The translations under genes were made by a program, and so were the position numbers. A stretch of DNA of 64,000 bases from Branchiostoma lanceolatum (Eukaryota; Chordata; Leptocardii; Amphioxiformes; Branchiostomatidae). The DNA is taken from NCBI RefSeq assembly GCF_035083965.1, contig NC_089726.1:17427501-17491500 (forward strand), in the 5' to 3' direction. The notes beneath the pieces are model-generated. The model ran no database searches, was not told the DNA's origin, and saw nothing but the letters and a program-made list of their open reading frames with translations. Shown one piece after another: positions 1-64,000 of this stretch (the stretch's first letter is position 1; each line of letters begins with the position of its first letter).

Positions 1-2032
1 GACCTGTCCTGTAGCAGCCACCTGCAGGACAACGTCAGCCAATCACAGTACAGTGAGGATTCCAACATCAGCCAATCAGATTACGGCAGCCATGCATCTG
101 TCTGCCAATCAAGTTACAATGCCCACCCCATCGCCAGCCAATCAGATTTTACTTCTCATGTTAGAATCTGTCAGTCTGATATAACCGGACATGCCACTAT
201 TAGCCAATCAGATCTTAGTGCCGAAGCCATAAGCCAATCAGTGATAAGCTCCCAAGATGTCATCAGCCAGTCACAGCTTGGAGAGCAGCCTGGCAGCAGC
301 CAATCAGAGCTGGATGCACATCATTCCATTAGCCAATCAGATCTCGAGGACCACAGCCACATCAGCCAATCAGGGCTCAGTGATGATGGAAGCATAACAA
401 CTGCACACCTGCTGCCAGACAGTGGGCACTATGTCACAGCTGAGGTAAATACTGTGCTTTAATGTTCTTTGATGTCCCAACTGATGTCTAATGATAAATA
501 AAAGACATATTACACTTTGTAATATTTATGGAAAATGTGAAATGCCACCTTTTTATTGAATGGTGTGTTGAAAATCAATCTAAAATTTTTGCAGAGGACA
601 AGGAATTTTGTGGTCAAACTAGCATTCACACACATATGTATGTTTGCAGGGCATTGTGAGCACCAGTATGGCGGATGTGAGTCAGTCTGAGGGACTAGAT
701 GTAACGACCTCAGCGTCCACTCACTACGTCATCGTTAGCGACAACGTGACCTTCGTGCAGTCCTCGACGTCTGATGTGGATGACGGACAGCTGTCAACCT
801 CTGATGTCATACCATTTGCAACTCTCACAGGTGTGATGATTTAATGTGGGAATCTTTGTGGGAATCTTTGGCTGGGTTTACATATTAAGTACACATGCTC
901 GTAGTACACTCAGAGCGCACTCTAAGTCTGATTTAATGTGGGAATCTTTGTAGGAATCTTTGGCTGGGTTTACATAAGTACACATGTGCTTGTAGTACAC
1001 TCGGAGCGCTCTCTAAGTGTGCTTCAAAATGTGTGTGTTAACCCAGCCTTTGTGTAGTAAAGATAATAATAACAGTTGGATGTGGGAGTCACAGCACCAT
1101 AGTATCTAAACAAGCTTTACTGGAAGCTGTCTTCGTGGTTTTTTTTCTATAAAAATCATGATGTTTCGCTTGTACATCTTTGTAAAGCTAGTCGTCGTAT
1201 GACTTTGCAAGCTATCACATCTAAAACATGTAACAAGCCTCCAGAAAGGCAGTATCATTGTCTTGTTAAGATTTACATGCTTACACTTGCAGTTCATAAG
1301 GAAGCTACTAATTTCAGTTAAACCGTTTGGCACCCCATTCATTCTCTATTGGTTATAGAGTTAGGCAGCAGGGAGAAGTTTAAGAGAATTAAAGACTCAA
1401 AAAGTATGCCACAGAATCCTGTTACATCTCTTGAACCGTCTGCACTTAAATTTACTCCTTGAAACAAAACCAAGAATGAATATCAGAGCTGTGAAAAATG
1501 CTTGTGGCATCGCGTGGCGCAATCGGTCGGGTGTTCTGCCCACAATCGAGAGGTCCCGAGTTCGAAACCACCGATATGCCCCGATGTTGTGCCCTTGGGA
1601 AAGGCACTTTACACGACTTTCCTCACTTCACTCAGGTGTAAATGAGTGCCTAGCTTCGGTTAGGGATGTCCCTCGGACAGAACGTTAAATGAAGGTCCCG
1701 TGTTTGAGAATCACACCTCGAGCATGTTAAAGAACCCACCGCACTTATCGAAAAGAGTAGGGGTCCTTCCCGGTGTGAGTGGTTCAATATCCTACAGTCC
1801 TATATGGCCACACATGGGTTCGGCTAGTTGGGTAACCCAGGCATGTACATGCTGAACCAATAAATAGATAAAATAAAAAATGCTTTCTGAATGTTGTTTA
1901 TTTTCTCCAGGTCCCATCCTGCAGCACTCTGACCCTGACCTTCTGGCCTCCTCCTCCGATATGGTCCAGCACGACCTCACCTCCACCACTCACACCGACG
2001 ACGACATGGCCGACTTCAGAGGGGTGAACTGA
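1..2032 (+). CDS. 3' exons of a gene coding a repetitive SQSD-rich protein (partial)
   Basis: Three coding exons are visible: 1-444 (open at the window edge), 650-830 and 1911-2032, ending at TGA 2030-2032. Donors GAG|GTAAAT and ACAG|GTGTG and acceptors TTTGCAG and TTCTCCAG join in phase (0, then 1). The first exon encodes about eleven degenerate copies of a short unit whose core is Ile/Ala-Ser-Gln-Ser-Asp/Glu, spaced roughly 10-15 residues apart with acidic and His residues between. The last exons encode a Ser/Thr/Asp-rich tail ending Arg-Gly-Val-Asn. No enzymatic or DNA-binding domain is seen in this part, so the function is unknown; a low-complexity acidic tail of a nuclear regulator would fit, but that is a guess. 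The repeated base string AGCCAATCA shows that the repeat grew at the DNA level. Confidence 0.7.
1328..1395. repeat. Dispersed repeat fragment (pair with 51655-51712)
   Basis: The stretch GGCACCCCATT...CTCTATTGGTTA...GAGTTAGGCAGCAGGGAGAAG recurs almost unchanged at 51655-51712, both times in introns of unrelated genes. No terminal repeats are apparent. Probably a fragment of a dispersed transposable element. Confidence 0.6.
1505..1865 (+). mobile_element. tRNA-derived SINE
   Basis: The head (about 1507-1573) looks like a diverged tRNA: an A-box-like TGGCGCAATCGG and a B-box-like GAGTTCGAAACC. It is followed by a central domain beginning CCGATGTTGTGCCCTTGGG, shared with the copies at 7738-8068 (-) and 44073-44235 (+), then a tail ending in an A-rich AATAAATAGATAAAATAAAA stretch. 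It lies in the last intron of the SQSD gene. Similar central domains are shared among metazoan SINE superfamilies; the named superfamily was not determined. Confidence 0.8.
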
Positions 2033-5000
2033 ACAAGCTCCAGTCTCTCTCAACTATCCCGTAACGCCACACAAACTTCATTCTATGGATGGCTAATTCT
2101 AAATCTCCATTCTCTCATGCCATGGTTGTGTATATATCAAGCAATGGCCCTGATGTACAGGCCTGTGATCCACTCAGCTGTCACCAACCAATCACATTGT
2201 CACATACGGTCAAGAGGCAACGTGATTGGCTGGTGACTTTCCCTCCAAGAACATAAGAGGGAGTATTTGATTGGCTGACAGCTGGCCAGCAGTATAAACA
2301 CATCAAGAAGGATGGATTTCAGGCCGGGCTGGTCTGGCAGAAGACGATGAAAAATCTTGTGAGAGTGCATAAAGAAAATCAATCAGACATGAAGAGGCCG
2401 AGATTTTGAAATTGCCAACATGACAAGAGAATAAAAATAGGCAAATGAAATCATGCCATCCGTAGAATCCAGTTTGTGTTGCATAATATATACTACATTA
2501 CATAGATATAGTATATTTATCAACTGCAATGTTGCCTTGCATAATAGGTATATCATAGTATGTCTATTAACTGACCTAAAGAAGTATACTGCAGAGAATG
2601 AAGGAGATTTTAACACAATGTTCTCATACAATATCTGCTGTAAAATGCTTGTGATGTTTTACTACTTTCTTGAATGGTAAAAGCATAATTCATGATAAAT
2701 GAATGGTAATATGATTTGTTTCTTCTCTGGATTTTGTTGTATTGTGCATTATAATTTCAGAAGCCTAGGATGACTATGACATGCTGTATTCCCTCGTAAC
2801 TTAAGTGTCATATCACCAGATGTTGTTGTTTTATTCATTGGATATATGAGAAGTACTTAGTTTTATTGAATTTATTTATTCTTGTTGCTATATTCCCCGG
2901 ATACAGAATCAGACATTTTGGTCATTGTTGCTAGAATATGACACCTTGTCATGTATGATTGAAGATGTATATTAAAAAGGAAACTAAATATAAGTGTGGG
3001 GAAGATTGTTATAAATGACATACAGTACTTGGAAGAAAGTTGACTTTATCAATTGTCGTTATCTCTAATGTTGCTGATTGAATTAAAAGACAAGAAGAAG
3101 CATTGGTTGGTTTTAGCTTCGAAAGTTTTTCCTTCGTTTGTTTATGGATTACCAGACACCCACAGTTGACTTTCCTGTTTTTTTTACTACCCTCAAATTC
3201 TCTGATCTCCAAGCAAATGTAGCAAGGCTATGGATTGTTTTTGCTCATTTTTAGTTTTTTTTTACTCTACTGGATTCTACTGTGACATATGCACTTTAGA
3301 AAAAATGCTGCAAAAACTCAAGACAGTCAAGTAAAACAAGTCGGACGCTACATCTGATTGGAGAATATTATAGTCGTGTCTCAGCCAAATTTTCCGCACT
3401 ACTGAATCAACTTGTTACCCGTGCCAACATAGAGGAGAGGGTCTTTCAAGAGGTAGATCGTTTTGTTTCAGAATATGATGCAACAAACTGCCATTGTTGG
3501 CAAAAAACAGAAACTAGCGAGAACATCTTTATTCTTACATGTAACAGGTTAAAGCATAAGTGAGTACACAGGGTGGTGATGTCAAACAGTTCAACTGTGC
3601 TTTGACAAGGCAAAAATCAAACACCACTATTGCCCAATGTATTTTCTTACATTTCAGTTGCACTATCAAACTTTAAAAAATGGTGCTAACTTTAATCAAT
3701 AACTTAACAAACAATGCTAACCTCAATCAATAACTAAAAATGTATCTAATTGTATCAATAATTTACAACTCAAGCTTTATGCTAACATAAATTCTTTGTT
3801 CCAAAAAGTCGTGCTTAAAAGTAGCAAAGAAAAAAATCAAGGCAAGATGTTGGAATGTGTTTCAAGCAATGTACAGAAAAAGTAACATGCATGGTACTGA
3901 CAAAATGTTGGTCAAAGCCTATACTGTATATTCACACGTCTCAAAGCATATATAATATTTATATTTTGTTCATAAGATGCATTGTACTTGGGCCATTTCT
4001 TTGAGTCAGGGCTTTAACAAGAAAAAAACAATCATCATATTTAGATTTTTCATATTTTGCAACTTTAACATCTAACTTATGATATCCCAACTACATCTAG
4101 AAATGTAAATTTCTGTTAGTCCTAAATTCAACGTATTACTCAGAACATTATGGGTTGTGGCAGTTGTTTTGATTGACAAACTAAGGTTTCCAAGTTAGTA
4201 AACCCAAAACCTGATCAGTGGAATATCCCCCAAAATGTTAATATTGATAATAGGAATATCAATAAATCTACCCCAAGGATTGTTAAACAAAATATCTTAA
4301 ATTGTAATGGATGGAATTAGCTAACTAATCTAAGTTCCACTGTACATGAAAACATAGCGTCATCTTCTTGCAGCAACAACAAATAAATTAGGAACAAAAT
4401 TTACATACACAAAAGTTGTTCATGCTATAGACAATTTTAAGTACTGTGAAAGCTTCAGCAAAAATAAAAAAGCACAAAATGCACAAGTAGTGATACCATG
4501 TTTCCAAATGATAACAAAATACCATTTTTTCAAAGGCTAAAATACCTGTTTTTCTTTCCACTTGTTATCAATTCAGATCATCAGCTAGACAAGGAATTTT
4601 ACTGTTCTTTGAAGCATCCCTAAGTATCTTTAGTTATACATGTACTCATAAATTACGAAATATCTGGCTCTATACATTATACAGTACCTCTGATTTTCAC
4701 AGAATAAATGAAAAGTAAGAAAACAACTTAAGACAAATGTGACTAAAAAAGAGTAGTTGTTGCACTTGAAGCTTACTGTGAATACAGCCAACTGGGCATT
4801 CTGCACTCATGTGACTATGGTGTAAGTCAGGGCTATCTCCAGCTTTAGATTATTTTCCATCCCACCTATTCTTTAAGATCCAATCTTTTAATTTTTGTTG
4901 TTAAATCTGTCATTTTAAGCCTACAAAAATGTGTTTTCATCACTTTTATGTCATGAAGTTCCCATTTTTGGGATGGACAGAGTGACATTTTTTTTTTCAT

Positions 5001-5363
5001 CAAGCAAATTTCCGCCCTGGGACAGAGGGACGGGTCCTGGAGACAGCCCTGGTGTAAGTACTGTCCGCCATATTGGCTGCCTAAACTTGGAAATTGCCAG
5101 CTAAATCTGAACTATTCGTATATGCCAAATGACAGTTACTCCAGCAACTGCATAAAATTTTGAAAATCAGTTGCTGTCATTCTTCAGTGACTATATTTGT
5201 ATGTGTTTAACAGTCATGTAATTATACACATACATGCAAATTTACAGGTCTGACCATTCCAGGTTTAACCAACCAACCAACATGTTGGCTGTGACGACAC
5301 GTGCCAATGCCCTATACAATATATTCCGCCACATCGTACCGAGTACGGAAGCGTAGCGTTGTG
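2033..5363. other. 3' UTR and AT-rich intergenic stretch without a gene
   Basis: No convincing exon was found on either strand. A candidate polyadenylation signal AATAAA at 2430-2435 lies about 400 nt after the SQSD stop. An imperfect inverted repeat (GTCACCAACCAATCACA at about 2178 against its complement near 2222-2241) could form a hairpin in the 3' UTR. The part at 3230-4800 is AT-rich and featureless to me. The hAT-like MITE at 4828-5051 is listed separately. Confidence 0.5.
4820..5059. mobile_element. hAT-like MITE, copy 1, with 8-bp target duplication
   Basis: The element spans 4828-5051 (224 bp). It begins CAGGGCTATCTCCAGC and ends CTGGAGACAGCCCTG, near-perfect 15-bp terminal inverted repeats. 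It is flanked by the exact 8-bp direct repeat GTGTAAGT (4820-4827 and 5052-5059). The internal sequence matches the copies at 27499-27725 and 34628-34853. It has no coding capacity. The 8-bp duplication and CAGG-type ends point to hAT transposase mobilisation. Confidence 0.88.
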
Positions 5364-7166
5364 TTACTTCACCCCATGGAAGTACAGGTTCGCGCACACA
5401 CACAGAACCAGGATCACGAAGGCGTTATAGTAGATCAGACTTCTAAACTTGGGGTCGATGTCCCCCTTTCTGTACCAGAAGATCTGTAAAGAGAGAAGAC
5501 AGAATTGATTTCATTGGTTATTGGAAAAGTACAAGTGTAGCAGGCCATAATGTACCCCTAGCCAGAATGAGCCTGGGTACATTCTGGCCAAGGGTATATC
5601 ATGGTCTGCTACACCTGTAGTAGCAAATAGTGGTGTAGTGGATGGCAATCTCACTTTTAGATGACAAGGTAAGGAGCTACACCCGCGATATGGAATAAGA
5701 TTTCTTTTTCAGGGTCATAATAAGGTCGCAGTCAAACATTGATGATAACTTCTCCCTGATACAAAAATCTGAAGCTAGCATATATTAGCCTGGATGCCTG
5801 ACCCCCAATCCCTACAATATCTATTGGGTGGATAGATACATGTATTATAGAGATTGGGGGTCAGGCATCCAGGCTAGCGTATATATTGATATAGATTTCA
5901 TACTAAAACTTTTGAAAAGGTCGCCCTGGAAAGGATAGGGTTGAACGACTCAACCCACAATACTTTTTAAAGACAATGGCTGAGAACTTTTCAAACTTCC
6001 AAACCAAGATTATACTTGTACAAGCTTAAAACACTAAGAATGTTGTCCTTAATTATTAGCCTAATAAATAACATCCACACTAATCATTAAAGAGGGATTA
6101 CTGAAACAGATATTAACCCTAGCTAGGATGGTACGCATGGTATAAGCATGACTCAAAATACTGGGTGCATGTGCGTGCACCTAAAATTGGAGCTGTGCAC
6201 CTAAATTTCAATTCTAGTGCACCCATTCCCAAAAATGAACTTCGTACACATGTATAACTTTATTATAAAGAGACGAGAAGAAGCTGAACCTATGAATTAG
6301 ATTTATAGTAGTTTTAGAACCATTGTTTTAGATTAGTATTAGAAATCCTGTCAGTGTCATTATATGAACGTTACCATGTATTTTGTATCCATATGCCGGT
6401 ACTTAGCCCGTAATATGGCATGGATGTACAATAAAGGTATTATTATCATTATCATAAGCCTGCAACTGACCAGAATGATGTTGGAGATACACGTGAGGAT
6501 GACACACACGCCGAAGTACAAGTTGATGGGCTGCGGCGGCCATTTTGGGAAGATGAAGGCACTGACCAAGGTCACCTGTTAGGAAATACAGATCAACAAA
6601 TCTAGTAAAAACATCATAACCAAAATGGATGGAAATTGTTTCTTTGCATTTATTATTGAGGTGTGAAATAATCCAAGGTAAAATTCAAGTCCATTTGAAA
6701 CATCAGATTCTGATTTGAATTGTGATTCAAAATCAATCAATGGACTTTGATGTTTTTAAACATAGACATTAAGATATCTATAGCTATATATAGGTTTAGC
6801 AGATGCACTGTACATGTGTTATATATATATATATATGTATGTGTGTTTGTGTGTTTGTGTGTGTGTTAGCCTGGAATCCAAACCTATTATATAATACATG
6901 TAGCTCCCGAGTCTCCTCTCTGCAAATAGGAGAGGACACTCATGAGCTATAATAGGTTTGGATTCCAGGCTATATGTAGGCTCTACCAGTCTCTGCGAGT
7001 CGCTGGGAAAATAGTAGAAATTTGCCAAATAGAGTCATTTGTATGAAGGGAGTCGGCTACGGAGAGAGGGTCCAATATATATGCGAATGAAACCCTCCAT
7101 GGCCAAAGTCCCCCGGCAAATATTCTCCCTATAGCCAGCGCAGTTAGTCTGGTAGAGACTAAGGCG

Positions 7167-7243
<77 letters not shown>

Positions 7244-9124
7244 TGTGTGTGTGCAAATTTCTCAAATAATGACACACTTACTCCAACGAACAGAAATGTG
7301 AGGAAGCCCAGCACCCAGTGGATAACTCGTTCCTGTAAGAACAAACTTTGAGTGAGACCAAATATACATCCTTGACTTTCATCACAATACATGCTTCATG
7401 AACTCATGAGATATGTAGTAGTAGTACTATCCAGTATTTTGATTATACTGCTGCTGGGACAGCTGATATGGAACAGCTGATATGAAGCAGCTTATATGGA
7501 ACAGCTGATTTCAACATGACAAAGATCTTGTAGTTGTAGACCCCATGAAAGAGGTCTTAATCTAAACGTTGAGCAGGGTCTATGTGGAAGTTGACTGTGA
7601 CTCTACTAGTAATAGTATACATTTTCATTTCAGTACGTATAGTACTAGTTACAAACATTAATTTTTATTCAGATTTACCACATGTGTGGAAGGATTGACA
7701 TAACAGGTGACTATCACCTTTTCAAGATGTCAACCCAGACCAGACTGTAAGGTTTGGACCATCGCACACTGGGGCATGCCCGTACTCTTTTGCGAAAGGT
7801 GTGGTGGGTTCTTTAACGTGCACAGGGTTTGGCTCTCCCCAAACACGGGACCTCCATTTAATGTCCTATCCGAGGGACGTCCCTAACCGAAGCTAGGTAC
7901 TCATTTTACACCTGAGTGAAGTGAGGAAATTTGTGTTAAGTGCCTTTCCCAAGGGCACAACGTCCAGGCGCAAGTCCAGACATGTCTGGGGGCAAGCCGG
8001 GATCGAACTCGGGTTCCCTTGTTTGACGGCCGAATGTTTTAGCCGTTATGCCACACGATGCCACATTATTTTGGATTTAGTTTTGATAACATGCCATACC
8101 ATTATCAAGTCACCAGTTATGGTAAATATTAAATTAAATGTTATATCAAATCACTATAAAATAATGCATTACAAAATCAGGTGATTAAAAGCATTAGGAC
8201 TAAGTTAGTAAGTATCATCTTGCTTGCATGTCCTTGCTATACATTTGTAAGTGTAGGTCTTTTAAAACTGTCTAGAGATTGCAGTTGAAGTACACAAGTA
8301 CTAGTAGCAAGTACACTTGACTGTTTATCCTAGCTAGCCTGGCTAGAGAGGTCGAGGATGTGTGGTCTGATGCATACTAATTACCGTGACATTGACAGAC
8401 CTCAGGAAGTTCAAGGTCATGTGTGCGCCACTGTGCAGAAATCTGATATCCCTTCAGGCTTGCTTGTTTACGAGTCTGTACCAAATTTGGGAACTTCCTC
8501 CTCTTACAAATTTTATGATGTACAAGCTAGATGTAGCAAACAGAGTGTGCTAACCTTTGCCACTTGTAAGCATTGTAGTAGATTAAGCTTGTGATCTTTC
8601 AATTCATGATTCAGAATATCTTCTTGACTTTTGAAGTAACAAGCATAGACTCGACTGGAATATATCAATGTCCTGAGACACACATTTTTTATCTACTACA
8701 CACACACACACACACCCGCACACAATGACACAATGACACACACACACACATACACACAGTGACACACGCACACACAAACACACACGTGCATACACACACA
8801 TACACACAAACACACGCACATACACACAGTGACACACGCACACACAAACACACACGTGCATACACACACATACACACAAACACACGCACATACACACACA
8901 GTGACACACACACACACACATACAAACACACATGTATCCTGCACATGTGTGTCACACACATAATGTTCTGCTACACACACTTTAACACATATATTTCAAA
9001 ATCATTATCATTATTATTATATTTGTTCACTTGAAATTACAAGTCTAACAATAAACAAATTGACACACACTTAACGTTACATATGTAACGTTACACACAC
9101 ACATACATACACACACACACACAT

Positions 9125-9165
<41 letters not shown>

Positions 9166-9410
9166 ACACACACTTATACTCTTGAACTTACACACACAGA
9201 TGCCCCACAGACACACACCATGCCTGGAGGAAGTACGTACACGAACAAAACAGAAGTACAGTCACAGTGCAAACACAGTACAGAAGATCTGCGAACTGAA
9301 ACTACTTTTAATACAGTTCCCACCTGCGGTCTGGACTCTCCGAAGAGAGGTTTGTTGACGTCCCCCTCCTCGTCCTGCCCTATACGACTATACTGGTTCC
9401 GAGAGAGCAT
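5364..9410 (-). CDS. TMEM243: Transmembrane protein 243 homologue
   Basis: Coding exons on the minus strand: 9410-9324, 7332-7282, 6575-6471 and 5483-5364, giving 120 residues (human about 118). All junctions are phase 0 with GT/AG ends. The protein has a soluble N-terminus containing Lys-Pro-Leu-Phe-Gly-Glu, then four hydrophobic segments; the block SAFIFPKWPPQPIN and the C-terminal WYRKGDIDPKFRSLIYY and CANLYFH are the family hallmarks as I recall them. The start at 9410 is fixed by an in-frame TGA six bases upstream. A second ATG seven bases upstream opens a short overlapping uORF. A splice acceptor (TTTTTCAG) near 9442-9450 suggests that the 5' UTR begins in an upstream exon. The family is a small multipass membrane protein of poorly defined role; older literature links it to drug resistance. 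Introns carry (CA)n tracts, MITEs and a SINE. Confidence 0.92.
5535..5613. repeat. Short foldback element
   Basis: GTGTAGCAGGCCATAATGTA at the left is mirrored by ATCATGGTCTGCTACAC at the right, with a second inner inverted repeat (TACCCCTAGCCAGAAT against ATTCTGGCCAAGGGTA). It lies just upstream (plus sense) of the last TMEM243 exon, inside intron 3. Confidence 0.6.
5786..5876. mobile_element. TAGCCTG foldback MITE, copy 1
   Basis: A 91-bp foldback: the arm TAGCCTGGATGCCTGACCCC is perfectly mirrored by its complement ending at 5876. It shares the TAGCCTG terminus with foldbacks at 6867-6972, 27161-27263 and 54835-55016, while the inner arms differ. It may belong to one family that tolerates replacement of its inside. 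Confidence 0.75.
6145..6240 (-). mobile_element. Fragment of the GGTGCAC-rich element seen at 33153-34012
   Basis: The text GGGTGCATGTGCGTGCACC, AATTGGAGCTGTGCACCTAA and GTGCACCCATTCCCAAAAAT is the reverse complement of the end portion of the elements at 33.2-34.0 kb. It is truncated, with no terminal CAGGGCTCG left. Confidence 0.6.
6867..6972. mobile_element. TAGCCTG foldback MITE, copy 2
   Basis: Arms TAGCCTGGAATCCAAACCTA (6867 onward) and its complement ending at 6972 are perfect over about 24 bp, with a ~55-bp spacer. A half copy (TAGCCTGCTATTCAAACCTA) sits at 10668-10690. Located in TMEM243 intron 2. Confidence 0.75.
6977..7161. mobile_element. TAGCCTCTACCAG MITE, copy 1
   Basis: About 185 bp, starting TAGGCTCTACCAGTCTC and ending TAGTCTGGTAGAGACTA, so the ends are inverted repeats. 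The inner part GGCAAATATTCTCCCTATAG matches the copy at 49919-50094; the copy at 46827-46953 shares the ends. It abuts the TAGCCTG foldback and the (GT)n tract. Confidence 0.7.
7168..7255. repeat. (GT)n microsatellite
   Basis: About 35 uninterrupted GT units, then a GT-rich tail, ending ~25 bp from TMEM243 coding exon 2. The long His/Thr or Cys/Val reading frames across it are artefacts of the dinucleotide repeat. Confidence 0.95.
7738..8068 (-). mobile_element. tRNA-derived SINE, reverse orientation
   Basis: Read on the minus strand it has a tRNA-like head at about 8068-7990 (B-box-like GGGTTCGATCCCGG region), the shared central domain GTTGTGCCCTTGGGAAAGGC, and the tail with ACATTAAATGGAGGTCCCGTG. 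Same family as 1505-1865 and 44073-44235. It lies in TMEM243 intron 1. Confidence 0.8.
8696..8940. repeat. (CA)n tract with an internal duplicated block
   Basis: CA-rich simple sequence in which a ~64-bp block starting GTGACACACGCACACAC is repeated in tandem (about 8759-8822 and 8829-8890). All long frames here are repeat artefacts. Confidence 0.9.
9090..9178. repeat. (CA)n microsatellite
   Basis: Second CA tract in TMEM243 intron 1, about 146 bp from coding exon 1, preceded by the small inverted repeat TAACGTTACATATGTAACGTTA at about 9071-9092. Confidence 0.9.
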
Positions 9411-9734
9411 CTGTCATCTCTACCAAGTCCACCGCGACAGCCTGAAAAACCAAAGAGCCGTCCTCTTCTGTCCTTGGCTCCCCAAAAGACGAAATGTTTA
9501 CAGACTATTGTGTTGACAATATCTCGTGACTTTGTTGTGACGTGTTGACCACTTTGAAGGTTTATACACGAATTTGAAGACCAAATGTCGCCCGTTCGGT
9601 TAACAGTTGTTGGCGCAACGTTGAAGCATGTAGTCCCGGCAGGAAAGCTGCGGCTACTGAAGCCTTGACATGGCTAAGTAAAGAAAGCTAAGCCAATCTT
9701 CGCTTTGACCGTAACAACCTCGCGTCTAGTTCAT

Positions 9735-9760
9735 CTACCGGCGGCCATCTTGAAATATTG
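9735..9760 (-). promoter_or_regulatory. YY1-like element in the probable TMEM243 promoter
   Basis: On the minus strand the sequence reads ATTTCAAGATGGCCGCCGG, close to the YY1 core AAnATGGCGGC that is typical just downstream of the start site in TATA-less housekeeping promoters. It lies about 330 bp upstream of the TMEM243 start codon in a CpG-richer stretch. The role is inferred from motif and position. Confidence 0.5.
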
Positions 9761-10041
9761 ACTGATGCAGTTCTTGTACTTTCCGCAAGTCGGCGCTTGC
9801 AAGTGGTCCTCACATTTTGCACTGTCAGTGTCACAGTGGCTTGTAATGTATGAGCAATATCCCGGAAAAGACAGTTTTTAACGCTTTATCATGCGTTTGT
9901 CAAAATGCTATGTTACGATTTGAAAAAATAGTTTTCAAAGATTTCACCAAAGCACCCCCTTTGCCAGAAAGACTCCATCATTCCTATGTCTCTTTATCTT
10001 TTGGAGAGTTAGACTATACATTGGTCATGTAACGTAGGCAC

Positions 10042-10201
10042 AGGAATTGGGGAAGGAGGCAGTGCGAGGCACTCAAGCTAACCGACATCTTTCGCACCGC
10101 AATCGTCCTTCAGTAACACAGCTGAAGCCGCATGGTTCACGTTTAGAACGTTTTATTCAGCATTTTGTCGGTTAGCTTGAGTGCCTCCTTCCCCAATTCC
10201 T
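10042..10201. mobile_element. Foldback element with ~37-bp arms
   Basis: The left arm AGGAATTGGGGAAGGAGGCA... is mirrored by the right arm ending at 10201. The left arm carries an extra ~10 bp that duplicates part of the arm. The spacer is ~80 bp and non-coding. No target duplication is evident. Confidence 0.75.
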
Positions 10202-10389
10202 AATGTTGTAGTAATAGTGAAATGGGATGAAGAATTGGCAAGGAGAGACAGTCCGGGAAGGGTAACATCTCCCCTTGGAAGTTGTCATCTCAACAGCCAG
10301 CTTAGTTCTTTCAAAAACGTCCTTTGTGTGGCAGAGAGAACAACGAGCAACAGGAAAGACGGTATCAACCAATCAAAAATCCCTTAACT

Positions 10390-10480
10390 GACGTCACTTT
10401 GATTTGCGCAGACTTTGACCTTAGAGAGAGAAAAAGAGACGTTACGGTTGCGTTCAAACATCCGTCCAGGTTTAACACAG
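10390..10480 (+). other. Possible 5' untranslated exon of the death-fold gene
   Basis: A strong donor, TTTAACACAG|GTAAGC, ends at 10480. The next good acceptor on this strand (TACTCACACAG, exon from 11698) begins the CARD exon. The first exon may therefore lie here. The 5' limit is not defined and there is no coding evidence. Confidence 0.3.
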
Positions 10481-11711
10481 GTAAGCAGGATTATCCGAAT
10501 CGATTCATGATCTAATTATCGAATAAAGTGACGTTTATTACTTTATCCAAGAGCCCAGAACTGAAGAACTATATCAAATGTTGTGAAAACCAGTCTTTTA
10601 TTCTGAAAGCTTTAACATCTTCTCACATACAGCACGTAGCCGGAACGTAATGCGTTTACGGCAATTAGCCTGCTATTCAAACCTATTATAACTGCCGAAT
10701 CACTTTTGATCTCTTTGGTCAACGTTGCATCGTAGTCACAGCCGTGCATGAGATATGTCTTTGGACACAACTAAACGAACCTGTATGCGAGATATTAACC
10801 TTAGACACGCTTTACGTTCCGGCGACGTGATCTCACATACAGTATCGAAGCTCTACTTCCGGGTTAAAAAATAGTAAAAGTTGCACCGTAAATCTTCAAA
10901 CGTTCTATCATGACCAGGGTAGGCAGATTTCCAAGGTCAAGGAAGCCTTTATGATCAAAGTACACATGTGATATACATGTAATACATTATATGTACATGA
11001 TCTAAACTTGATCTGAGCAAAAAATATAATCTAGTAGTATTGACAAGGCAATGTCTGAAATGTTTCCTCGTTCGGTCGATCATGGTGCTTTTTCGAGTCG
11101 GTCTGGAACCAATAACTCAGTGAAACTTTTCTCTAGTTATGTGTTGCCGGTCTTTTCATGTGCATGTCTGTATCTAGTCAAAATAATTTGGTTCCTCATG
11201 CCTCTGTTCTCCCGTCGCTGCATATACATAATTTCAATATTCCCACCCAGGAGCGGTCACTCACTAAGTGCAGCAGTATGACCGAGTTTCCACCATAAAT
11301 GCTGGACCACAGAAGAGCAGAAGAATGGGTACTGTCACTGCTCTGTTATCTTCTTTTAGTCTTATGTGCGCTCTTTCAATGAAAGTAAACAAAATTATGC
11401 AAACGTAACGTTTAAAGCTAAGGACATATAGTTAAAATAAATAAATCATGGCTATTTGCTAAGATATGATTTTCATACTTTGTGACAACTTGACGTACTT
11501 ATTCGGGTGGAAAAGAGGATCAACTGATATTATCTATGCACATGAGGACTTGAACTCTAGTGTTTGCTTGATACACAATGGTTTTCGGAACAATAGCAAA
11601 CGAAAAAAAAGAGTTCAGTATATAGATGAATATAACGGTACATTATTAGTTTATCACTTGGATTGTGACATTACCTTCCTTTTATGTACTCACACAGACC
11701 CAGTAGAAACT

Positions 11712-13252
11712 ATGGACGACTTGATTAGAAACAACTACGTCCTTCTAAGGGAGAGACTACAAGTTGAGAAACTGATTCCCCATTTCATCGAGAGACGATT
11801 GCTGGATTTCCCTGACAAGCAGGTCGTCATGAGCAAAACAACCACGCCAGCCAAGGCCGAGGCTCTCCTAGAGTTCCTGACCAAGAAGGGCACATGTAAA
11901 CCAGAGGAATTTTTGGAGATATTGAAGAAAGGGGACCACCAGCACGTTGCAGACCAACTGAAGATAACGAGCTCGCAAAAGGAAACTACGGAAGGTAACT
12001 TGAAACTAATGTTATTACTTTTAAGTGATGCAGTATAGGGGAAATGTGTTAAGGGTGCACTAGCCAATTCTTTTTGTTTATGCTTACTGCTTATTTGGAG
12101 ACCTTCTTCAGATTCTGTACATTGCATCAACAAAGGTGTGAGGATCAGCAGGTAACCGTATACAGTGCACTTTCTAAAACCTTCGTATCTATGAATATTG
12201 ATTTTCAAAATTTGTTGACATTGCATATATAATCATAGATCTGTGTTTGTTTGCAGGAGCATTCAGCGCAAGGTTGGGGGACAACAGTACTGGTACGCAA
12301 GGCAGTGAAGGTTTCAATGGGAGCAGTTCTGACGAAGAAAGTCTACAGGAAAACTACAGACTACTGATCGACGACACAATCTTTGACGAGGAAGTACTTA
12401 ATGATTCAGAAAAGTTTGAAAGAAGGCTATCATATTTCAGGCAACATGTTGATAGTGCATTGCACTACTTCAAACTGTCATGGAAAGCAAAGCTACGAAT
12501 TAGAGTCAAGAAGAGAGCCAAGCGTCTCGCTTCAAAGGTACACAGAAAGCTATTTTCGGAAAGAAACCTAGGATCAAGCTATGACAAGATGGTAGAGTGC
12601 TTTGCACTATTCTCTGCAACCTTGCAGAAGATTGAAGATGGATGTGTACTCTGTACTCTTGAGTTTGATGACATCTCAGATTTGAAGTCGTTTCTGAGAG
12701 GCTACCGGGATGGAAAATTGTCAGAAACTCTAACACAAGAACTCATCACAGAGGAGATGAAACAGGAAGAAGGACCAGACCTCTACGTCCATGTAACACT
12801 GCTGGTTGCAAAAGGCAGTGTTGGGGCAGGTGATGAAGGTAGGGAATCAAGATGGCATTGAATATACGCGTACGAGTAAAGTAGATATATATATACTCAA
12901 AGCTGTTTGTTGCTTGCTGGTTTATCGTAACTGCAATATGCACCTGTCCATTTATTGAAAACTTAAGTACCAATGGTATAGACATTTGACCTACTAACCC
13001 TCACACCGCTCGTCCACAAATTGTCAGCCCTAATTTTTATACAACTGACCACTTGCTGACCCAACTTACGTGCATGCACCCTTAGCTTATACATGAACCA
13101 CTGATACTCACCCATCTAACACAGGCAGTGAACCGGAGGAAACAGATCACATGCCAGAAGACAAAGAAGTGCAGAAGACAATCCCAGGCCTGAGACCTGA
13201 TTCAACAACACCAGGTCAGCAAGAAAGAGTTTCACTTGTTTAGAAATACCAT

Positions 13253-13312
<60 letters not shown>

Positions 13313-14247
13313 TCCCTCTCCCTCTCCCTCTCTCTCTCAATCTGATACAATCTGACATTGGATGGCAATGATTAAATATGCAAATTGGCAATATCAAAAT
13401 GCCGACAGGAGTTTGCTATCAAAACTCAAAGGTCACTCTTTGGGTAATACTAGTACTGGTCGTATTGCAGACATGTACCATTAATACATAAAGCAATAGG
13501 CACCCAATCATCTAGCATTTTTGACCAATTTGAACGTCTGATTTCTCCTTAGGGCTTAAGAAGAGTATTTCTAGATCTCTGGACGACATACATGCCATGC
13601 AGTTGCAGATCCATCCTGTACAGAAAGGCACCCCTCAACCAGATCTCAGCAGTCTCGATCTAGCCACCACCTTTGTCCAAGATTCTCGCGTGAAAGACTG
13701 GGCATGTGATTCACTCACAAACCACTTGGCCCTAAGATTATCTGTAAAGTCACGACAACTGCAAGAAGCCCAGCGCAAGGTGAAGAGCACCATTGAGCTT
13801 CATAACAACAAGATTGAAGAGCAGGCCTCCGTCATGCTTAGACTCAGTGATGTGGTCAGGGAGCTTACCCATAAGCTTGAAACAGCAGAAAAGATTCTCT
13901 CCGACAAGAACTCAGAAATCCAACAGCAGAGAGAAGCCATCAAGAACCTAACAGCGATAAATGAAGACCTACAAGCTCAAAGCACGAAACTAGCTGCAAA
14001 TGTGGAGGGTAAAGAAACAAGGGAGCAGGCCTCCGTCATGATTCTCTCTGACAAGAACTCAGAAATCCAACAGCAAAAAGAAGCAACCAAGAACCTGACC
14101 ACAGTAATTGAAGACTTACAAGCTGAAAACACTAAACTAGCTGCCAAGGTGGAGGATAAAGAAACTAAGGAACATGACCTTGAAGTCGTGCCGAGCTCGG
14201 CTGGCGTTTCCGGAGGTGGACAGTCGGGTAAGAATTTCTCTTTCTAA
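11712..14247 (+). CDS. Death-fold adaptor-like protein: CARD, TRADD-N-like domain, coiled coil
   Basis: Exons: 11712-11994 (acceptor at 11697), 12257-12838, 13125-13214 and 13553-14227 or 14247. Every junction is phase 1, so any internal exon can be skipped in frame. Residues 1-86 form a CARD: an alternating amphipathic helical pattern starting Met-Asp-Asp-Leu, with RLLDF and LEFLTKKG blocks. Around residues 200-280 a segment with FLRGYRDGKL and a following beta-like VHVTLLV resembles the N-terminal domain of TRADD (FLRAYREGAL in human). Exon 4 is a long coiled coil with an internal duplication of a ~45-residue block containing ILSDKNSEIQQQ. Exon 4 can stop at TAA 14245-14247 or splice at CAGTCGG|GTAAGA into the CRADD-like exons. 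The role is inferred to be signalling-complex assembly in apoptosis or innate immunity. CARD call 0.85, TRADD-N 0.5. Confidence 0.72.
13252..13340. repeat. (CT)n microsatellite
   Basis: About 30 CT units grading into CTCCCT hexamers, in the intron between exons 3 and 4 of the death-fold gene. Confidence 0.95.
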
Positions 14248-14899
14248 AGTATACTGCAACTTTGCATCACCAATCTTAACAAGAGTCTTAGGAACCGAAA
14301 TCTGCATGAAACTTTGTTTTTTTATTAAACCAGTTCCCCCTATTCTATATCGCTCTATGGTATGACCCCCACCTGTCGGGCCCTGGAGAAGTGACCCACT
14401 TTCGCTATAAATAGCTACTAACAGATGTGCCACAATATGCAATGGACAACACTGCAAATATGGATTTTCCTCATTACTTATGCAAGTTAAGTCCAATTTG
14501 CATAATTTGCACTTAAGTGTGTACATCTCTGTCCAACCTACCTGCGTACCAAATAACATGACAATCTGTCGTTCCTTTCTTCAGTTATTCTCCTTAGAAG
14601 ATTTTTACAAATACGCCATTGCAGTTCCAGTGACACATACCAGGGGTCCCAAAATCGACCTTGACCTTTCTCCTCCCAACACCTACCCACATACCAAATA
14701 TCATTACAATCCATCTACATGTTCTACAGTTATGTTGACCTTAGGCATCCGGTGACACAAACATACACACAAACACGTAAACGCACGCAAAACAGTATCT
14801 CCATGAAAAAGCCTTTTTTCATGAAGATAATAACAAGAAAATGCTTTCTGAAAAACAAGACAAGTAAGCATAGGTGGTTAGAGCCGAGAGGCAGAGTGC

Positions 14900-15480
14900 A
14901 TGATTGTTGAGTAGAATGTTGCTATACGAAGATGTCGTCTATGTACCTCTACCAGATTAATGGTTTGAGGTTCTTTTTTGTAGACGTGTTGCTCCCCGAA
15001 TTTTCCAATGAAGATGTTTGAAGGCGCCACTCTCGTTTCCATAGCTGTGCCTTGGATTTGGTTGGATGTAGTATCCTCCTTTTAACTCTAGGTTATTCGG
15101 GTTCAGTATCCTGTCCGGTACATTGTAGATAGTAGGAATGTCGAAAGAGTTCTTTTGGAGCGTCGCCAGTTCGCGACACGCTTCGCAACACACCTTCTTC
15201 CATTGGATGTTAGATTAGAGGGATGGCACGTCCAGGGTGACCAGTGTGGCAGTCGGCGATATCTTCCCGAATGTGTTGAGTTTCTGCAAGAAGTCCGTTG
15301 TGTCCTTGATGTAGGGTGGTAGTATTTGCACCAAAGGATGGAGATGGTGGTGAGCAAATTCAATGATCCTTTCTGTTGCACAGTCATTGGCTGAGATGGT
15401 TAGTCTGCCAGGCTTTATTCTTTGTGGATTTTTGAGAGAAGGGCGTTCTTGGATGTAAGGGCGCAAACTAGTTGAACTCG
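14900..15480 (-). mobile_element. Penelope-like element reverse-transcriptase fragment, decayed
   Basis: Minus-strand frames at 15466-15215, 15193-14957 and neighbours together encode pieces typical of Penelope-like RT: PGRLTISANDCATERIIEF, LPPYIKDTTDFLQKLN, then VTLDVPSL and, in another frame, CEACRELA. At least one frameshift separates them and no endonuclease domain is seen, so the copy is dead. It sits between the coiled-coil exon and the CRADD-like exons. Confidence 0.75.
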
Positions 15481-16199
15481 TCTTCGCCGATAGTTCCTTC
15501 TTGCCAGTGTTTTGATGTTTTTGGTGCCGTTTGGTTATTTGTTTATGTATGTGTATATACTATGTTTATGTGTGGTGAGGGCATAACTAGAGAAGCTGTG
15601 GGTGGAACTTACGATATTTGGTAGGTAGGTAGGGGTCAGGAAAACGTTCGATAACATGCCTCCTACTAGTTCTAGTGGCTTTCTACTGTATGGCAGCAGA
15701 GCTTCCAGTTGTGATATTTGGTGTTCTGAACATGCCATGGTCGTGATTTTGGGGTGCAGTAGAGAGCTCTAGCGGTACACACCCTAGTTCTTCCGCGACC
15801 GTGACAAAAAAAAGTGACGACACAGTTCACATATCTCATGATGTGCTGCTAAGTGACATTGCATACTAACAAGGCTGAAAACATGGTGTGTTTCGGGAGC
15901 AAATTGAGTTTGGATCCGAGACTTGTTTCCAGATATTCATCCGCGTTGAAAGTGGAGCGTCTCTTTGCCCGAGATTTGCCTTTAGTTTGTAGTGTTCTGT
16001 GGGTGATGTTGCTTTGCCTTGCGTCGTGGATGATGAAAAGAATATAAGTACTAGCATTTTCTTTACAATTGGCTCGATTACATGCTAGTTGTTTCTCTCT
16101 CTGACAACATCAGTCGTTTCTGCTGAAAAACAGTTTTCTATGAGTTTTATCCTACGCCAAAAAAAATGCGCATCATTTTTGACTCTGACCGTCCTTTTA

Positions 16200-17641
16200 C
16201 CGAAGCCAAGAACAAATTCAATTCAATTCAATTCAGTTTATTAAATCAACTTTACAGCGTTACATAAAAGCTGAATTGTGTTGATTTTTACACAAACACT
16301 GTACACAACATCATCCACAATTAATTAAAAAAAAACAGTACGCATGTAACATAACATAACATATAACAGCGCATAAATTTCCAATATCCGTACACAGTTA
16401 AGAGCAAAAGCCACTCGTCTAGAAACATCATTGGTAATCAAACTAACAGTATGGGTATTACTGAGTTGCCTTGTTGTACAGGCGGATAGCCTGGTGCAGG
16501 AATGAGTTTTTGAGTCTCTGTGTACGGGCTGCTGGTACAGTGATGGCCATGCCATTTCTCAAGGTTCGCCCTGAGGCAAGAGCCCTGGCAGGAGGAACCA
16601 TGTCGTGCAGTGGGTGATTTTCCTCCAGCATGTTTCTGAGTAGTTTTACAGCTGCAGCCTCACGGCGTACTTTCAAAGTTGGCAATGTGGGCACCTCCCT
16701 TCTTCCTCCCAGAGAGATTATTTGCAGCGCTCTCTTTTGAACCCTCTCCATGTTCTGCTCCTGCTCTTTGTTACAGCCTACAAGTAGCACGTGGCCATAC
16801 TCTAGTACAGGTCTGATCAATGTAATGTATATTTGCACTAAGTCAGCAACGCTGGTGCCCTGTTTTGTAAGGAGCCTTAAGTAGTGGAGTCTGCGAGAGG
16901 CCTTTGTGATCATAGAGCTAACTTGTTCATTAAAAGTCAAATTCTTGTCCAGAATAAAACCCAGGCCCTTGGCTAGCCCAACACATGGCACTTCTTGTCC
17001 CCCGAGACACAGTTCTGGTGGAACAGGAACTGATCTGTTAAAGCAAATTTGTAGCAGCTGGCTTTTCTTGCCATTTAAAGTCATCTTGTTGTCACATGCC
17101 CACTCGTCAAGCTGGCACGCTTCCTCCTCCACTGTCTTGTCACTGTCGGCCACAGCCACTTGGAGGGTACGCGACAAGCTGACGTCATCGGCGTAGCCTA
17201 CATTTAGAGTACTACAATACACTGGTGACCTTGTGCTCATAAAAAGCAAGAACAGATAGGGCGAGAGAACACCCCCCTGCAGAACTCCAGATGTAAGTGT
17301 ACACCAGGTGCTAAACTTGCCGTGGGTCACTACTCTTTGCTGTCTCTGTAGAGGTAGTCATGTATCCATGACACCATGTACGGGCTCGCTTGCAGGTTGA
17401 TGACACAGGTCAGGAGTAGAGCATGGTCCACCCGATCAAAAGCCTTACTCATATCTGCGAAGAGAGCTCTTACTAGAGTTGGCTTCTTGGAGTCAAGTGC
17501 AGACAGCCAGGTTTGCACCATGCGTACCAGTGCTATGGTAGTCGACGAGCCTTTCATATAGGCATACTGGTCCCGAATAACCGCAGTCAGAGAGGGGAGT
17601 AGTCTCTTAAGAATGCATCTTTCTAGTAATTTTGCCAAGCC
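16200..17641 (-). mobile_element. Non-LTR (LINE) retrotransposon fragment, frameshifted
   Basis: Read on the minus strand, 17638-17330 encodes the RT block with FADMSKAFDRVDH. 17330-16458 continues with QGGVLSPYLF and the catalytic-type YADDV, then the RT thumb and C-terminal region. A one-base frameshift near 17333 (in the DSK region) separates the two frames. The 3' end carries the tandem tail (ATTGA)n at about 16203-16240. The 5' portion, including endonuclease, is missing. The family (CR1/Jockey-like or related) is unresolved. Confidence 0.85.
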
Positions 17642-17905
17642 AAATGCTCAGAAAAAACGCTTCTTGTACAGAATATCTAGCACCTGGAATTGTTTATAAC
17701 TATAAAGTAATGAGATATTGTACATGGACCTCAAGTAGCATTATCTTTCTTTTATCACTTATGTACATGTTTATTCTGCATATGTTGTGTTCCTATGTGC
17801 CATGTTATTTTGTCCAGTCATGTTTTTGAATGGACCACAGGAAGTCTGATTTAGAGTAGCTGTTTAGCTAAGTGTGGGTCCTAATAAACTCAACTCAACT
17901 TAACC
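17642..17905 (+). mobile_element. LINE 3'-end fragment, forward orientation
   Basis: It contains the 3'-terminal motif GGACCACAGGAAG followed by AGTGTGGGTCCTAATAAA and a short CTCAA-type tail, a layout common to 3' ends of CR1-like elements. It abuts the opposite-strand LINE at 16200-17641. Confidence 0.6.
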
Positions 17906-18148
17906 GCAAACACCATAATTACTTCACGGAAAAGTGTGTCCTACGGATTCTTCTTCCCTTTCAGAATGCATCGCTCGGTCGTGTTTGTTCAATACATAGG
18001 GTAAAATCACAAAAGTTACTTCCGGGTTTGATAGCCAGAACAAATGAGTCACGTTGAAGTTTTCGTCCACTCAGCTCTGACCAGTCTGCAAGTGAATGTA
18101 GGTTCTTATACTTAAATTTTGTCTTTCGATGTTGTAGGAAGTACAGGA

Positions 18149-19391
18149 ATGGAGGAGAGGCACAAGAAAATCTTGAAGAGGAAATATAAAGACCTCACCC
18201 GGGACCTTAGGCCGGACGATATCATGGATCATCTAATACAAGAGGATGTCTTTGACTTTAATGACATTGAACTGGTGAGAGCCCAAAAAGTGAACAAGCT
18301 ACAGGTGGAGAAACTGTTGAGCATCCTCATGACCCGCGGTCCCAGGGCGTTTGGTGTGTTCCTGGAATCGCTGGAAGAGCGGTACCTTTGGCTACACAAG
18401 GACCTGAAGAAGGCAGACGAGGAGTCAGCGAGACAACCACAACAACTGATACCAAAACAAGACAAGAAGACCAGCACCAGCGATGCAGGGCACACTGAGC
18501 AGAAGCGGAAGACGGGAAGGCTAAAGGTTCCACCTGATGAGATCGACAGCAAACGTGTTACAGAGAAACAGCCGTCTTGGCTGGAAGATTAGGTGAGTGA
18601 GTCGTTGTCACTTTGAGAAAGACAAGTAATTGTTTATCCCGTCGTGACTTTGGGTTTTTTAATGCAGTCTGCGGTCCATCTAAACTATGTGCCTGACTCT
18701 AACTGCCTTTATTGAATACGTGCATGTGAAGTAGTGTATGTTAGAGGAAAAAAAGTTGTTGCAGGCAACAAGAGAGTGTACAATGTACATCTCAAGACTT
18801 GTTTCTATACACCTGTGCATACAGTTCAAACTATCAAAGCAGTCTGGATTTTTTCCAGTAGAGAATTTGAAATGCTATTGTCGAGATTCAAGTGTGATAC
18901 TTTCAATGTTAGTATAGCAACCTGTACAACTTCCAATGTTGACTTACAGCCATACACAAGGGTGCATTGCTACCACCATCACACTCGTATGAGGTTGACC
19001 ACTGCACCAGAAGACAGTTGTGCACTGGCAGAGACCCTGAAACTTCGATGTCCAGGTCTTTCATGAACGTGTATTACTGGTGTACTGGTGTAATTGTCTC
19101 CTATTTGTCAAGCACGGAGTTGGTAGTAAAATAATAACGAAGTTTTCTTGTGTTTATAATTATCCAGGGAACCAGTGGGAGAACCTGGCCATACATCTGG
19201 ACCTGACGATGGCAGATTTGGACAGGTTCAAGGCAGACAATCCCTACAACATCAGGTCACAGATATTCTCCATGCTGATGGACTGGAGGGCCATGAGAGG
19301 GGCAGCTGCCACGGTGGGAACACTGATCCGCGGTCTGGAGGACTCTGGTGTTGAAGTGGACGCGTTTAAGTTTTTAATCCAGACAAATTAG
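18149..19391 (+). CDS. CRADD: CRADD/RAIDD-like CARD and death-domain exons
   Basis: The CARD exon is 18138-18592 (acceptor GTTGTAG), with ATG at 18149 starting Met-Glu-Glu-Arg-His, matching the position and style of the human CRADD start as I recall it. The CARD has SILMTRGPRAFGVFLESL, close to the RGPKAF block of CRADD. The death-domain exon is 19168-19391 (acceptor TATCCAG), encoding NQWENLAIHLDL, FKADNPYNIRSQIF and DWRAMRG, again close to the CRADD death domain. CRADD bridges PIDD1 and caspase-2. The anomaly is that the CARD frame ends at TAG 18590-18592, directly before a perfect donor (TAG|GTGAGT), and the death-domain exon needs a phase-1 donor. Thus CARD and death domain cannot be joined simply. 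An intervening exon ending 19053 (CCAG|GTCTTT, phase 1) is possible. AATAAA lies at 19991. Confidence 0.68.
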
Positions 19392-19439
19392 ATTAGTCTT
19401 GTGAATACAGATGTATGACGTCCACAGAGATATCTGGAG

Positions 19440-19463
19440 AGAGATCCATAAAACGACAGATCT

Positions 19464-19494
<31 letters not shown>

Positions 19495-19500
19495 AAGATA
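19440..19500. repeat. (GA)n microsatellite
   Basis: GAGA-rich tract with GATA interruptions in the probable 3' UTR of the CRADD-like gene. Confidence 0.9.
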
Positions 19501-20233
19501 GAGCGAGAGAGATGTTTGTGTCTTTCTAATTATGTTGAAAAATAATGCTACCATGAATTGTTACATCATATAGTTTTCTCACTTCATTGAACAACAAGAA
19601 TGTGTCCTTATATACATATATTTTCAGTGATTTTGATTTTTTTCATCTCCTCACTAATTTCGTATTGGAAAATAACCAATATTTCGAAGCAGCTAAAACA
19701 AATGTGAGGTGGTAATGAATGGTGTACAAGAAACAATGCTTGGGAAACCAAAATGTATACTACTTGCAATGATCAAACCACGGTATTGTATGATAAAAGT
19801 TTTCTACAGTGAATATCATCTATGTGAAAACGGCAGATAAACAAAAAGGCTATGGCTTTACTTCAGAATGTTGATGACACATAACACAAAAGTACTACTA
19901 GTAAGAACCAAAAAGATTTACCGTGATTTATGGCAATGCTAACGGCATCATCTGAAAGAGTGAGTGTGACAGAGCTCAGATGCATAAGTCAATAAAGATG
20001 TAATTACTGCTGGAGTATGTTTCCATGCTATGGTGGATAATTTGCGTCTTGCAAAAACGTTCAAAGAGACGTCATCAAATGCGTTTCTTTTTGCAAGCTC
20101 AAAAATACCTGTGTTATTCTTGGTATCATGCTTTTCTTTAGTGACGATAAGTTTCCTGGATCTTTTAAACCATGAGAGCTGGATGTGTACTGTCTCAGAG
20201 CTTGCCTGTCACCTGCCATGGTACGTTACCTTT

Positions 20234-20338
20234 CCCCTTTTATAAACAAAACATAACTCAGGTGACCCTGAGTTTATTTCCCACTGCTACCAGGTGTAAC
20301 TATACAAACATTATCAGCTGTGGACATGCTTAGTGGAT
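20234..20338. repeat. 105-bp direct repeat, left copy
   Basis: The 105 bases beginning CCCCTTTTATAAACAAAACA and ending GCTTAGTGGAT are repeated without a visible mismatch at 21105-21209. The two copies exactly bracket a 766-bp module of the tandem array. Confidence 0.9.
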
Positions 20339-21104
20339 CAACATCAACAAGAAAGTTTACGCTGTACTACATTAAAACCAGAATCAAATTTGTACGGAAA
20401 GATCGAAGACTTGACTCAAGCTATTTAGATCAACATTTCACGTAAGTCTGTGTCCTACGGACTTCTGTTTTAACATTTGGAATCATGCTATAATCGGCCC
20501 AACGTAGAAACAAGATAACCTCTACGAAGTCTATAGTAGCCGGCCCGCCGTAAATGACACAACATTAGAGACCTTAGAACACCATTTCAAGGTTAAAAAC
20601 TTTGGATCACATTTGAAGTTGAAAAGTGCGATTACGTAACCTGTGGCGCATAATGTCTCATCAAGTCATCACGTATGAGGTAAGATAACTTCTCCAACCT
20701 TCTTCCCGAAACATAGTCTTGTCTGAGAACCATTTTTCGTAGACGCTGCTAGCGCTGTTACGAACTCTGTCCATCTTGAAGGCTTTCGTACAGTAAACAG
20801 AAGCATACATCGAACGTGAGGACGTAAACAGAACGTCTGACTTGTGACGTCTCGGAATGTAACCGTTACATTCGAAGTTCGAACGTACACAACTGTGCGT
20901 TGCCTTGGCAATGTGACGTCGGCGACATTCACATGTAGTTGTAACGTCGTTGCACGTTTCAAAGAACCATCTTTATGGAAAGGGAAAGGCTAACCCTAAT
21001 GAGAAAAACGGTGGGGCCATGAAAGCTCTCCACTGAATGGTTTGCCGTATGTGACTATGTATCGGTTACTGTAAGTATATTTATGCTTGCGTCGATTCTA
21101 TGTA
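20339..21104. repeat. Tandem-array unit U0 (partial), bracketed by 105-bp repeats
   Basis: This matches units at 22631-23667, 23668-24805 and 24806-25110. Landmarks shared by the units are ATAATCGGCCCAACG, GCCGGCCCGCCGTAAATGA, TTACGTAACCTGT and TTGGCAATGTGACGTCGGCG. The minus-strand frame of ~90 codons in each core differs mostly by amino-acid-changing substitutions and by frame-shifting indels near its end, so I do not call it a gene. Confidence 0.85.
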
Positions 21105-21209
21105 CCCCTTTTATAAACAAAACATAACTCAGGTGACCCTGAGTTTATTTCCCACTGCTACCAGGTGTAACTATACAAACATTATCAGCTGTGGACATGC
21201 TTAGTGGAT
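21105..21209. repeat. 105-bp direct repeat, right copy
   Basis: Identical to 20234-20338; see that entry. Confidence 0.9.
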
Positions 21210-21239
21210 GAAGGATCAGCTATATCCATAATTGCCATG

Positions 21240-21360
21240 GTGCACACGTTATTAGTCAAGCAACTGGATAAAGTTTTGAAATTATCAAGTTGCTTGAGTA
21301 ATTATCCAGTTGCTTCAGTAATTATTTTGAGCGCATCTTACTACCTGGATGTCTAACTTT
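21240..21360 (-). mobile_element. CAAGCAACTGGATAA foldback element
   Basis: It contains GTCAAGCAACTGGATAA and its complement TTATCCAGTTGCTTCAG, and ends CTACCTGGATGTCTAAC. The copy at 53263-53365 has the same parts in the opposite orientation. Confidence 0.65.
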
Positions 21361-21993
21361 CATCAACACACGTTATTGCATGAATTTTATTCAACGATTT
21401 TTCTTTATATGTGAATGTGAAGTAACAATTTCAAGTACGTCATCCCGTTATGTTATCCATTAACTTGAACTGTTTATATGAGCGTCACAGCACTGATAGG
21501 TTATGGATGTCTTGGAAAAAAATTAAATAGGCAGGCAGCAGAATCCTATAGTACATATATATGTACATTGCCCGATTTTTAAAAGATATGTTTGTAAGAC
21601 CGGTATAGATACTGGTACCTTTTTAGTTTGTACAGATCACACGGTAATTTGAACACAAGTTGAAATAGACCACTTCCTAGTTTTTTTTTGTTTTTTTTTT
21701 TTGGGGGGGGGGGGGGTGGCAGACGTTTCGGTACGGACCAAAGTTGGTATGGCCCCGTGCACGTGCACCTGCGCAAGTTTACTTTATACGCGGTGCCCAG
21801 GGTACAACGACTATGTCGTCCCTACTTTGTCCCTGTGTCCGACTGTACCACATGTACAAGATATCGGAAAACCTGGTTGAGAGCCTCCGAGCATATATTT
21901 TCTATATTCTAACTGTAAGGGCTTGCCACAACCTCTGTTTGTTTTGTTAAACTACTTGGAATGAATAAAAAAAAAATAAAATAAAAAATATAG

Positions 21994-22160
21994 CTCGCCA
22001 CTGACGAGAAGCTAGGGCGAGCCAGACTCGAAAAGGCCAGTCCTCAGGAAATCTGTATCATGTTGGAGGAGGCTGGCCAGATTGGCAAGGGTAACTTAGG
22101 CCTGCTAATTGACCTACTGGGACAGGGCAGGTTAGCTAAGCTGAAGCAAGGAAAGTCGAA
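21994..22160 (+). pseudogene. DED-like exon or remnant
   Basis: After an acceptor-like AAAAATATAG, an open frame from 21994 reads through SPQEICIMLEEAG, then QIGKGNLGLLIDLLGQG, RLAKLK. This is the pattern of helices 3-6 of a death-effector domain (Leu-Glu-x-x-Gly-x-Ile ... Asn-Leu-x-x-Leu-x-x-Leu-Leu). Helices 1-2 are not visible upstream and no clean donor follows, so it may be a lone internal exon or a remnant. It lies 2.6 kb downstream of the CRADD-like exons. Confidence 0.4.
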
Positions 22161-22364
22161 GAGGAAAAAATTTAACACTAACGGTGTACATGAAAATAAG
22201 TCTGCGTGTATGCTGACAGTAACAAATCACACTTCATTTTTTTTTACCTCTGTTCGGGTTAAGATATGGGTGGTGATAACGGGGCTCCACTTTTCACCCT
22301 ATCGTGCACTCCTTAAACATCATTCTTTATACATTACGTGCTGGGGCCCTGCATTAAAATCACT

Positions 22365-22547
22365 CCTTAATGCTGAATACCATCCATACACAGGAAAACA
22401 CACCAGTCCCTTATCAATGTATTGAACACGAGCCACACACAGGAAAACACAGTAGTCTAGTCTCTTGTACTGAACATTATTCACACATATGCAAACAGCT
22501 CTGTCCCTGGTGCTGAACAACATCCACACCACAGACATGCAAACAGA
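22365..22547. repeat. Degenerate ~45-50-bp tandem repeat
   Basis: About four diverged units, each with a TGAACA(C/T)-like start, CCA(C/T)AC, a GGAAAACAC or CATGCAAACAG block and a GTCTCTGT-like end. It leads directly into the palindrome at 22548-22629. Confidence 0.55.
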
Positions 22548-22629
22548 CCTGTCACACACACATACACATTTACTCCTAGCCCACTGTATACAGTGGGCTA
22601 GGAGTAAATGTGTATGTGTGTGCGACAGG
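22548..22629. repeat. 82-bp near-perfect palindrome without spacer
   Basis: The sequence runs CCTGTCACACACACATACAC... through the centre ACTGTATACAGT and back to ...GTGTGTGCGACAGG. Only one base pair fails. It can extrude as a ~40-bp hairpin on either strand. Confidence 0.92.
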
Positions 22630-22630
22630 T

Positions 22631-23667
22631 GCATGCTATAATCGGCCCAACGCAGAAACAAGATAACCTCTACGAAGTTTATAGTAGCCGGCCCGCCGTA
22701 AATGACGCAACACGAGACCTTAAAACACAATTTCAAGGTTAAAAACTTCGGATCACATTTGAAGTTGAAAAGTGCGGTTACGTAACCTGTGGCGCATTTG
22801 AAGTTGAAAAGTGCGGTTACGTAACCTGTGGCGCATGATGTCTCATGAAGTCATCACGTATGAGGTAAGATAACTTCTTCAACCTTCTTCCCGAAACATA
22901 GTCTTGTCTGAGAACCATTTTTCGTAGACGCTGAAAGCTGCTGTTACGAACTCTGTCCATCTTGAAGGCTTTCGTACAGTAAACAAAAGCATACATCGAG
23001 CGTGAGGACGTAAACAGAACGTCTGACTTGTGACGTCTTGGAATGTAACCGTTACATTCGAAGTTCGAACGTACACAACTGTGCGTTGCCTTGGCAATGT
23101 GACGTCGGCGACATTCACATGTAGTTGCAATGTCATTGCACGTTTCAAAGAACCATTTTTATGGAAAGGGAAAGGCTAACCCTAAAAAGAAAAACGGTGG
23201 GGCCATGAAAGCTCTTCACTGAATGCTTTGCCGTATGTGACTATGTATCGGTTAATGTAAGTATATTTATGCTTGCGTCGATTCTATGTACGCGTTTTTT
23301 ACGTCGACCTTCTGAGCGCTAACTCATCTCAACGCGAACTTGTTTAATTTCATGTTACACTGACTGTCGATAAACACGTACTACTAGTAATGACAAGACA
23401 CACTTCTTCTTCTAGAATGTAATCAAGATCTATTGAAGAAAACATGCAACAATTCACCGGTAACAAATCATACAAACATTCTACATACTGTACTAGTATA
23501 CAGTCTGAAATTCTCAAGAAAATCTACCCGACCAAGCGGAAAAATTGCATCATTATTTACCCTACCGTTGCACGAAAAGCGAATTCTAGGATGTGAAAAA
23601 TATACAGAATGTTTACGAGAAAGTTCACGCTCTACTTAAAAATAATATAAAGTTTCTACGGAAAATC
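22631..23667. repeat. Tandem-array unit U1
   Basis: It lacks the YY1-like head of U2 and begins at the ATAATCGGCCCAACG landmark. A 41-bp block (CATTTGAAGTTGAAAAGTGC...) is locally duplicated at about 22755-22836. Its tail GCGTTTTTTACGTCGACC...CACCGGTAACAAATC is shared with the end of U2. Confidence 0.85.
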
Positions 23668-24805
23668 TAACTCTTAATTCCGGCGAATTGGTGGGAACAT
23701 GGCGGCCTTCGTTTTACAGCATCTACCGGCAATCGGAAAATGGCGTCGGTGTTTGTTTACTCTACCGTCAGTTGCACGAAAATGGCACAAAAGTTACAAA
23801 TTCAAGAATGTGAAAAATCAAAACACGTTTACAAGAAAGTTTACGCTGTACTGCATTAAAACCAGAATCAAATTTGTACGGAAAAATCGAACACTTGACT
23901 CAAGCTATTTAGATCAACATTTCACGGACTCGGAGGTCTGTGTCCTACTGACTTTTGTTTTAACATTTGGAATCATGCTATAATCGGCCCAAGGCAGAAA
24001 CAAGATAACCTCTACGAAGTCTATAGCAGCCGGCCCGCCGTAAATGACACAACATTAGAGACCTTAGAACACCATCTCAAGGCTAAAAACTTCGGATCAC
24101 ATTTGAAGTTGAAAAGTGCGGTTACGTAACCTGTCGCGCATAATGTCTTATCAAGTCATCACGTATTAGGTAAGATAACTTCTCCAACCTTCTTCCCGAA
24201 ACATAGTCTTGTCTGAGAACCATTTTTCGTAGACGTTGAAAGCTGCTAGCGCTGTTACGAACTCTGTCCATCTTGAAGGGTTTCGTACAGTAAACAGAAG
24301 CATACATCGAACGCGAGGACGTAAACAGAACGTCTGACTTGTGGCGTCTTGGAATGTAACCGTTCCATTCGAAGTTCGAACGTACACAACTGTGCGTTGC
24401 CTTGGCAATGTGACGTCGGCGTCATTCACATGTAGTTGCAATGTCATTGCACGTTTCAAAGAACCATTTTTATGGAAAGGGAAAGGCTAACCCTAATGAG
24501 AAAAACGGTGGGGCCATGAAAGCTCTCCACTGAATGGTTTGCCGTATGTGACTATGTGTCGGTAATTACTGTAAGTATATCCATGCTTGCGTCGATTCTA
24601 TGTACGCGTTTTTTACGTCGACCTTCTGAGCGTTAAGTTACTCATCTCAACGCGAACTTGTTTAATTTCATGTTACACTGACTGTCCATAAACACATACT
24701 ACTAGTAATGACAAGCCACACTTCTTCTTCAAGAATGAAATAAAGATCTATTGAAAAATCACCGGTAACAAATCATACAAACAATCTACATACTGTACTA
24801 ACTAG
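23668..24805. repeat. Tandem-array unit U2 (most complete, ~1.14 kb)
   Basis: It starts TTCCGGCGAATTGGTGGGAACATGGCGG (quoted here as two parts: TTCCGGCGAATTGGTGGG and AACATGGCGGCC), the latter a match to the YY1 core. It ends just before the same head recurs at 24806. This unit defines the period. Confidence 0.85.
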
Positions 24806-25110
24806 AACTCTTAATTTAGGCGATTTGGTGGAAACATTGCGGCCTTCGTTTTGCAACCACGTTGGTAATACCATCTACCGGCAATCGGAAAATGGCGTCA
24901 GTTGCACGAAAATGGCACAAAAGTTACAAATTCAAGAATGTGAGAAATCAAAACACGTTTACAAGAAAGTTTACGCTGTACTGTACAATGAAAACAGAAT
25001 CAAATTTGTACGGAAAAATCGAACACTTGACTCAAGCTATTTAGATCAGCATTTCACGGAGGTATGTGTCCTACGGACTTTTGTTTTAACATTTGGAATC
25101 ATGTGTGTGT
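24806..25110. repeat. Tandem-array unit U3 (partial)
   Basis: The head is repeated with AACATTGCGGCC in place of AACATGGCGGCC. Homology runs to about 25105 (TTTTAACATTTGGAATCATG) and then stops, 340 bp before the orphan gene at 25450. Confidence 0.8.
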
Positions 25111-25449
25111 GTTTAATGTTTGTATGTGTTTATGTGTAAAAAGTGTTCACCACTGACACAAGAAGTTGTGCGTTGATGTTATTTGGCACCAGCGGTAGTG
25201 TTCAGCACAGGTCGCTCATGATCGGAGGAGCGCACTGGGGTTAAAGATTTCGTCATCTGGAACACTAGAATATAGAATCTTCGAACTGAATGTCACATCA
25301 GGCTAAATTCAAATCATACATGCTGCTCAAGGGACAACAACGTAGAGGCTTCTTTGAATCTGTGACCGTCCGTGAGCATTAATTACCAGTTGCGTACGAA
25401 ATTAGGACTTTCTTTTGAGTCATTTATAATCGAATGAGTAGCTAGAGTT

Positions 25450-26079
25450 ATGGCGTGGACAACAAGCCCTACGGTTCACGAGCAGGAGGCCTGGACCGTT
25501 ATGAAACCGTTCAGGAGACCAAACTGGGAGGAAAGTGAGTACACTTTTACCAGGGAAAAGTTGCCGGCAACCACGACGTTTTGCGTCAGCTGCGGACGAC
25601 CGTTTGGCGCCACCACCAAACACCTGCACATCGCAGCGCGCCGCAGCATGGTGATCCATCCCAACGGCGGGCGGTGCTTCGCGTGTGGATCCCGCAAGGG
25701 GGCGTTGGAGACGTACGGCATCGTGAAGTGGGGACAGGGATGGCGGGCGGTGGAGGCGCACACCCTGTCTTACACCGTCGTTCACACAGACGGAGAGGAC
25801 ACACCCGCAGTTAACCAAGAGGAGACCTTGTGGGAGGACGACACCTACCTTTCCGGGGATGAACTGCAGTTCAGCACCATGGTCAGGAACCTTGAACAAA
25901 TCCATTGCAGCAAGGACAAAACCCAAGTCGACAACGCCATTGACAGTATTTTGGAATGGATTGCAAAGGAAGAGGAGGAGGAGAGGGGGTCTGGTCAGGG
26001 GTTGGGGACGGAGATGCGCAAGCACTACGGGCCACTAATGACTGAGAATGATCGCGGGGAGGTGGTGGTCTATCAGTAA
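25450..26079 (+). CDS. Intronless orphan with two CxxC motifs
   Basis: A single 209-codon frame from ATG 25450 to TAA 26077-26079. I do not recognise the family. Residues about 45-79 hold Cys-Val-Ser-Cys and, 27 residues on, Cys-Phe-Ala-Cys, a spacing compatible with a zinc ribbon, with conserved-looking basic residues between. The C-terminal half is acidic (an EEEEE run near residue 175) and probably helical. The body is markedly richer in G+C than its flanks and lacks splice signals, which would fit a retrocopy, a transferred gene or a young lineage-specific gene. Antisense frames over the same region are open but shadow the codon bias. A polyadenylation signal AATAAA is at 26596. It lies directly downstream of the 1.1-kb array. 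Confidence 0.65.
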   Translation: MAWTTSPTVHEQEAWTVMKPFRRPNWEESEYTFTREKLPATTTFCVSCGRPFGATTKHLHIAARRSMVIHPNGGRCFACGSRKGALETYGIVKWGQGWRAVEAHTLSYTVVHTDGEDTPAVNQEETLWEDDTYLSGDELQFSTMVRNLEQIHCSKDKTQVDNAIDSILEWIAKEEEEERGSGQGLGTEMRKHYGPLMTENDRGEVVVYQ

Positions 26080-27354
26080 ACTGTATTCTGCATAGCCATG
26101 ACTTTATTTAGGACACCTAGCGAGAATGGTTGGTACTGCAGTTAAGATTTCAGACAAATACAATGAGTCAGACATTTCATATATAATAACGTTACACATG
26201 TATCAGGAAAAAGATTTGTATTCAAATCAATGGTGTCTTATACATGTAACAGCAATTAAATCATCTCTGAACTCATGTCAAACAAAGGTATTATATTTTG
26301 CCATGCAAAAGAAAGAAACGATTTCATGTTTCTACAATATCTGCGGTCAACTGTTTGAGGATTTGTCTTTTTATGTCAACTCTCTTCTGTCATGTGCATA
26401 CATGTAGCTTGTGCACGTTTTCCCCCTTCTATTGACACCCCCAGACTACAGTACTTCCTACTTCATCTCAAGACAATCAACAATAGCAATGTTCACACTT
26501 TTGCATAATACTTACAATGTAACTGTTTGTGTTACAGGATTTACTGTAAAACAGCAGTTTGGTGGTCTGTGAGAAAGTAAACTCATGTATTGGACAATAA
26601 AATACACATCACACAAACTGTACATCAATGTATACTTGCATAGTTTTATGACATAGCTGGTCAACAACACAACAACTCAGAAAATGAAAAAAATAAACAT
26701 GACTCGTCTGACAATAATTCTTGACAACTGTGTGAAAAAATAGGTCCTGATTCTATACATCTCTGTAATACTTCTTCAAATATATTTTACTGTACTTGTA
26801 CATCTTACTGTTTTTTCTTAACACTGCAAGTTTTCTTAAGATTGTCTATGCTTAGATGTTATGGTAGACAGACGTACAGTCAAACCTGTAATAGTGACCA
26901 TCTCTACATACTGACCACTTGTTGGTGGTCCCTTTGACTGACCAATTGGTATGACCAGCTAAGGAATCCTCTCTATAGTGACCACCTGTCTATATAGTGA
27001 CCACTGTTGGTAAGTCCCTTGAGTGGTGGCTACAAAAAACACCAGTTTTACTGTATATAATGATAACGCTATACTTTGGAGTCAGGTATGAAACCCTTTC
27101 CAAGTGGGGGTCTGAAGGGGTTTTGTGGAGACACAATACCCTGTGGCAATACCCTGTGGCTAGCCTGAGTACCAGCCTCTGTAGTGACCGCTGGCTCCAT
27201 TCCGTGGTTATCAAGCGACAAGAATTGAGCCAGCGGTCACTACGGAGGCTGGTACTCAGGCTACCATGTGGCACCAGTGCTAGTGGTCTAGTGGCCTGTG
27301 AGTGTAGATGTGTCTGTTGCTGGCGACCTTGGGTCTGTAGGTTTGCGTTCTCTG
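26080..27354. other. Gene-free interval with short repeats
   Basis: No exon was found. At 26878-27030 there is a run of ATAGTGACCACCTGTC-type motifs, typical of a dispersed element in marine invertebrate genomes, then the TAGCCTG foldback at 27161-27263. Confidence 0.5.
27161..27263. mobile_element. TAGCCTG foldback MITE, copy 3
   Basis: 103 bp with ~37-bp arms: TAGCCTGAGTACCAGCCTCT is mirrored by AGGCTGGTACTCAGGCTA ending at 27263, with one mismatch along the arms. It is about 90 bp beyond the stop codon of the ZZ/EF-hand gene. Confidence 0.8.
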
Positions 27355-30300
27355 CTAGAACACGGTGCCGAGAGCGTCGAACCACGACATCAGAGAACTG
27401 TCTATCGTGCTCAGCTCCTTGAATGCCTGGTACGACATCCTGAAAGGCAACAAAGTATTGTTACAAATGTTAGTTAAGAAGTAGCTATGACTAACATGCA
27501 GGGCTGTCTATCTCTAGCTTTAAATTATTATTAAGTTATTGTTTGGGAGCCCATGTTTTCAATTTTCGTTGTTAAATCGGCCATTTCAAGCTTACAAAAA
27601 TACAGTTTCATCAATTTCATGCCACGAAGATCATAATTTTTTGATGGACAGCTGAAATTTTCTTCCGTTCCATGAAGCATTTTCGTCTCGGGACAGACGG
27701 AGTACGGGTTCTGGAGACAGCCCTGCTAACGTGTCACTGAGTTGTCATACATTCAAGATCTGTTTCTGTCATATTATTGCACATACTGTAAATCACTTAA
27801 ATATAGCGGCAGGAAAATTTAACGGTTGGGGAAAATAGAGTAGGTCACAGCGCTTAATTCTAACAGTGGGAACAAACATCACTGTCTCAAATGTTAGTGA
27901 TCAAATATTTACTATGATGAAATTTTAGCGGTTAACTAGTGAACGTTAAATGAGCTAAAATTAAGTTACAGTTAACAAATCGTACTGTATTTTAATTACT
28001 TATGTCATATAATTGTAACTTATATTTTTGTAATGAAAAGAAGGTTTTCTTCTCTAACCTGTCTCCTAGTTCAAGCTTGGCATCCTTAAAGACGTTGTCG
28101 ACCATCTCCTCTATAGCATCCTGGGACATGGCCTCCATGACAGGCCACATGTTCTTCCTGTAACAAGGAAAAATACAGTAAATTGCAAAACGTTTGCTGT
28201 GGTTTTATGTTTACAATTTTCATGGTGAGAGTTCAGTATATTCAAAGTTTACAAGAGCACAGAACCAGGATTCACAATACAGGGTAGACGTTATAGTGGA
28301 ATGTCCTCATTGCAGATAAGCATAAGAAGCACTAAAACGACACCATGGGAAAGTACTTACCCAAAGAAAACAGGCTGTTATCCAGCTCAAACGACGAGTA
28401 CAGATCCCGGAAGTAAACAAACCTTACATTTGACCCAGATTTCGGCTGTATTCATCCGCTCAGGGCAGGTCTGACCAAACTTCTCACATATGTTCTTACG
28501 CCAACTAATCTGGTGAACTGAACCAAAATAGGAAAGCTCAGACCCTACCTGTTCTTTCTAACCAAAAAAGTCTAAGATTGGGCCCAAATTTTCAAGGAAA
28601 AGAAAGGGTTTCAAGGATTTTAAGTTGGCACTACAAACTAAAGATATTTCCATCTTTGGCCTCCACCACGCATGTCCACTGTAACGTTTACCATACATAT
28701 ACAATGTAATCTAGGCATATATATTGCAACAAAGGATCAGCAAACTCAAGTTTCCTACTCTGTCTGACTGAAGTGTCCCTGTTCTAGTAGCAGAGTAGGA
28801 ATGGCATGTATATAATACTGTAGGAGGAGGTCTTTCTGAGCAAAAGGGCAGGGAAAAAATTTGCATACGTGGCTCCAGGGTTCCCGGGAATGGGTGGCTT
28901 TCCGTTCACCATCCTGCCCTGCTGACCAGTGTTAGACGGGATGGGAGCGTTGAACAAGGCTGACACAGGCTTGCCCTGGCTATCATCAAAGTTTAACATC
29001 TGCAAAGGAGAAACTCGCTCTAAAGATGCTGTACAGAAGCAGTTAAGGTATGACAAGAACAAGAATCTTGATTGACGCAACAAGAAGTACAGTGACTTTT
29101 GTACGGTCAACTACAAACTAAAAATACAGAATAAATCTTTAAAAATGCTTACATTCTTTTCTGACATCCTAAAATTTCACCCTTTTTCTTAATCTCCAAG
29201 CAGATGTTGGGGTAGAAATCGCAATGTTTCTGACCGACTGGCTTTTCAGACAGTCGGAAAACAATAGAAAAGCCAGCTGGCCTGAAAACTCTACAATATC
29301 CTACCCCAACATCTACTTGGAGATTCCCTTTTTCTATCTCACATACTGATTTGAATGTACATTTGTATTTTGGAAGATGCCTTTCAGAGAGGGTAAACGG
29401 AAATTTAAACTAAAAGCTTCATACCATCTCTTCTTCACATGCCTTGACCACGTCTCTTACGAGCTCAATGGAAACCTGGAAATATGCCTGCAGAAAAGAG
29501 GGTGGATAAACGCGACATTCAAAAATGAAGCTGACACATTGTAGGAGCTTATACATAAAAGTCATTAGATTTAGAGTGTGATATCATCTTCTATGTTGAG
29601 AAAAGTCACACTGCAAATTAATTATGTTGAAATTACGGACCAAAGAAGCTTTAATACACATGGAGTATCAAATGTATGTGCTGAGAGAGAAAACGATAAA
29701 TACACAAATTTGAAGCAGAAAAGAGGAAAGAAAAAGCGAAAATTTGCACCAAAATTTACATAGAAACAAGGAGTCAGTTTACCTTTAAGAGCTTAGTCAG
29801 ATTTTCTCTGCTGAGTGAGTTTTTCTTCTCTATGTCATAACCCTGGAATGCAACTGGAGTGGGAAGTAAAGAATGGGTTATAATAAGTCCTCCATTTTAC
29901 CATTTCCACATTGTTTTTTTCTATGATTAGCACAAAGCATACGGCATCATCATGTAATAAAGCAGGCATACTGAAGTCTGTTTTTGTCTGTTCACTGCAC
30001 ACTTAACATGTACTAACTTTGTATGCATACACATACCAAAAACTTGGTATGCGTTCTTACCAAAATCTTGTGAAAACTTAAACACTCTGAGACTCTTATA
30101 ATAACTGATTTCTGAACAAAGAAATACATAGGGTTCAAGTTAGAACATTTTTTTAATATTACAATATTATCATATTGTATTGATGATGCATGAAGATAAA
30201 ATTCCTAGAAATTTACAATGGTCCAAAAAATAGAAACTACTCACATCTGGTCTTTTCCTCTTGAGTACCCTTCACCAGCACAGACAGGCCTTTGGCAAAA

Positions 30301-33300
30301 TCATCAAAGTCAATGACTCCGTCGTCGTTAAAGTCGTAGAACTGAAAGTCAAAGTTATACATTTGAAACTCAATATAAAAACATCTGAGACTGAAGTTTG
30401 GTCGAACATACCTGGATTGTCTTTGTCTTTATTACTAGCAATTCTGTCTTACAATTACTGTAAATGCAGAAATATTTGCGGTGGTTTTATGTTCACGTTT
30501 TTTGCAGCAACTGTTTTACCGCGAAATAAAACCACCACAAACATTTTTGTCCAATACTGTGGCAGTGTGTGACTATAGAACTGCCGCGAAATTAAAACCA
30601 CCACAAACACTGACTCCATTTTCCTCTTAGCGCAAAATAAAAACCATGTGAACTTATTATAATATTATTAAGTGCATTTACAGTATATCACTGGAAATCT
30701 GGAACCGGAACGTTTGTCCTATTTCAGAATGAACCAAGTTGAAAACAGACTTTGTTTGAGGATTGAGTCATATGTTGAGCATGTGGAGCATATAAGGGAA
30801 CCCACCACATTCTCGATACAAGTTTGAATGAGGGCACAGTCCTCTATATACAGCAGGGATTTTTCTAGAAAAAATTGAAAAAGAGGGTGCACACACAAGC
30901 GATGGAGCGAATTCTATGCACATTGTATTTATGGAAGAATGGATTGCTGAGTGAAGGCTGTATGCTGGATATTAAGCTAAAATCTGAATTCGACAAGGGG
31001 GCACTGGGCTGAAACAAGAGGGTGCAGCGCCCCTCTTTCCTGATTTAGATGAACCCCTGTACAGCACTTTACAAACTCTAGCTACGGAACTGTTGTGTCC
31101 AGCATGGACTGGTTTACTGGTTCTATGACACAAACAAACAAATAAACAATAAGAGATAAACAGAGCTGTACCTGCCATAGCCTGTCCAGTACCAGGTTGT
31201 TGAGGGTACCCAGCGGACCGAGGCAGAAGTTGAAGGTGTCTCTCTTGATGACCGCGTCCTGATCACACAGACAGCGGTACTGTTCATACAACGCCTCCAG
31301 CTCAAAGTGATCGACTAAGGTAGGGAGAGATCATGACACCAAAATATAACATTTTCTGATCATGTTCAACAATAATAGCATTATCCAATTAACACACACG
31401 TTTGTGTAAAACAGACACCCTTCTGTTGTTGTATGCAAAATTTGAACATGGCGACATAAGAAATTATATTATAGTTCTAGCTGCATGGGAATTCCTGCTG
31501 TCAGGTAATTGAATTATAAGTTGATTGACCTGAAAAGGCTGAAACCATGTCACAGTGAACACAGCAACCAGTTCGGTAACACACACAACAGTTTGCAGAA
31601 TACTAGTACACAGTTTAAAAGACACAAATTTATTTTGAGTTAATCATAAATCATGATTTATATGGGCAATTACAAGATTTCAAAATATTTGCTTCTTACG
31701 TCTAGAATATCATTACCAATTCCACCTCAAAAATTTTCTCAAGCCCAATGTCCGCAACAAATCTAACCCTGCTAATAAAAATTAAAAAAACTGATTCAAA
31801 TGTGGTGCATTGATACAACCATAGTGGGAAGAAGGTTAATTAACTGAACAATTAACTTGAAATACATAACCAAGATCTACATTAAAACCTACAGTGAGTG
31901 ATTTTCTGTAGTCTTTTAACATGACTCCATGAGATAGGCTGGAGACTGTGGTCTCTGGCAGTGGAACCTGGAAAAACACAAAAAAACATTGCTGAAGCTA
32001 CATGTGAAAGGACAGCATCCCTGCAAAAATAAGTAAATGTGTTATACATGTAATATAGAGGTATGCATGCTTCAAATGATATAGGGAACTTGACTGAACA
32101 TCCACTAAAAATCAATTAGTTGATTGATTAATTAAATTTTGTAATCAATCAATCAATCAATCAATCAATATCTAAGCAACTTGCAGTAGAATACAGAACT
32201 ATACAACTGAATTACATTGTATGTAGATTTTGAAAACTTTTGCGAAATTGATTACATTGTATAATGAAACAAGTATAAACACTAAAATTTTGTACGCTTA
32301 CCACAATCATACACAAAAATATATTCATACTGGCTGACCTGTGAAGAGTGGTTTAAACAAGGCTGCGCGTGGACTGGCCAGGGGTGGGAGGGGGATGGTG
32401 ATCTTGATGAACATGTGACTCTTGTCGTGGATGTCCAACGGTTCACATCTTTCACAGACGTCATAGTCGACACAGTTTCCACACTGGGGGGGGAATAAAC
32501 ATTTCAATATATACAAACAAAGGAGTGAAAAAAATATGGCATCAAAACTATAGCAATGTGATGACTGGGCCCTGTCAATGTTTTCATGATTACAGCTTGT
32601 AGTAGTATCCAGCACTGGCAGTACTAGTAGTATCCAGTATTGATTATACTGCCGCCAGGGTGACACAGGGCAACAGTCGGCTAGTCTTCACACCGCTCTT
32701 CTGCACGGCTCTGTCCGGGGAGTTCACACTGGTTGATTACAGCTTGGATCCGGCATATTTTTTTGCCGAGACTAAGGGTGATTTTAAGTCGGAATTCAAA
32801 GGGGGGAGGGGGGGTCGACTCAAGCCCCAAAACTACCCAGTGGAAAAAAATACAGCCCCAAAACCGACTGACTGAGGTATAACAACTAAAAAAAAGCAGA
32901 GGAACCAAAGTTTTTTTAGCAATACATGTGCTGTATACTGAACTGCTATTGCTACAATGTACATTGCAGTATTAACAAGGTCATTTAATTCATAATGATA
33001 AACTCGGTGCATACCTTGTACCTGGTGCCACAGACAGGGCTGTTGCTACAGATGTTACAGGTGATCCCTCTGTGGACATAGCCCTCTGAGGAAAACAATG
33101 AACACAGTCATCTGTTACAGGACAAGCTTAGCTACGTTTGGGATTGTGTTCTCAGGGCTCGAAATTCATTTTTGGAAGCACCCAACAAAAAAATTAAGGT
33201 GCACAGAAAAATTTTGGGGTGCACCACATAAAATAAAGTTGAATGTCAGCAAAACAAAATTACCAACACTCTTAAGAACTACAATCCGTAATTCTATAGC

Positions 33301-35593
33301 TAACTACATGTAGATACATCAAGTAGAATACAACGAAGGGTAATTTTAGCTATTCTGTCTAAAAGTCAAGTAAGTCACGTAAGTCAAGATACTTACATTT
33401 CAAGAGTATTTTCTGTATACTAGTGTACAATAGTACCCTTACCTTATAGCCTACCAAAATATCTAGGTGCACTGGTGTACCCAGTCAAAAATTAGGTGCA
33501 CAGCTCCAATTTTGGGTGCACACAGGTGCACATGCACCCACTATTTCGAGGCCTGGTTCTCGACGCAAAAGCGCCACCTACATCTGCTACTTATAGCATC
33601 GAGAAGCAGTACAAAATTCATTTTTTGAAATAGGTGCACTGGTGCACCCAACCAAAAAAATTAAGTGCACAGAAAGAATTTGGGGTGCATCACATAAAAT
33701 AAATTGAATGTTAGCAAAACAAAATTACAAAGTTTAATGCTCTTAAGAACTACAATCTGTAATTCTATAGCTAACTTCACAATTTCAAACAAGTAATACA
33801 TCAAATAGAATACAACAAAAGGTTGTTTTACTTTTTCTGATACTTACATTTCAAGAGTATTTTCTGTATACTAGTGTACAATAGTACCCTTACCTTATAC
33901 ATAGCCTACAAAAATATCTAGGTGTACTGGTGCACCTACAGTCAAAAATTAGGTGCACAGCTCCAATTTTGGGTGCACACAGGTGCACATAAACCCACTA
34001 TTTCGAGCCCTGAGATATCTACAGCTGACTAGTGATGTCGGAATCTCATATAAATGAGATCTACAAAAGTCACAAACCTTTCCTAGCCTGGTCCTCTGCA
34101 ATGTTGTACAGGAGGTTGAGAATGTTCTGACTCTCTGCGGAGTTGATGCTGGTCCCCCCCACGTCCTCGGTGACTTGGTCTGCTCCGCCCAGCGCCCTGA
34201 GGGTCAGGATGGTTTCCCGCGCCTCGTTCAGCGCCTGCGCCGACTCCCGGCTCAAAACGTCCTCCGCTTGGATGACTTGTGTTGCGCCTGTCAATTTGAA
34301 TGTTAAATAAAGATTTTAGAGCTCTACATTTCATAACATGATTGGTAGACAGTGTGTCATGTACTGAAAATTGATATACTGTAATTGTAAATGCCGTGTT
34401 TGCGGTGGTTTTAAGTTCGTGTTTAAAAAAAATAGTAGTGCTACAGTCATAGTAGGGGAAAAGTTTGGCGGTGATTCTAAGCTTGCGCTGAAGAGTTCAC
34501 CGTGAAAACCGCGAACATAAAACCACTGCGAGCATTTCTGAATTTACAGTAAATTTATGGAGACCCAGTAGAAGGGGAAAGGAGTACTAGTTGTTTGTGG
34601 GGTTTTAAGTTTTTGGCTGAAACAACCCAGGGCTGTTTCAAGCTTTAGATTTTTTTCCATCCCACTCATTGTTCGGGAGCCCATGTTGTCAATTTCTGCT
34701 GTTAAATCTGTCATTTAGAGTTTACAAAAATGCATTTTCATCAATTTCATGTCATAAACTTCAGATTTTGGAATGGATGAAGGGAATATTTTTCCATCAC
34801 GACAAGCAAAATTCTGTCCCCGGACGGAGGGACGGGTCCTGGAGAAAGCCCTGAAACAGCCGTAGTAACACATTACACATGATAGCGTATGCATGTTCTT
34901 GATGTAAAAAGTGAGGGGTCACTGTGAAAGGTGCGAACTAGGGGTGGATACCGGTTCGCTTGACCTGATTTGGACCTGTATAGCATCCAAGAACCAAGTC
35001 CAAAAAACCTGAAAGCCGAAAACCTGAGTCCAAAAAAAAATGAACACAGTACAAACATATTTGTCTATTTTGTTTGATAAAAAGTGTTTTAGTCTCCCCT
35101 TTGACAAAAAAGGCATTTAAAATATGTGCAACATTCAAATATCAAATACTGGTTTGTCTTGAAAGTCTTCCAACCAAGAAACTTTTCTAGTCATGCATGT
35201 CAGTCTTAATTCTCTATGCTTAATATTGGTTTAATAAAACAAAACATCAACTAGACTGGATCAGGTTCAGGTCCGGACCTGAACCTAAATCTCTGGACCT
35301 AAACTTGGCCTTGGACCTTATTAAGCTGGACCGGTATCCACCCCTAGTGCGAACATAAAATCACTTTGAGATTTACAGTGTACAGGGTTTTCAACCCACA
35401 AGGTTGTGTTGCTACCTTCAACCTCGGATACCGATCGCGCGGAGCCTCGTTCTGGTGCTGGCTTGTGATTGGTTCCACTCTCGACAGCAGCAAAGTGCAC
35501 CCATCGGAGACGGTGTGCGACAACGACAGCCACACCCACACTGACGGCTCCTACGCAGAATCCCGCCATGACATTCTGTACAGTGTCCTTCAT
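27355..35593 (-). CDS. Membrane-anchored ZZ zinc-finger and EF-hand protein
   Basis: Twelve coding exons (minus): 35593-35416, 34287-34078, 33085-33015, 32483-32331, 31967-31889, 31314-31172, 30341-30245, 29853-29783, 29487-29425, 28999-28869, 28157-28059 and 27439-27355, total 459 residues. Phases agree at every junction. Residues ~10-27 are one hydrophobic segment (AGFCVGAVSVGVAVVV), a signal anchor or tail. A ZZ finger follows at ~134-181 (CNIC, CGNC, CERC and later His), split between exons 3 and 4. An EF-hand loop DFNDDGVIDFDD is at ~281-292, with a second degenerate EF-like region after it and another near the C-terminus (FKDAKLELGD). ZZ fingers bind protein N-termini or ubiquitin-like partners; EF-hands bind calcium. 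I do not know a vertebrate protein with this order. A 5' UTR exon probably ends near 36597. Confidence 0.78.
27491..27733. mobile_element. hAT-like MITE, copy 2, with 8-bp target duplication
   Basis: Element 27499-27725 (227 bp) begins CAGGGCTGTCTATCTC and ends CTGGAGACAGCCCTG. Flanks are CTAACATG and CTAACGTG, an 8-bp duplication with one substitution. It lies in the last intron of the ZZ/EF-hand gene. Confidence 0.85.
27780..28000. mobile_element. Diverged copy of the ACTGTAAATGC element
   Basis: It starts TACTGTAAATCACTTAAAT and ends near AATCGTACTGTATTT. Inner TTTAGCGGTTAA-like blocks recall the better copies at 39204 and 63533. Intronic. Confidence 0.45.
28380..28660. mobile_element. 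Dispersed repeat shared with 57600-57850
   Basis: Blocks such as AAAGAAAACAG, TTTGACCC(C)AGATTTC and TTCTTACGCCAACTAA occur in the same order at 57.6-57.85 kb, where they are enclosed by an inverted-repeat element. Here the ends are not clear. Confidence 0.5.
29191..29325. mobile_element. TCTCCAAGCAGA foldback MITE, copy 1
   Basis: 135 bp. The left arm AATCTCCAAGCAGATGTTGG is mirrored by the right arm ending AGATT at 29325 with one mismatch over 25 bp. The flanks share CCCTTTTTCT, compatible with an 8-10-bp target duplication. Intronic in the ZZ/EF-hand gene. Confidence 0.8.
30457..30684. mobile_element. ACTGTAAATGC element, copy 1
   Basis: It begins TACTGTAAATGCAGAAATAT and ends TGCATTTACAGTAT. 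Inside are alternating GCGGTGGTTTTA and TAAAACCACC blocks, so the whole is quasi-palindromic. Other copies are at 34378, 39204, 41040 and 63533. TA-flanked ends suggest Tc1/mariner-type mobilisation, but this is not proved. Confidence 0.75.
32116..32168. repeat. (AATC)n microsatellite
   Basis: Tandem AATC units; on the minus strand they read (GATT)n, as in the tail of the LINE end at 56990-57155. It may be the tail of a decayed LINE copy. Confidence 0.8.
33153..34012. mobile_element. Two tandem CAGGGCTCGAAAT elements (hAT-like ends)
   Basis: Copy one is 33153-33555, starting CAGGGCTCGAAATTCATTTT and ending CTATTTCGAGGCCTG. Copy two runs from about 33612 to 34012, ending CTATTTCGAGCCCTG with its left terminus degraded. 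Both are rich in AGGTGCAC motifs and share blocks such as AATTAGGTGCACAGCTCCAA. They lie in the intron between exons 2 and 3 of the ZZ/EF-hand gene. No exact 8-bp duplication was found. Confidence 0.7.
34378..34551. mobile_element. ACTGTAAATGC element, copy 2
   Basis: It starts ACTGTAATTGTAAATGCC and ends GAATTTACAGTA, with inner GTTTGCGGTGGTTTTAAG and CGCGAACATAAAACCAC. Confidence 0.7.
34620..34861. mobile_element. hAT-like MITE, copy 3, with 8-bp target duplication
   Basis: Element 34628-34853 (226 bp) starts CAGGGCTGTTTCAAGC and ends CTGGAGAAAGCCCTG. Flanks AAACAACC and AAACAGCC form an 8-bp duplication with one mismatch. Intron 1 of the ZZ/EF-hand gene. Confidence 0.85.
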
Positions 35594-35914
35594 CGTCCTG
35601 TGGAGAAACGTTTGTTTGTTTGTTTGTTTGTATTGTCCAAGGCTTAACACACCATCAATACAACATGCGGATGACCCGACTACTACTAGTACTAGTAATA
35701 CTAGAGCCTGGCACGGTAGTGACGGCTCCCACCCTTGAGTCCTTCCGTGCCAGGCTGGAGGCCTGCCCGCTTCACCTGGGACCTCCCCCCCCCTTCTTTG
35801 CCCCTCGCAGGGTCATCTGGGGGAAAACCTTGATGACGATGATGATGATACTGTAATACTATCTGATCCACTTACACCGGGATAGAACCTTACTCTTAAT
35901 TGAAAAGAGAATGT

Positions 35915-36070
35915 GTGGTGAGTTCTTTTAGCATAATTTCTTGAGGTGGGGTTCGTTCTCAAACACGAGATCTCCGGCTTAACCTCCAATCCGAAGGACT
36001 GCAACCCCTACCAGTAGCATGCAAATTGGTGTAAAGAACACGGGTAGGTTGGGATCAATCCCCTGCCCTT
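35915..36070 (-). mobile_element. Diverged SINE fragment
   Basis: GTGGTGAGTTCTTTTAGCAT and AAACACGAGATCTCCGGCTTA correspond to the reverse complement of the SINE tail near 1690-1750; GGGATCAATCCCC near the right edge may be the worn B box. Confidence 0.5.
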
Positions 36071-36599
36071 GTACTAAACTTATGAAAGGAAATTTGACCA
36101 ATACTGGAAATAGTCATGTGATGCTAGGCTATGTTTCCTATATCCTTGTAATACCATAGTGTGCATACATTAGTACATGGTCTAGGGGTGAGCAACCCTA
36201 CCTTTGGACCTGAGGGTCGAGAGTTTGATTCTTGGACGTTATCACTCACCCTAACTTCTGGAAAGTGGTTTCAGCGCTTCAGAGGGGATGTTACATAGCT
36301 GGACACATTTACACAGGATACAGATCTTTGGGGTATGCCCAGGTATAACGTTACTAGTAGTATATAGGAGGATCAAAATTATCAAACAGTCCACTTAAAT
36401 AAAACCAGCTAAATATTGGAATAAATTGAATGTTGCATATGATTTCAAAGACTTCTAAAACACATTTCTTCCTAAAATCGTATGTATGAAAAACGTTAAC
36501 TTCTTCCCCTGAAAACTGAGAAAGATGATTTTGGAGAAAATTTACAAATATGTTGAGATCAACATGGAAAAAAAGGAAGTTTACTCACAAACCTGTGCT

Positions 36600-36997
36600 A
36601 TCAGAGATAAACCGCTGCTAGAGAAGTAACGAAATAGTACACATCACATTCATAAATGCCAAGATTTGCTCCAAGAACTATGAAATATCTCAAAACATCC
36701 GGAATATATCCGTGATCTTTCGTCCACCCGTCTGCTATTCAAGAGCCGCGCGCAATGGCCATTCGGTTTGACCTCAGATCAATAGCACTACATTAGTGAC
36801 CACGAATTTGTATATCTTACAATGATCCATTTGTATCAAAATCTTCAAACTATTTACTTAGTTGCTTATTACTATTAAAATACTATCAATTGGTAAAGAA
36901 TAAATAATTTGATATGATTTTAAGGGCAAAAAACGAAACTCTTTTGGTGTGAATTTGCGGACGCGAATCTTTCTCTTCTTATTTTATCAGTTCCACC
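36600..36997. promoter_or_regulatory. Probable bidirectional promoter region between the ZZ/EF-hand gene and NDUFA5
   Basis: The minus-strand gene appears to have a 5' exon ending at the donor GCACAG|GTTTGTGAG (plus position about 36597), and NDUFA5 starts coding at 36998 on the plus strand. About 400 bp separate them, with a short CpG-containing core (GAGCCGCGCGCAATGGCCATT, about 36743-36763, quoted in part). No TATA box stands out. Confidence 0.45.
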
Positions 36998-39900
36998 ATG
37001 GCAGGGTTGGTAAGGACGGTAGGACGAAGATTCTTCAGCGCAAAGGTCGGAATATTTACTTCTTTTAGTCACTTTTATTCTCATTAAGTACGTCTATGAA
37101 TAGTTGATTACACAGAAGTAACACTCAATTGTATAAGTTTGCCTGAGATGTAATATCGTTGGCAAAATCGTAAGTTCTCTGCGTGACCTTTGCGGTGGAA
37201 GGGGGGAGGGGGGCAGTACCGGTGAAAACTCAGTGGATCGTTCCTTACATAATCTTTTATTTAGAAGTCTTGTTACAACCTCAGCGTTTTGAGATTAGAT
37301 GTCTCTTATTCACCAGGTAATCATTTGTCTAGTTAGTCATACATGCGATTACAGTTATGTTCTATTTTCATGTTTCTTTGTTCATTCCATAAATTTAATA
37401 TAAGTTAAAATTTTAGTGACATAATTTATTTAGACTAGATTAGATGCATGCTAAATTGTGAATAGTCACATGCTATTTTGTAACCCATTGTCTGTCCGTC
37501 CTCTCATGTTACATGTACTTGTAATTAGCCGTGCACCTCGTTTACCATTGACACGATGCCCCACAGCGGGTTTTGTTCAGTTAATCAGTATAACCGTAAA
37601 AACTAAGACTAATATTAATAAGGGCTCCCTTGGAAGTCAGTTAATTACAATGTTAACTGAAGGGACCACCCTAAAGATTAATAAATAGATGAATAAATAA
37701 AGGCCTCCCGGCAAGAAATTGCAATAAACTTATTATTATGTTATAATTTGAATGAATATCGAGTATTAGTATTCATTACTTATAATTGATATGTAATGTT
37801 AACTGTACTGTTGATAGATCACACAAATGTATGTTGTGACCCACAGGCTACCACCGGCCTGACTGGCATGGGAGTTGCCAAAGATCCACACTTGGTGAGT
37901 CTCTTCTATATGTTTTACATTATTCACATTTTCACATTTACATCTATACATCTAAATCTGTATTACAACAATTTTATAAAAAGATATCATTCAAAAAGCA
38001 GTCATCCTCAACTGAGGCGAAGCCTTATTTTTCAAGTACATGTAGGTAGAAGTACTAGTGCTGTGCCAAGCATACGGAATCACCCCTACTCGTCTTGATA
38101 AGTGTGTTTGGCACCTGAGGCTAATGCCTGAAGCTCCCAAAAACTGTTGTGCCAGTGGGACTCAAAGTTCTGTCTTCTGGACGTGTGGAATTTAATCCAC
38201 GATATGGTGAAGAAGCCAGACAGCTTACCGCTTGAGACATGACCTGTGCTACAGTAGTTTAATGCTGTTGTTGTTGTCCTTGTTTGTCTATTTCTCCGCT
38301 AGACTTGATCCCAAGTTGCTGTCTTTTACTAGCTATGTGCTTCTTGCCTATCTTGTACTCTCTGGTGCTTCAACCTCAGGTGCTTTGCTAAAATGTGTTT
38401 GGGAGCGTTTCTCATTGCTCCTTGTCAAACCTTGACATGGTTTAAACATGAGTGAGTAGCAGCATAACCTAGCAGAATGAGTGTGAACTGCAGACAAATG
38501 TGTATGAAGTATAACTTTGTTCCTGTAGGCTTTACGTGTCTTGTACACCAAGACCCTGGCTGCCCTGGAGAAGCTGCCTAAGGACGCCGCCTACAGAACA
38601 CACACTGAGGGCATCATTAACGACAGATTCGAACTGGTCAAAACAGTAAGTTGTCAACAAGCTTTGTCAAATACTGTTTGTCAATACAGGGTGTAGGAGA
38701 TTCTTTTTACACAACCAGGTAATCTCACCTGCTGACATTTTGGTGTCTGTCAGACACCTTCATCAGAGCTTCTGACTGGAGTTACTACTTCTCACCGCTA
38801 TAAGTAGCCGGTGTAGGTGGCGCTGAGAAGCAGTGCTCCAGTCAGAAGCTCTGAAGAAGGTGTCTGACAGACACCGAAACGTTAGCAGGTGAGATTACCT
38901 GGTTGTGTAAAAAGAATCTCCTATACCCTATATTCTACCAACCTGATGAAATTATTTTCGGATGTTTGTCAATACATTCCAAAACAATAACGGAAGATTT
39001 GTTTTGTATTCAAAAACTTATGTTTGTACATACCAACATATTGAGGCAAAACATATCAAGTTCATCCTCATATCAAGTTAACTTTATATGATTACATCTG
39101 TCATTCAACCTTTCTGTTAGGTTCCTGATGTGGCTGAACTAGAAAAGAAAATCAACTGTGGTCAGATTGAGCAGGTCATCATACAGGTAAAACAACATCT
39201 ATATACTGTAAATGCATTTAAGTTTGCGTGGTTTTAATTTCGGGTAGGGAGAAAATTGAGTGTTCGCTGTGGTTTCAAGTTCATGTTTGAGACAATTGTA
39301 GAGAAGGGGATAGGAGGGCAAAAAAATTTGCGGTAGTTTTAAGTTTGTGGCGAAGAGCTTACTGGAAAACAGTGAACATAAAAGCACCGCAAACATTTCT
39401 GCATACAGTAGATTGTAAAATTAGAGTTACTCTCTTCTGACAGACATCAAATAGTGTTCTTACTTCACCCCTTTGAAGTGTATTGCAGTATTGTTTTTGG
39501 CTTTTGTCTGTGGGACTCCAATGGTTGCCGTATGGATAAGGGGGTGAAGTCTGCCATCTGTCATGATAGGCCGATGCTGTCGATATACGCAAATTGCTTT
39601 ACACGTGCATCTGCTGCTTGTCAGCAAAGGGGCTCACCTGCCCAATAACAAGGTAATGCTATGCAGCGCTTCCCGCTTCTGCATTAACCAAAAACATTAC
39701 ACTCTCATAGCAACTACATCCACCCCCTCCTCAAACAACTCTACTCGGTGGATGTAGCCTTCAACAAAGAAGTCATTGCCTTTTTCTCTGGCCCGCTCTA
39801 AAAATAGTAAAAGGGTTTCAGAGCAATAAAAGCTCAACCGAAGTCAGTCCCCATTATTTGTCAGCTAAGCAGCGGCAGCCATTCTTGTTCGCCAAGCGCT

Positions 39901-40182
39901 GTTTTTGACGGAGGTGTTCCAAATAGAACAGGGGGCGTGGCTTCGGGATCAGTCTATATACATGTCGTTGCGCATCACAAAAGTCGAACAAATTCTGTTT
40001 GGTTCCTCCCTAAATAATCTTGATGAGAATAATTATACAAGAATATTTTTAAAGATCATTCTTTGTTTTCCTCCCATTTCCAGGCTGAGGGTGAGCTGTC
40101 GCTAGCCAGGAAGATGGCGGACTGGAAAGCGTGGGAACCTCTGGTGTCAGAACCACCGGAGGGCCAGTGGAAATGGCCCTGA
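36998..40182 (+). CDS. NDUFA5: NADH dehydrogenase [ubiquinone] 1 alpha subcomplex subunit 5
   Basis: Exons 36998-37045, 37847-37894, 38529-38645, 39121-39186 and 40084-40182, all phase 0, giving 125 residues. The family blocks are clear: [54 protein letters not shown] and the ending [16 protein letters not shown]. It is an accessory subunit of mitochondrial complex I on the matrix arm. The first 16 residues ([16 protein letters not shown]) are basic and amphipathic, longer than in human and like a presequence. AATAAA at 40312 lies 130 nt after the stop. Intron 3 carries the foldback with hammerhead-like motifs and intron 4 an ACTGTAAATGC element. Confidence 0.96.
38687..38931. mobile_element. 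Long foldback element with hammerhead-like cores
   Basis: About 245 bp with ~95-bp arms: GGGTGTAGGAGATTCTTTTT at the left is mirrored by the right end near 38931. Each arm, read outward from the centre, contains CTGAnGA, a 6-bp hairpin GGTGTC/GACACC and (G/A)AAA, the layout of a type I hammerhead ribozyme core. It lies in NDUFA5 intron 3. Confidence 0.85.
38848..38886 (+). ncRNA. Candidate hammerhead ribozyme core
   Basis: Order of parts: GCT (stem I, 5' strand), CTGAAGA, A, stem II GGTGTC with loop TGACA and GACACC, GAAA, C, then GTT and AGC (stem I, 3' strand). The conserved CUGANGA and GAAA boxes and a permitted NUH cleavage triplet (GUU) are present. Stem III would be a single C-G pair, so activity as a monomer is doubtful. 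The mirrored arm (minus, 38770-38731) has CTGATGA and GTC but AAAA in place of GAAA. Confidence 0.45.
39204..39411. mobile_element. ACTGTAAATGC element, copy 3
   Basis: It starts TACTGTAAATGCATTTAAG and ends TCTGCATACAGTA. NDUFA5 intron 4. Confidence 0.75.
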
Positions 40183-40740
40183 AACAGCTCTTAGTCTCAT
40201 AACTGTCCCAGGCAACAGTACACAACTTGTGAAATATACTACATGTGTAAAGACCTCAACAGATTTATCAAATTTTCCTCTCATGTTAAAAGATGTAGAA
40301 GATTGTCACCTAATAAAAAAGGTAGAACATGTGACATAAACATAAACAGGTTTCGCTTGCGCAAAGTCTCAAACCTGTAAGTATGGTCCAAGCATGATAT
40401 AATGGCAATGCTGTTGTTAGAACTATCGTCCGTTTTGTTGTCGTAGTATTACAATTTAACCCCCTTCCAGCTGAAAACGGCTTAAAGGTTAAACAATCTT
40501 TGACTCAACATTTTCCCTTCGAATATTTGAATGTAAGGTTCAGAATTGGGAATTATGGTTTTTCCTGAGTGTTTATCATAAACTACCCACATTACAGTAC
40601 CTCGGCGTGAATTGTCCATGAGATATTATTGTTTATCAATAACACAATGAATACATGTATAATTGGTTTAAGAGTCTTTTTTTTATCTACTGCATTCTTT
40701 GATTTTATTTTGTATGAATGGTTTGGTGGTTTCCTTTCTC

Positions 40741-40868
40741 AATTTCCAAGCAGATATTGGAAGGAAAATTGTAACAAAAAGAAAGGGTTGTGTGTGCATT
40801 ATGCATAAATCATTATGATACATGTATAATAGGTTATGACCCTCCCTTACAACATCTGCTTGGAGACA
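40741..40868. mobile_element. TCTCCAAGCAGA foldback MITE, copy 2
   Basis: Arms ATTTCCAAGCAGATATTGGA and CAACATCTGCTTGGAGA are inverted, with several mismatches. It is a worn copy, downstream of NDUFA5. Confidence 0.65.
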
Positions 40869-41039
40869 TGTGTAATCCTATTTATTCCAGCCTTTTAACA
40901 TTCTCCCTGCTGCCTTACCCAGTAACCAATAGAGAATTGGTAGCTAGCCAAACAGCTACTTCAGTGTGCTAAAGGTTTAACAAGAAGATATTCTCAACTG
41001 TGCAAAATGTACTGCATACCTTTACATTGTCATAACACA

Positions 41040-41253
41040 TAATGTAAATGCAGAAATATTCGCGGTGGTTTTATGTTCACGGTTTTCGCAGCGACCATTT
41101 CAACGCGAACTTAAAGCCACCGCAAACATTTTTGTCCAATACTGTAACTTTTTATGACTATAGCGCTGCCGCAAACTTAAAACCACTGCGAACACTCCAT
41201 TTTCGCCTTAGCGCGAAACAAAAACCATGCGAACTTGAATGCATTTACAGTAT
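41040..41253. mobile_element. ACTGTAAATGC element, copy 4
   Basis: It starts ATGTAAATGCAGAAATATTC and ends GAATGCATTTACAGTA, with GCGGTGGTTTTATG and AAACTTAAAACCACTGCG blocks inside. Confidence 0.75.
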
Positions 41254-42051
41254 ATGAGTTACAGGGACAAACCACGCTGGTAGGAGGGGAGCAGAAAGTT
41301 CCTAGGCATTTGTTTGCACTGCTTATTAATGGATTGCCCCTTAAAGGTGTCCATTGCAACATTTTGAGCAGCAAAACTGGAAAGTCTGCTATCTTTGAAT
41401 ATCCTTTCAGGTAAAAGCCATTCTATATAGTGTACCAATCTACTTGTCACATCGGTAAACAATGGCGATACAGATTCAGAATAGGTTTTGCTTATGCAAA
41501 CCTGTGATTATGAACAAATACCAACTATTTTAAAGGCAATCAAAGCAATATAGGGCCCAAAAAAATGGAGAAAAAATGCTGGAATCTTTATGGTAGTGAC
41601 ATTTACTAACACTGTCTAGCACATTTATGTAATAACTTCATACTTTGAGCATTTTAAAACCGTGCAAAAACATGCCATACGATGATCCCCTTAGTTTCGC
41701 GAGCCTACAAAAACCCCGGCGACGATTTTCAAGTGAGTTCTCACATTACAACAAAGTCATATTTTTGCATCATGGACGTCGCTATACATTGTGATAATGT
41801 TGTTTGGACTAATCATGTATAGAAATGACTAAATAAATTGACTTACAAAATCTGATTTTCAGGCCCTAATATTTCTTTGGTTGCCTTTACCACTCGAGAT
41901 AAGGTACTTTGAGGTACCATTTTCCATGATAGAACGGGACACGGTTTTCATGACCCAGCGCGTTTTATTCCACCACCACCTACATCACCTGAGATTAGAC
42001 CGACAGGATAGTTATATCCACAGTATTCATTGTGTGCACCCTTGCAAGATA

Positions 42052-42198
42052 ATGATGTATTCAGCCACTATCTCTGTCCTGTTAGCTGTTCTAATTGGAC
42101 AATTAACGGGCTTTGTGCTAGGAAAGCGGTCAGATGTCAGAGCAGAGATTAAGATATTACGAAACAAAATGTTTGAGATGTTAAGAAACAACCACTAG
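42052..42198 (+). CDS. Possible 48-residue single-pass micropeptide
   Basis: From two adjacent ATGs (42052, 42055) a short frame encodes a clear hydrophobic segment (ATISVLLAVLIGQLTGFVLG) followed by a basic amphipathic tail (GKRSDVRAEIKILRNKM) and stop at 42196-42198. The frame remains open upstream to a splice-acceptor-like TGATTTTCAG at about 41852, so it could also be a 3' exon. There is no homology that I recognise. Chance is not excluded. Confidence 0.3.
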   Translation: MMYSATISVLLAVLIGQLTGFVLGKRSDVRAEIKILRNKMFEMLRNNH

Positions 42199-42199
42199 A

Positions 42200-43240
42200 C
42201 TTAGAAAAAAAACAGACTTTTCGCGGAATATCTTTCTTCTTAAATGGTAACAGTTGTATCTATTTATGGCGTTGTTACCACGGAAACCAGCAATCATTTC
42301 ACCATTATTTAACGGTAAATCTTTCTGTCAAAGTTGACCTAGAAACTAAGCACGAAGAAACAAACAAATACGACCAGAGCGATGTCACTATTTGATGAGT
42401 CTTAGGTGTTAAAACTCTTTTAAAAGTGCCCCACCGTTCTTTTAAATGCTGGGTACACAATTTCTGTCTACCATTGCCTATGAATAGACGCGTAAACCAC
42501 TGTAACTTTTACTCTTTCACGTTAGGAATTTGCAACGAATTAGTTACCGACGCGTAATTTTCTAAACCCATGAAACAAGCACTAAGACCGCGGGGATTTG
42601 TATGGACAAAACCTGACCGTTTTGAAATTTGTTATCGCTGTCGCTTTGATGAATTAGCCCCTTTTGTAAGAACATTACGTTAAGTTACCCCGGGTATGTC
42701 GTAGGCATGCAACGTTCAAGTTCGTCGACATGCAAGTAGATGGCTATAATTTATGCAGATGTACATGTCGCAGTATATATGTGACACCCTCGTTTGTTTC
42801 TTTGTACAGCCTGCCAACTAGAGTTGTCACCTCGAACTAAGCAGCTGGGCCTCGTCATTGTTCTCTCAAAAGTCGAAACCAAACACTTAATTTTCCTCGC
42901 TGTAACCGTAGCCATTTCTTACACGTCGTCTATCCCTATTTTCTATTGTGCAGCGACGCAACTTAAGCAAGGCGTCACTTCAATTTTCCCTGGGCAAATG
43001 TTTGCCTAAGTGTTACAGGGCTAGATTGGGTTAGAGTTTGAGAGTACTCTTGATTCACAGAGTCGGTAACCCGACTACGAAGCCACCTGCTTTGTGCCCA
43101 AGGCAAACGGAGACGGCGATGTGTTTACGTCGCACCATGGCAACGGCTGGATCCGGTAGCGCGCGGGTTGGACTAGCAGCCCGGGTGACTTCATGACTTA
43201 AGACTCGTTTTTAACAGGATTACTTTCTCCGTGGCTAGCC
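42200..43240. other. Intergenic stretch upstream of the CIMIP7-like gene
   Basis: No coding exon is supported. G+C rises from about 43030, consistent with a promoter region for the gene starting at 43241. Confidence 0.4.
43127..43144 (+). promoter_or_regulatory. RFX X-box-like motif upstream of the ciliary gene
   Basis: ACGTCGCACCATGGCAAC holds a perfect GGCAAC half-site and a weaker left half spaced by AT, resembling the RFX palindrome GTTGCCATGGCAAC. It lies about 100 bp before the ATG of a predicted ciliary protein; RFX factors drive many ciliary genes. A functional role is inferred. Confidence 0.4.
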
Positions 43241-46200
43241 ATGGCGACCGGTGGCTCGATTGGAGCATGGGTAGGTATTTCTTTCCCTTTTTTTCAAACC
43301 GTTATTCCTCCCCCCTTGTCTAAATCTTGCTGTTTTCATACCAAACATTTCGAGCATAACGTTGCATGCCGAGTTTGTTTGCACTTACCCTCAGGCATTC
43401 CCTCAATTATACGCTAAGCATTATAGCCCATTTGTTATGTCGAAAGAAACGAAGGCTTAGTACCCTGAGTGGCGTGTTATGATTTTTAATTCTTTAAGCA
43501 AATGCTTGAACGATAACCCCGTGCCCTTAATGTTGGGAGTGCAGCGGTTTAAAGTGCAGTCATATGTGGTGTGGTTTTTCTGTGGTGCCTTTTGCAGTGA
43601 GGTTGTGCTAAAAAATCGGCCGTAGATAGTGACCTACATGTATGACAACCCTTTTTGTCGCATGGCAGCTAAATTCAGTACGATGCATCCACAACTGTTC
43701 ATAGAATGTCCCTAAATTACTGTCGTAACCTATGGCGATTGTGAGAGGCTCAAGTAGTAATGAAAATGTAAAATAAACCCTAGATACGTACACGTACGTT
43801 GAGACCGTGAAAGTACAGTTCTATTTGTGTCCTCGTGAGTTAAATGATGATTTTATTGGTTGGCCAGGTGGACACAAATTGATGTAATTCTTGTCGACAC
43901 GACACGTTGTGTGGATTAAGAGTGTTTGATTATTTTGACGAATTCAGGGCCCGTGCCTCCCATTGTCGCTGAACCATGACTAGGTAACAGGTGTTGGTGA
44001 CAGGTTCCCTCTCCATACGTGTCAAAGACGTGTAGAACTCTCCAGGCTTGTCGGCAACTGTTGCGGGGTTGTGTGGCGTAACGGCAGGGTCTTCGGCCCC
44101 AGCGGTCCCGGGTTCGAATCCCCCTGACGCCACCGATGTTGTGTCCTTGGGAAAGGCACTTTACACGACTTTCCTCACTCCACCCAGGTGTAGAAATGGG
44201 TATATTGTTCTCTGTATGTGGCACTGTTGTGTGCAGTGAAAAAAAGAAAGAAAAACTGTTGCCACGGAGGCGAGTGATATTTCCGTGAGGCCTGCTCTGT
44301 CGTTAGAACGTTAGAACGCCCTACGACAGCCTTACGACAGTCTTAGGACAGTCTTAGGACAGTCGTACGAATTTCAGGGTCTCGTGATGAAAGAAAGCAA
44401 ACTTGTCGTTGGTATACTTTTTGATGTTTCAACCTAGCTGAAAATCCTATGGCAAAAATGTTCCAATACTGCGGTTTTAAGTGGAACTTCCAGTCTTACG
44501 TGCCTGTAAACATTTTCCTAATTATACACAAGGAGTTGGTCTCTCAAGCATGTAGATGAACAAACACTAGCTGACCACCACATGTACAAATGTAGTAACA
44601 AAATGTATGTATCATATAAGACCTTTGTGTTTTTAAGGGACTCTTATGGGTCCGTGTTTTATATTGCTTCGACAAGCAGGCTTGGCGATTTCTAGAGAAT
44701 TGTTTTTTAACATCAATTCTCTAGAAATCTTAAAACATGTGAAATTGAGTAAAATACTTTTGCATACGAAGACTGCTGTAAAAAGTACTAGCGATAGTGT
44801 TTGGTAAGATGGAATGTTAACGTCGTTTTTTAGAGATTTCCCAAACAGCTGTTACAGTACACGTTGCCCCCCGAACCAGGTATTTGTATTCAAAACATCT
44901 TAAGCTGTTTTGTTGTCTTATCAAATAAAGATAACGCTTAAGTGATTTTGTAAGCTCCGAAACATTTGTCACATTTGATGACATGCCAATTATCATTCGA
45001 GAAGAAAACGTCATTTTCCAACGGATCTAACATAAATTGTGTCAATTCTAAATTGACCGAAATTCATATAAACCTTGTTTTGGGGTGACCTTTAGCACAC
45101 AAAACACAAAGACAACAATATCAACATTATACCAAACAGAACTGGATATAATCCTTGATCTTTCCGATAAGTTACAAAAACCAAACCGCTTAAAACTACG
45201 CTTTTGTACAAAATTACGAACTTTTGAGGTCTAAGAGTCTTGCAAATATAGTTAACATTAAAAGAAACCTGTCACAAGTTTTATTTTTAGTATCCAATGT
45301 TTTGACCGAAACAAACGGAACAGTATTGCTTTCAAGAAAGGTGTTTGCTTACTAAGTTGTGGGCGTCAGATTCTGCACACTTGACCAGACATCGAGGCTA
45401 ACAACGCCCGGCACCGCTATCTAAATACGTCTCTTTCATTCCTGACCAGAGCAAACAAGTCATTGTTCTGAGTGTTTCCTTAGGGTGTGTACAGAGGGTC
45501 CCCTAATTGAAACACGCTACACGCTAGTAATGTATCAGTCCAAGGGGGAGGAAAATATCGGGCGTATCATATTCTGTGAAATGTTAGCTTTGCTGTTATA
45601 TTACAGTTACTTAACCCAGGTTATAGACTGTGGGTTGGTTTAGCAAAAAGCATATTCAGGAAGTAGTTCATGAATTTGCCGAGGAAGGTCATATATCTAT
45701 ATAGGACCTGTGATAGGATACTTACACTGACAGAACTACATACTCTCCAAGCAGAGGAGTGGGTCCGGCTGGTTTTTGACGTGTGGCGTTTATGTCGGAA
45801 TTTCTACTTTATAATAATAATAATAATAATAATATCAGGTGTATTTGCAGCCAGTGCCACAGGCAGGTACCCAATGTGTAGGGTAATGAGGCTGTTTAAC
45901 GTGTTCGAGGCACCTCCTCGAGCACGGGACCCCCGTTTTACGTCCCTCCCGGAAGACGATTTCGTGGAAGTTATCGTGGATTTTTTTTTCTATACAAAGT
46001 ATAAAGCCCGACAGAAACGCCTTAAAACACGTCAAAAACCAGCCGGACCCACTCCTCTGCTTGCCGTAAGTTCTACTGTCAAACCTGGTCGCAACAACCA
46101 CTCACGGGACCGAGGAAAATGATTGGTGACCGGCCTAGCGGTAAATCTAGACAAGAGCGGTTTTAACTGGTTTAAAGCAGTTTGTGGCTGGAGGTGGCTG

Positions 46201-49090
46201 GCTGGGCCAGGTGGTTGTGCTGCCAGGATTGACTGTACATTGTTTGAAATAGAATTGCCGGTTGCAAACGATCTAAAGAAGGAGAAAATTGTAGTTGAAC
46301 AGGGTGTATGCTCTGTAACAACAAGTCGACGACAAAACTGCACCATAGAGCTGGTACATCTACCGTACCACCCCCAAGATTACATTGAACGTTGTATAAC
46401 GTCTGAAGGGGGTACCAATGATAAATCAAATGACCTATCTCTACATCTGTTTCGGGGACACCATTCATATTGTCCCTGTGACACCATCATATTCATCAAC
46501 TAATCCTACCAATTAAGACCACGTCTATTATTGATTAAAACCCACACATTGATTGTCCTAATGTTCCAGTTTGTACAAAAAGACTCCCCTTGATAACATG
46601 ACAAGACCTAACGATCCCATATAAAAGGTTATGACCTTTGTGCCTAACTACACGTTAGTCGCCTGGTTGCCCGGTAACGTCGCAGGTGTGTTAGTTTGTC
46701 CCTTTTGTTCACCAAGAAAGTATAGTACATGTTATAAGCTACGTGAGACCGCAAGCTTTACCTGTCAAATATAATTAGCGTGACTTCCCAAGGGTTTAGA
46801 AAGCAGATTGAGTCAAGGTCCCTTTTTAGCCTCTACCAGGCTCTACTGGTCACTGGAAAAAATGATAGAAATTGGCCAAATGGACAGATAACATGGCATA
46901 GGAGTTAGCTGGTCAGCTTTTCGACCTAGACCTGTGGAGCCTGGTAGAGGCCAAATTCTTTCCGGGGTGATAATAACACGGGTTTCTATAGAATGTATGT
47001 TGATGTATGTCGGCGTTTTCGTTGGGTAGAAGGCAATAGATCTAAACTCCGCTAGGCGTCGCTGCGCAACGGGTATAACTTAATCCCTGTCGACGGTCGG
47101 TTCTATGAGCATAGCATTGCTGCAAGTCGTGCGACAAGAAAAATCGCATGACTATGACGTCTTTAAATGTGCATTTATGTCATACAGGATAAAAAAGGTG
47201 TGTTTTTATAGAACTGTATTCTATCTTCTATAATTTTGTCCGGCGTTTTCGTCCTTACAGTTTCCCTCGGGGTACCACGGCCACTTCCGGAGCAAGTCGA
47301 GAAACGACTTCTTGCAGGAGTTCCGGCGCAGAGCAAGACCTCAGCCACCGAGCAACTTCATCACACGGATAAGGGTGCGTTTATGGTCTCATTCATGTGT
47401 TACTCCGCGTGTATACGTACCCCAAAATAAACGGCTGCATGAACGTGTGTTTATATCGGTGGGAAATTCATATTCTCCAAGCAGAGGCTTCGATCGAAAG
47501 CGGTAGTTTTGTCCGGGATTTCTAACGTCCCTCTCCTCTCGTGCCTCTGCTTGGAGAATAGGAAATTCCCTTTTAGCCAGCCCAACTGATCTCAGGCGTC
47601 AAACTGATGAAATCTTGTTTGTAACTGAAGAAATTAGCAGGCAAAGTTCGGCAGCCGCGCGCGAGATCGGACGTGCACAGCCCTGCATTATGGGTGATGC
47701 GGTCGTGCGCTTACAGCTGGAAAGTGCCTTTTGTGGGGTGTAGCTAAGTGCAGTTTGTAATTGCCATAAACAGAGATTGTATGTAGTGAAAATGTTGGCC
47801 ATTTTTTCACATGATCTAGGGAAAATGTTCTCAACATAGAATGAATGACATTGGTGCATTTTCTATAGCTTCATTATGAACGCGCCCATGTAAAACACGT
47901 ATTATAACATGTAAGCCAATGGGGCGAAAAAAACTCATGAATGAGACCTTGTAGCCTTCACCAGGGATAAACAGTAGTATAAGTTGAGCAGATAGGTTGT
48001 ATATTTTATGGTGGATGAGGAGGGGGCGTCATTCAGAACGAATTCCAACTGACCAACATAATAATTAAACGTGTGTGTTTGTGAGGATTTGAAGATCATT
48101 TGTTTTTGTTGTGATTTTCTTTTTAAGTTATTTTTTGGCCTTTTTTTCAGGAGCGACCGACGACACACACGTTCTCACATCACGACAACAAAAACGCCTT
48201 CGTCAACGACGGCTACCATATAGCCACAGCGGTGAGTAGGCTAACGTACTGGTCAAGTAGGGCGTTGTTAAGATAGATATCTGTTCTAAAAGAAACACGA
48301 TGATACCACAATGTGTGAACTATGGATATTATAATTAGGCCAGCTTGGACCTAGGAGGTTACCCTTGCATGGACTAGTAGAGCTAGAGGCATTTAAAACG
48401 TACTCTGTTTGCTTCCTAACGGTACATACATTCTGTATCCAGATTACTTTTGTCAAAGAGTCTTATATCTTCAAAGAAAGTTTGAAACGATGAACAAAGA
48501 TTTTTTTCCTCTTTAATCTACAGGGTTGCGGACTGAAGAAATCCAAGAATCCGAACTTAACGGGCTTCAAGCCGGATTTTATCCACTGGATCCCGCACCG
48601 AGACGAGATCCACCGCGGCGGGCCCAACGCGTCCACCTACCGACAAGACTTCACCAAGTCTGCGGTGCTGTTCCGCAGAGGGACCCGGGAGGACGTGCCG
48701 CAGATTCTGGTGGGGGGCGCGACTAGGCGGCCGAGTAGCTCTCTCTCTCAGCTACAGACGACCACGTACAGTTTCGCGCACAGCCACGGGCAGCCCAACA
48801 CCGAGGTCCTCACGGACATGAACACCGGCATGAGGCTGAGGTCTGCCGGGCCCGAGTACGTGTCGCACGACTACCTCAACAAGTCGGGCCGGATCAGAAG
48901 CAGGTCCATGAACGACGTACCCACGGGAAATCTCACGGGACTTCGGCGGGCGCGAGACTTGCACGTCGGCGACTGTCTGAGCTGGCACGTGCCGGATCGA
49001 CCACCGCCGGCGGTGCAGAACGCCTGGACGCCCGCCGCCACTCCCGTCACCGTTACCGTACAAGAACTCTCACAAACATCTCCAGCATAG
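43241..49090 (+). CDS. CIMIP7: Ciliary microtubule inner protein 7 / C3orf84-like
   Basis: Exons 43241-43270, 47261-47374, 48151-48231 and 48524-49090, all phase 0, giving 263 residues. The N-terminal pattern (GAWFPSGYHGHFRSK, later RPQPPSNF and THTFSHHDNKNAF) parallels human C3orf84, as I recall it, block for block. Later STYRQDF and, near the end, HVGDCLSWH are also shared. The family is associated with the microtubule lumen of motile axonemes. The last exon is G+C-rich and holds most of the protein. Intron 1 is ~4 kb and loaded with SINE and foldback elements. AATAAA at 49311 lies ~220 nt after the stop. Gene structure confidence is high; the family name rests on remembered alignment. Confidence 0.75.
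44073..44235 (+). mobile_element. tRNA-derived SINE with well-preserved tRNA-like head
   Basis: 44073-44132 could fold as a tRNA: TGGCGTAACGGC, then CCCGGGTTCGAATCCCCC and a 3' TGACGCCA pairing with the 5' end. It continues into the SINE central domain (CCGATGTTGTGTCCTTGGGA), which marks it as a SINE and not a tRNA gene. Confidence 0.8.
44319..44368. repeat. 11-bp minisatellite
   Basis: About four or five units of a CTTA(C/G)GACAGT-like word, in CIMIP7 intron 1. Confidence 0.6.
44687..44732. repeat. Perfect 16-bp-arm hairpin
   Basis: GATTTCTAGAGAATTG and CAATTCTCTAGAAATC are separated by ~12 T/A-rich bases. Confidence 0.75.
45741..46063. mobile_element. TCTCCAAGCAGA foldback, copy 3, carrying a SINE fragment
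   Basis: A perfect 36-bp inverted repeat, CAAGCAGAGGAGTGGGTCCG... (45748-45783) and its complement (46028-46063), encloses an (AAT)n run and, at about 45890-45965, a worn minus-strand SINE segment (ACGGGACCCCCGTTTTACGT). The outer left end has ACTCTCC; the right end is clipped. Confidence 0.8.
46827..46953. mobile_element. TAGCCTCTACCAG MITE, copy 2
   Basis: It starts TAGCCTCTACCAGGCTCTAC and ends GAGCCTGGTAGAGGCCA. Its centre ATAGAAATTGGCCAAATGGA resembles ATAGTAGAAATTTGCCAAAT in the copy at 6977. Confidence 0.75.
47471..47560. mobile_element. TCTCCAAGCAGA foldback MITE, copy 4, with target duplication
   Basis: 90 bp with arms TATTCTCCAAGCAGAGGC and its exact complement ending at 47560. 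The immediate flanks are GGAAATTCA and GGAAATTCC, an 8-9-bp duplication. It sits ~100 bp past CIMIP7 exon 2. Confidence 0.85.
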
Positions 49091-49449
49091 ACTCTAGTGT
49101 TTATAATGTCATCCTAGAAGAAATTATTACATAAAATGTACATACAATAATCATAGGATATATTCGTGAAAAGATGATATTGCTGTGTGCGAAAAATGGT
49201 ATTCAGTAGTATAAATAGGTGTACATATCAATCATAGGATTTTACGACTTTACATTGTACCTTTTATCAGTTTGTATGAAGTATAGGTTTTTATAACTTT
49301 CTGAAGTCAAAATAAATTTTACAAATGGCCCCGTCCACAGTATATATTTCATAGCATGATTGCTTCTAAGAAATACGATTTTTACACAATAACGTTACAC
49401 GCACTCCACACACACGTGTACACGCACGTAAACACACACACGCACGCAC

Positions 49450-49507
<58 letters not shown>

Positions 49508-49918
49508 GCAAACACAAACACACACACAGACACACACGCACGCACGCAAACACACAAACAAACACACGCGCGCGCGGCGCGCATGTACACGTATCAACAT
49601 TCAGATATGAGAGAAAGGAAGAGTGAGTGAGTGAGTGAGCGGGTGAGTGAGTGAATGTTTTTTGTTGTTGCGGGTTGTCTGTAGGCAGATTAGACGTCGG
49701 CCTTTCCAGGTAAACAAATGCTGCAGATTGAAATTCTAGGCATGGTATGTTCAGATAATGTCTAAAGGTCCCAGACCAATAAGGAATACTTCAAAAGCAC
49801 GCAATCTAAAAACACAAGATCAGTAGAAGGTGGGCGTATTCAAGGCTGAGAAAGGGCAGGCTAGGTACAGGTATACCATTATATTCTTACTCCTTTTTCG
49901 TAGAAAACGGGCCATCTC

Positions 49919-50094
49919 TAGCCTCCACCAGGCCTTCCTACGGGCATATGGTTCGTAGAATTCGGCAGAAAAGGACTAATTAGCCAGTAGAGTCAGTCCA
50001 GGGTGAAGATCACATTTGCCCGCGTAGGAGCCTGCAAATGAAACCATGGCAAATATTCTCCCTATAGCCGGCGTAGTTAGTCTGGTAGACACTA
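49919..50094. mobile_element. TAGCCTCTACCAG MITE, copy 3
   Basis: It starts TAGCCTCCACCAGGCC and ends GTTAGTCTGGTAGACACTA. Shares GGCAAATATTCTCCCTATAG with the copy at 6977-7161. Confidence 0.75.
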
Positions 50095-50394
50095 GGCTAT
50101 CTCTCAATTAAGACCCAGTCACATGCATAGTGCTACCGTCATATTATCACAAACTGAGGGCATTCTTGTGATAGCCATGTATGAGGAAACTTCAGATTCG
50201 GCAGACAAGGATGCCATAGACCCTTGTCGGCGGTTGATTCTGTAACAGCTAGTTAAAATCGCGATTAAATCGCGCTCCTAACGGCCGGCCGACGGGAAGA
50301 CCGCCCCCCAACCCCAGCCAGCGAGGGCTTGTGTAAACACAGGCTATGTCACAGCCTGATTTAAAATTGTACGGCATCAAAATCGGACGACGAC

Positions 50395-50665
50395 CACGAA
50401 TGTGCCCAATTCTCATATTCGGCTCCAAATCAGATAAGGTAACTTTATTGCAAATCACGGTGTTGTACAAATATCAAGATTTATAAAAGGAAAAGATTTG
50501 CATTGATTACGCAGCTTGGCATTATTTTGGCAATTGGGAATTTTTTCTAATTTTCTAAATTCCAGGCGAGAAATTGGCGCCAATTTGCGCCTGTTTAAGC
50601 CGCTTTGCGAATGCCTTTCGCAATATGGCACAGTTAGCCGCAGCCCAGCGAGATATCCGCTTATC
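50395..50665. repeat. Dispersed repeat (pair with 55068-55318)
   Basis: Shared blocks in order: CGGCTCCAAATCAGATA, GTAACTTT, CAAATCACGGTGTTG-like, GAATGCCTTTCGCAAT and GATA(A/T)(C/G)CGCTT. The second copy lies in a lectin intron just before the collagen exon. Confidence 0.6.
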
Positions 50666-50835
50666 AATTACAAAAGTTAGCTGTTAAAGAAACACTCAAT
50701 ATTTGGCTGAATAATTTATAGACGGAAAGCTGTTATATGTCTCGGCGTGGGCTTGGAGAGATCCTTCTAGAAAGTTGTTTTCTCTCAAATAGGCATGTAT
50801 AAATGTATACAATAAAAGGTTCGTTCCTCACAGTT

Positions 50836-51280
50836 AAACAATCCAGAAAGATAAATGCACTGATTGGCTATGTTTCATAACTTGTTTTCAACATAAGCCG
50901 CCGAAAACAGCTTCAAATCAAAGTTAATTTGTCTCAAATGTATTAAAGGTTCGATTTTTGAAATTATTCAACAAATATGTTTTGCTTTCATCGAAAAATA
51001 TATAAAGACGTGAGTCTTGGGGTGTGCTAAACTCAAGAAACGATAATCCAGAAAGATGAATGCACTGATTGGCCATGCATGTTTCGTAACTTGTTTTCAA
51101 CATAAGCCGACGAAGACAGCTTCAAATCAAATTAGATTTAAATTTGTCTCGACTGTATAAAAGGTTCGATTTTTGAAATTATTCATCAAATATGCTTACC
51201 TTTCATCTCGTCTTAATTTTGTCGAGAAAAAGATATGATTACGTGGGTCTAGGGGTGTGCTCGAGAAACGCCCAGTCTAG
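50836..51280 (+). promoter_or_regulatory. Tandemly duplicated upstream region of the lectin gene
   Basis: Two ~210-230-bp units (about 50836-51045 and 51046-51280) share AATCCAGAAAGATRAATGCA, TGATTGGC (an inverted CCAAT box), CTTGTTTTCAACATAAGCCG and AAAGGTTCGATTTTTGAAAT. The second ends 45 bp before the first coding exon, so this probably is the promoter or an enhancer pair. Confidence 0.6.
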
Positions 51281-51324
51281 TGTGAGTCGTGTTATTGCTG
51301 TGCAGAAACCTGACAAGCGGCATC

Positions 51325-54300
51325 ATGTCGGGAGGGCAGCCCCAGTCCCAGACTGGCAATCCTGGTAAGTTTTGCACCATTTCGTAATCGTCTTTTTCTT
51401 CTGGCGGTTTAAAGAACAAGGGGAATCTTCGCCAAATATGTTCACAATGTCTTCGCAGATTTCATCAGTGCATAGGCACCGAAAAATCTCACACAGCTCT
51501 GATCACAGCTTTGGCTTCTTTCCCGTTTTTTTTCTCGTTCCTCACGTACTGATGTTGAAAAAGGCCTCAATAGCAAGAAATATGACGACAATGACTTGAA
51601 ATTTGGTGGACACCCATAAAAGGCTTTAACCTTTAGTACACTGAAGTAGCAGGTCGGCACCCCATTCTCTATTGGTTACAGAGTTAGGCAGCAGGGAGAA
51701 GGTTAAGATAATATTTTGACTTAATGCGGCTTTGTAGCTCATATGCCCCTTCCAGTTTATCAACCATATGTGTATCAAGTCAGGTCCCTACTATAGCAGT
51801 GTTATTCTACCATGTGTTTTACGAAACAAATTCTGTCATCAGTTTGGATCATTGAATCACCTGATGGTAAACTCTCGGTCGGCCGTTTTTACCTGACAGA
51901 CGACCTCAAATGATCGATAATTTTGTATTTCTTCCAGGCACCACACCCATGCAGCAATCTCATGCTAACCGCAGGAACATCAATGCACAGACCGCCAACC
52001 ATGCGTACATCTCCAGAGATGGTAGGACATTTATTTCTGTATATTCATTGGTTGGCAGTGAAAGACATACAGCCTATAGGGCTGTCCAACTACCCAACGG
52101 CTAGTACAAAGGGCGAGCCCCACTGACACCTTACCCATAGACCAGTCCTGACTGTCCATCATAATCAGCAGTTTAACCACCAATAAGAGAATGACAAGAT
52201 TTGGTTTGACCAATGAGAGAGTGATCGATGTCTGTCAAATAATTTGCATTTCTATGTTGTTATTTTGCAACTGTACGTTTTGACGGAGGTAACCGTTAGG
52301 TGGGGCCAGGAAATTTACGGGCTTTTCTTACACTTTATGGTGGCTATTTTGGGTATCGAGCGGACCCCCGCTTGATTTTAATTCGGACTAAAAATCAGCC
52401 CGGGTCCTGGCGAAATAAAAGACGCCAACAGCTGCCTGACCCGGCTGTGAGAACCAGCCAGCACCCTGCCGGGCCCCGCAGGGAGTCCCACGGGGCCCGA
52501 CCAGAAAGGGAAAAATACCTGGTCACCATTGCTACCAACGCGCATTGTGGTTTAACTTTTTCTAGTCACTGTCTTGCTTGTGTCTTACTTCATGGGCTAG
52601 GTGGATATATAATTCTGGATGCCGCGCCCAGTACATTGCACAGACGTCATTAGTTGGTCACAAGACCTACAGTACAAAAAAATCTCTATTGTTTGGCTAC
52701 ATGTACTTTGAAGTTCTGAAATAATCAGCGCCTTTCTACTGGTCCCTGTAATATATATTCATCAAGAGATTGTTGTAATAGGTCTGAAACCATGGCATAT
52801 TCATGATAGACTTATTACCTCCGTGAAGGAGGACCTAATTTGCATACTTGATAAGAAAAGACTATTAATTCCGCAGTGGTGAATGATAGGAATTTCATTC
52901 TTGCGGCACTTAGAAGTTAAGTAAAGTTAGATTATTAGATATAAATCCTGCAAATTAATGTCCCATTTATATAATTTATCAGCAAATGCTACAACAGCCT
53001 TCTTTTCTAGGACTAGACTTTCATAGTTTGAAACTTGTTTCTGTCTGTGTCTGTGTCTTTGCACCTATAAGTCAAGCTCCTTTTGATGGATTTGGCTGTC
53101 TAGTTAAAGAGGGTATCGAACACCATAGCCACACCGTAAACACCATAATTACTTCACCGAGGATTGTGTCTTACGGACTCTTGTTTGTGTTGGTAAAAGC
53201 CAGTAACAACAAATATATGCCAATGGATTCAAAACAAAGTAGCAAAATACGTTGAAGAAGGTTAGACATCCAGGTAATAAGATACGCCAGAAATAGGTAC
53301 TCAAGCAACTGGATAAAATTCTGACTGTTTCAAAATTTTATCCAGTTGCTTGAGTAACTATTTTTGGCTTTAAGTAGCAAAATAACTGCGCACAATAAGA
53401 TGTGCATTAAAACCATGCCTTCGTCCACATGACTGATGAAAGGCTGAATATTAATATTTCAACAGTCTATGATCCGCCCACTGACAAGAAGTCGCTATTC
53501 AGCGGCTTGTGCAAGAGGATGTGGGGAGCCTCGGGACCTGTGGTCATTGTGCTCATCATCACCCTTGTGCCATTTTATGCAGGTCAGTTTTATTTTTCGT
53601 TTAGAATGTATAATTTATGATTAAGTATGAATGTATGAATTATAAAAAAAGAATGTGTGTAACACATCGTTGGGAGTTTTCAGAGTTAGTGTAGGACTTT
53701 GTAAATGTAGTTTCATTTTCAAAATCATTTTGGGCAGGACTAATAAATAATCATAATAAAGATGATCGCCATTATTATTTTTCAATACAGTGAAGCTTGC
53801 TGATGTGTTTGGTGAGGTGGGCGAACTTTGGACTCATTACAGGATGCTTGAGTTAGAAATAGCCCGGCTAAAACGTAAGTAACTTGACGTGATATCATGT
53901 GGCATATCAATTTTATACTATGATATTTTGCGGTACAAAGAATAGGGTCCATTCCAAGTCACCAAGAGGGTCGTCATTGTCATCATTTACAACTGTTTTC
54001 AATTCTTTATAATTATTTGAATGTCTAGGAGATTTCATACTTTGGAAATATTTTGAATGACATTTCGACTTGATAGTTATTTGCCCCGTTGTGTAAAACT
54101 TTGGAAATATTAACGATGTGGGATATGATATTTCTAATAGTTTCTAATTAATAGTAATAGCATTCTACCATTTTCTAACATGTTTTACAATTAGTTGTAA
54201 CATTTTGTAAATGGGTCAGTGGGCTGTGAAGAAAGCAATTCACACATCCTTGTGAATTATGCTTGGGCATCATGCATAGATGGCTTGCACAAAGGACCTA

Positions 54301-56927
54301 CCAGTGTCCAGCAGTGAAATTAAAAAAATACAGGTACAGACAATACAGCTGGATTAGCACCTACTTTTATGGGGGCAATTACCCGAATTCATTACTCAGA
54401 AAATGTTGCAAACATTTCTAAATATTTCGAAATTTAGAAGAACCGCATAGATATTTGCAAATTATTCTAAATAAAGAGATTTTTGTGCAGTCCCTTTCAG
54501 AATGTTTCCAAACCATCAAATTAGATTCAAATAATTTCAAACTTTCACTTTCAATAATTTTTGAAAAATTTAGAACTAGTGTGACTTACATATTCTCTTA
54601 TTCAAAATAATTCAAACTAGTTACAAATATTATTTAAAAACCCTCTTGGTGACTTGGAATGGACTCTACTCCAAGCTGGTGATATCTAATACAATGTACA
54701 GTTTATAGATTGCCTGATATACGCATATTGGTAATACCAATGATCCGGACAATGCTTTAGTATGTATTGTATGTCATTTTTAGACTTGTTTTGTTTCAAA
54801 TTATTGCGCCATTTCGCGACGCACGGGAAAATACTAGCCTGACTGACATCCTGTTTCAGTTCCAGGCTATGCCTTCACCAAACATGTTTGGTGAAGGCAT
54901 AGCCTGGAACATGTTTGGTGAAGGCAGAGCCTGGAACATGTTTGGTGAAGGCAGAGCCTGGAACATGTTTGGTGAAGGCAGAGAGCCTGGAACTGAAACA
55001 GGATGACACTCAGGCTTGGAAAATACGTGACCTCAACAAACAAAATGCCCGCCATCGGAATGTCACATTCTCAGTTTTGGCTCCAAATCAGATACAAGGT
55101 AACTTTGTTGGAAATCGCAGTGTTGCCATTGACTTTGAAAAATGTACAATGATTCAAATTCATCAATAAGAGATTTGCAGTGATTTGCGACGATTTCGCC
55201 ATTTTGCCAATAGCGAATCTTTTCATCTAAAATAAAATCGCAAATTCAGGCCACACATTAGGGCCTTGAATGCCTTTCGCAATTGGGCGCAATTGGGCGC
55301 AGTCAAGTAAGATAAGCGCTTCAGATTTTCTCGCATTCATGTCACTAAATCTACCTTTGTGTATTTTCATACAGGCGTCCCTGGGCCTCCAAGACCACCT
55401 GGACCTCCAGGTGAAAATGGAACCATGGGACCTGCTGGCCCAAAAGGAATGGATGGCCAGGCAGGCGTCCCTGGGTTTTCCGGCCCTCTTGGTCCACCCG
55501 GACCTCCAGGACAAAAGGGGCCCATGGGACCAGCTGGTCCTGGGCTTGCCGGTGAAAAGGGGCCCGTGGGACCAGCTGGTCGTGGGTTTCCCGGCCCTCC
55601 TGGCCCGCCCGGCCCTCCCGGTAAAACGGGACCCATGGGACCAGCTGGTTATGGGTTCGCCGGTCCACCCGGCCCTCCCGGTAAAACGGGGCCCGTGGGA
55701 CCAGCTGGTCCTGGGTTCCCCGGCCCTCCTGACCCACCAGGACGTCCCGGTAAAACTGGACCCATGGGGCCAGCTGGTCTTGGGCTCACTGGCCCGCCCG
55801 GCTCACCCGGACGTCCCGGTAAAACGGGGCCCATGGGACCAGTTGGTCCTCAAGGCCCACCCGGACGTCCCGGTGAAAAGGGGTCCATGGGGCCAGCTGG
55901 TCCTGGGTTTTCCGGCCCCCCTGGTCCACCCGGACCTCCAGGACAAAATGGGCCCGTGGGACCAGCTGGTCCTGCGTCTGTCGGACCACCAGACATCCTT
56001 CCGACGTCCAAACAGAGCGAGCCGAATGCAGGTAAGAAATGTATTCAGACCTTTCATATGGCCGAAAGACAACTCGCTGGTATGCAATAAGCACACATAA
56101 AGCCCCCCCCCCTCCCACTGGACCCGTGGTCGAATTGACAAAGCACTCAACAAATTTCATCGACAAAAAACAAATCTTTTTAAGCTTTGTGTGTTTTGTT
56201 GTCTATATATATATATATATTTGAATGATATTCCCATCATAAAGTAAAGGGTAACACGAATCCAGTTTAGGACGCAGCGCCGCCACCAGCGTGCCGCGGG
56301 TCAGGTGAGTGGGGGGGGGGGGGCTTAACACAGAACTCTTGATGCCATGAAAAACCTTACACACATAGTACCTAAGCAAACATATGATGCCTCAACAGTA
56401 CTTGAACTGCGTCCATTTTTATATTCATGTATATGTATCTCCTCGTCTAGATCTGTCGTTAACGGCGAATTCTTTTGTTTTTGCCAGGGCCTTGTCCTGT
56501 GGGCTATACTTACATGTACAGGGCTGGAATCTGCTACAAGGCGTTCAACACACCCAAGATCTTCAGCGAATCGGCCGCGACCTGCCGTGGAGATGGCGGC
56601 ACTCTCGCCATGCCCCGAGACGCCGATACCAACAAATTCCTGATCGAACTCAAGAACGGTGTGGACCACACTTTGCACTACTGGATCGGCCTGGAAGATC
56701 GGCGCAGAGAGGGAAGGTTTGAGTGGGTGGACGGCACTCGACTTGGCTGGTACAACTACTGGGCTCCGAACGAACCAAACAACTTCAGCAACTACGAACA
56801 CTGCGTGCACTACGGCGCCTACTCTGATCCAGAGTTCGCAAGCAAGTGGAACGACGAGGCATGCACTCGTTCAATGGGCTTCATATGCCAAGTCGTCGCA
56901 GGTACTTTCACACAAACAATCAAGTGA
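51325..56927 (+). CDS. Type II membrane collagenous C-type lectin (collectin-like)
   Basis: Exons 51325-51364, 51938-52021, 53466-53582, 53791-53874, 55375-56031 and 56488-56927, all phase 1, 473 residues. Residues 1-60 are a cytoplasmic tail; ~65-80 is the membrane segment ([16 protein letters not shown]). A short stalk precedes a Gly-X-Y collagen region (~110-315) whose GPMGPAGPG-type blocks repeat about every 20 residues. A complete C-type lectin domain follows (~328-465), with paired Cys, the mannose-type EPN motif and the calcium-binding WND. The protein should trimerise and bind sugars at the cell surface, as scavenger or pattern-recognition lectins do. The stop at 56925-56927 lies 11 codons past a possible donor (GCAG|GTACTT), so an alternative tail via an acceptor at ~57248 (TTTTTCAG) is possible. 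Confidence 0.87.
53263..53365 (+). mobile_element. CAAGCAACTGGATAA foldback element, second copy
   Basis: It starts GTTAGACATCCAGGTAATAA; an inner hairpin CTCAAGCAACTGGATAAAAT is mirrored by ATTTTATCCAGTTGCTTGAG. Opposite orientation to 21240-21360. Confidence 0.7.
53948..54668. mobile_element. Inverted-repeat element (CCATTCCAAGTCACCAAGAG), copy 1
   Basis: ~720 bp. The left end GTCCATTCCAAGTCACCAAG and the right end CTTGGTGACTTGGAATGGAC are perfect inverted repeats. The inner block GATTAGCACCTACTTTTATG is shared with the copy at 58372-58907. Non-coding; in a lectin intron. Confidence 0.8.
54835..55016. mobile_element. TAGCCTG foldback with an internal 27-bp minisatellite
   Basis: Outer arms TAGCCTGACTGACATCCTG and CAGGATGACACTCAGGCT, with inner GTTTCAGTTCCAGGCT against AGCCTGGAACTGAAAC. 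The centre holds about four tandem copies of a 27-bp unit (AACATGTTTGGTGAAGGCAG plus AGCCTGG). Located in a lectin intron. Confidence 0.8.
55068..55318. repeat. Dispersed repeat (pair with 50395-50665)
   Basis: See 50395-50665. It ends about 55 bp before the collagen exon. Confidence 0.6.
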
Positions 56928-56989
56928 TGAAAAACTATCTATGAAATTGTTTGTATTATAAGCTAGCAAATAGGAAATAAGCTAAGTTG

Positions 56990-57155
56990 ATGCAGATGCA
57001 TTGACATTGTTACCACTGTAAATGATTTTAAATGATTTGTGTAATGTCTTATGTGAAAAGCAAGTGCAATATGTACAGAGGGCACAATTCAGCCTTTGGC
57101 TGCAATGCCTTTCTAAAAATAAACCATTTTGATTGATTGATTGATTGATTGATGA
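56990..57155 (+). mobile_element. LINE 3'-end fragment with (TTGA)n tail
   Basis: TTCAGCCTTTGGCTGCAATG is followed by TCTAAAAATAAACCATTTTG and (ATTG)n, a terminal layout of CR1-like elements. It lies in the lectin 3' region, where its AATAAA could be used as a polyadenylation signal. Confidence 0.65.
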
Positions 57156-57433
57156 AAATAGAATATGATTTTGGTCATGTATATTGATTTCTTCACCCTA
57201 TCACATTCCAGTAACTCAAAATTTGCGTTTATTTATTCTTTTTCAGGACGTATCGGCTGAACGCACCCTGTTACATGACACCGGTTCTCTGACGATCAAC
57301 CAGAACCAAGTCATTTTAGCATTGCAAAAAAAGCAAGTTGCTTACATAAGCTTTATATATTTCTTTGCCTCTTGGCCATTTTTCATAAAAGAACAACATT
57401 TTTTCTTGTCTGCGTAGACCTGTTCTCGGATAT

Positions 57434-57921
57434 TGTTGCATGCTTTGCCGCGCGGGGCACTATGGGTAGGACGTTTTGTCAGAGGAGCTGGCCGGCTATG
57501 GGCTGACCTCAAAGAAATGGCTGCCCATAGGAAAGCAAGTTAAGGTACACTGAAACAAGGCTTGATAAAAGTACTAACCCAAACTTCAATCTTCATTCTT
57601 CTACACTGGAAAGTCACAAGGGTTTAGTCAATAACCATGCAAAGAAAACAGAGGGTTGTACAGCTCAAACTCCGAGGAAAGCTGCCAGTTTCAAGGAAAC
57701 CCTACCTTTGACCCCAGATTTCTGATATATCCCTCCGCATGACCCGACAACTCACATCTATCCTTACGCCAACTAAAATGACAAACTAAAGAAACTTTCT
57801 GCCTAATTTTCACAATTTTTAGGCTGCAGAAGGCTTTGATGGAGATTACGTTGTCATGGTAATGATGTTGTTTGCCCCCTCCACTACCCATAGTGCCCCG
57901 CGCCTCCCAGAATGCAACAGA
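57434..57921. mobile_element. ~490-bp inverted-repeat element
   Basis: The left end TGTTGCATGCTTTGCCGCGC and the inner GGGGCACTATGGGTAG are mirrored at the right by CTACCCATAGTGCCCC and CCAGAATGCAACA. Its inside shares blocks with 28380-28660. No transposase frame. Confidence 0.7.
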
Positions 57922-58371
57922 ATCGGCAAAGAGGTCTACGATTTTGTAAGATGAGACTTGAGACTGTACTACTCAATGGATGGCTTTTTAATGCTTTTGC
58001 GCGTATTTTCTCTTATTCATAAGAAATCTATAGTTCTTGAAAGAAAACTTTTTGTGTTCACAGAAATTAGAGAAAAGTGTGTGCAGCCCAAATACAAATA
58101 AAAGCAATATTCAATAAATAATGTCACAACAAATGTGAAGAACTATGATTAGCACTTAGTGTTGTCATTGCGGCGTAGAATTTGAAATACCAATTGAGAA
58201 GAATATCTTAAAATGGCCTTTTGATATTCAATAGTTTCAAAACTAGCGACTATTGTTGCTTTAAATGTTATCAAATTAGAAATAATTTGTAAAGGGTGAC
58301 ATTTGTTGTATCTGTACGTTAGGATTTTTTTGATTGAGACCAAAAAATGTAAGTATCAAATCTGCGTATAC

Positions 58372-58907
58372 AGTCAATTCCACATTACCGAGTGGGTGTT
58401 TGTTGCCTTTTGTTCTAACTGTTTCAAAACATTTGTAACAATCTATGTGAGTCAAGCAACTGTTTGGAACAATTTCTAACAATTATTTGATGTTCTAAAT
58501 ATGTTCTAATGTGTTCCAACATGTTAGAAAACTTTCTAACATTGAATACGTTATTTGTATTAGTTTCTAAACTGTTGCAGACAATAGTGTGTGATTAGCA
58601 CCTACTTTTATGGGGGCAATAGCCCAAATCTACCATTGGGAAAATGATGCTAATTGTTGGAACATGTTCCAACAATGACAAAATCACATAGATGTTTGAA
58701 AATTGTGCTAAATAAAGAGATATTTGGGCAGTTACTTTCAAAATATTTCCAAAATATATATGTAAATCCAAACATGTTCAAACGTTCAATTTTGATTGTT
58801 TGAACAATTAAAAACTATTTTGACAGAAATATTCGTTTATCTAAAATAGTTCAAACTTATTAGATATATCATTTGAAAACCCTCTTAGTGACTTGGAATT
58901 GATCTAT
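58372..58907. mobile_element. Inverted-repeat element (CCAAGTCACTAAGAG), copy 2
   Basis: The left end GTCAATTCCACATTACCGAG is a worn mirror of the right end CTCTTAGTGACTTGGAATTGA. It shares GATTAGCACCTACTTTTATG with the copy at 53948-54668. Confidence 0.7.
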
Positions 58908-59240
58908 TCGAGATTTGTTCATTGTTCATCAGTGACAGTGACAAACAGGGTAAATTAACAACATTGATGTTAAAAGTCAGTTGTTTATGTTCCTTAGCGC
59001 CTTTCCTTTATTTTCCATTCGTTTTATTTGTACCGGGCACTTGTGTTGTATTTAACCCATGCGCAACTGCTGATAATCTCAGATATGAGGCTAAGCAGGA
59101 AAGAAGAAGAAGAAAGTTAACTATAAACGTAAAACGTAATGATACAGATTCAGCTAAATGATTTCTTCTTATAGCCATGGACAGGGGAACGTTAACCAGA
59201 TGGTTAGAATTATTCGACTTTGTTCAATGCGTGGTACATA

Positions 59241-61278
59241 TATTTTTTTTATTTTTTATTCGTATATGTTTATGGAGTATAAGGCAGAAAGCGATTGCTT
59301 ATATGAAGCCTTCTACTCAACACATACAACAAAGAGACATAATGACATGCATAAATACAAAATGGATAAAAGAAAATTAACAATAGACAGTACAAGTTGG
59401 TATCAATCGCTAAATGAATCTTCCAGTACGTTGGATGTAAGTATGAACTATGTCGAATATATTACAGTTTTGTAAGTATGAGAGTGAAGTGGAACCGCGT
59501 AACAGAATAGAACATAGTGAGCTGTCGTTGAGTTGTTGAAGGTCAGTTATGTTGGAAAGAGATGATAACATGGTACTTCTTTGGGTGGTATAGAGTTTAC
59601 AGTGAAGGAGATAATGTTCAGTTGTTTCACTATAATGGCCACATTTACATGTAGAACAATCTATACAATGGTGTAGAAATAGGTGGTGGTTTAACTGACT
59701 GAAATTTAAACGAAGCCTTGTAAGATGAACTGCATAATGTCTTTGGCCGTGAGAGAAGTGAGGGTGTTTGATCGGTCTATTGAAATGTGAGTCCAGTTCC
59801 TTTTTATAAACGTTGATCGTAAGCGATGCTTGGACGTTAGAGGGCAGTTCATTCCACAAGTGAATAGTTGAGGGCAAGAAAGATTTTTTACACTTTTCAG
59901 TTTTACAAACAATGGAGGTGAAATTCTGGTTGGCACGGAGATTGTATGGGACAATGTCACAAACACGTGGTGGGATGAGGTCTTGAAGATATTGTGGTAC
60001 GAAACCATTCAATATTTTCCAAAAGTGGATCAGCTTATGTTTTTGTCTTCTGATAGCCAGTGTATCCCATCCAACCTCGGCTAACAGAGACTCGTGTTTA
60101 GTGCCTCTCATGGCTCCAGTACAAACCCGTGCCGCAGATATTTGAACAGATTCAAGTAAATCAGAGTCTTTGCCGAGGAGGCTACACCAAACAACATCTG
60201 CATATTCGATTAATGGCCGAATCATACTTAAATACAAGGTTTCCAGAGTTCCCCGGGGAACAAAATGTTGTATCCTTTTCAAAAGGTTTATACGTTTCAT
60301 TGCCTTGGATGTTAATTCGGATACATGGTATGACCAAGACAAATCACGTTTTAAATGTAGTCCCAAGTGCTTATGACAATCAGCTTCCTTCAGTTCAACT
60401 CCCTTGAACACTAACGGTGGGTGATGGACCTTGATCTTTTTCATAGAAAATGTCATTAGTACGGTTTTGAGGGGGTTAAAAGTTACCAACCACTGGTCTG
60501 ACCAGTCACCCACCAATTTAAGATCGTGGTTCAATCTATTTGCTGAGACAAGACGATCCAAAACTATTTCCATCAGCGACGTGTCGTCAGCAAAAAGATT
60601 GGCTTCAGTTAGCAGATTGTCTACCAGATCATTAATAAAAACTAGAAAAAGAAGTGGCCCTAGGAGTGACCCCTGTGGGACACCTGCATCAATAGGTAAC
60701 CAGCTGGAACATGACCCATTGATGACGACACGCTGCTTTCGATTCGTAAGGTACGACTCAATCCATTCCAGAAGTGATCCGGATACTCCCAGTTGACGCA
60801 ACTTGAAAATAAGCCCAGCATGCCATACTTTATCAAAAGCTTTGGATATATCCAAAAAGACGGCACGGACTTCTAGACCTTGGTCTACTGCTTTGTGTAG
60901 CTTGTGAACAAGGTGCGTCAATGAATTAACAGTTGAATCACCGGGAGTGAAACCAGAATTTCGATCGGTAAGCAGGTTGTTGCCATGTAAATAGGTAGAT
61001 AATGGAACATAAACTATACGTTCAAACACTTTAGAGACAGCGCATAAAAGTGAAATAGGCCTGTAGTTTTCCTTCGCCTGCTTATCGCCTTTCTTATACA
61101 CAGGGCCGACATTAGAAAGTTTCCAAATAGACGGGAAACAGGCGTATTTCAATGAAACATTAAACAAGTGTGACAGTGGTTCTGATACTGAAAGCGCAAT
61201 ACTCTTCAAGAGTCTATTACTCAGGCCATCAGGACCAGTAGCCTTATTAATGTTAAGGTCTGATATTACTTTGTACAC
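59241..61278 (-). mobile_element. 5'-truncated non-LTR retrotransposon with open RT frame
   Basis: A 622-codon uninterrupted minus-strand frame (61278-59410) encodes a reverse transcriptase that begins inside its N-terminal region (NKATGPDGLSNRLLK), with AVFLDISKAFDKVWH, AGVPQGSLLGPLLF and the catalytic LFADDTSL. A long C-terminal region follows, with a cysteine/histidine cluster (CSTCKCGHYSETTEHYLLHC). The endonuclease half is missing. The 3' end near 59241 is A-rich (AATAAAAAATAAAAAAAA on the minus strand). GTACATATAT on one side and GTACACATATAT on the other suggest a short target duplication. The unbroken frame marks it as recent, but it cannot mobilise itself. Confidence 0.9.
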
Positions 61279-61774
61279 ATATATGGAATGTAGCTTTGCA
61301 TTATGTAAACTTTATTGCATAACTACTGTACAAGGTACAGCGTATGGTGTCTTCTGCTACATAGCAACAACCATTCTAGTATGAGACTAATCTACCTGAC
61401 AGAAGACTTTGTTTTATGGGATGAGAATATGTTTTTACAATTATTGGTGGATATGTTATAATAAGTTCCAATTCTATATCTTTTTGTCGTTTTGATTAAG
61501 TGTTAGAGTGCTACACGAAAAATGGGACTCAACAACATGTAAGTGACATTGAAGAAAGTGACCAACAGATGCAACGTTAAATTGTTAAAATGTGTGGAAA
61601 CTATCATGGATACTAATAAATCAAGAGCCCTTAAACGTATAGGTCCATTGCATCATTACCGCATATTCTTTAGTGTACTCATCAACTGTATCAAGTGTCA
61701 TGTTCTCAAATATGCTTGTTGAATTACATTGGACGCCCAAGTAAGTCGAAATCTTAGACTGGTGAAGAGAGATA

Positions 61775-61867
61775 GAATGAAAGAAAGGAAGAGAGAAAGA
61801 AAGAAAGAAAGAAAGAAGAGAGAGATAGAAAGAGAGAGATAGAAAGAAAGGAGAGAGAAAGAAAGAA

Positions 61868-61911
<44 letters not shown>

Positions 61912-61918
61912 AAGAAAC
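61775..61918. repeat. (GAAA)n/(GA)n microsatellite
   Basis: Purine-only tract of GAAA, AGAG and GATA words with an uninterrupted (GA)n stretch near 61876-61906. Confidence 0.95.
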
Positions 61919-63157
61919 CCCAAATAATTCTAGTCTTCTCCAGGTCTAGATCTGTTTCATTGGTTTCTATAAAGTTATAGAAAGTTGGGTGCTTTAACGT
62001 GGAGGGGTTTGACGCCTGAGACTTTCCATACGCGGGGCCGATTTGCTGAACTGTAGTGCCTTCCAGTAATGCCCCAGTCGGGGTCCTGGGGTTCGAACCT
62101 ACATGCCTAATTTCACCTTGTGTAGGAAAAGCCGGTCACAGTTTTCTGATATGGATATGAAAACTGTTCCCGTGAAAACGAAAATATCTTCTTATGCCGG
62201 TGATTAAAAAAATCGATCGCGAATTATGCCTTATAATTCTTCAATTCACGTCGCCTAAAATCAGACTAGTTTGAGTCAAGGGGGTTGCCATTATTTCTGC
62301 AGTACCGACGTTATCCGTTAGACATCTCTGCTTGTATTTTCAATTCAAGATAGGTCTTAATCACGTCCAAACGACTGTGAAAAGACGTCATCCGCGGGAC
62401 AAAATGTCACTTTGTTTCTGACACACTTACTGAAAGAACGAGGTGGACGCACATCCGCAATTATCGACCACACCACGTACGTCATCTTTTGTGTAGTGTT
62501 ACTCTTCTCCGTAATTAATCTAACCAAAGTGATTCAACTGGAACAAAAGTATGACGTCAGTGACATAACCTGGTTAGGCGAACATGTTGGCAGACACGTC
62601 TCGCAAGTATGACTCGCAGGACTAGTCCACTGATAAACCACGGGGGTAACAAAGTAGATAAATAAAGGCAAATCCATTTACTATCCTGTAATACTACACG
62701 TCAGACACAGTTTTTGTCTGTCTCCAAAGACAGCACAGTAGTTTGTTCGTGAAAACGCTAAAGCTTGTGGCACAGAGAAAAACTATTAATACGTTGTGCC
62801 CACCCTCTTGAAATGAATGGACTCTTCTACTCACTACGATGCCAACACCTGCACTGAAATACTCATGTCTACTCGACCGCATGATGTTGTTCGAAGGACA
62901 GCGACACTAGATGTTGTTCGGCACTGACCAAGAGAGGTAGGTAGTAAGATAAGCGGCCTAGAATATTTTATTTGTGACATATCTTTAACGAAAGGAGTCA
63001 TACATGTTCAACTGGTTATGGCACGACAACCAGGCTAGGTACGGTGTTAGAGAATCCAAGGAGGTTGAATAGGGAGAATCTAAGTTAAGAATTTCTTTGT
63101 CAAGGTTGATCGACAGAATGTTACTCGTGGCATATCCGCTGTTCACTGAGACGACTG

Positions 63158-63450
63158 GATTTTCTATAATGATTTGGTGTACAAAGGGAACTGATGATGT
63201 TTCACCTCTAAGTACTACTTTAGCAACAATGCTTGTGTGCCGGATTCTTTTTTACGTGTGCGTGGATTTGTTTCTGGCTATTTTGCCCCATAGAGTTTTC
63301 ATACAAAATTTTCTATGATGATTTGGTGCACAAAGGGAAATGTTTCGCCTCTAGCTACTTTAGCAACAATGCTTGTGTGCCGGATTCTTTTTACGTGTGC
63401 CTGGATTTGTTTCTGGCTATTTTGCCCCCTAGAGTTTGTATACAATATAG
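63158..63450. repeat. Two-copy ~145-bp tandem duplication
   Basis: TTTTCTATAATGATTTGGTG (63159) through TTTTGCCCCATAGAGTTTTC recurs as TTTTCTATGATGATTTGGTG (63310) through TTTTGCCCCCTAGAGTTTG. The second copy has small deletions. No gene is recognisable. Confidence 0.85.
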
Positions 63451-63532
63451 CTCTCTATTCGAAAGGTTTCATAATAATTACATTACGCACGATCAGTCAA
63501 AAAGGGATTGCCTCTTACCCTGGGGCAAACTA

Positions 63533-63731
63533 CTTTAAATGCATTTAAGTTCGCGTGGTTTTTATACCGCGCCAAGGTGAAAATGAAGTCTTTGCGGTGG
63601 TTTTAAGTTCGTGGCAGCGCTATGGTCACATACCGGTACAGTATTGGATAAAAATGTTTGCGGTGGCTGAAACGGTCGCCGCGATAATCGCGAACATAAA
63701 ACCACCGCCAACATTTCTGCATTTACTGTAT
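63533..63731. mobile_element. ACTGTAAATGC element, copy 5
   Basis: It starts TAAATGCATTTAAGTTCGCG and ends TCTGCATTTACTGTA, with GCGGTGGTTTTAAGTTCG and CGAACATAAAACCACCGC inside. It ends ~140 bp before the terminal gene's start codon. Confidence 0.75.
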
Positions 63732-63872
63732 CGCTCGTCAACAACCTTTTCTCTTACCGACCTTCAGTTACCACAACCACGCCTAATCTCGCGAGGACGT
63801 GGCACAGCTTTTGTGACGTGACAAGAGTAAGGGCGAACGTGTAATCCAGCGAGTCCGTGACAAACCAGTTCA

Positions 63873-63947
63873 ATGTCTCCCGGCTGTCGTGAAGAGTGCT
63901 CGCCCCGACTGCGCTACCATGACCGATCGGTCTTCTCCCGCTCTCCG
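63873..63947 (+). CDS. First coding exon of a gene leaving the window (candidate)
   Basis: ATG at 63873 opens 25 codons (starting Met-Ser-Pro-Gly-Cys-Arg) that end exactly at a strong donor, TCTCCG|GTAAGTC, in phase 0. The context is CpG-rich, with a CRE-like TGACGTGA at about 63815. The peptide is too short to name. Everything downstream lies outside the window. Confidence 0.5.
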
Positions 63948-64000
63948 GTAAGTCTAGAACTCTTGTCGCACGACAGGCTTACGATATCAAATTGGGAATA

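Follow-up and report, generated by a model that had tools for sequence, protein, structure and literature searches.

A predicted amphioxus protein joining a CARD, a TRADD-N-type domain and a duplicated coiled coil

TRADD-N proteins are greatly expanded in marine invertebrates, Branchiostoma included, and the expanded proteins share a layout in which a Death-like domain, usually a DED, and TRADD-N form a constant unit that is combined with a variable region (Kaur et al. 2021, PMC8195603). According to the same paper, cephalochordates hold 46-71 copies of the DEDD2 clade, the expansions are associated with retrotransposons, and in vertebrate DEDD2 the TRADD-N domain is coupled to a DED. This last point was overlooked in a preliminary description of the locus reported here, which had stated that vertebrate TRADD-N is coupled to a death domain (PMC8195603). 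Its further term, an undescribed signalling module, was too strong, since the combination of Death-like domain, TRADD-N and variable region has been described and is expanded in invertebrates (PMC8195603). The particular trio of CARD, TRADD-N and coiled coil is not named in the examined sections of PMC8195603; CARD occurs in the paper four times (three times in the text, once in the reference list), in no case concerning a TRADD-N protein. A literature search covering titles and abstract openings yielded no paper describing the trio, and TRADD does not occur in the study of domain shuffling in amphioxus by Zhang et al. 2008 (PMC2575513).

The window, that is, the whole stretch of 64,000 nucleotides of Branchiostoma lanceolatum DNA that was analysed, contains a predicted plus-strand gene in which the three domains follow one another in a single open exon chain. 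We consider it probable (roughly 0.78) that the product of this gene is an intracellular adaptor belonging to the invertebrate family built from a Death-like domain, TRADD-N and a variable region, in the DEDD2/TRADD-like clade. In this adaptor a CARD would replace the usual DED, and the coiled coil would represent the variable tail. Pfam analysis identified a Death-like domain, a single TRADD-N domain and a variable region, the combination by which the DEDD2-clade expansions are defined (PMC8195603); assignment to the DEDD2 clade is based on similarity to DEDD, not on a tree.

Joining four predicted plus-strand exons (11712-11994, 12257-12838, 13125-13214 and 13553-14227) yielded a stop-free frame of 543 amino acids with GT-AG borders and phase 1 at every junction, in agreement with the single chain of four phase-1 exons that had been proposed before. 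Exon 1 (11698..11994, coding from ATG 11712) carries the CARD and was placed by Pfam, frame and donor. Exon 2 (12257..12838), placed by frame and Pfam, encodes an acidic and Ser-rich linker, a helical segment, a basic stretch (KLRIRVKKRAKR, residues 173-184) and the TRADD-like_N domain. For exon 3 (13125..13214), a 30-residue acidic linker, phase and splice signals alone were used, and exon 4 (13553..14227), encoding the coiled coil, was placed by a heptad test and an open-block shuffle control. The donors of exons 1 to 4 ranked at percentiles 98.4, 99.5, 98.7 and 99.4 among all GT sites of the window by consensus score. For exons 2, 3 and 4 the acceptors, scored by pyrimidine count alone, ranked at 89.8, 95.9 and 95.9. 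Reading the sequence upstream of the ATG revealed a candidate acceptor AG at 11696-11697, and a 5' UTR exon may therefore precede exon 1. Open phase-1/phase-1 blocks of the length of exon 2 or exon 4 were obtained on the plus strand in none of 100 base shuffles each. The real plus strand contains four such blocks of at least 582 nt and three of at least 675 nt, and those remaining beside exons 2 and 4 are two frames of a collagen-like ORF. A CARD-only gene might nevertheless have been misjoined to a separate, adjacent TRADD-N/coiled-coil gene, as the CARD frame stays open for about 40 bases past its donor, to 12035. This appears very improbable because exons 1 and 2 meet at a donor/acceptor pair with the same phase on both sides, and because the Death-like domain and TRADD-N are the unit kept constant in the family (PMC8195603).

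The CARD expected in the first exon was detected by Pfam at residues 3-84 (11718-11963; PF00619, E 4.4e-9) with 36.7 bits, above the curated cut-off of 23.9, and a reversed control of 289 residues spanning the CARD/TRADD-N region matched no Pfam family. Comparison of the CARD exon with PDB chains gave no natural CARD below E 0.12, and CARD11 was matched at E 1.5. NCBIfam gave two low-scoring rows for the exon (E 0.052 and 0.076), both unrelated and well under the cut-off. The single-sequence AlphaFold model of the CARD, calculated without an alignment, had a pLDDT of 51.0, too low to be informative. A second CARD exon located downstream in the window bears a weak resemblance to the first one (tblastn E 4e-4, with 26% over 68 residues).

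The coiled coil was well supported at residues 383-466 (13744-13995), where heptad contrast was compared with shuffles: in seven windows of 42 residues each, with starts from residue 383 to residue 425, only 0 to 3% of the shuffles reached the contrast observed. From residue 466 to about residue 530 (14187) it is weaker; residues 432-487 taken alone failed the heptad test (16 to 89% of shuffles reached the contrast), and the second repeat copy was marginal, with 5.7% and 2.3% of shuffles for windows starting at 488 and 495. Heptad register phase 2 was the best in 16 of 27 windows overall; of the 20 windows that start at residue 369 or later, it was the best in 16. The internal duplication noted previously was recovered by a repeat search as two plus-strand copies of 135 nt, copy 1 at 13893..14027 and copy 2 at 14040..14174, which are 84% identical. 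Their offset of 147 nt corresponds to 49 codons or exactly seven heptads, so that the heptad register would be kept. Between the copies dN/dS values of 0.10/0.56 (NG86) and 0.12/0.31 (YN00) were obtained from a small sample of 44 codons; the duplication is apparently under purifying selection, and the excess of dS over dN supports exon 4 as coding. Several Pfam rows for exon 4 (ANIS5_cation-bd at E 0.0028, KASH_CCD and others) were under cut-off and of the kind typical of coiled coils, and were rejected.

Within exon 2, the TRADD-like_N model PF20694 matched residues 205-262 (12586-12759) of the full protein with E 4.7e-10 (39.6 bits vs 23.7, Pfam) and the trimmed domain with E 6.8e-11 (42.3 bits). 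Judged by the DEDD alignment, the domain extends over residues 173-279 (12490..12810, plus strand). A blastp comparison with DEDD gave E 8e-10 with 25 of 94 columns identical (27%). PF20694 also recognises DEDD (52.9 bits) and human TRADD (47.8 bits). The classic TRADD_N model PF09034 reached only E 0.058 and 13.9 bits at a cut-off of 25. As far as these profiles can tell, the domain is thus of the TRADD-like_N kind common to DEDD and TRADD and not specifically the TRAF2-binding TRADD_N.

An AlphaFold model of the domain, for whose superfamily an RRM-like alpha/beta fold is expected, was calculated without an alignment and showed a helix-strand-helix-strand order past model residue 30 at a pLDDT of 50.5. 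Of the 397 matches from a fold search with this low-confidence model, none reached E ≤ 0.001 and TRADD was absent among the 50 listed; TRADD was likewise not found when the TRADD-N region was compared with PDB chains by sequence. For exon 2, NCBIfam gave no match and a search of viral contigs gave 15 pattern matches and no relatives; a weak PADLOC match to AriA (E 0.02) was taken as chance. By tblastn, neither the TRADD-N exon nor the coiled-coil exon had another copy within the window, the only row being a chance-level one of 27 residues (E 0.81).

The preliminary description had likened this middle segment to the N-terminal, TRAF2-binding domain of TRADD and had seen in the protein an adaptor linking CARD assembly to TRAF-type signalling. 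The domain type was upheld, but the specific TRAF2-binding assignment was not. If the protein were the counterpart of TRADD, its TRADD-N domain would bind TRAF MATH domains and drive NF-kB signalling from a CARD. The common superfamily and the recognition of both human TRADD and the window protein by PF20694 speak for this reading, as does the FLRxYRxGxL-type segment, in which F, R, Y, G and L are invariant in a three-sequence alignment. We also noticed, at residues 119-126, two matches to a TRAF2-type motif, (P/S/A/T)x(Q/E)E, to which no evidential weight was given. Against the reading stand the score of the classic model and the four exons, which lack a death domain. In addition, Ser67 is a main residue through which TRADD contacts the MATH domain of TRAF2 (PMC8195603). 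The uS motif at the beta2-beta3 turn carries Ser or, occasionally, Cys (Kaur et al. 2021, PMC8195603), and the window protein shows the rarer form, Gly223-Cys224 (12640..12645, plus strand), placed at the expected turn by alignment alone with the Gly-Ser of DEDD. With Gly-Cys in the turn, the serine of TRADD that contacts the TRAF2 MATH domain is absent. Furthermore, MATH domains were not expanded in parallel with TRADD-N, and MATH has been argued not to be a universal TRADD-N partner (PMC8195603). With the contact serine missing and a domain that resembles that of DEDD, the case for a TRAF link is weaker; binding to MATH domains of the TRAF2 type may occur but is not the preferred reading, and a TRADD counterpart is unlikely.

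The preliminary description ended the gene at 14247. The TAA at 14245-14247 is indeed in frame, but this end presumes read-through past a strong phase-1 donor at 14228, 17 bases upstream of the stop. Both a splice at this donor and read-through to the TAA are possible 3' ends, and exons beyond exon 4 are possible because of the donor. If the chain continued, it could run into a CARD exon at 18138 or a death-domain exon at 19168 and yield a longer TRADD-like protein carrying a second CARD or a death domain; the donor that closes exon 4 would allow this, and both downstream exons begin at phase-1 acceptors, so that either join to exon 4 is open in frame. However, the downstream pair resembles CRADD/RAIDD. 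The best PDB match of the CARD exon (18138-18592, plus strand, ATG 18149) is RAIDD (E 5.5e-11), and it aligns residue 1 to residue 1, so that the exon's own ATG fits as a start. The best match of the death-domain exon (19168-19391, plus strand) is CRADD (E 1.8e-8). The CARD frame meets a stop at the exon's donor; another frame before that donor resembles helix 1 of the CRADD death domain, and this stretch joins the death-domain exon in phase. The extension was set aside because the two exons resemble a CRADD gene, and we regard it as improbable. The next gene downstream (18149-19391, plus strand) is probably a separate CRADD/RAIDD-like gene, and its broken frame looks like a frameshift, a frameshifted allele, a pseudogene or an assembly error. 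Amphioxus CRADD has been reported (PMC3196919).

Further features were noted in the window, in which Pfam was applied to selected open frames (10 + 5, besides separately run sequences including the 543-residue protein). Between the two CARD genes lies a reverse-transcriptase-like ORF (16461-17357, minus strand; RVT_1 E 2.9e-5, under cut-off), and a second reverse-transcriptase ORF is located at 59413-61311 (minus strand; RVT_1 E 2.7e-29). The minus-strand ORFs at 14957-15559 are presumably transposon-derived, judging by their motifs; Pfam found nothing at 15218-15559 of this strand. A partial DED with a basic tail (21994-22150, plus strand) matched Pfam DED with E 0.0047 at profile positions 26-72 of 82, under cut-off, and may represent a DED gene, decayed or incomplete, near the CARD genes. 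A collagen-repeat ORF (55311-56087, plus strand, E 7.9e-23) is followed by a C-type lectin exon (56463-56924, plus strand, E 3.1e-20), which is a collectin-like arrangement as judged by these matches. On the minus strand a weak EF-hand (30240-30428, E 0.0011) and a weak ZZ zinc-finger (32328-32687, E 0.023), both under cut-off, are perhaps exons of one gene. Positions 1-459 (plus strand) form an open frame with repeated SQSD-type units and no Pfam family above cut-off. Rfam gave no match within the window.

Comparison with described systems places the predicted protein closest to the DEDD2-clade expansions. With these it shares a Death-like domain, TRADD-N and a variable flank, a DEDD-similar TRADD-N and a reverse-transcriptase-like ORF near the gene, whereas it differs by having a CARD where theirs is usually a DED, and by its coiled-coil tail (PMC8195603). 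Vertebrate DEDD and DEDD2 likewise consist of a death-fold domain, a linker and TRADD-like_N, but their N-terminal domain is a DED, none being found at the N-terminus of the window protein, and their turn is Gly-Ser instead of Gly-Cys. DEDD is not known to have a long coiled-coil tail, unlike the window protein. Vertebrate TRADD has the TRADD-N superfamily in common with it by profile, but the classic TRADD_N cut-off is not reached, the contact serine is replaced, and the C-terminal death domain of TRADD has no equivalent among the 543 residues of the four exons by Pfam. The scaffolds CARD9, 10, 11 and 14 begin with a CARD and also contain a long coiled coil. The window protein does so as well, which offers a possible working analogy, but TRADD-N lies between the two domains, and its CARD is not specifically close to the CARD9/11 type, as the CARD11 comparison indicated. 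It is a doubtful possibility that the protein, as an architecture undescribed before, acts as an oligomeric scaffold of the CARD9/11 type in which TRADD-N is an integral switch, and that its gene forms a local CARD signalling cluster with the adjacent gene for a CRADD-type adaptor.

In the favoured reading, an adaptor of the DEDD2/TRADD-like clade, the coiled coil would keep the protein oligomeric, and TRADD-N, situated between CARD and coiled coil, would restrain the CARD or present a docking surface, following the TRADD-N switch model of Kaur et al. (PMC8195603). On a signal the CARDs would cluster and nucleate CARD partners, for example a caspase, a sensor or an adaptor of the CRADD type, and a further partner would be recruited by TRADD-N. 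We infer the splicing, the oligomerisation, the partners and an immune or cell-death role; the presence and order of the three domains in one open chain, and the homology of the middle one to DEDD and TRADD, are read from the predicted protein itself.

The analysis thus bore out that a single predicted exon chain, open in frame, combines a CARD with a TRADD-N-type domain and an internally duplicated coiled coil. A CARD instead of a DED, together with a coiled-coil tail, is what sets the protein apart within an already described kind, and we consider this of moderate interest. If the gene is transcribed as predicted, the Death-like partner of the TRADD-N bridge could be a CARD and its tail a coiled coil, and TRADD-N proteins would be tied to CARD assembly rather than to that of DEDs or death domains. 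The gene would then add one more case to the domain shuffling that is known from death-fold and TRADD-N genes of invertebrates.
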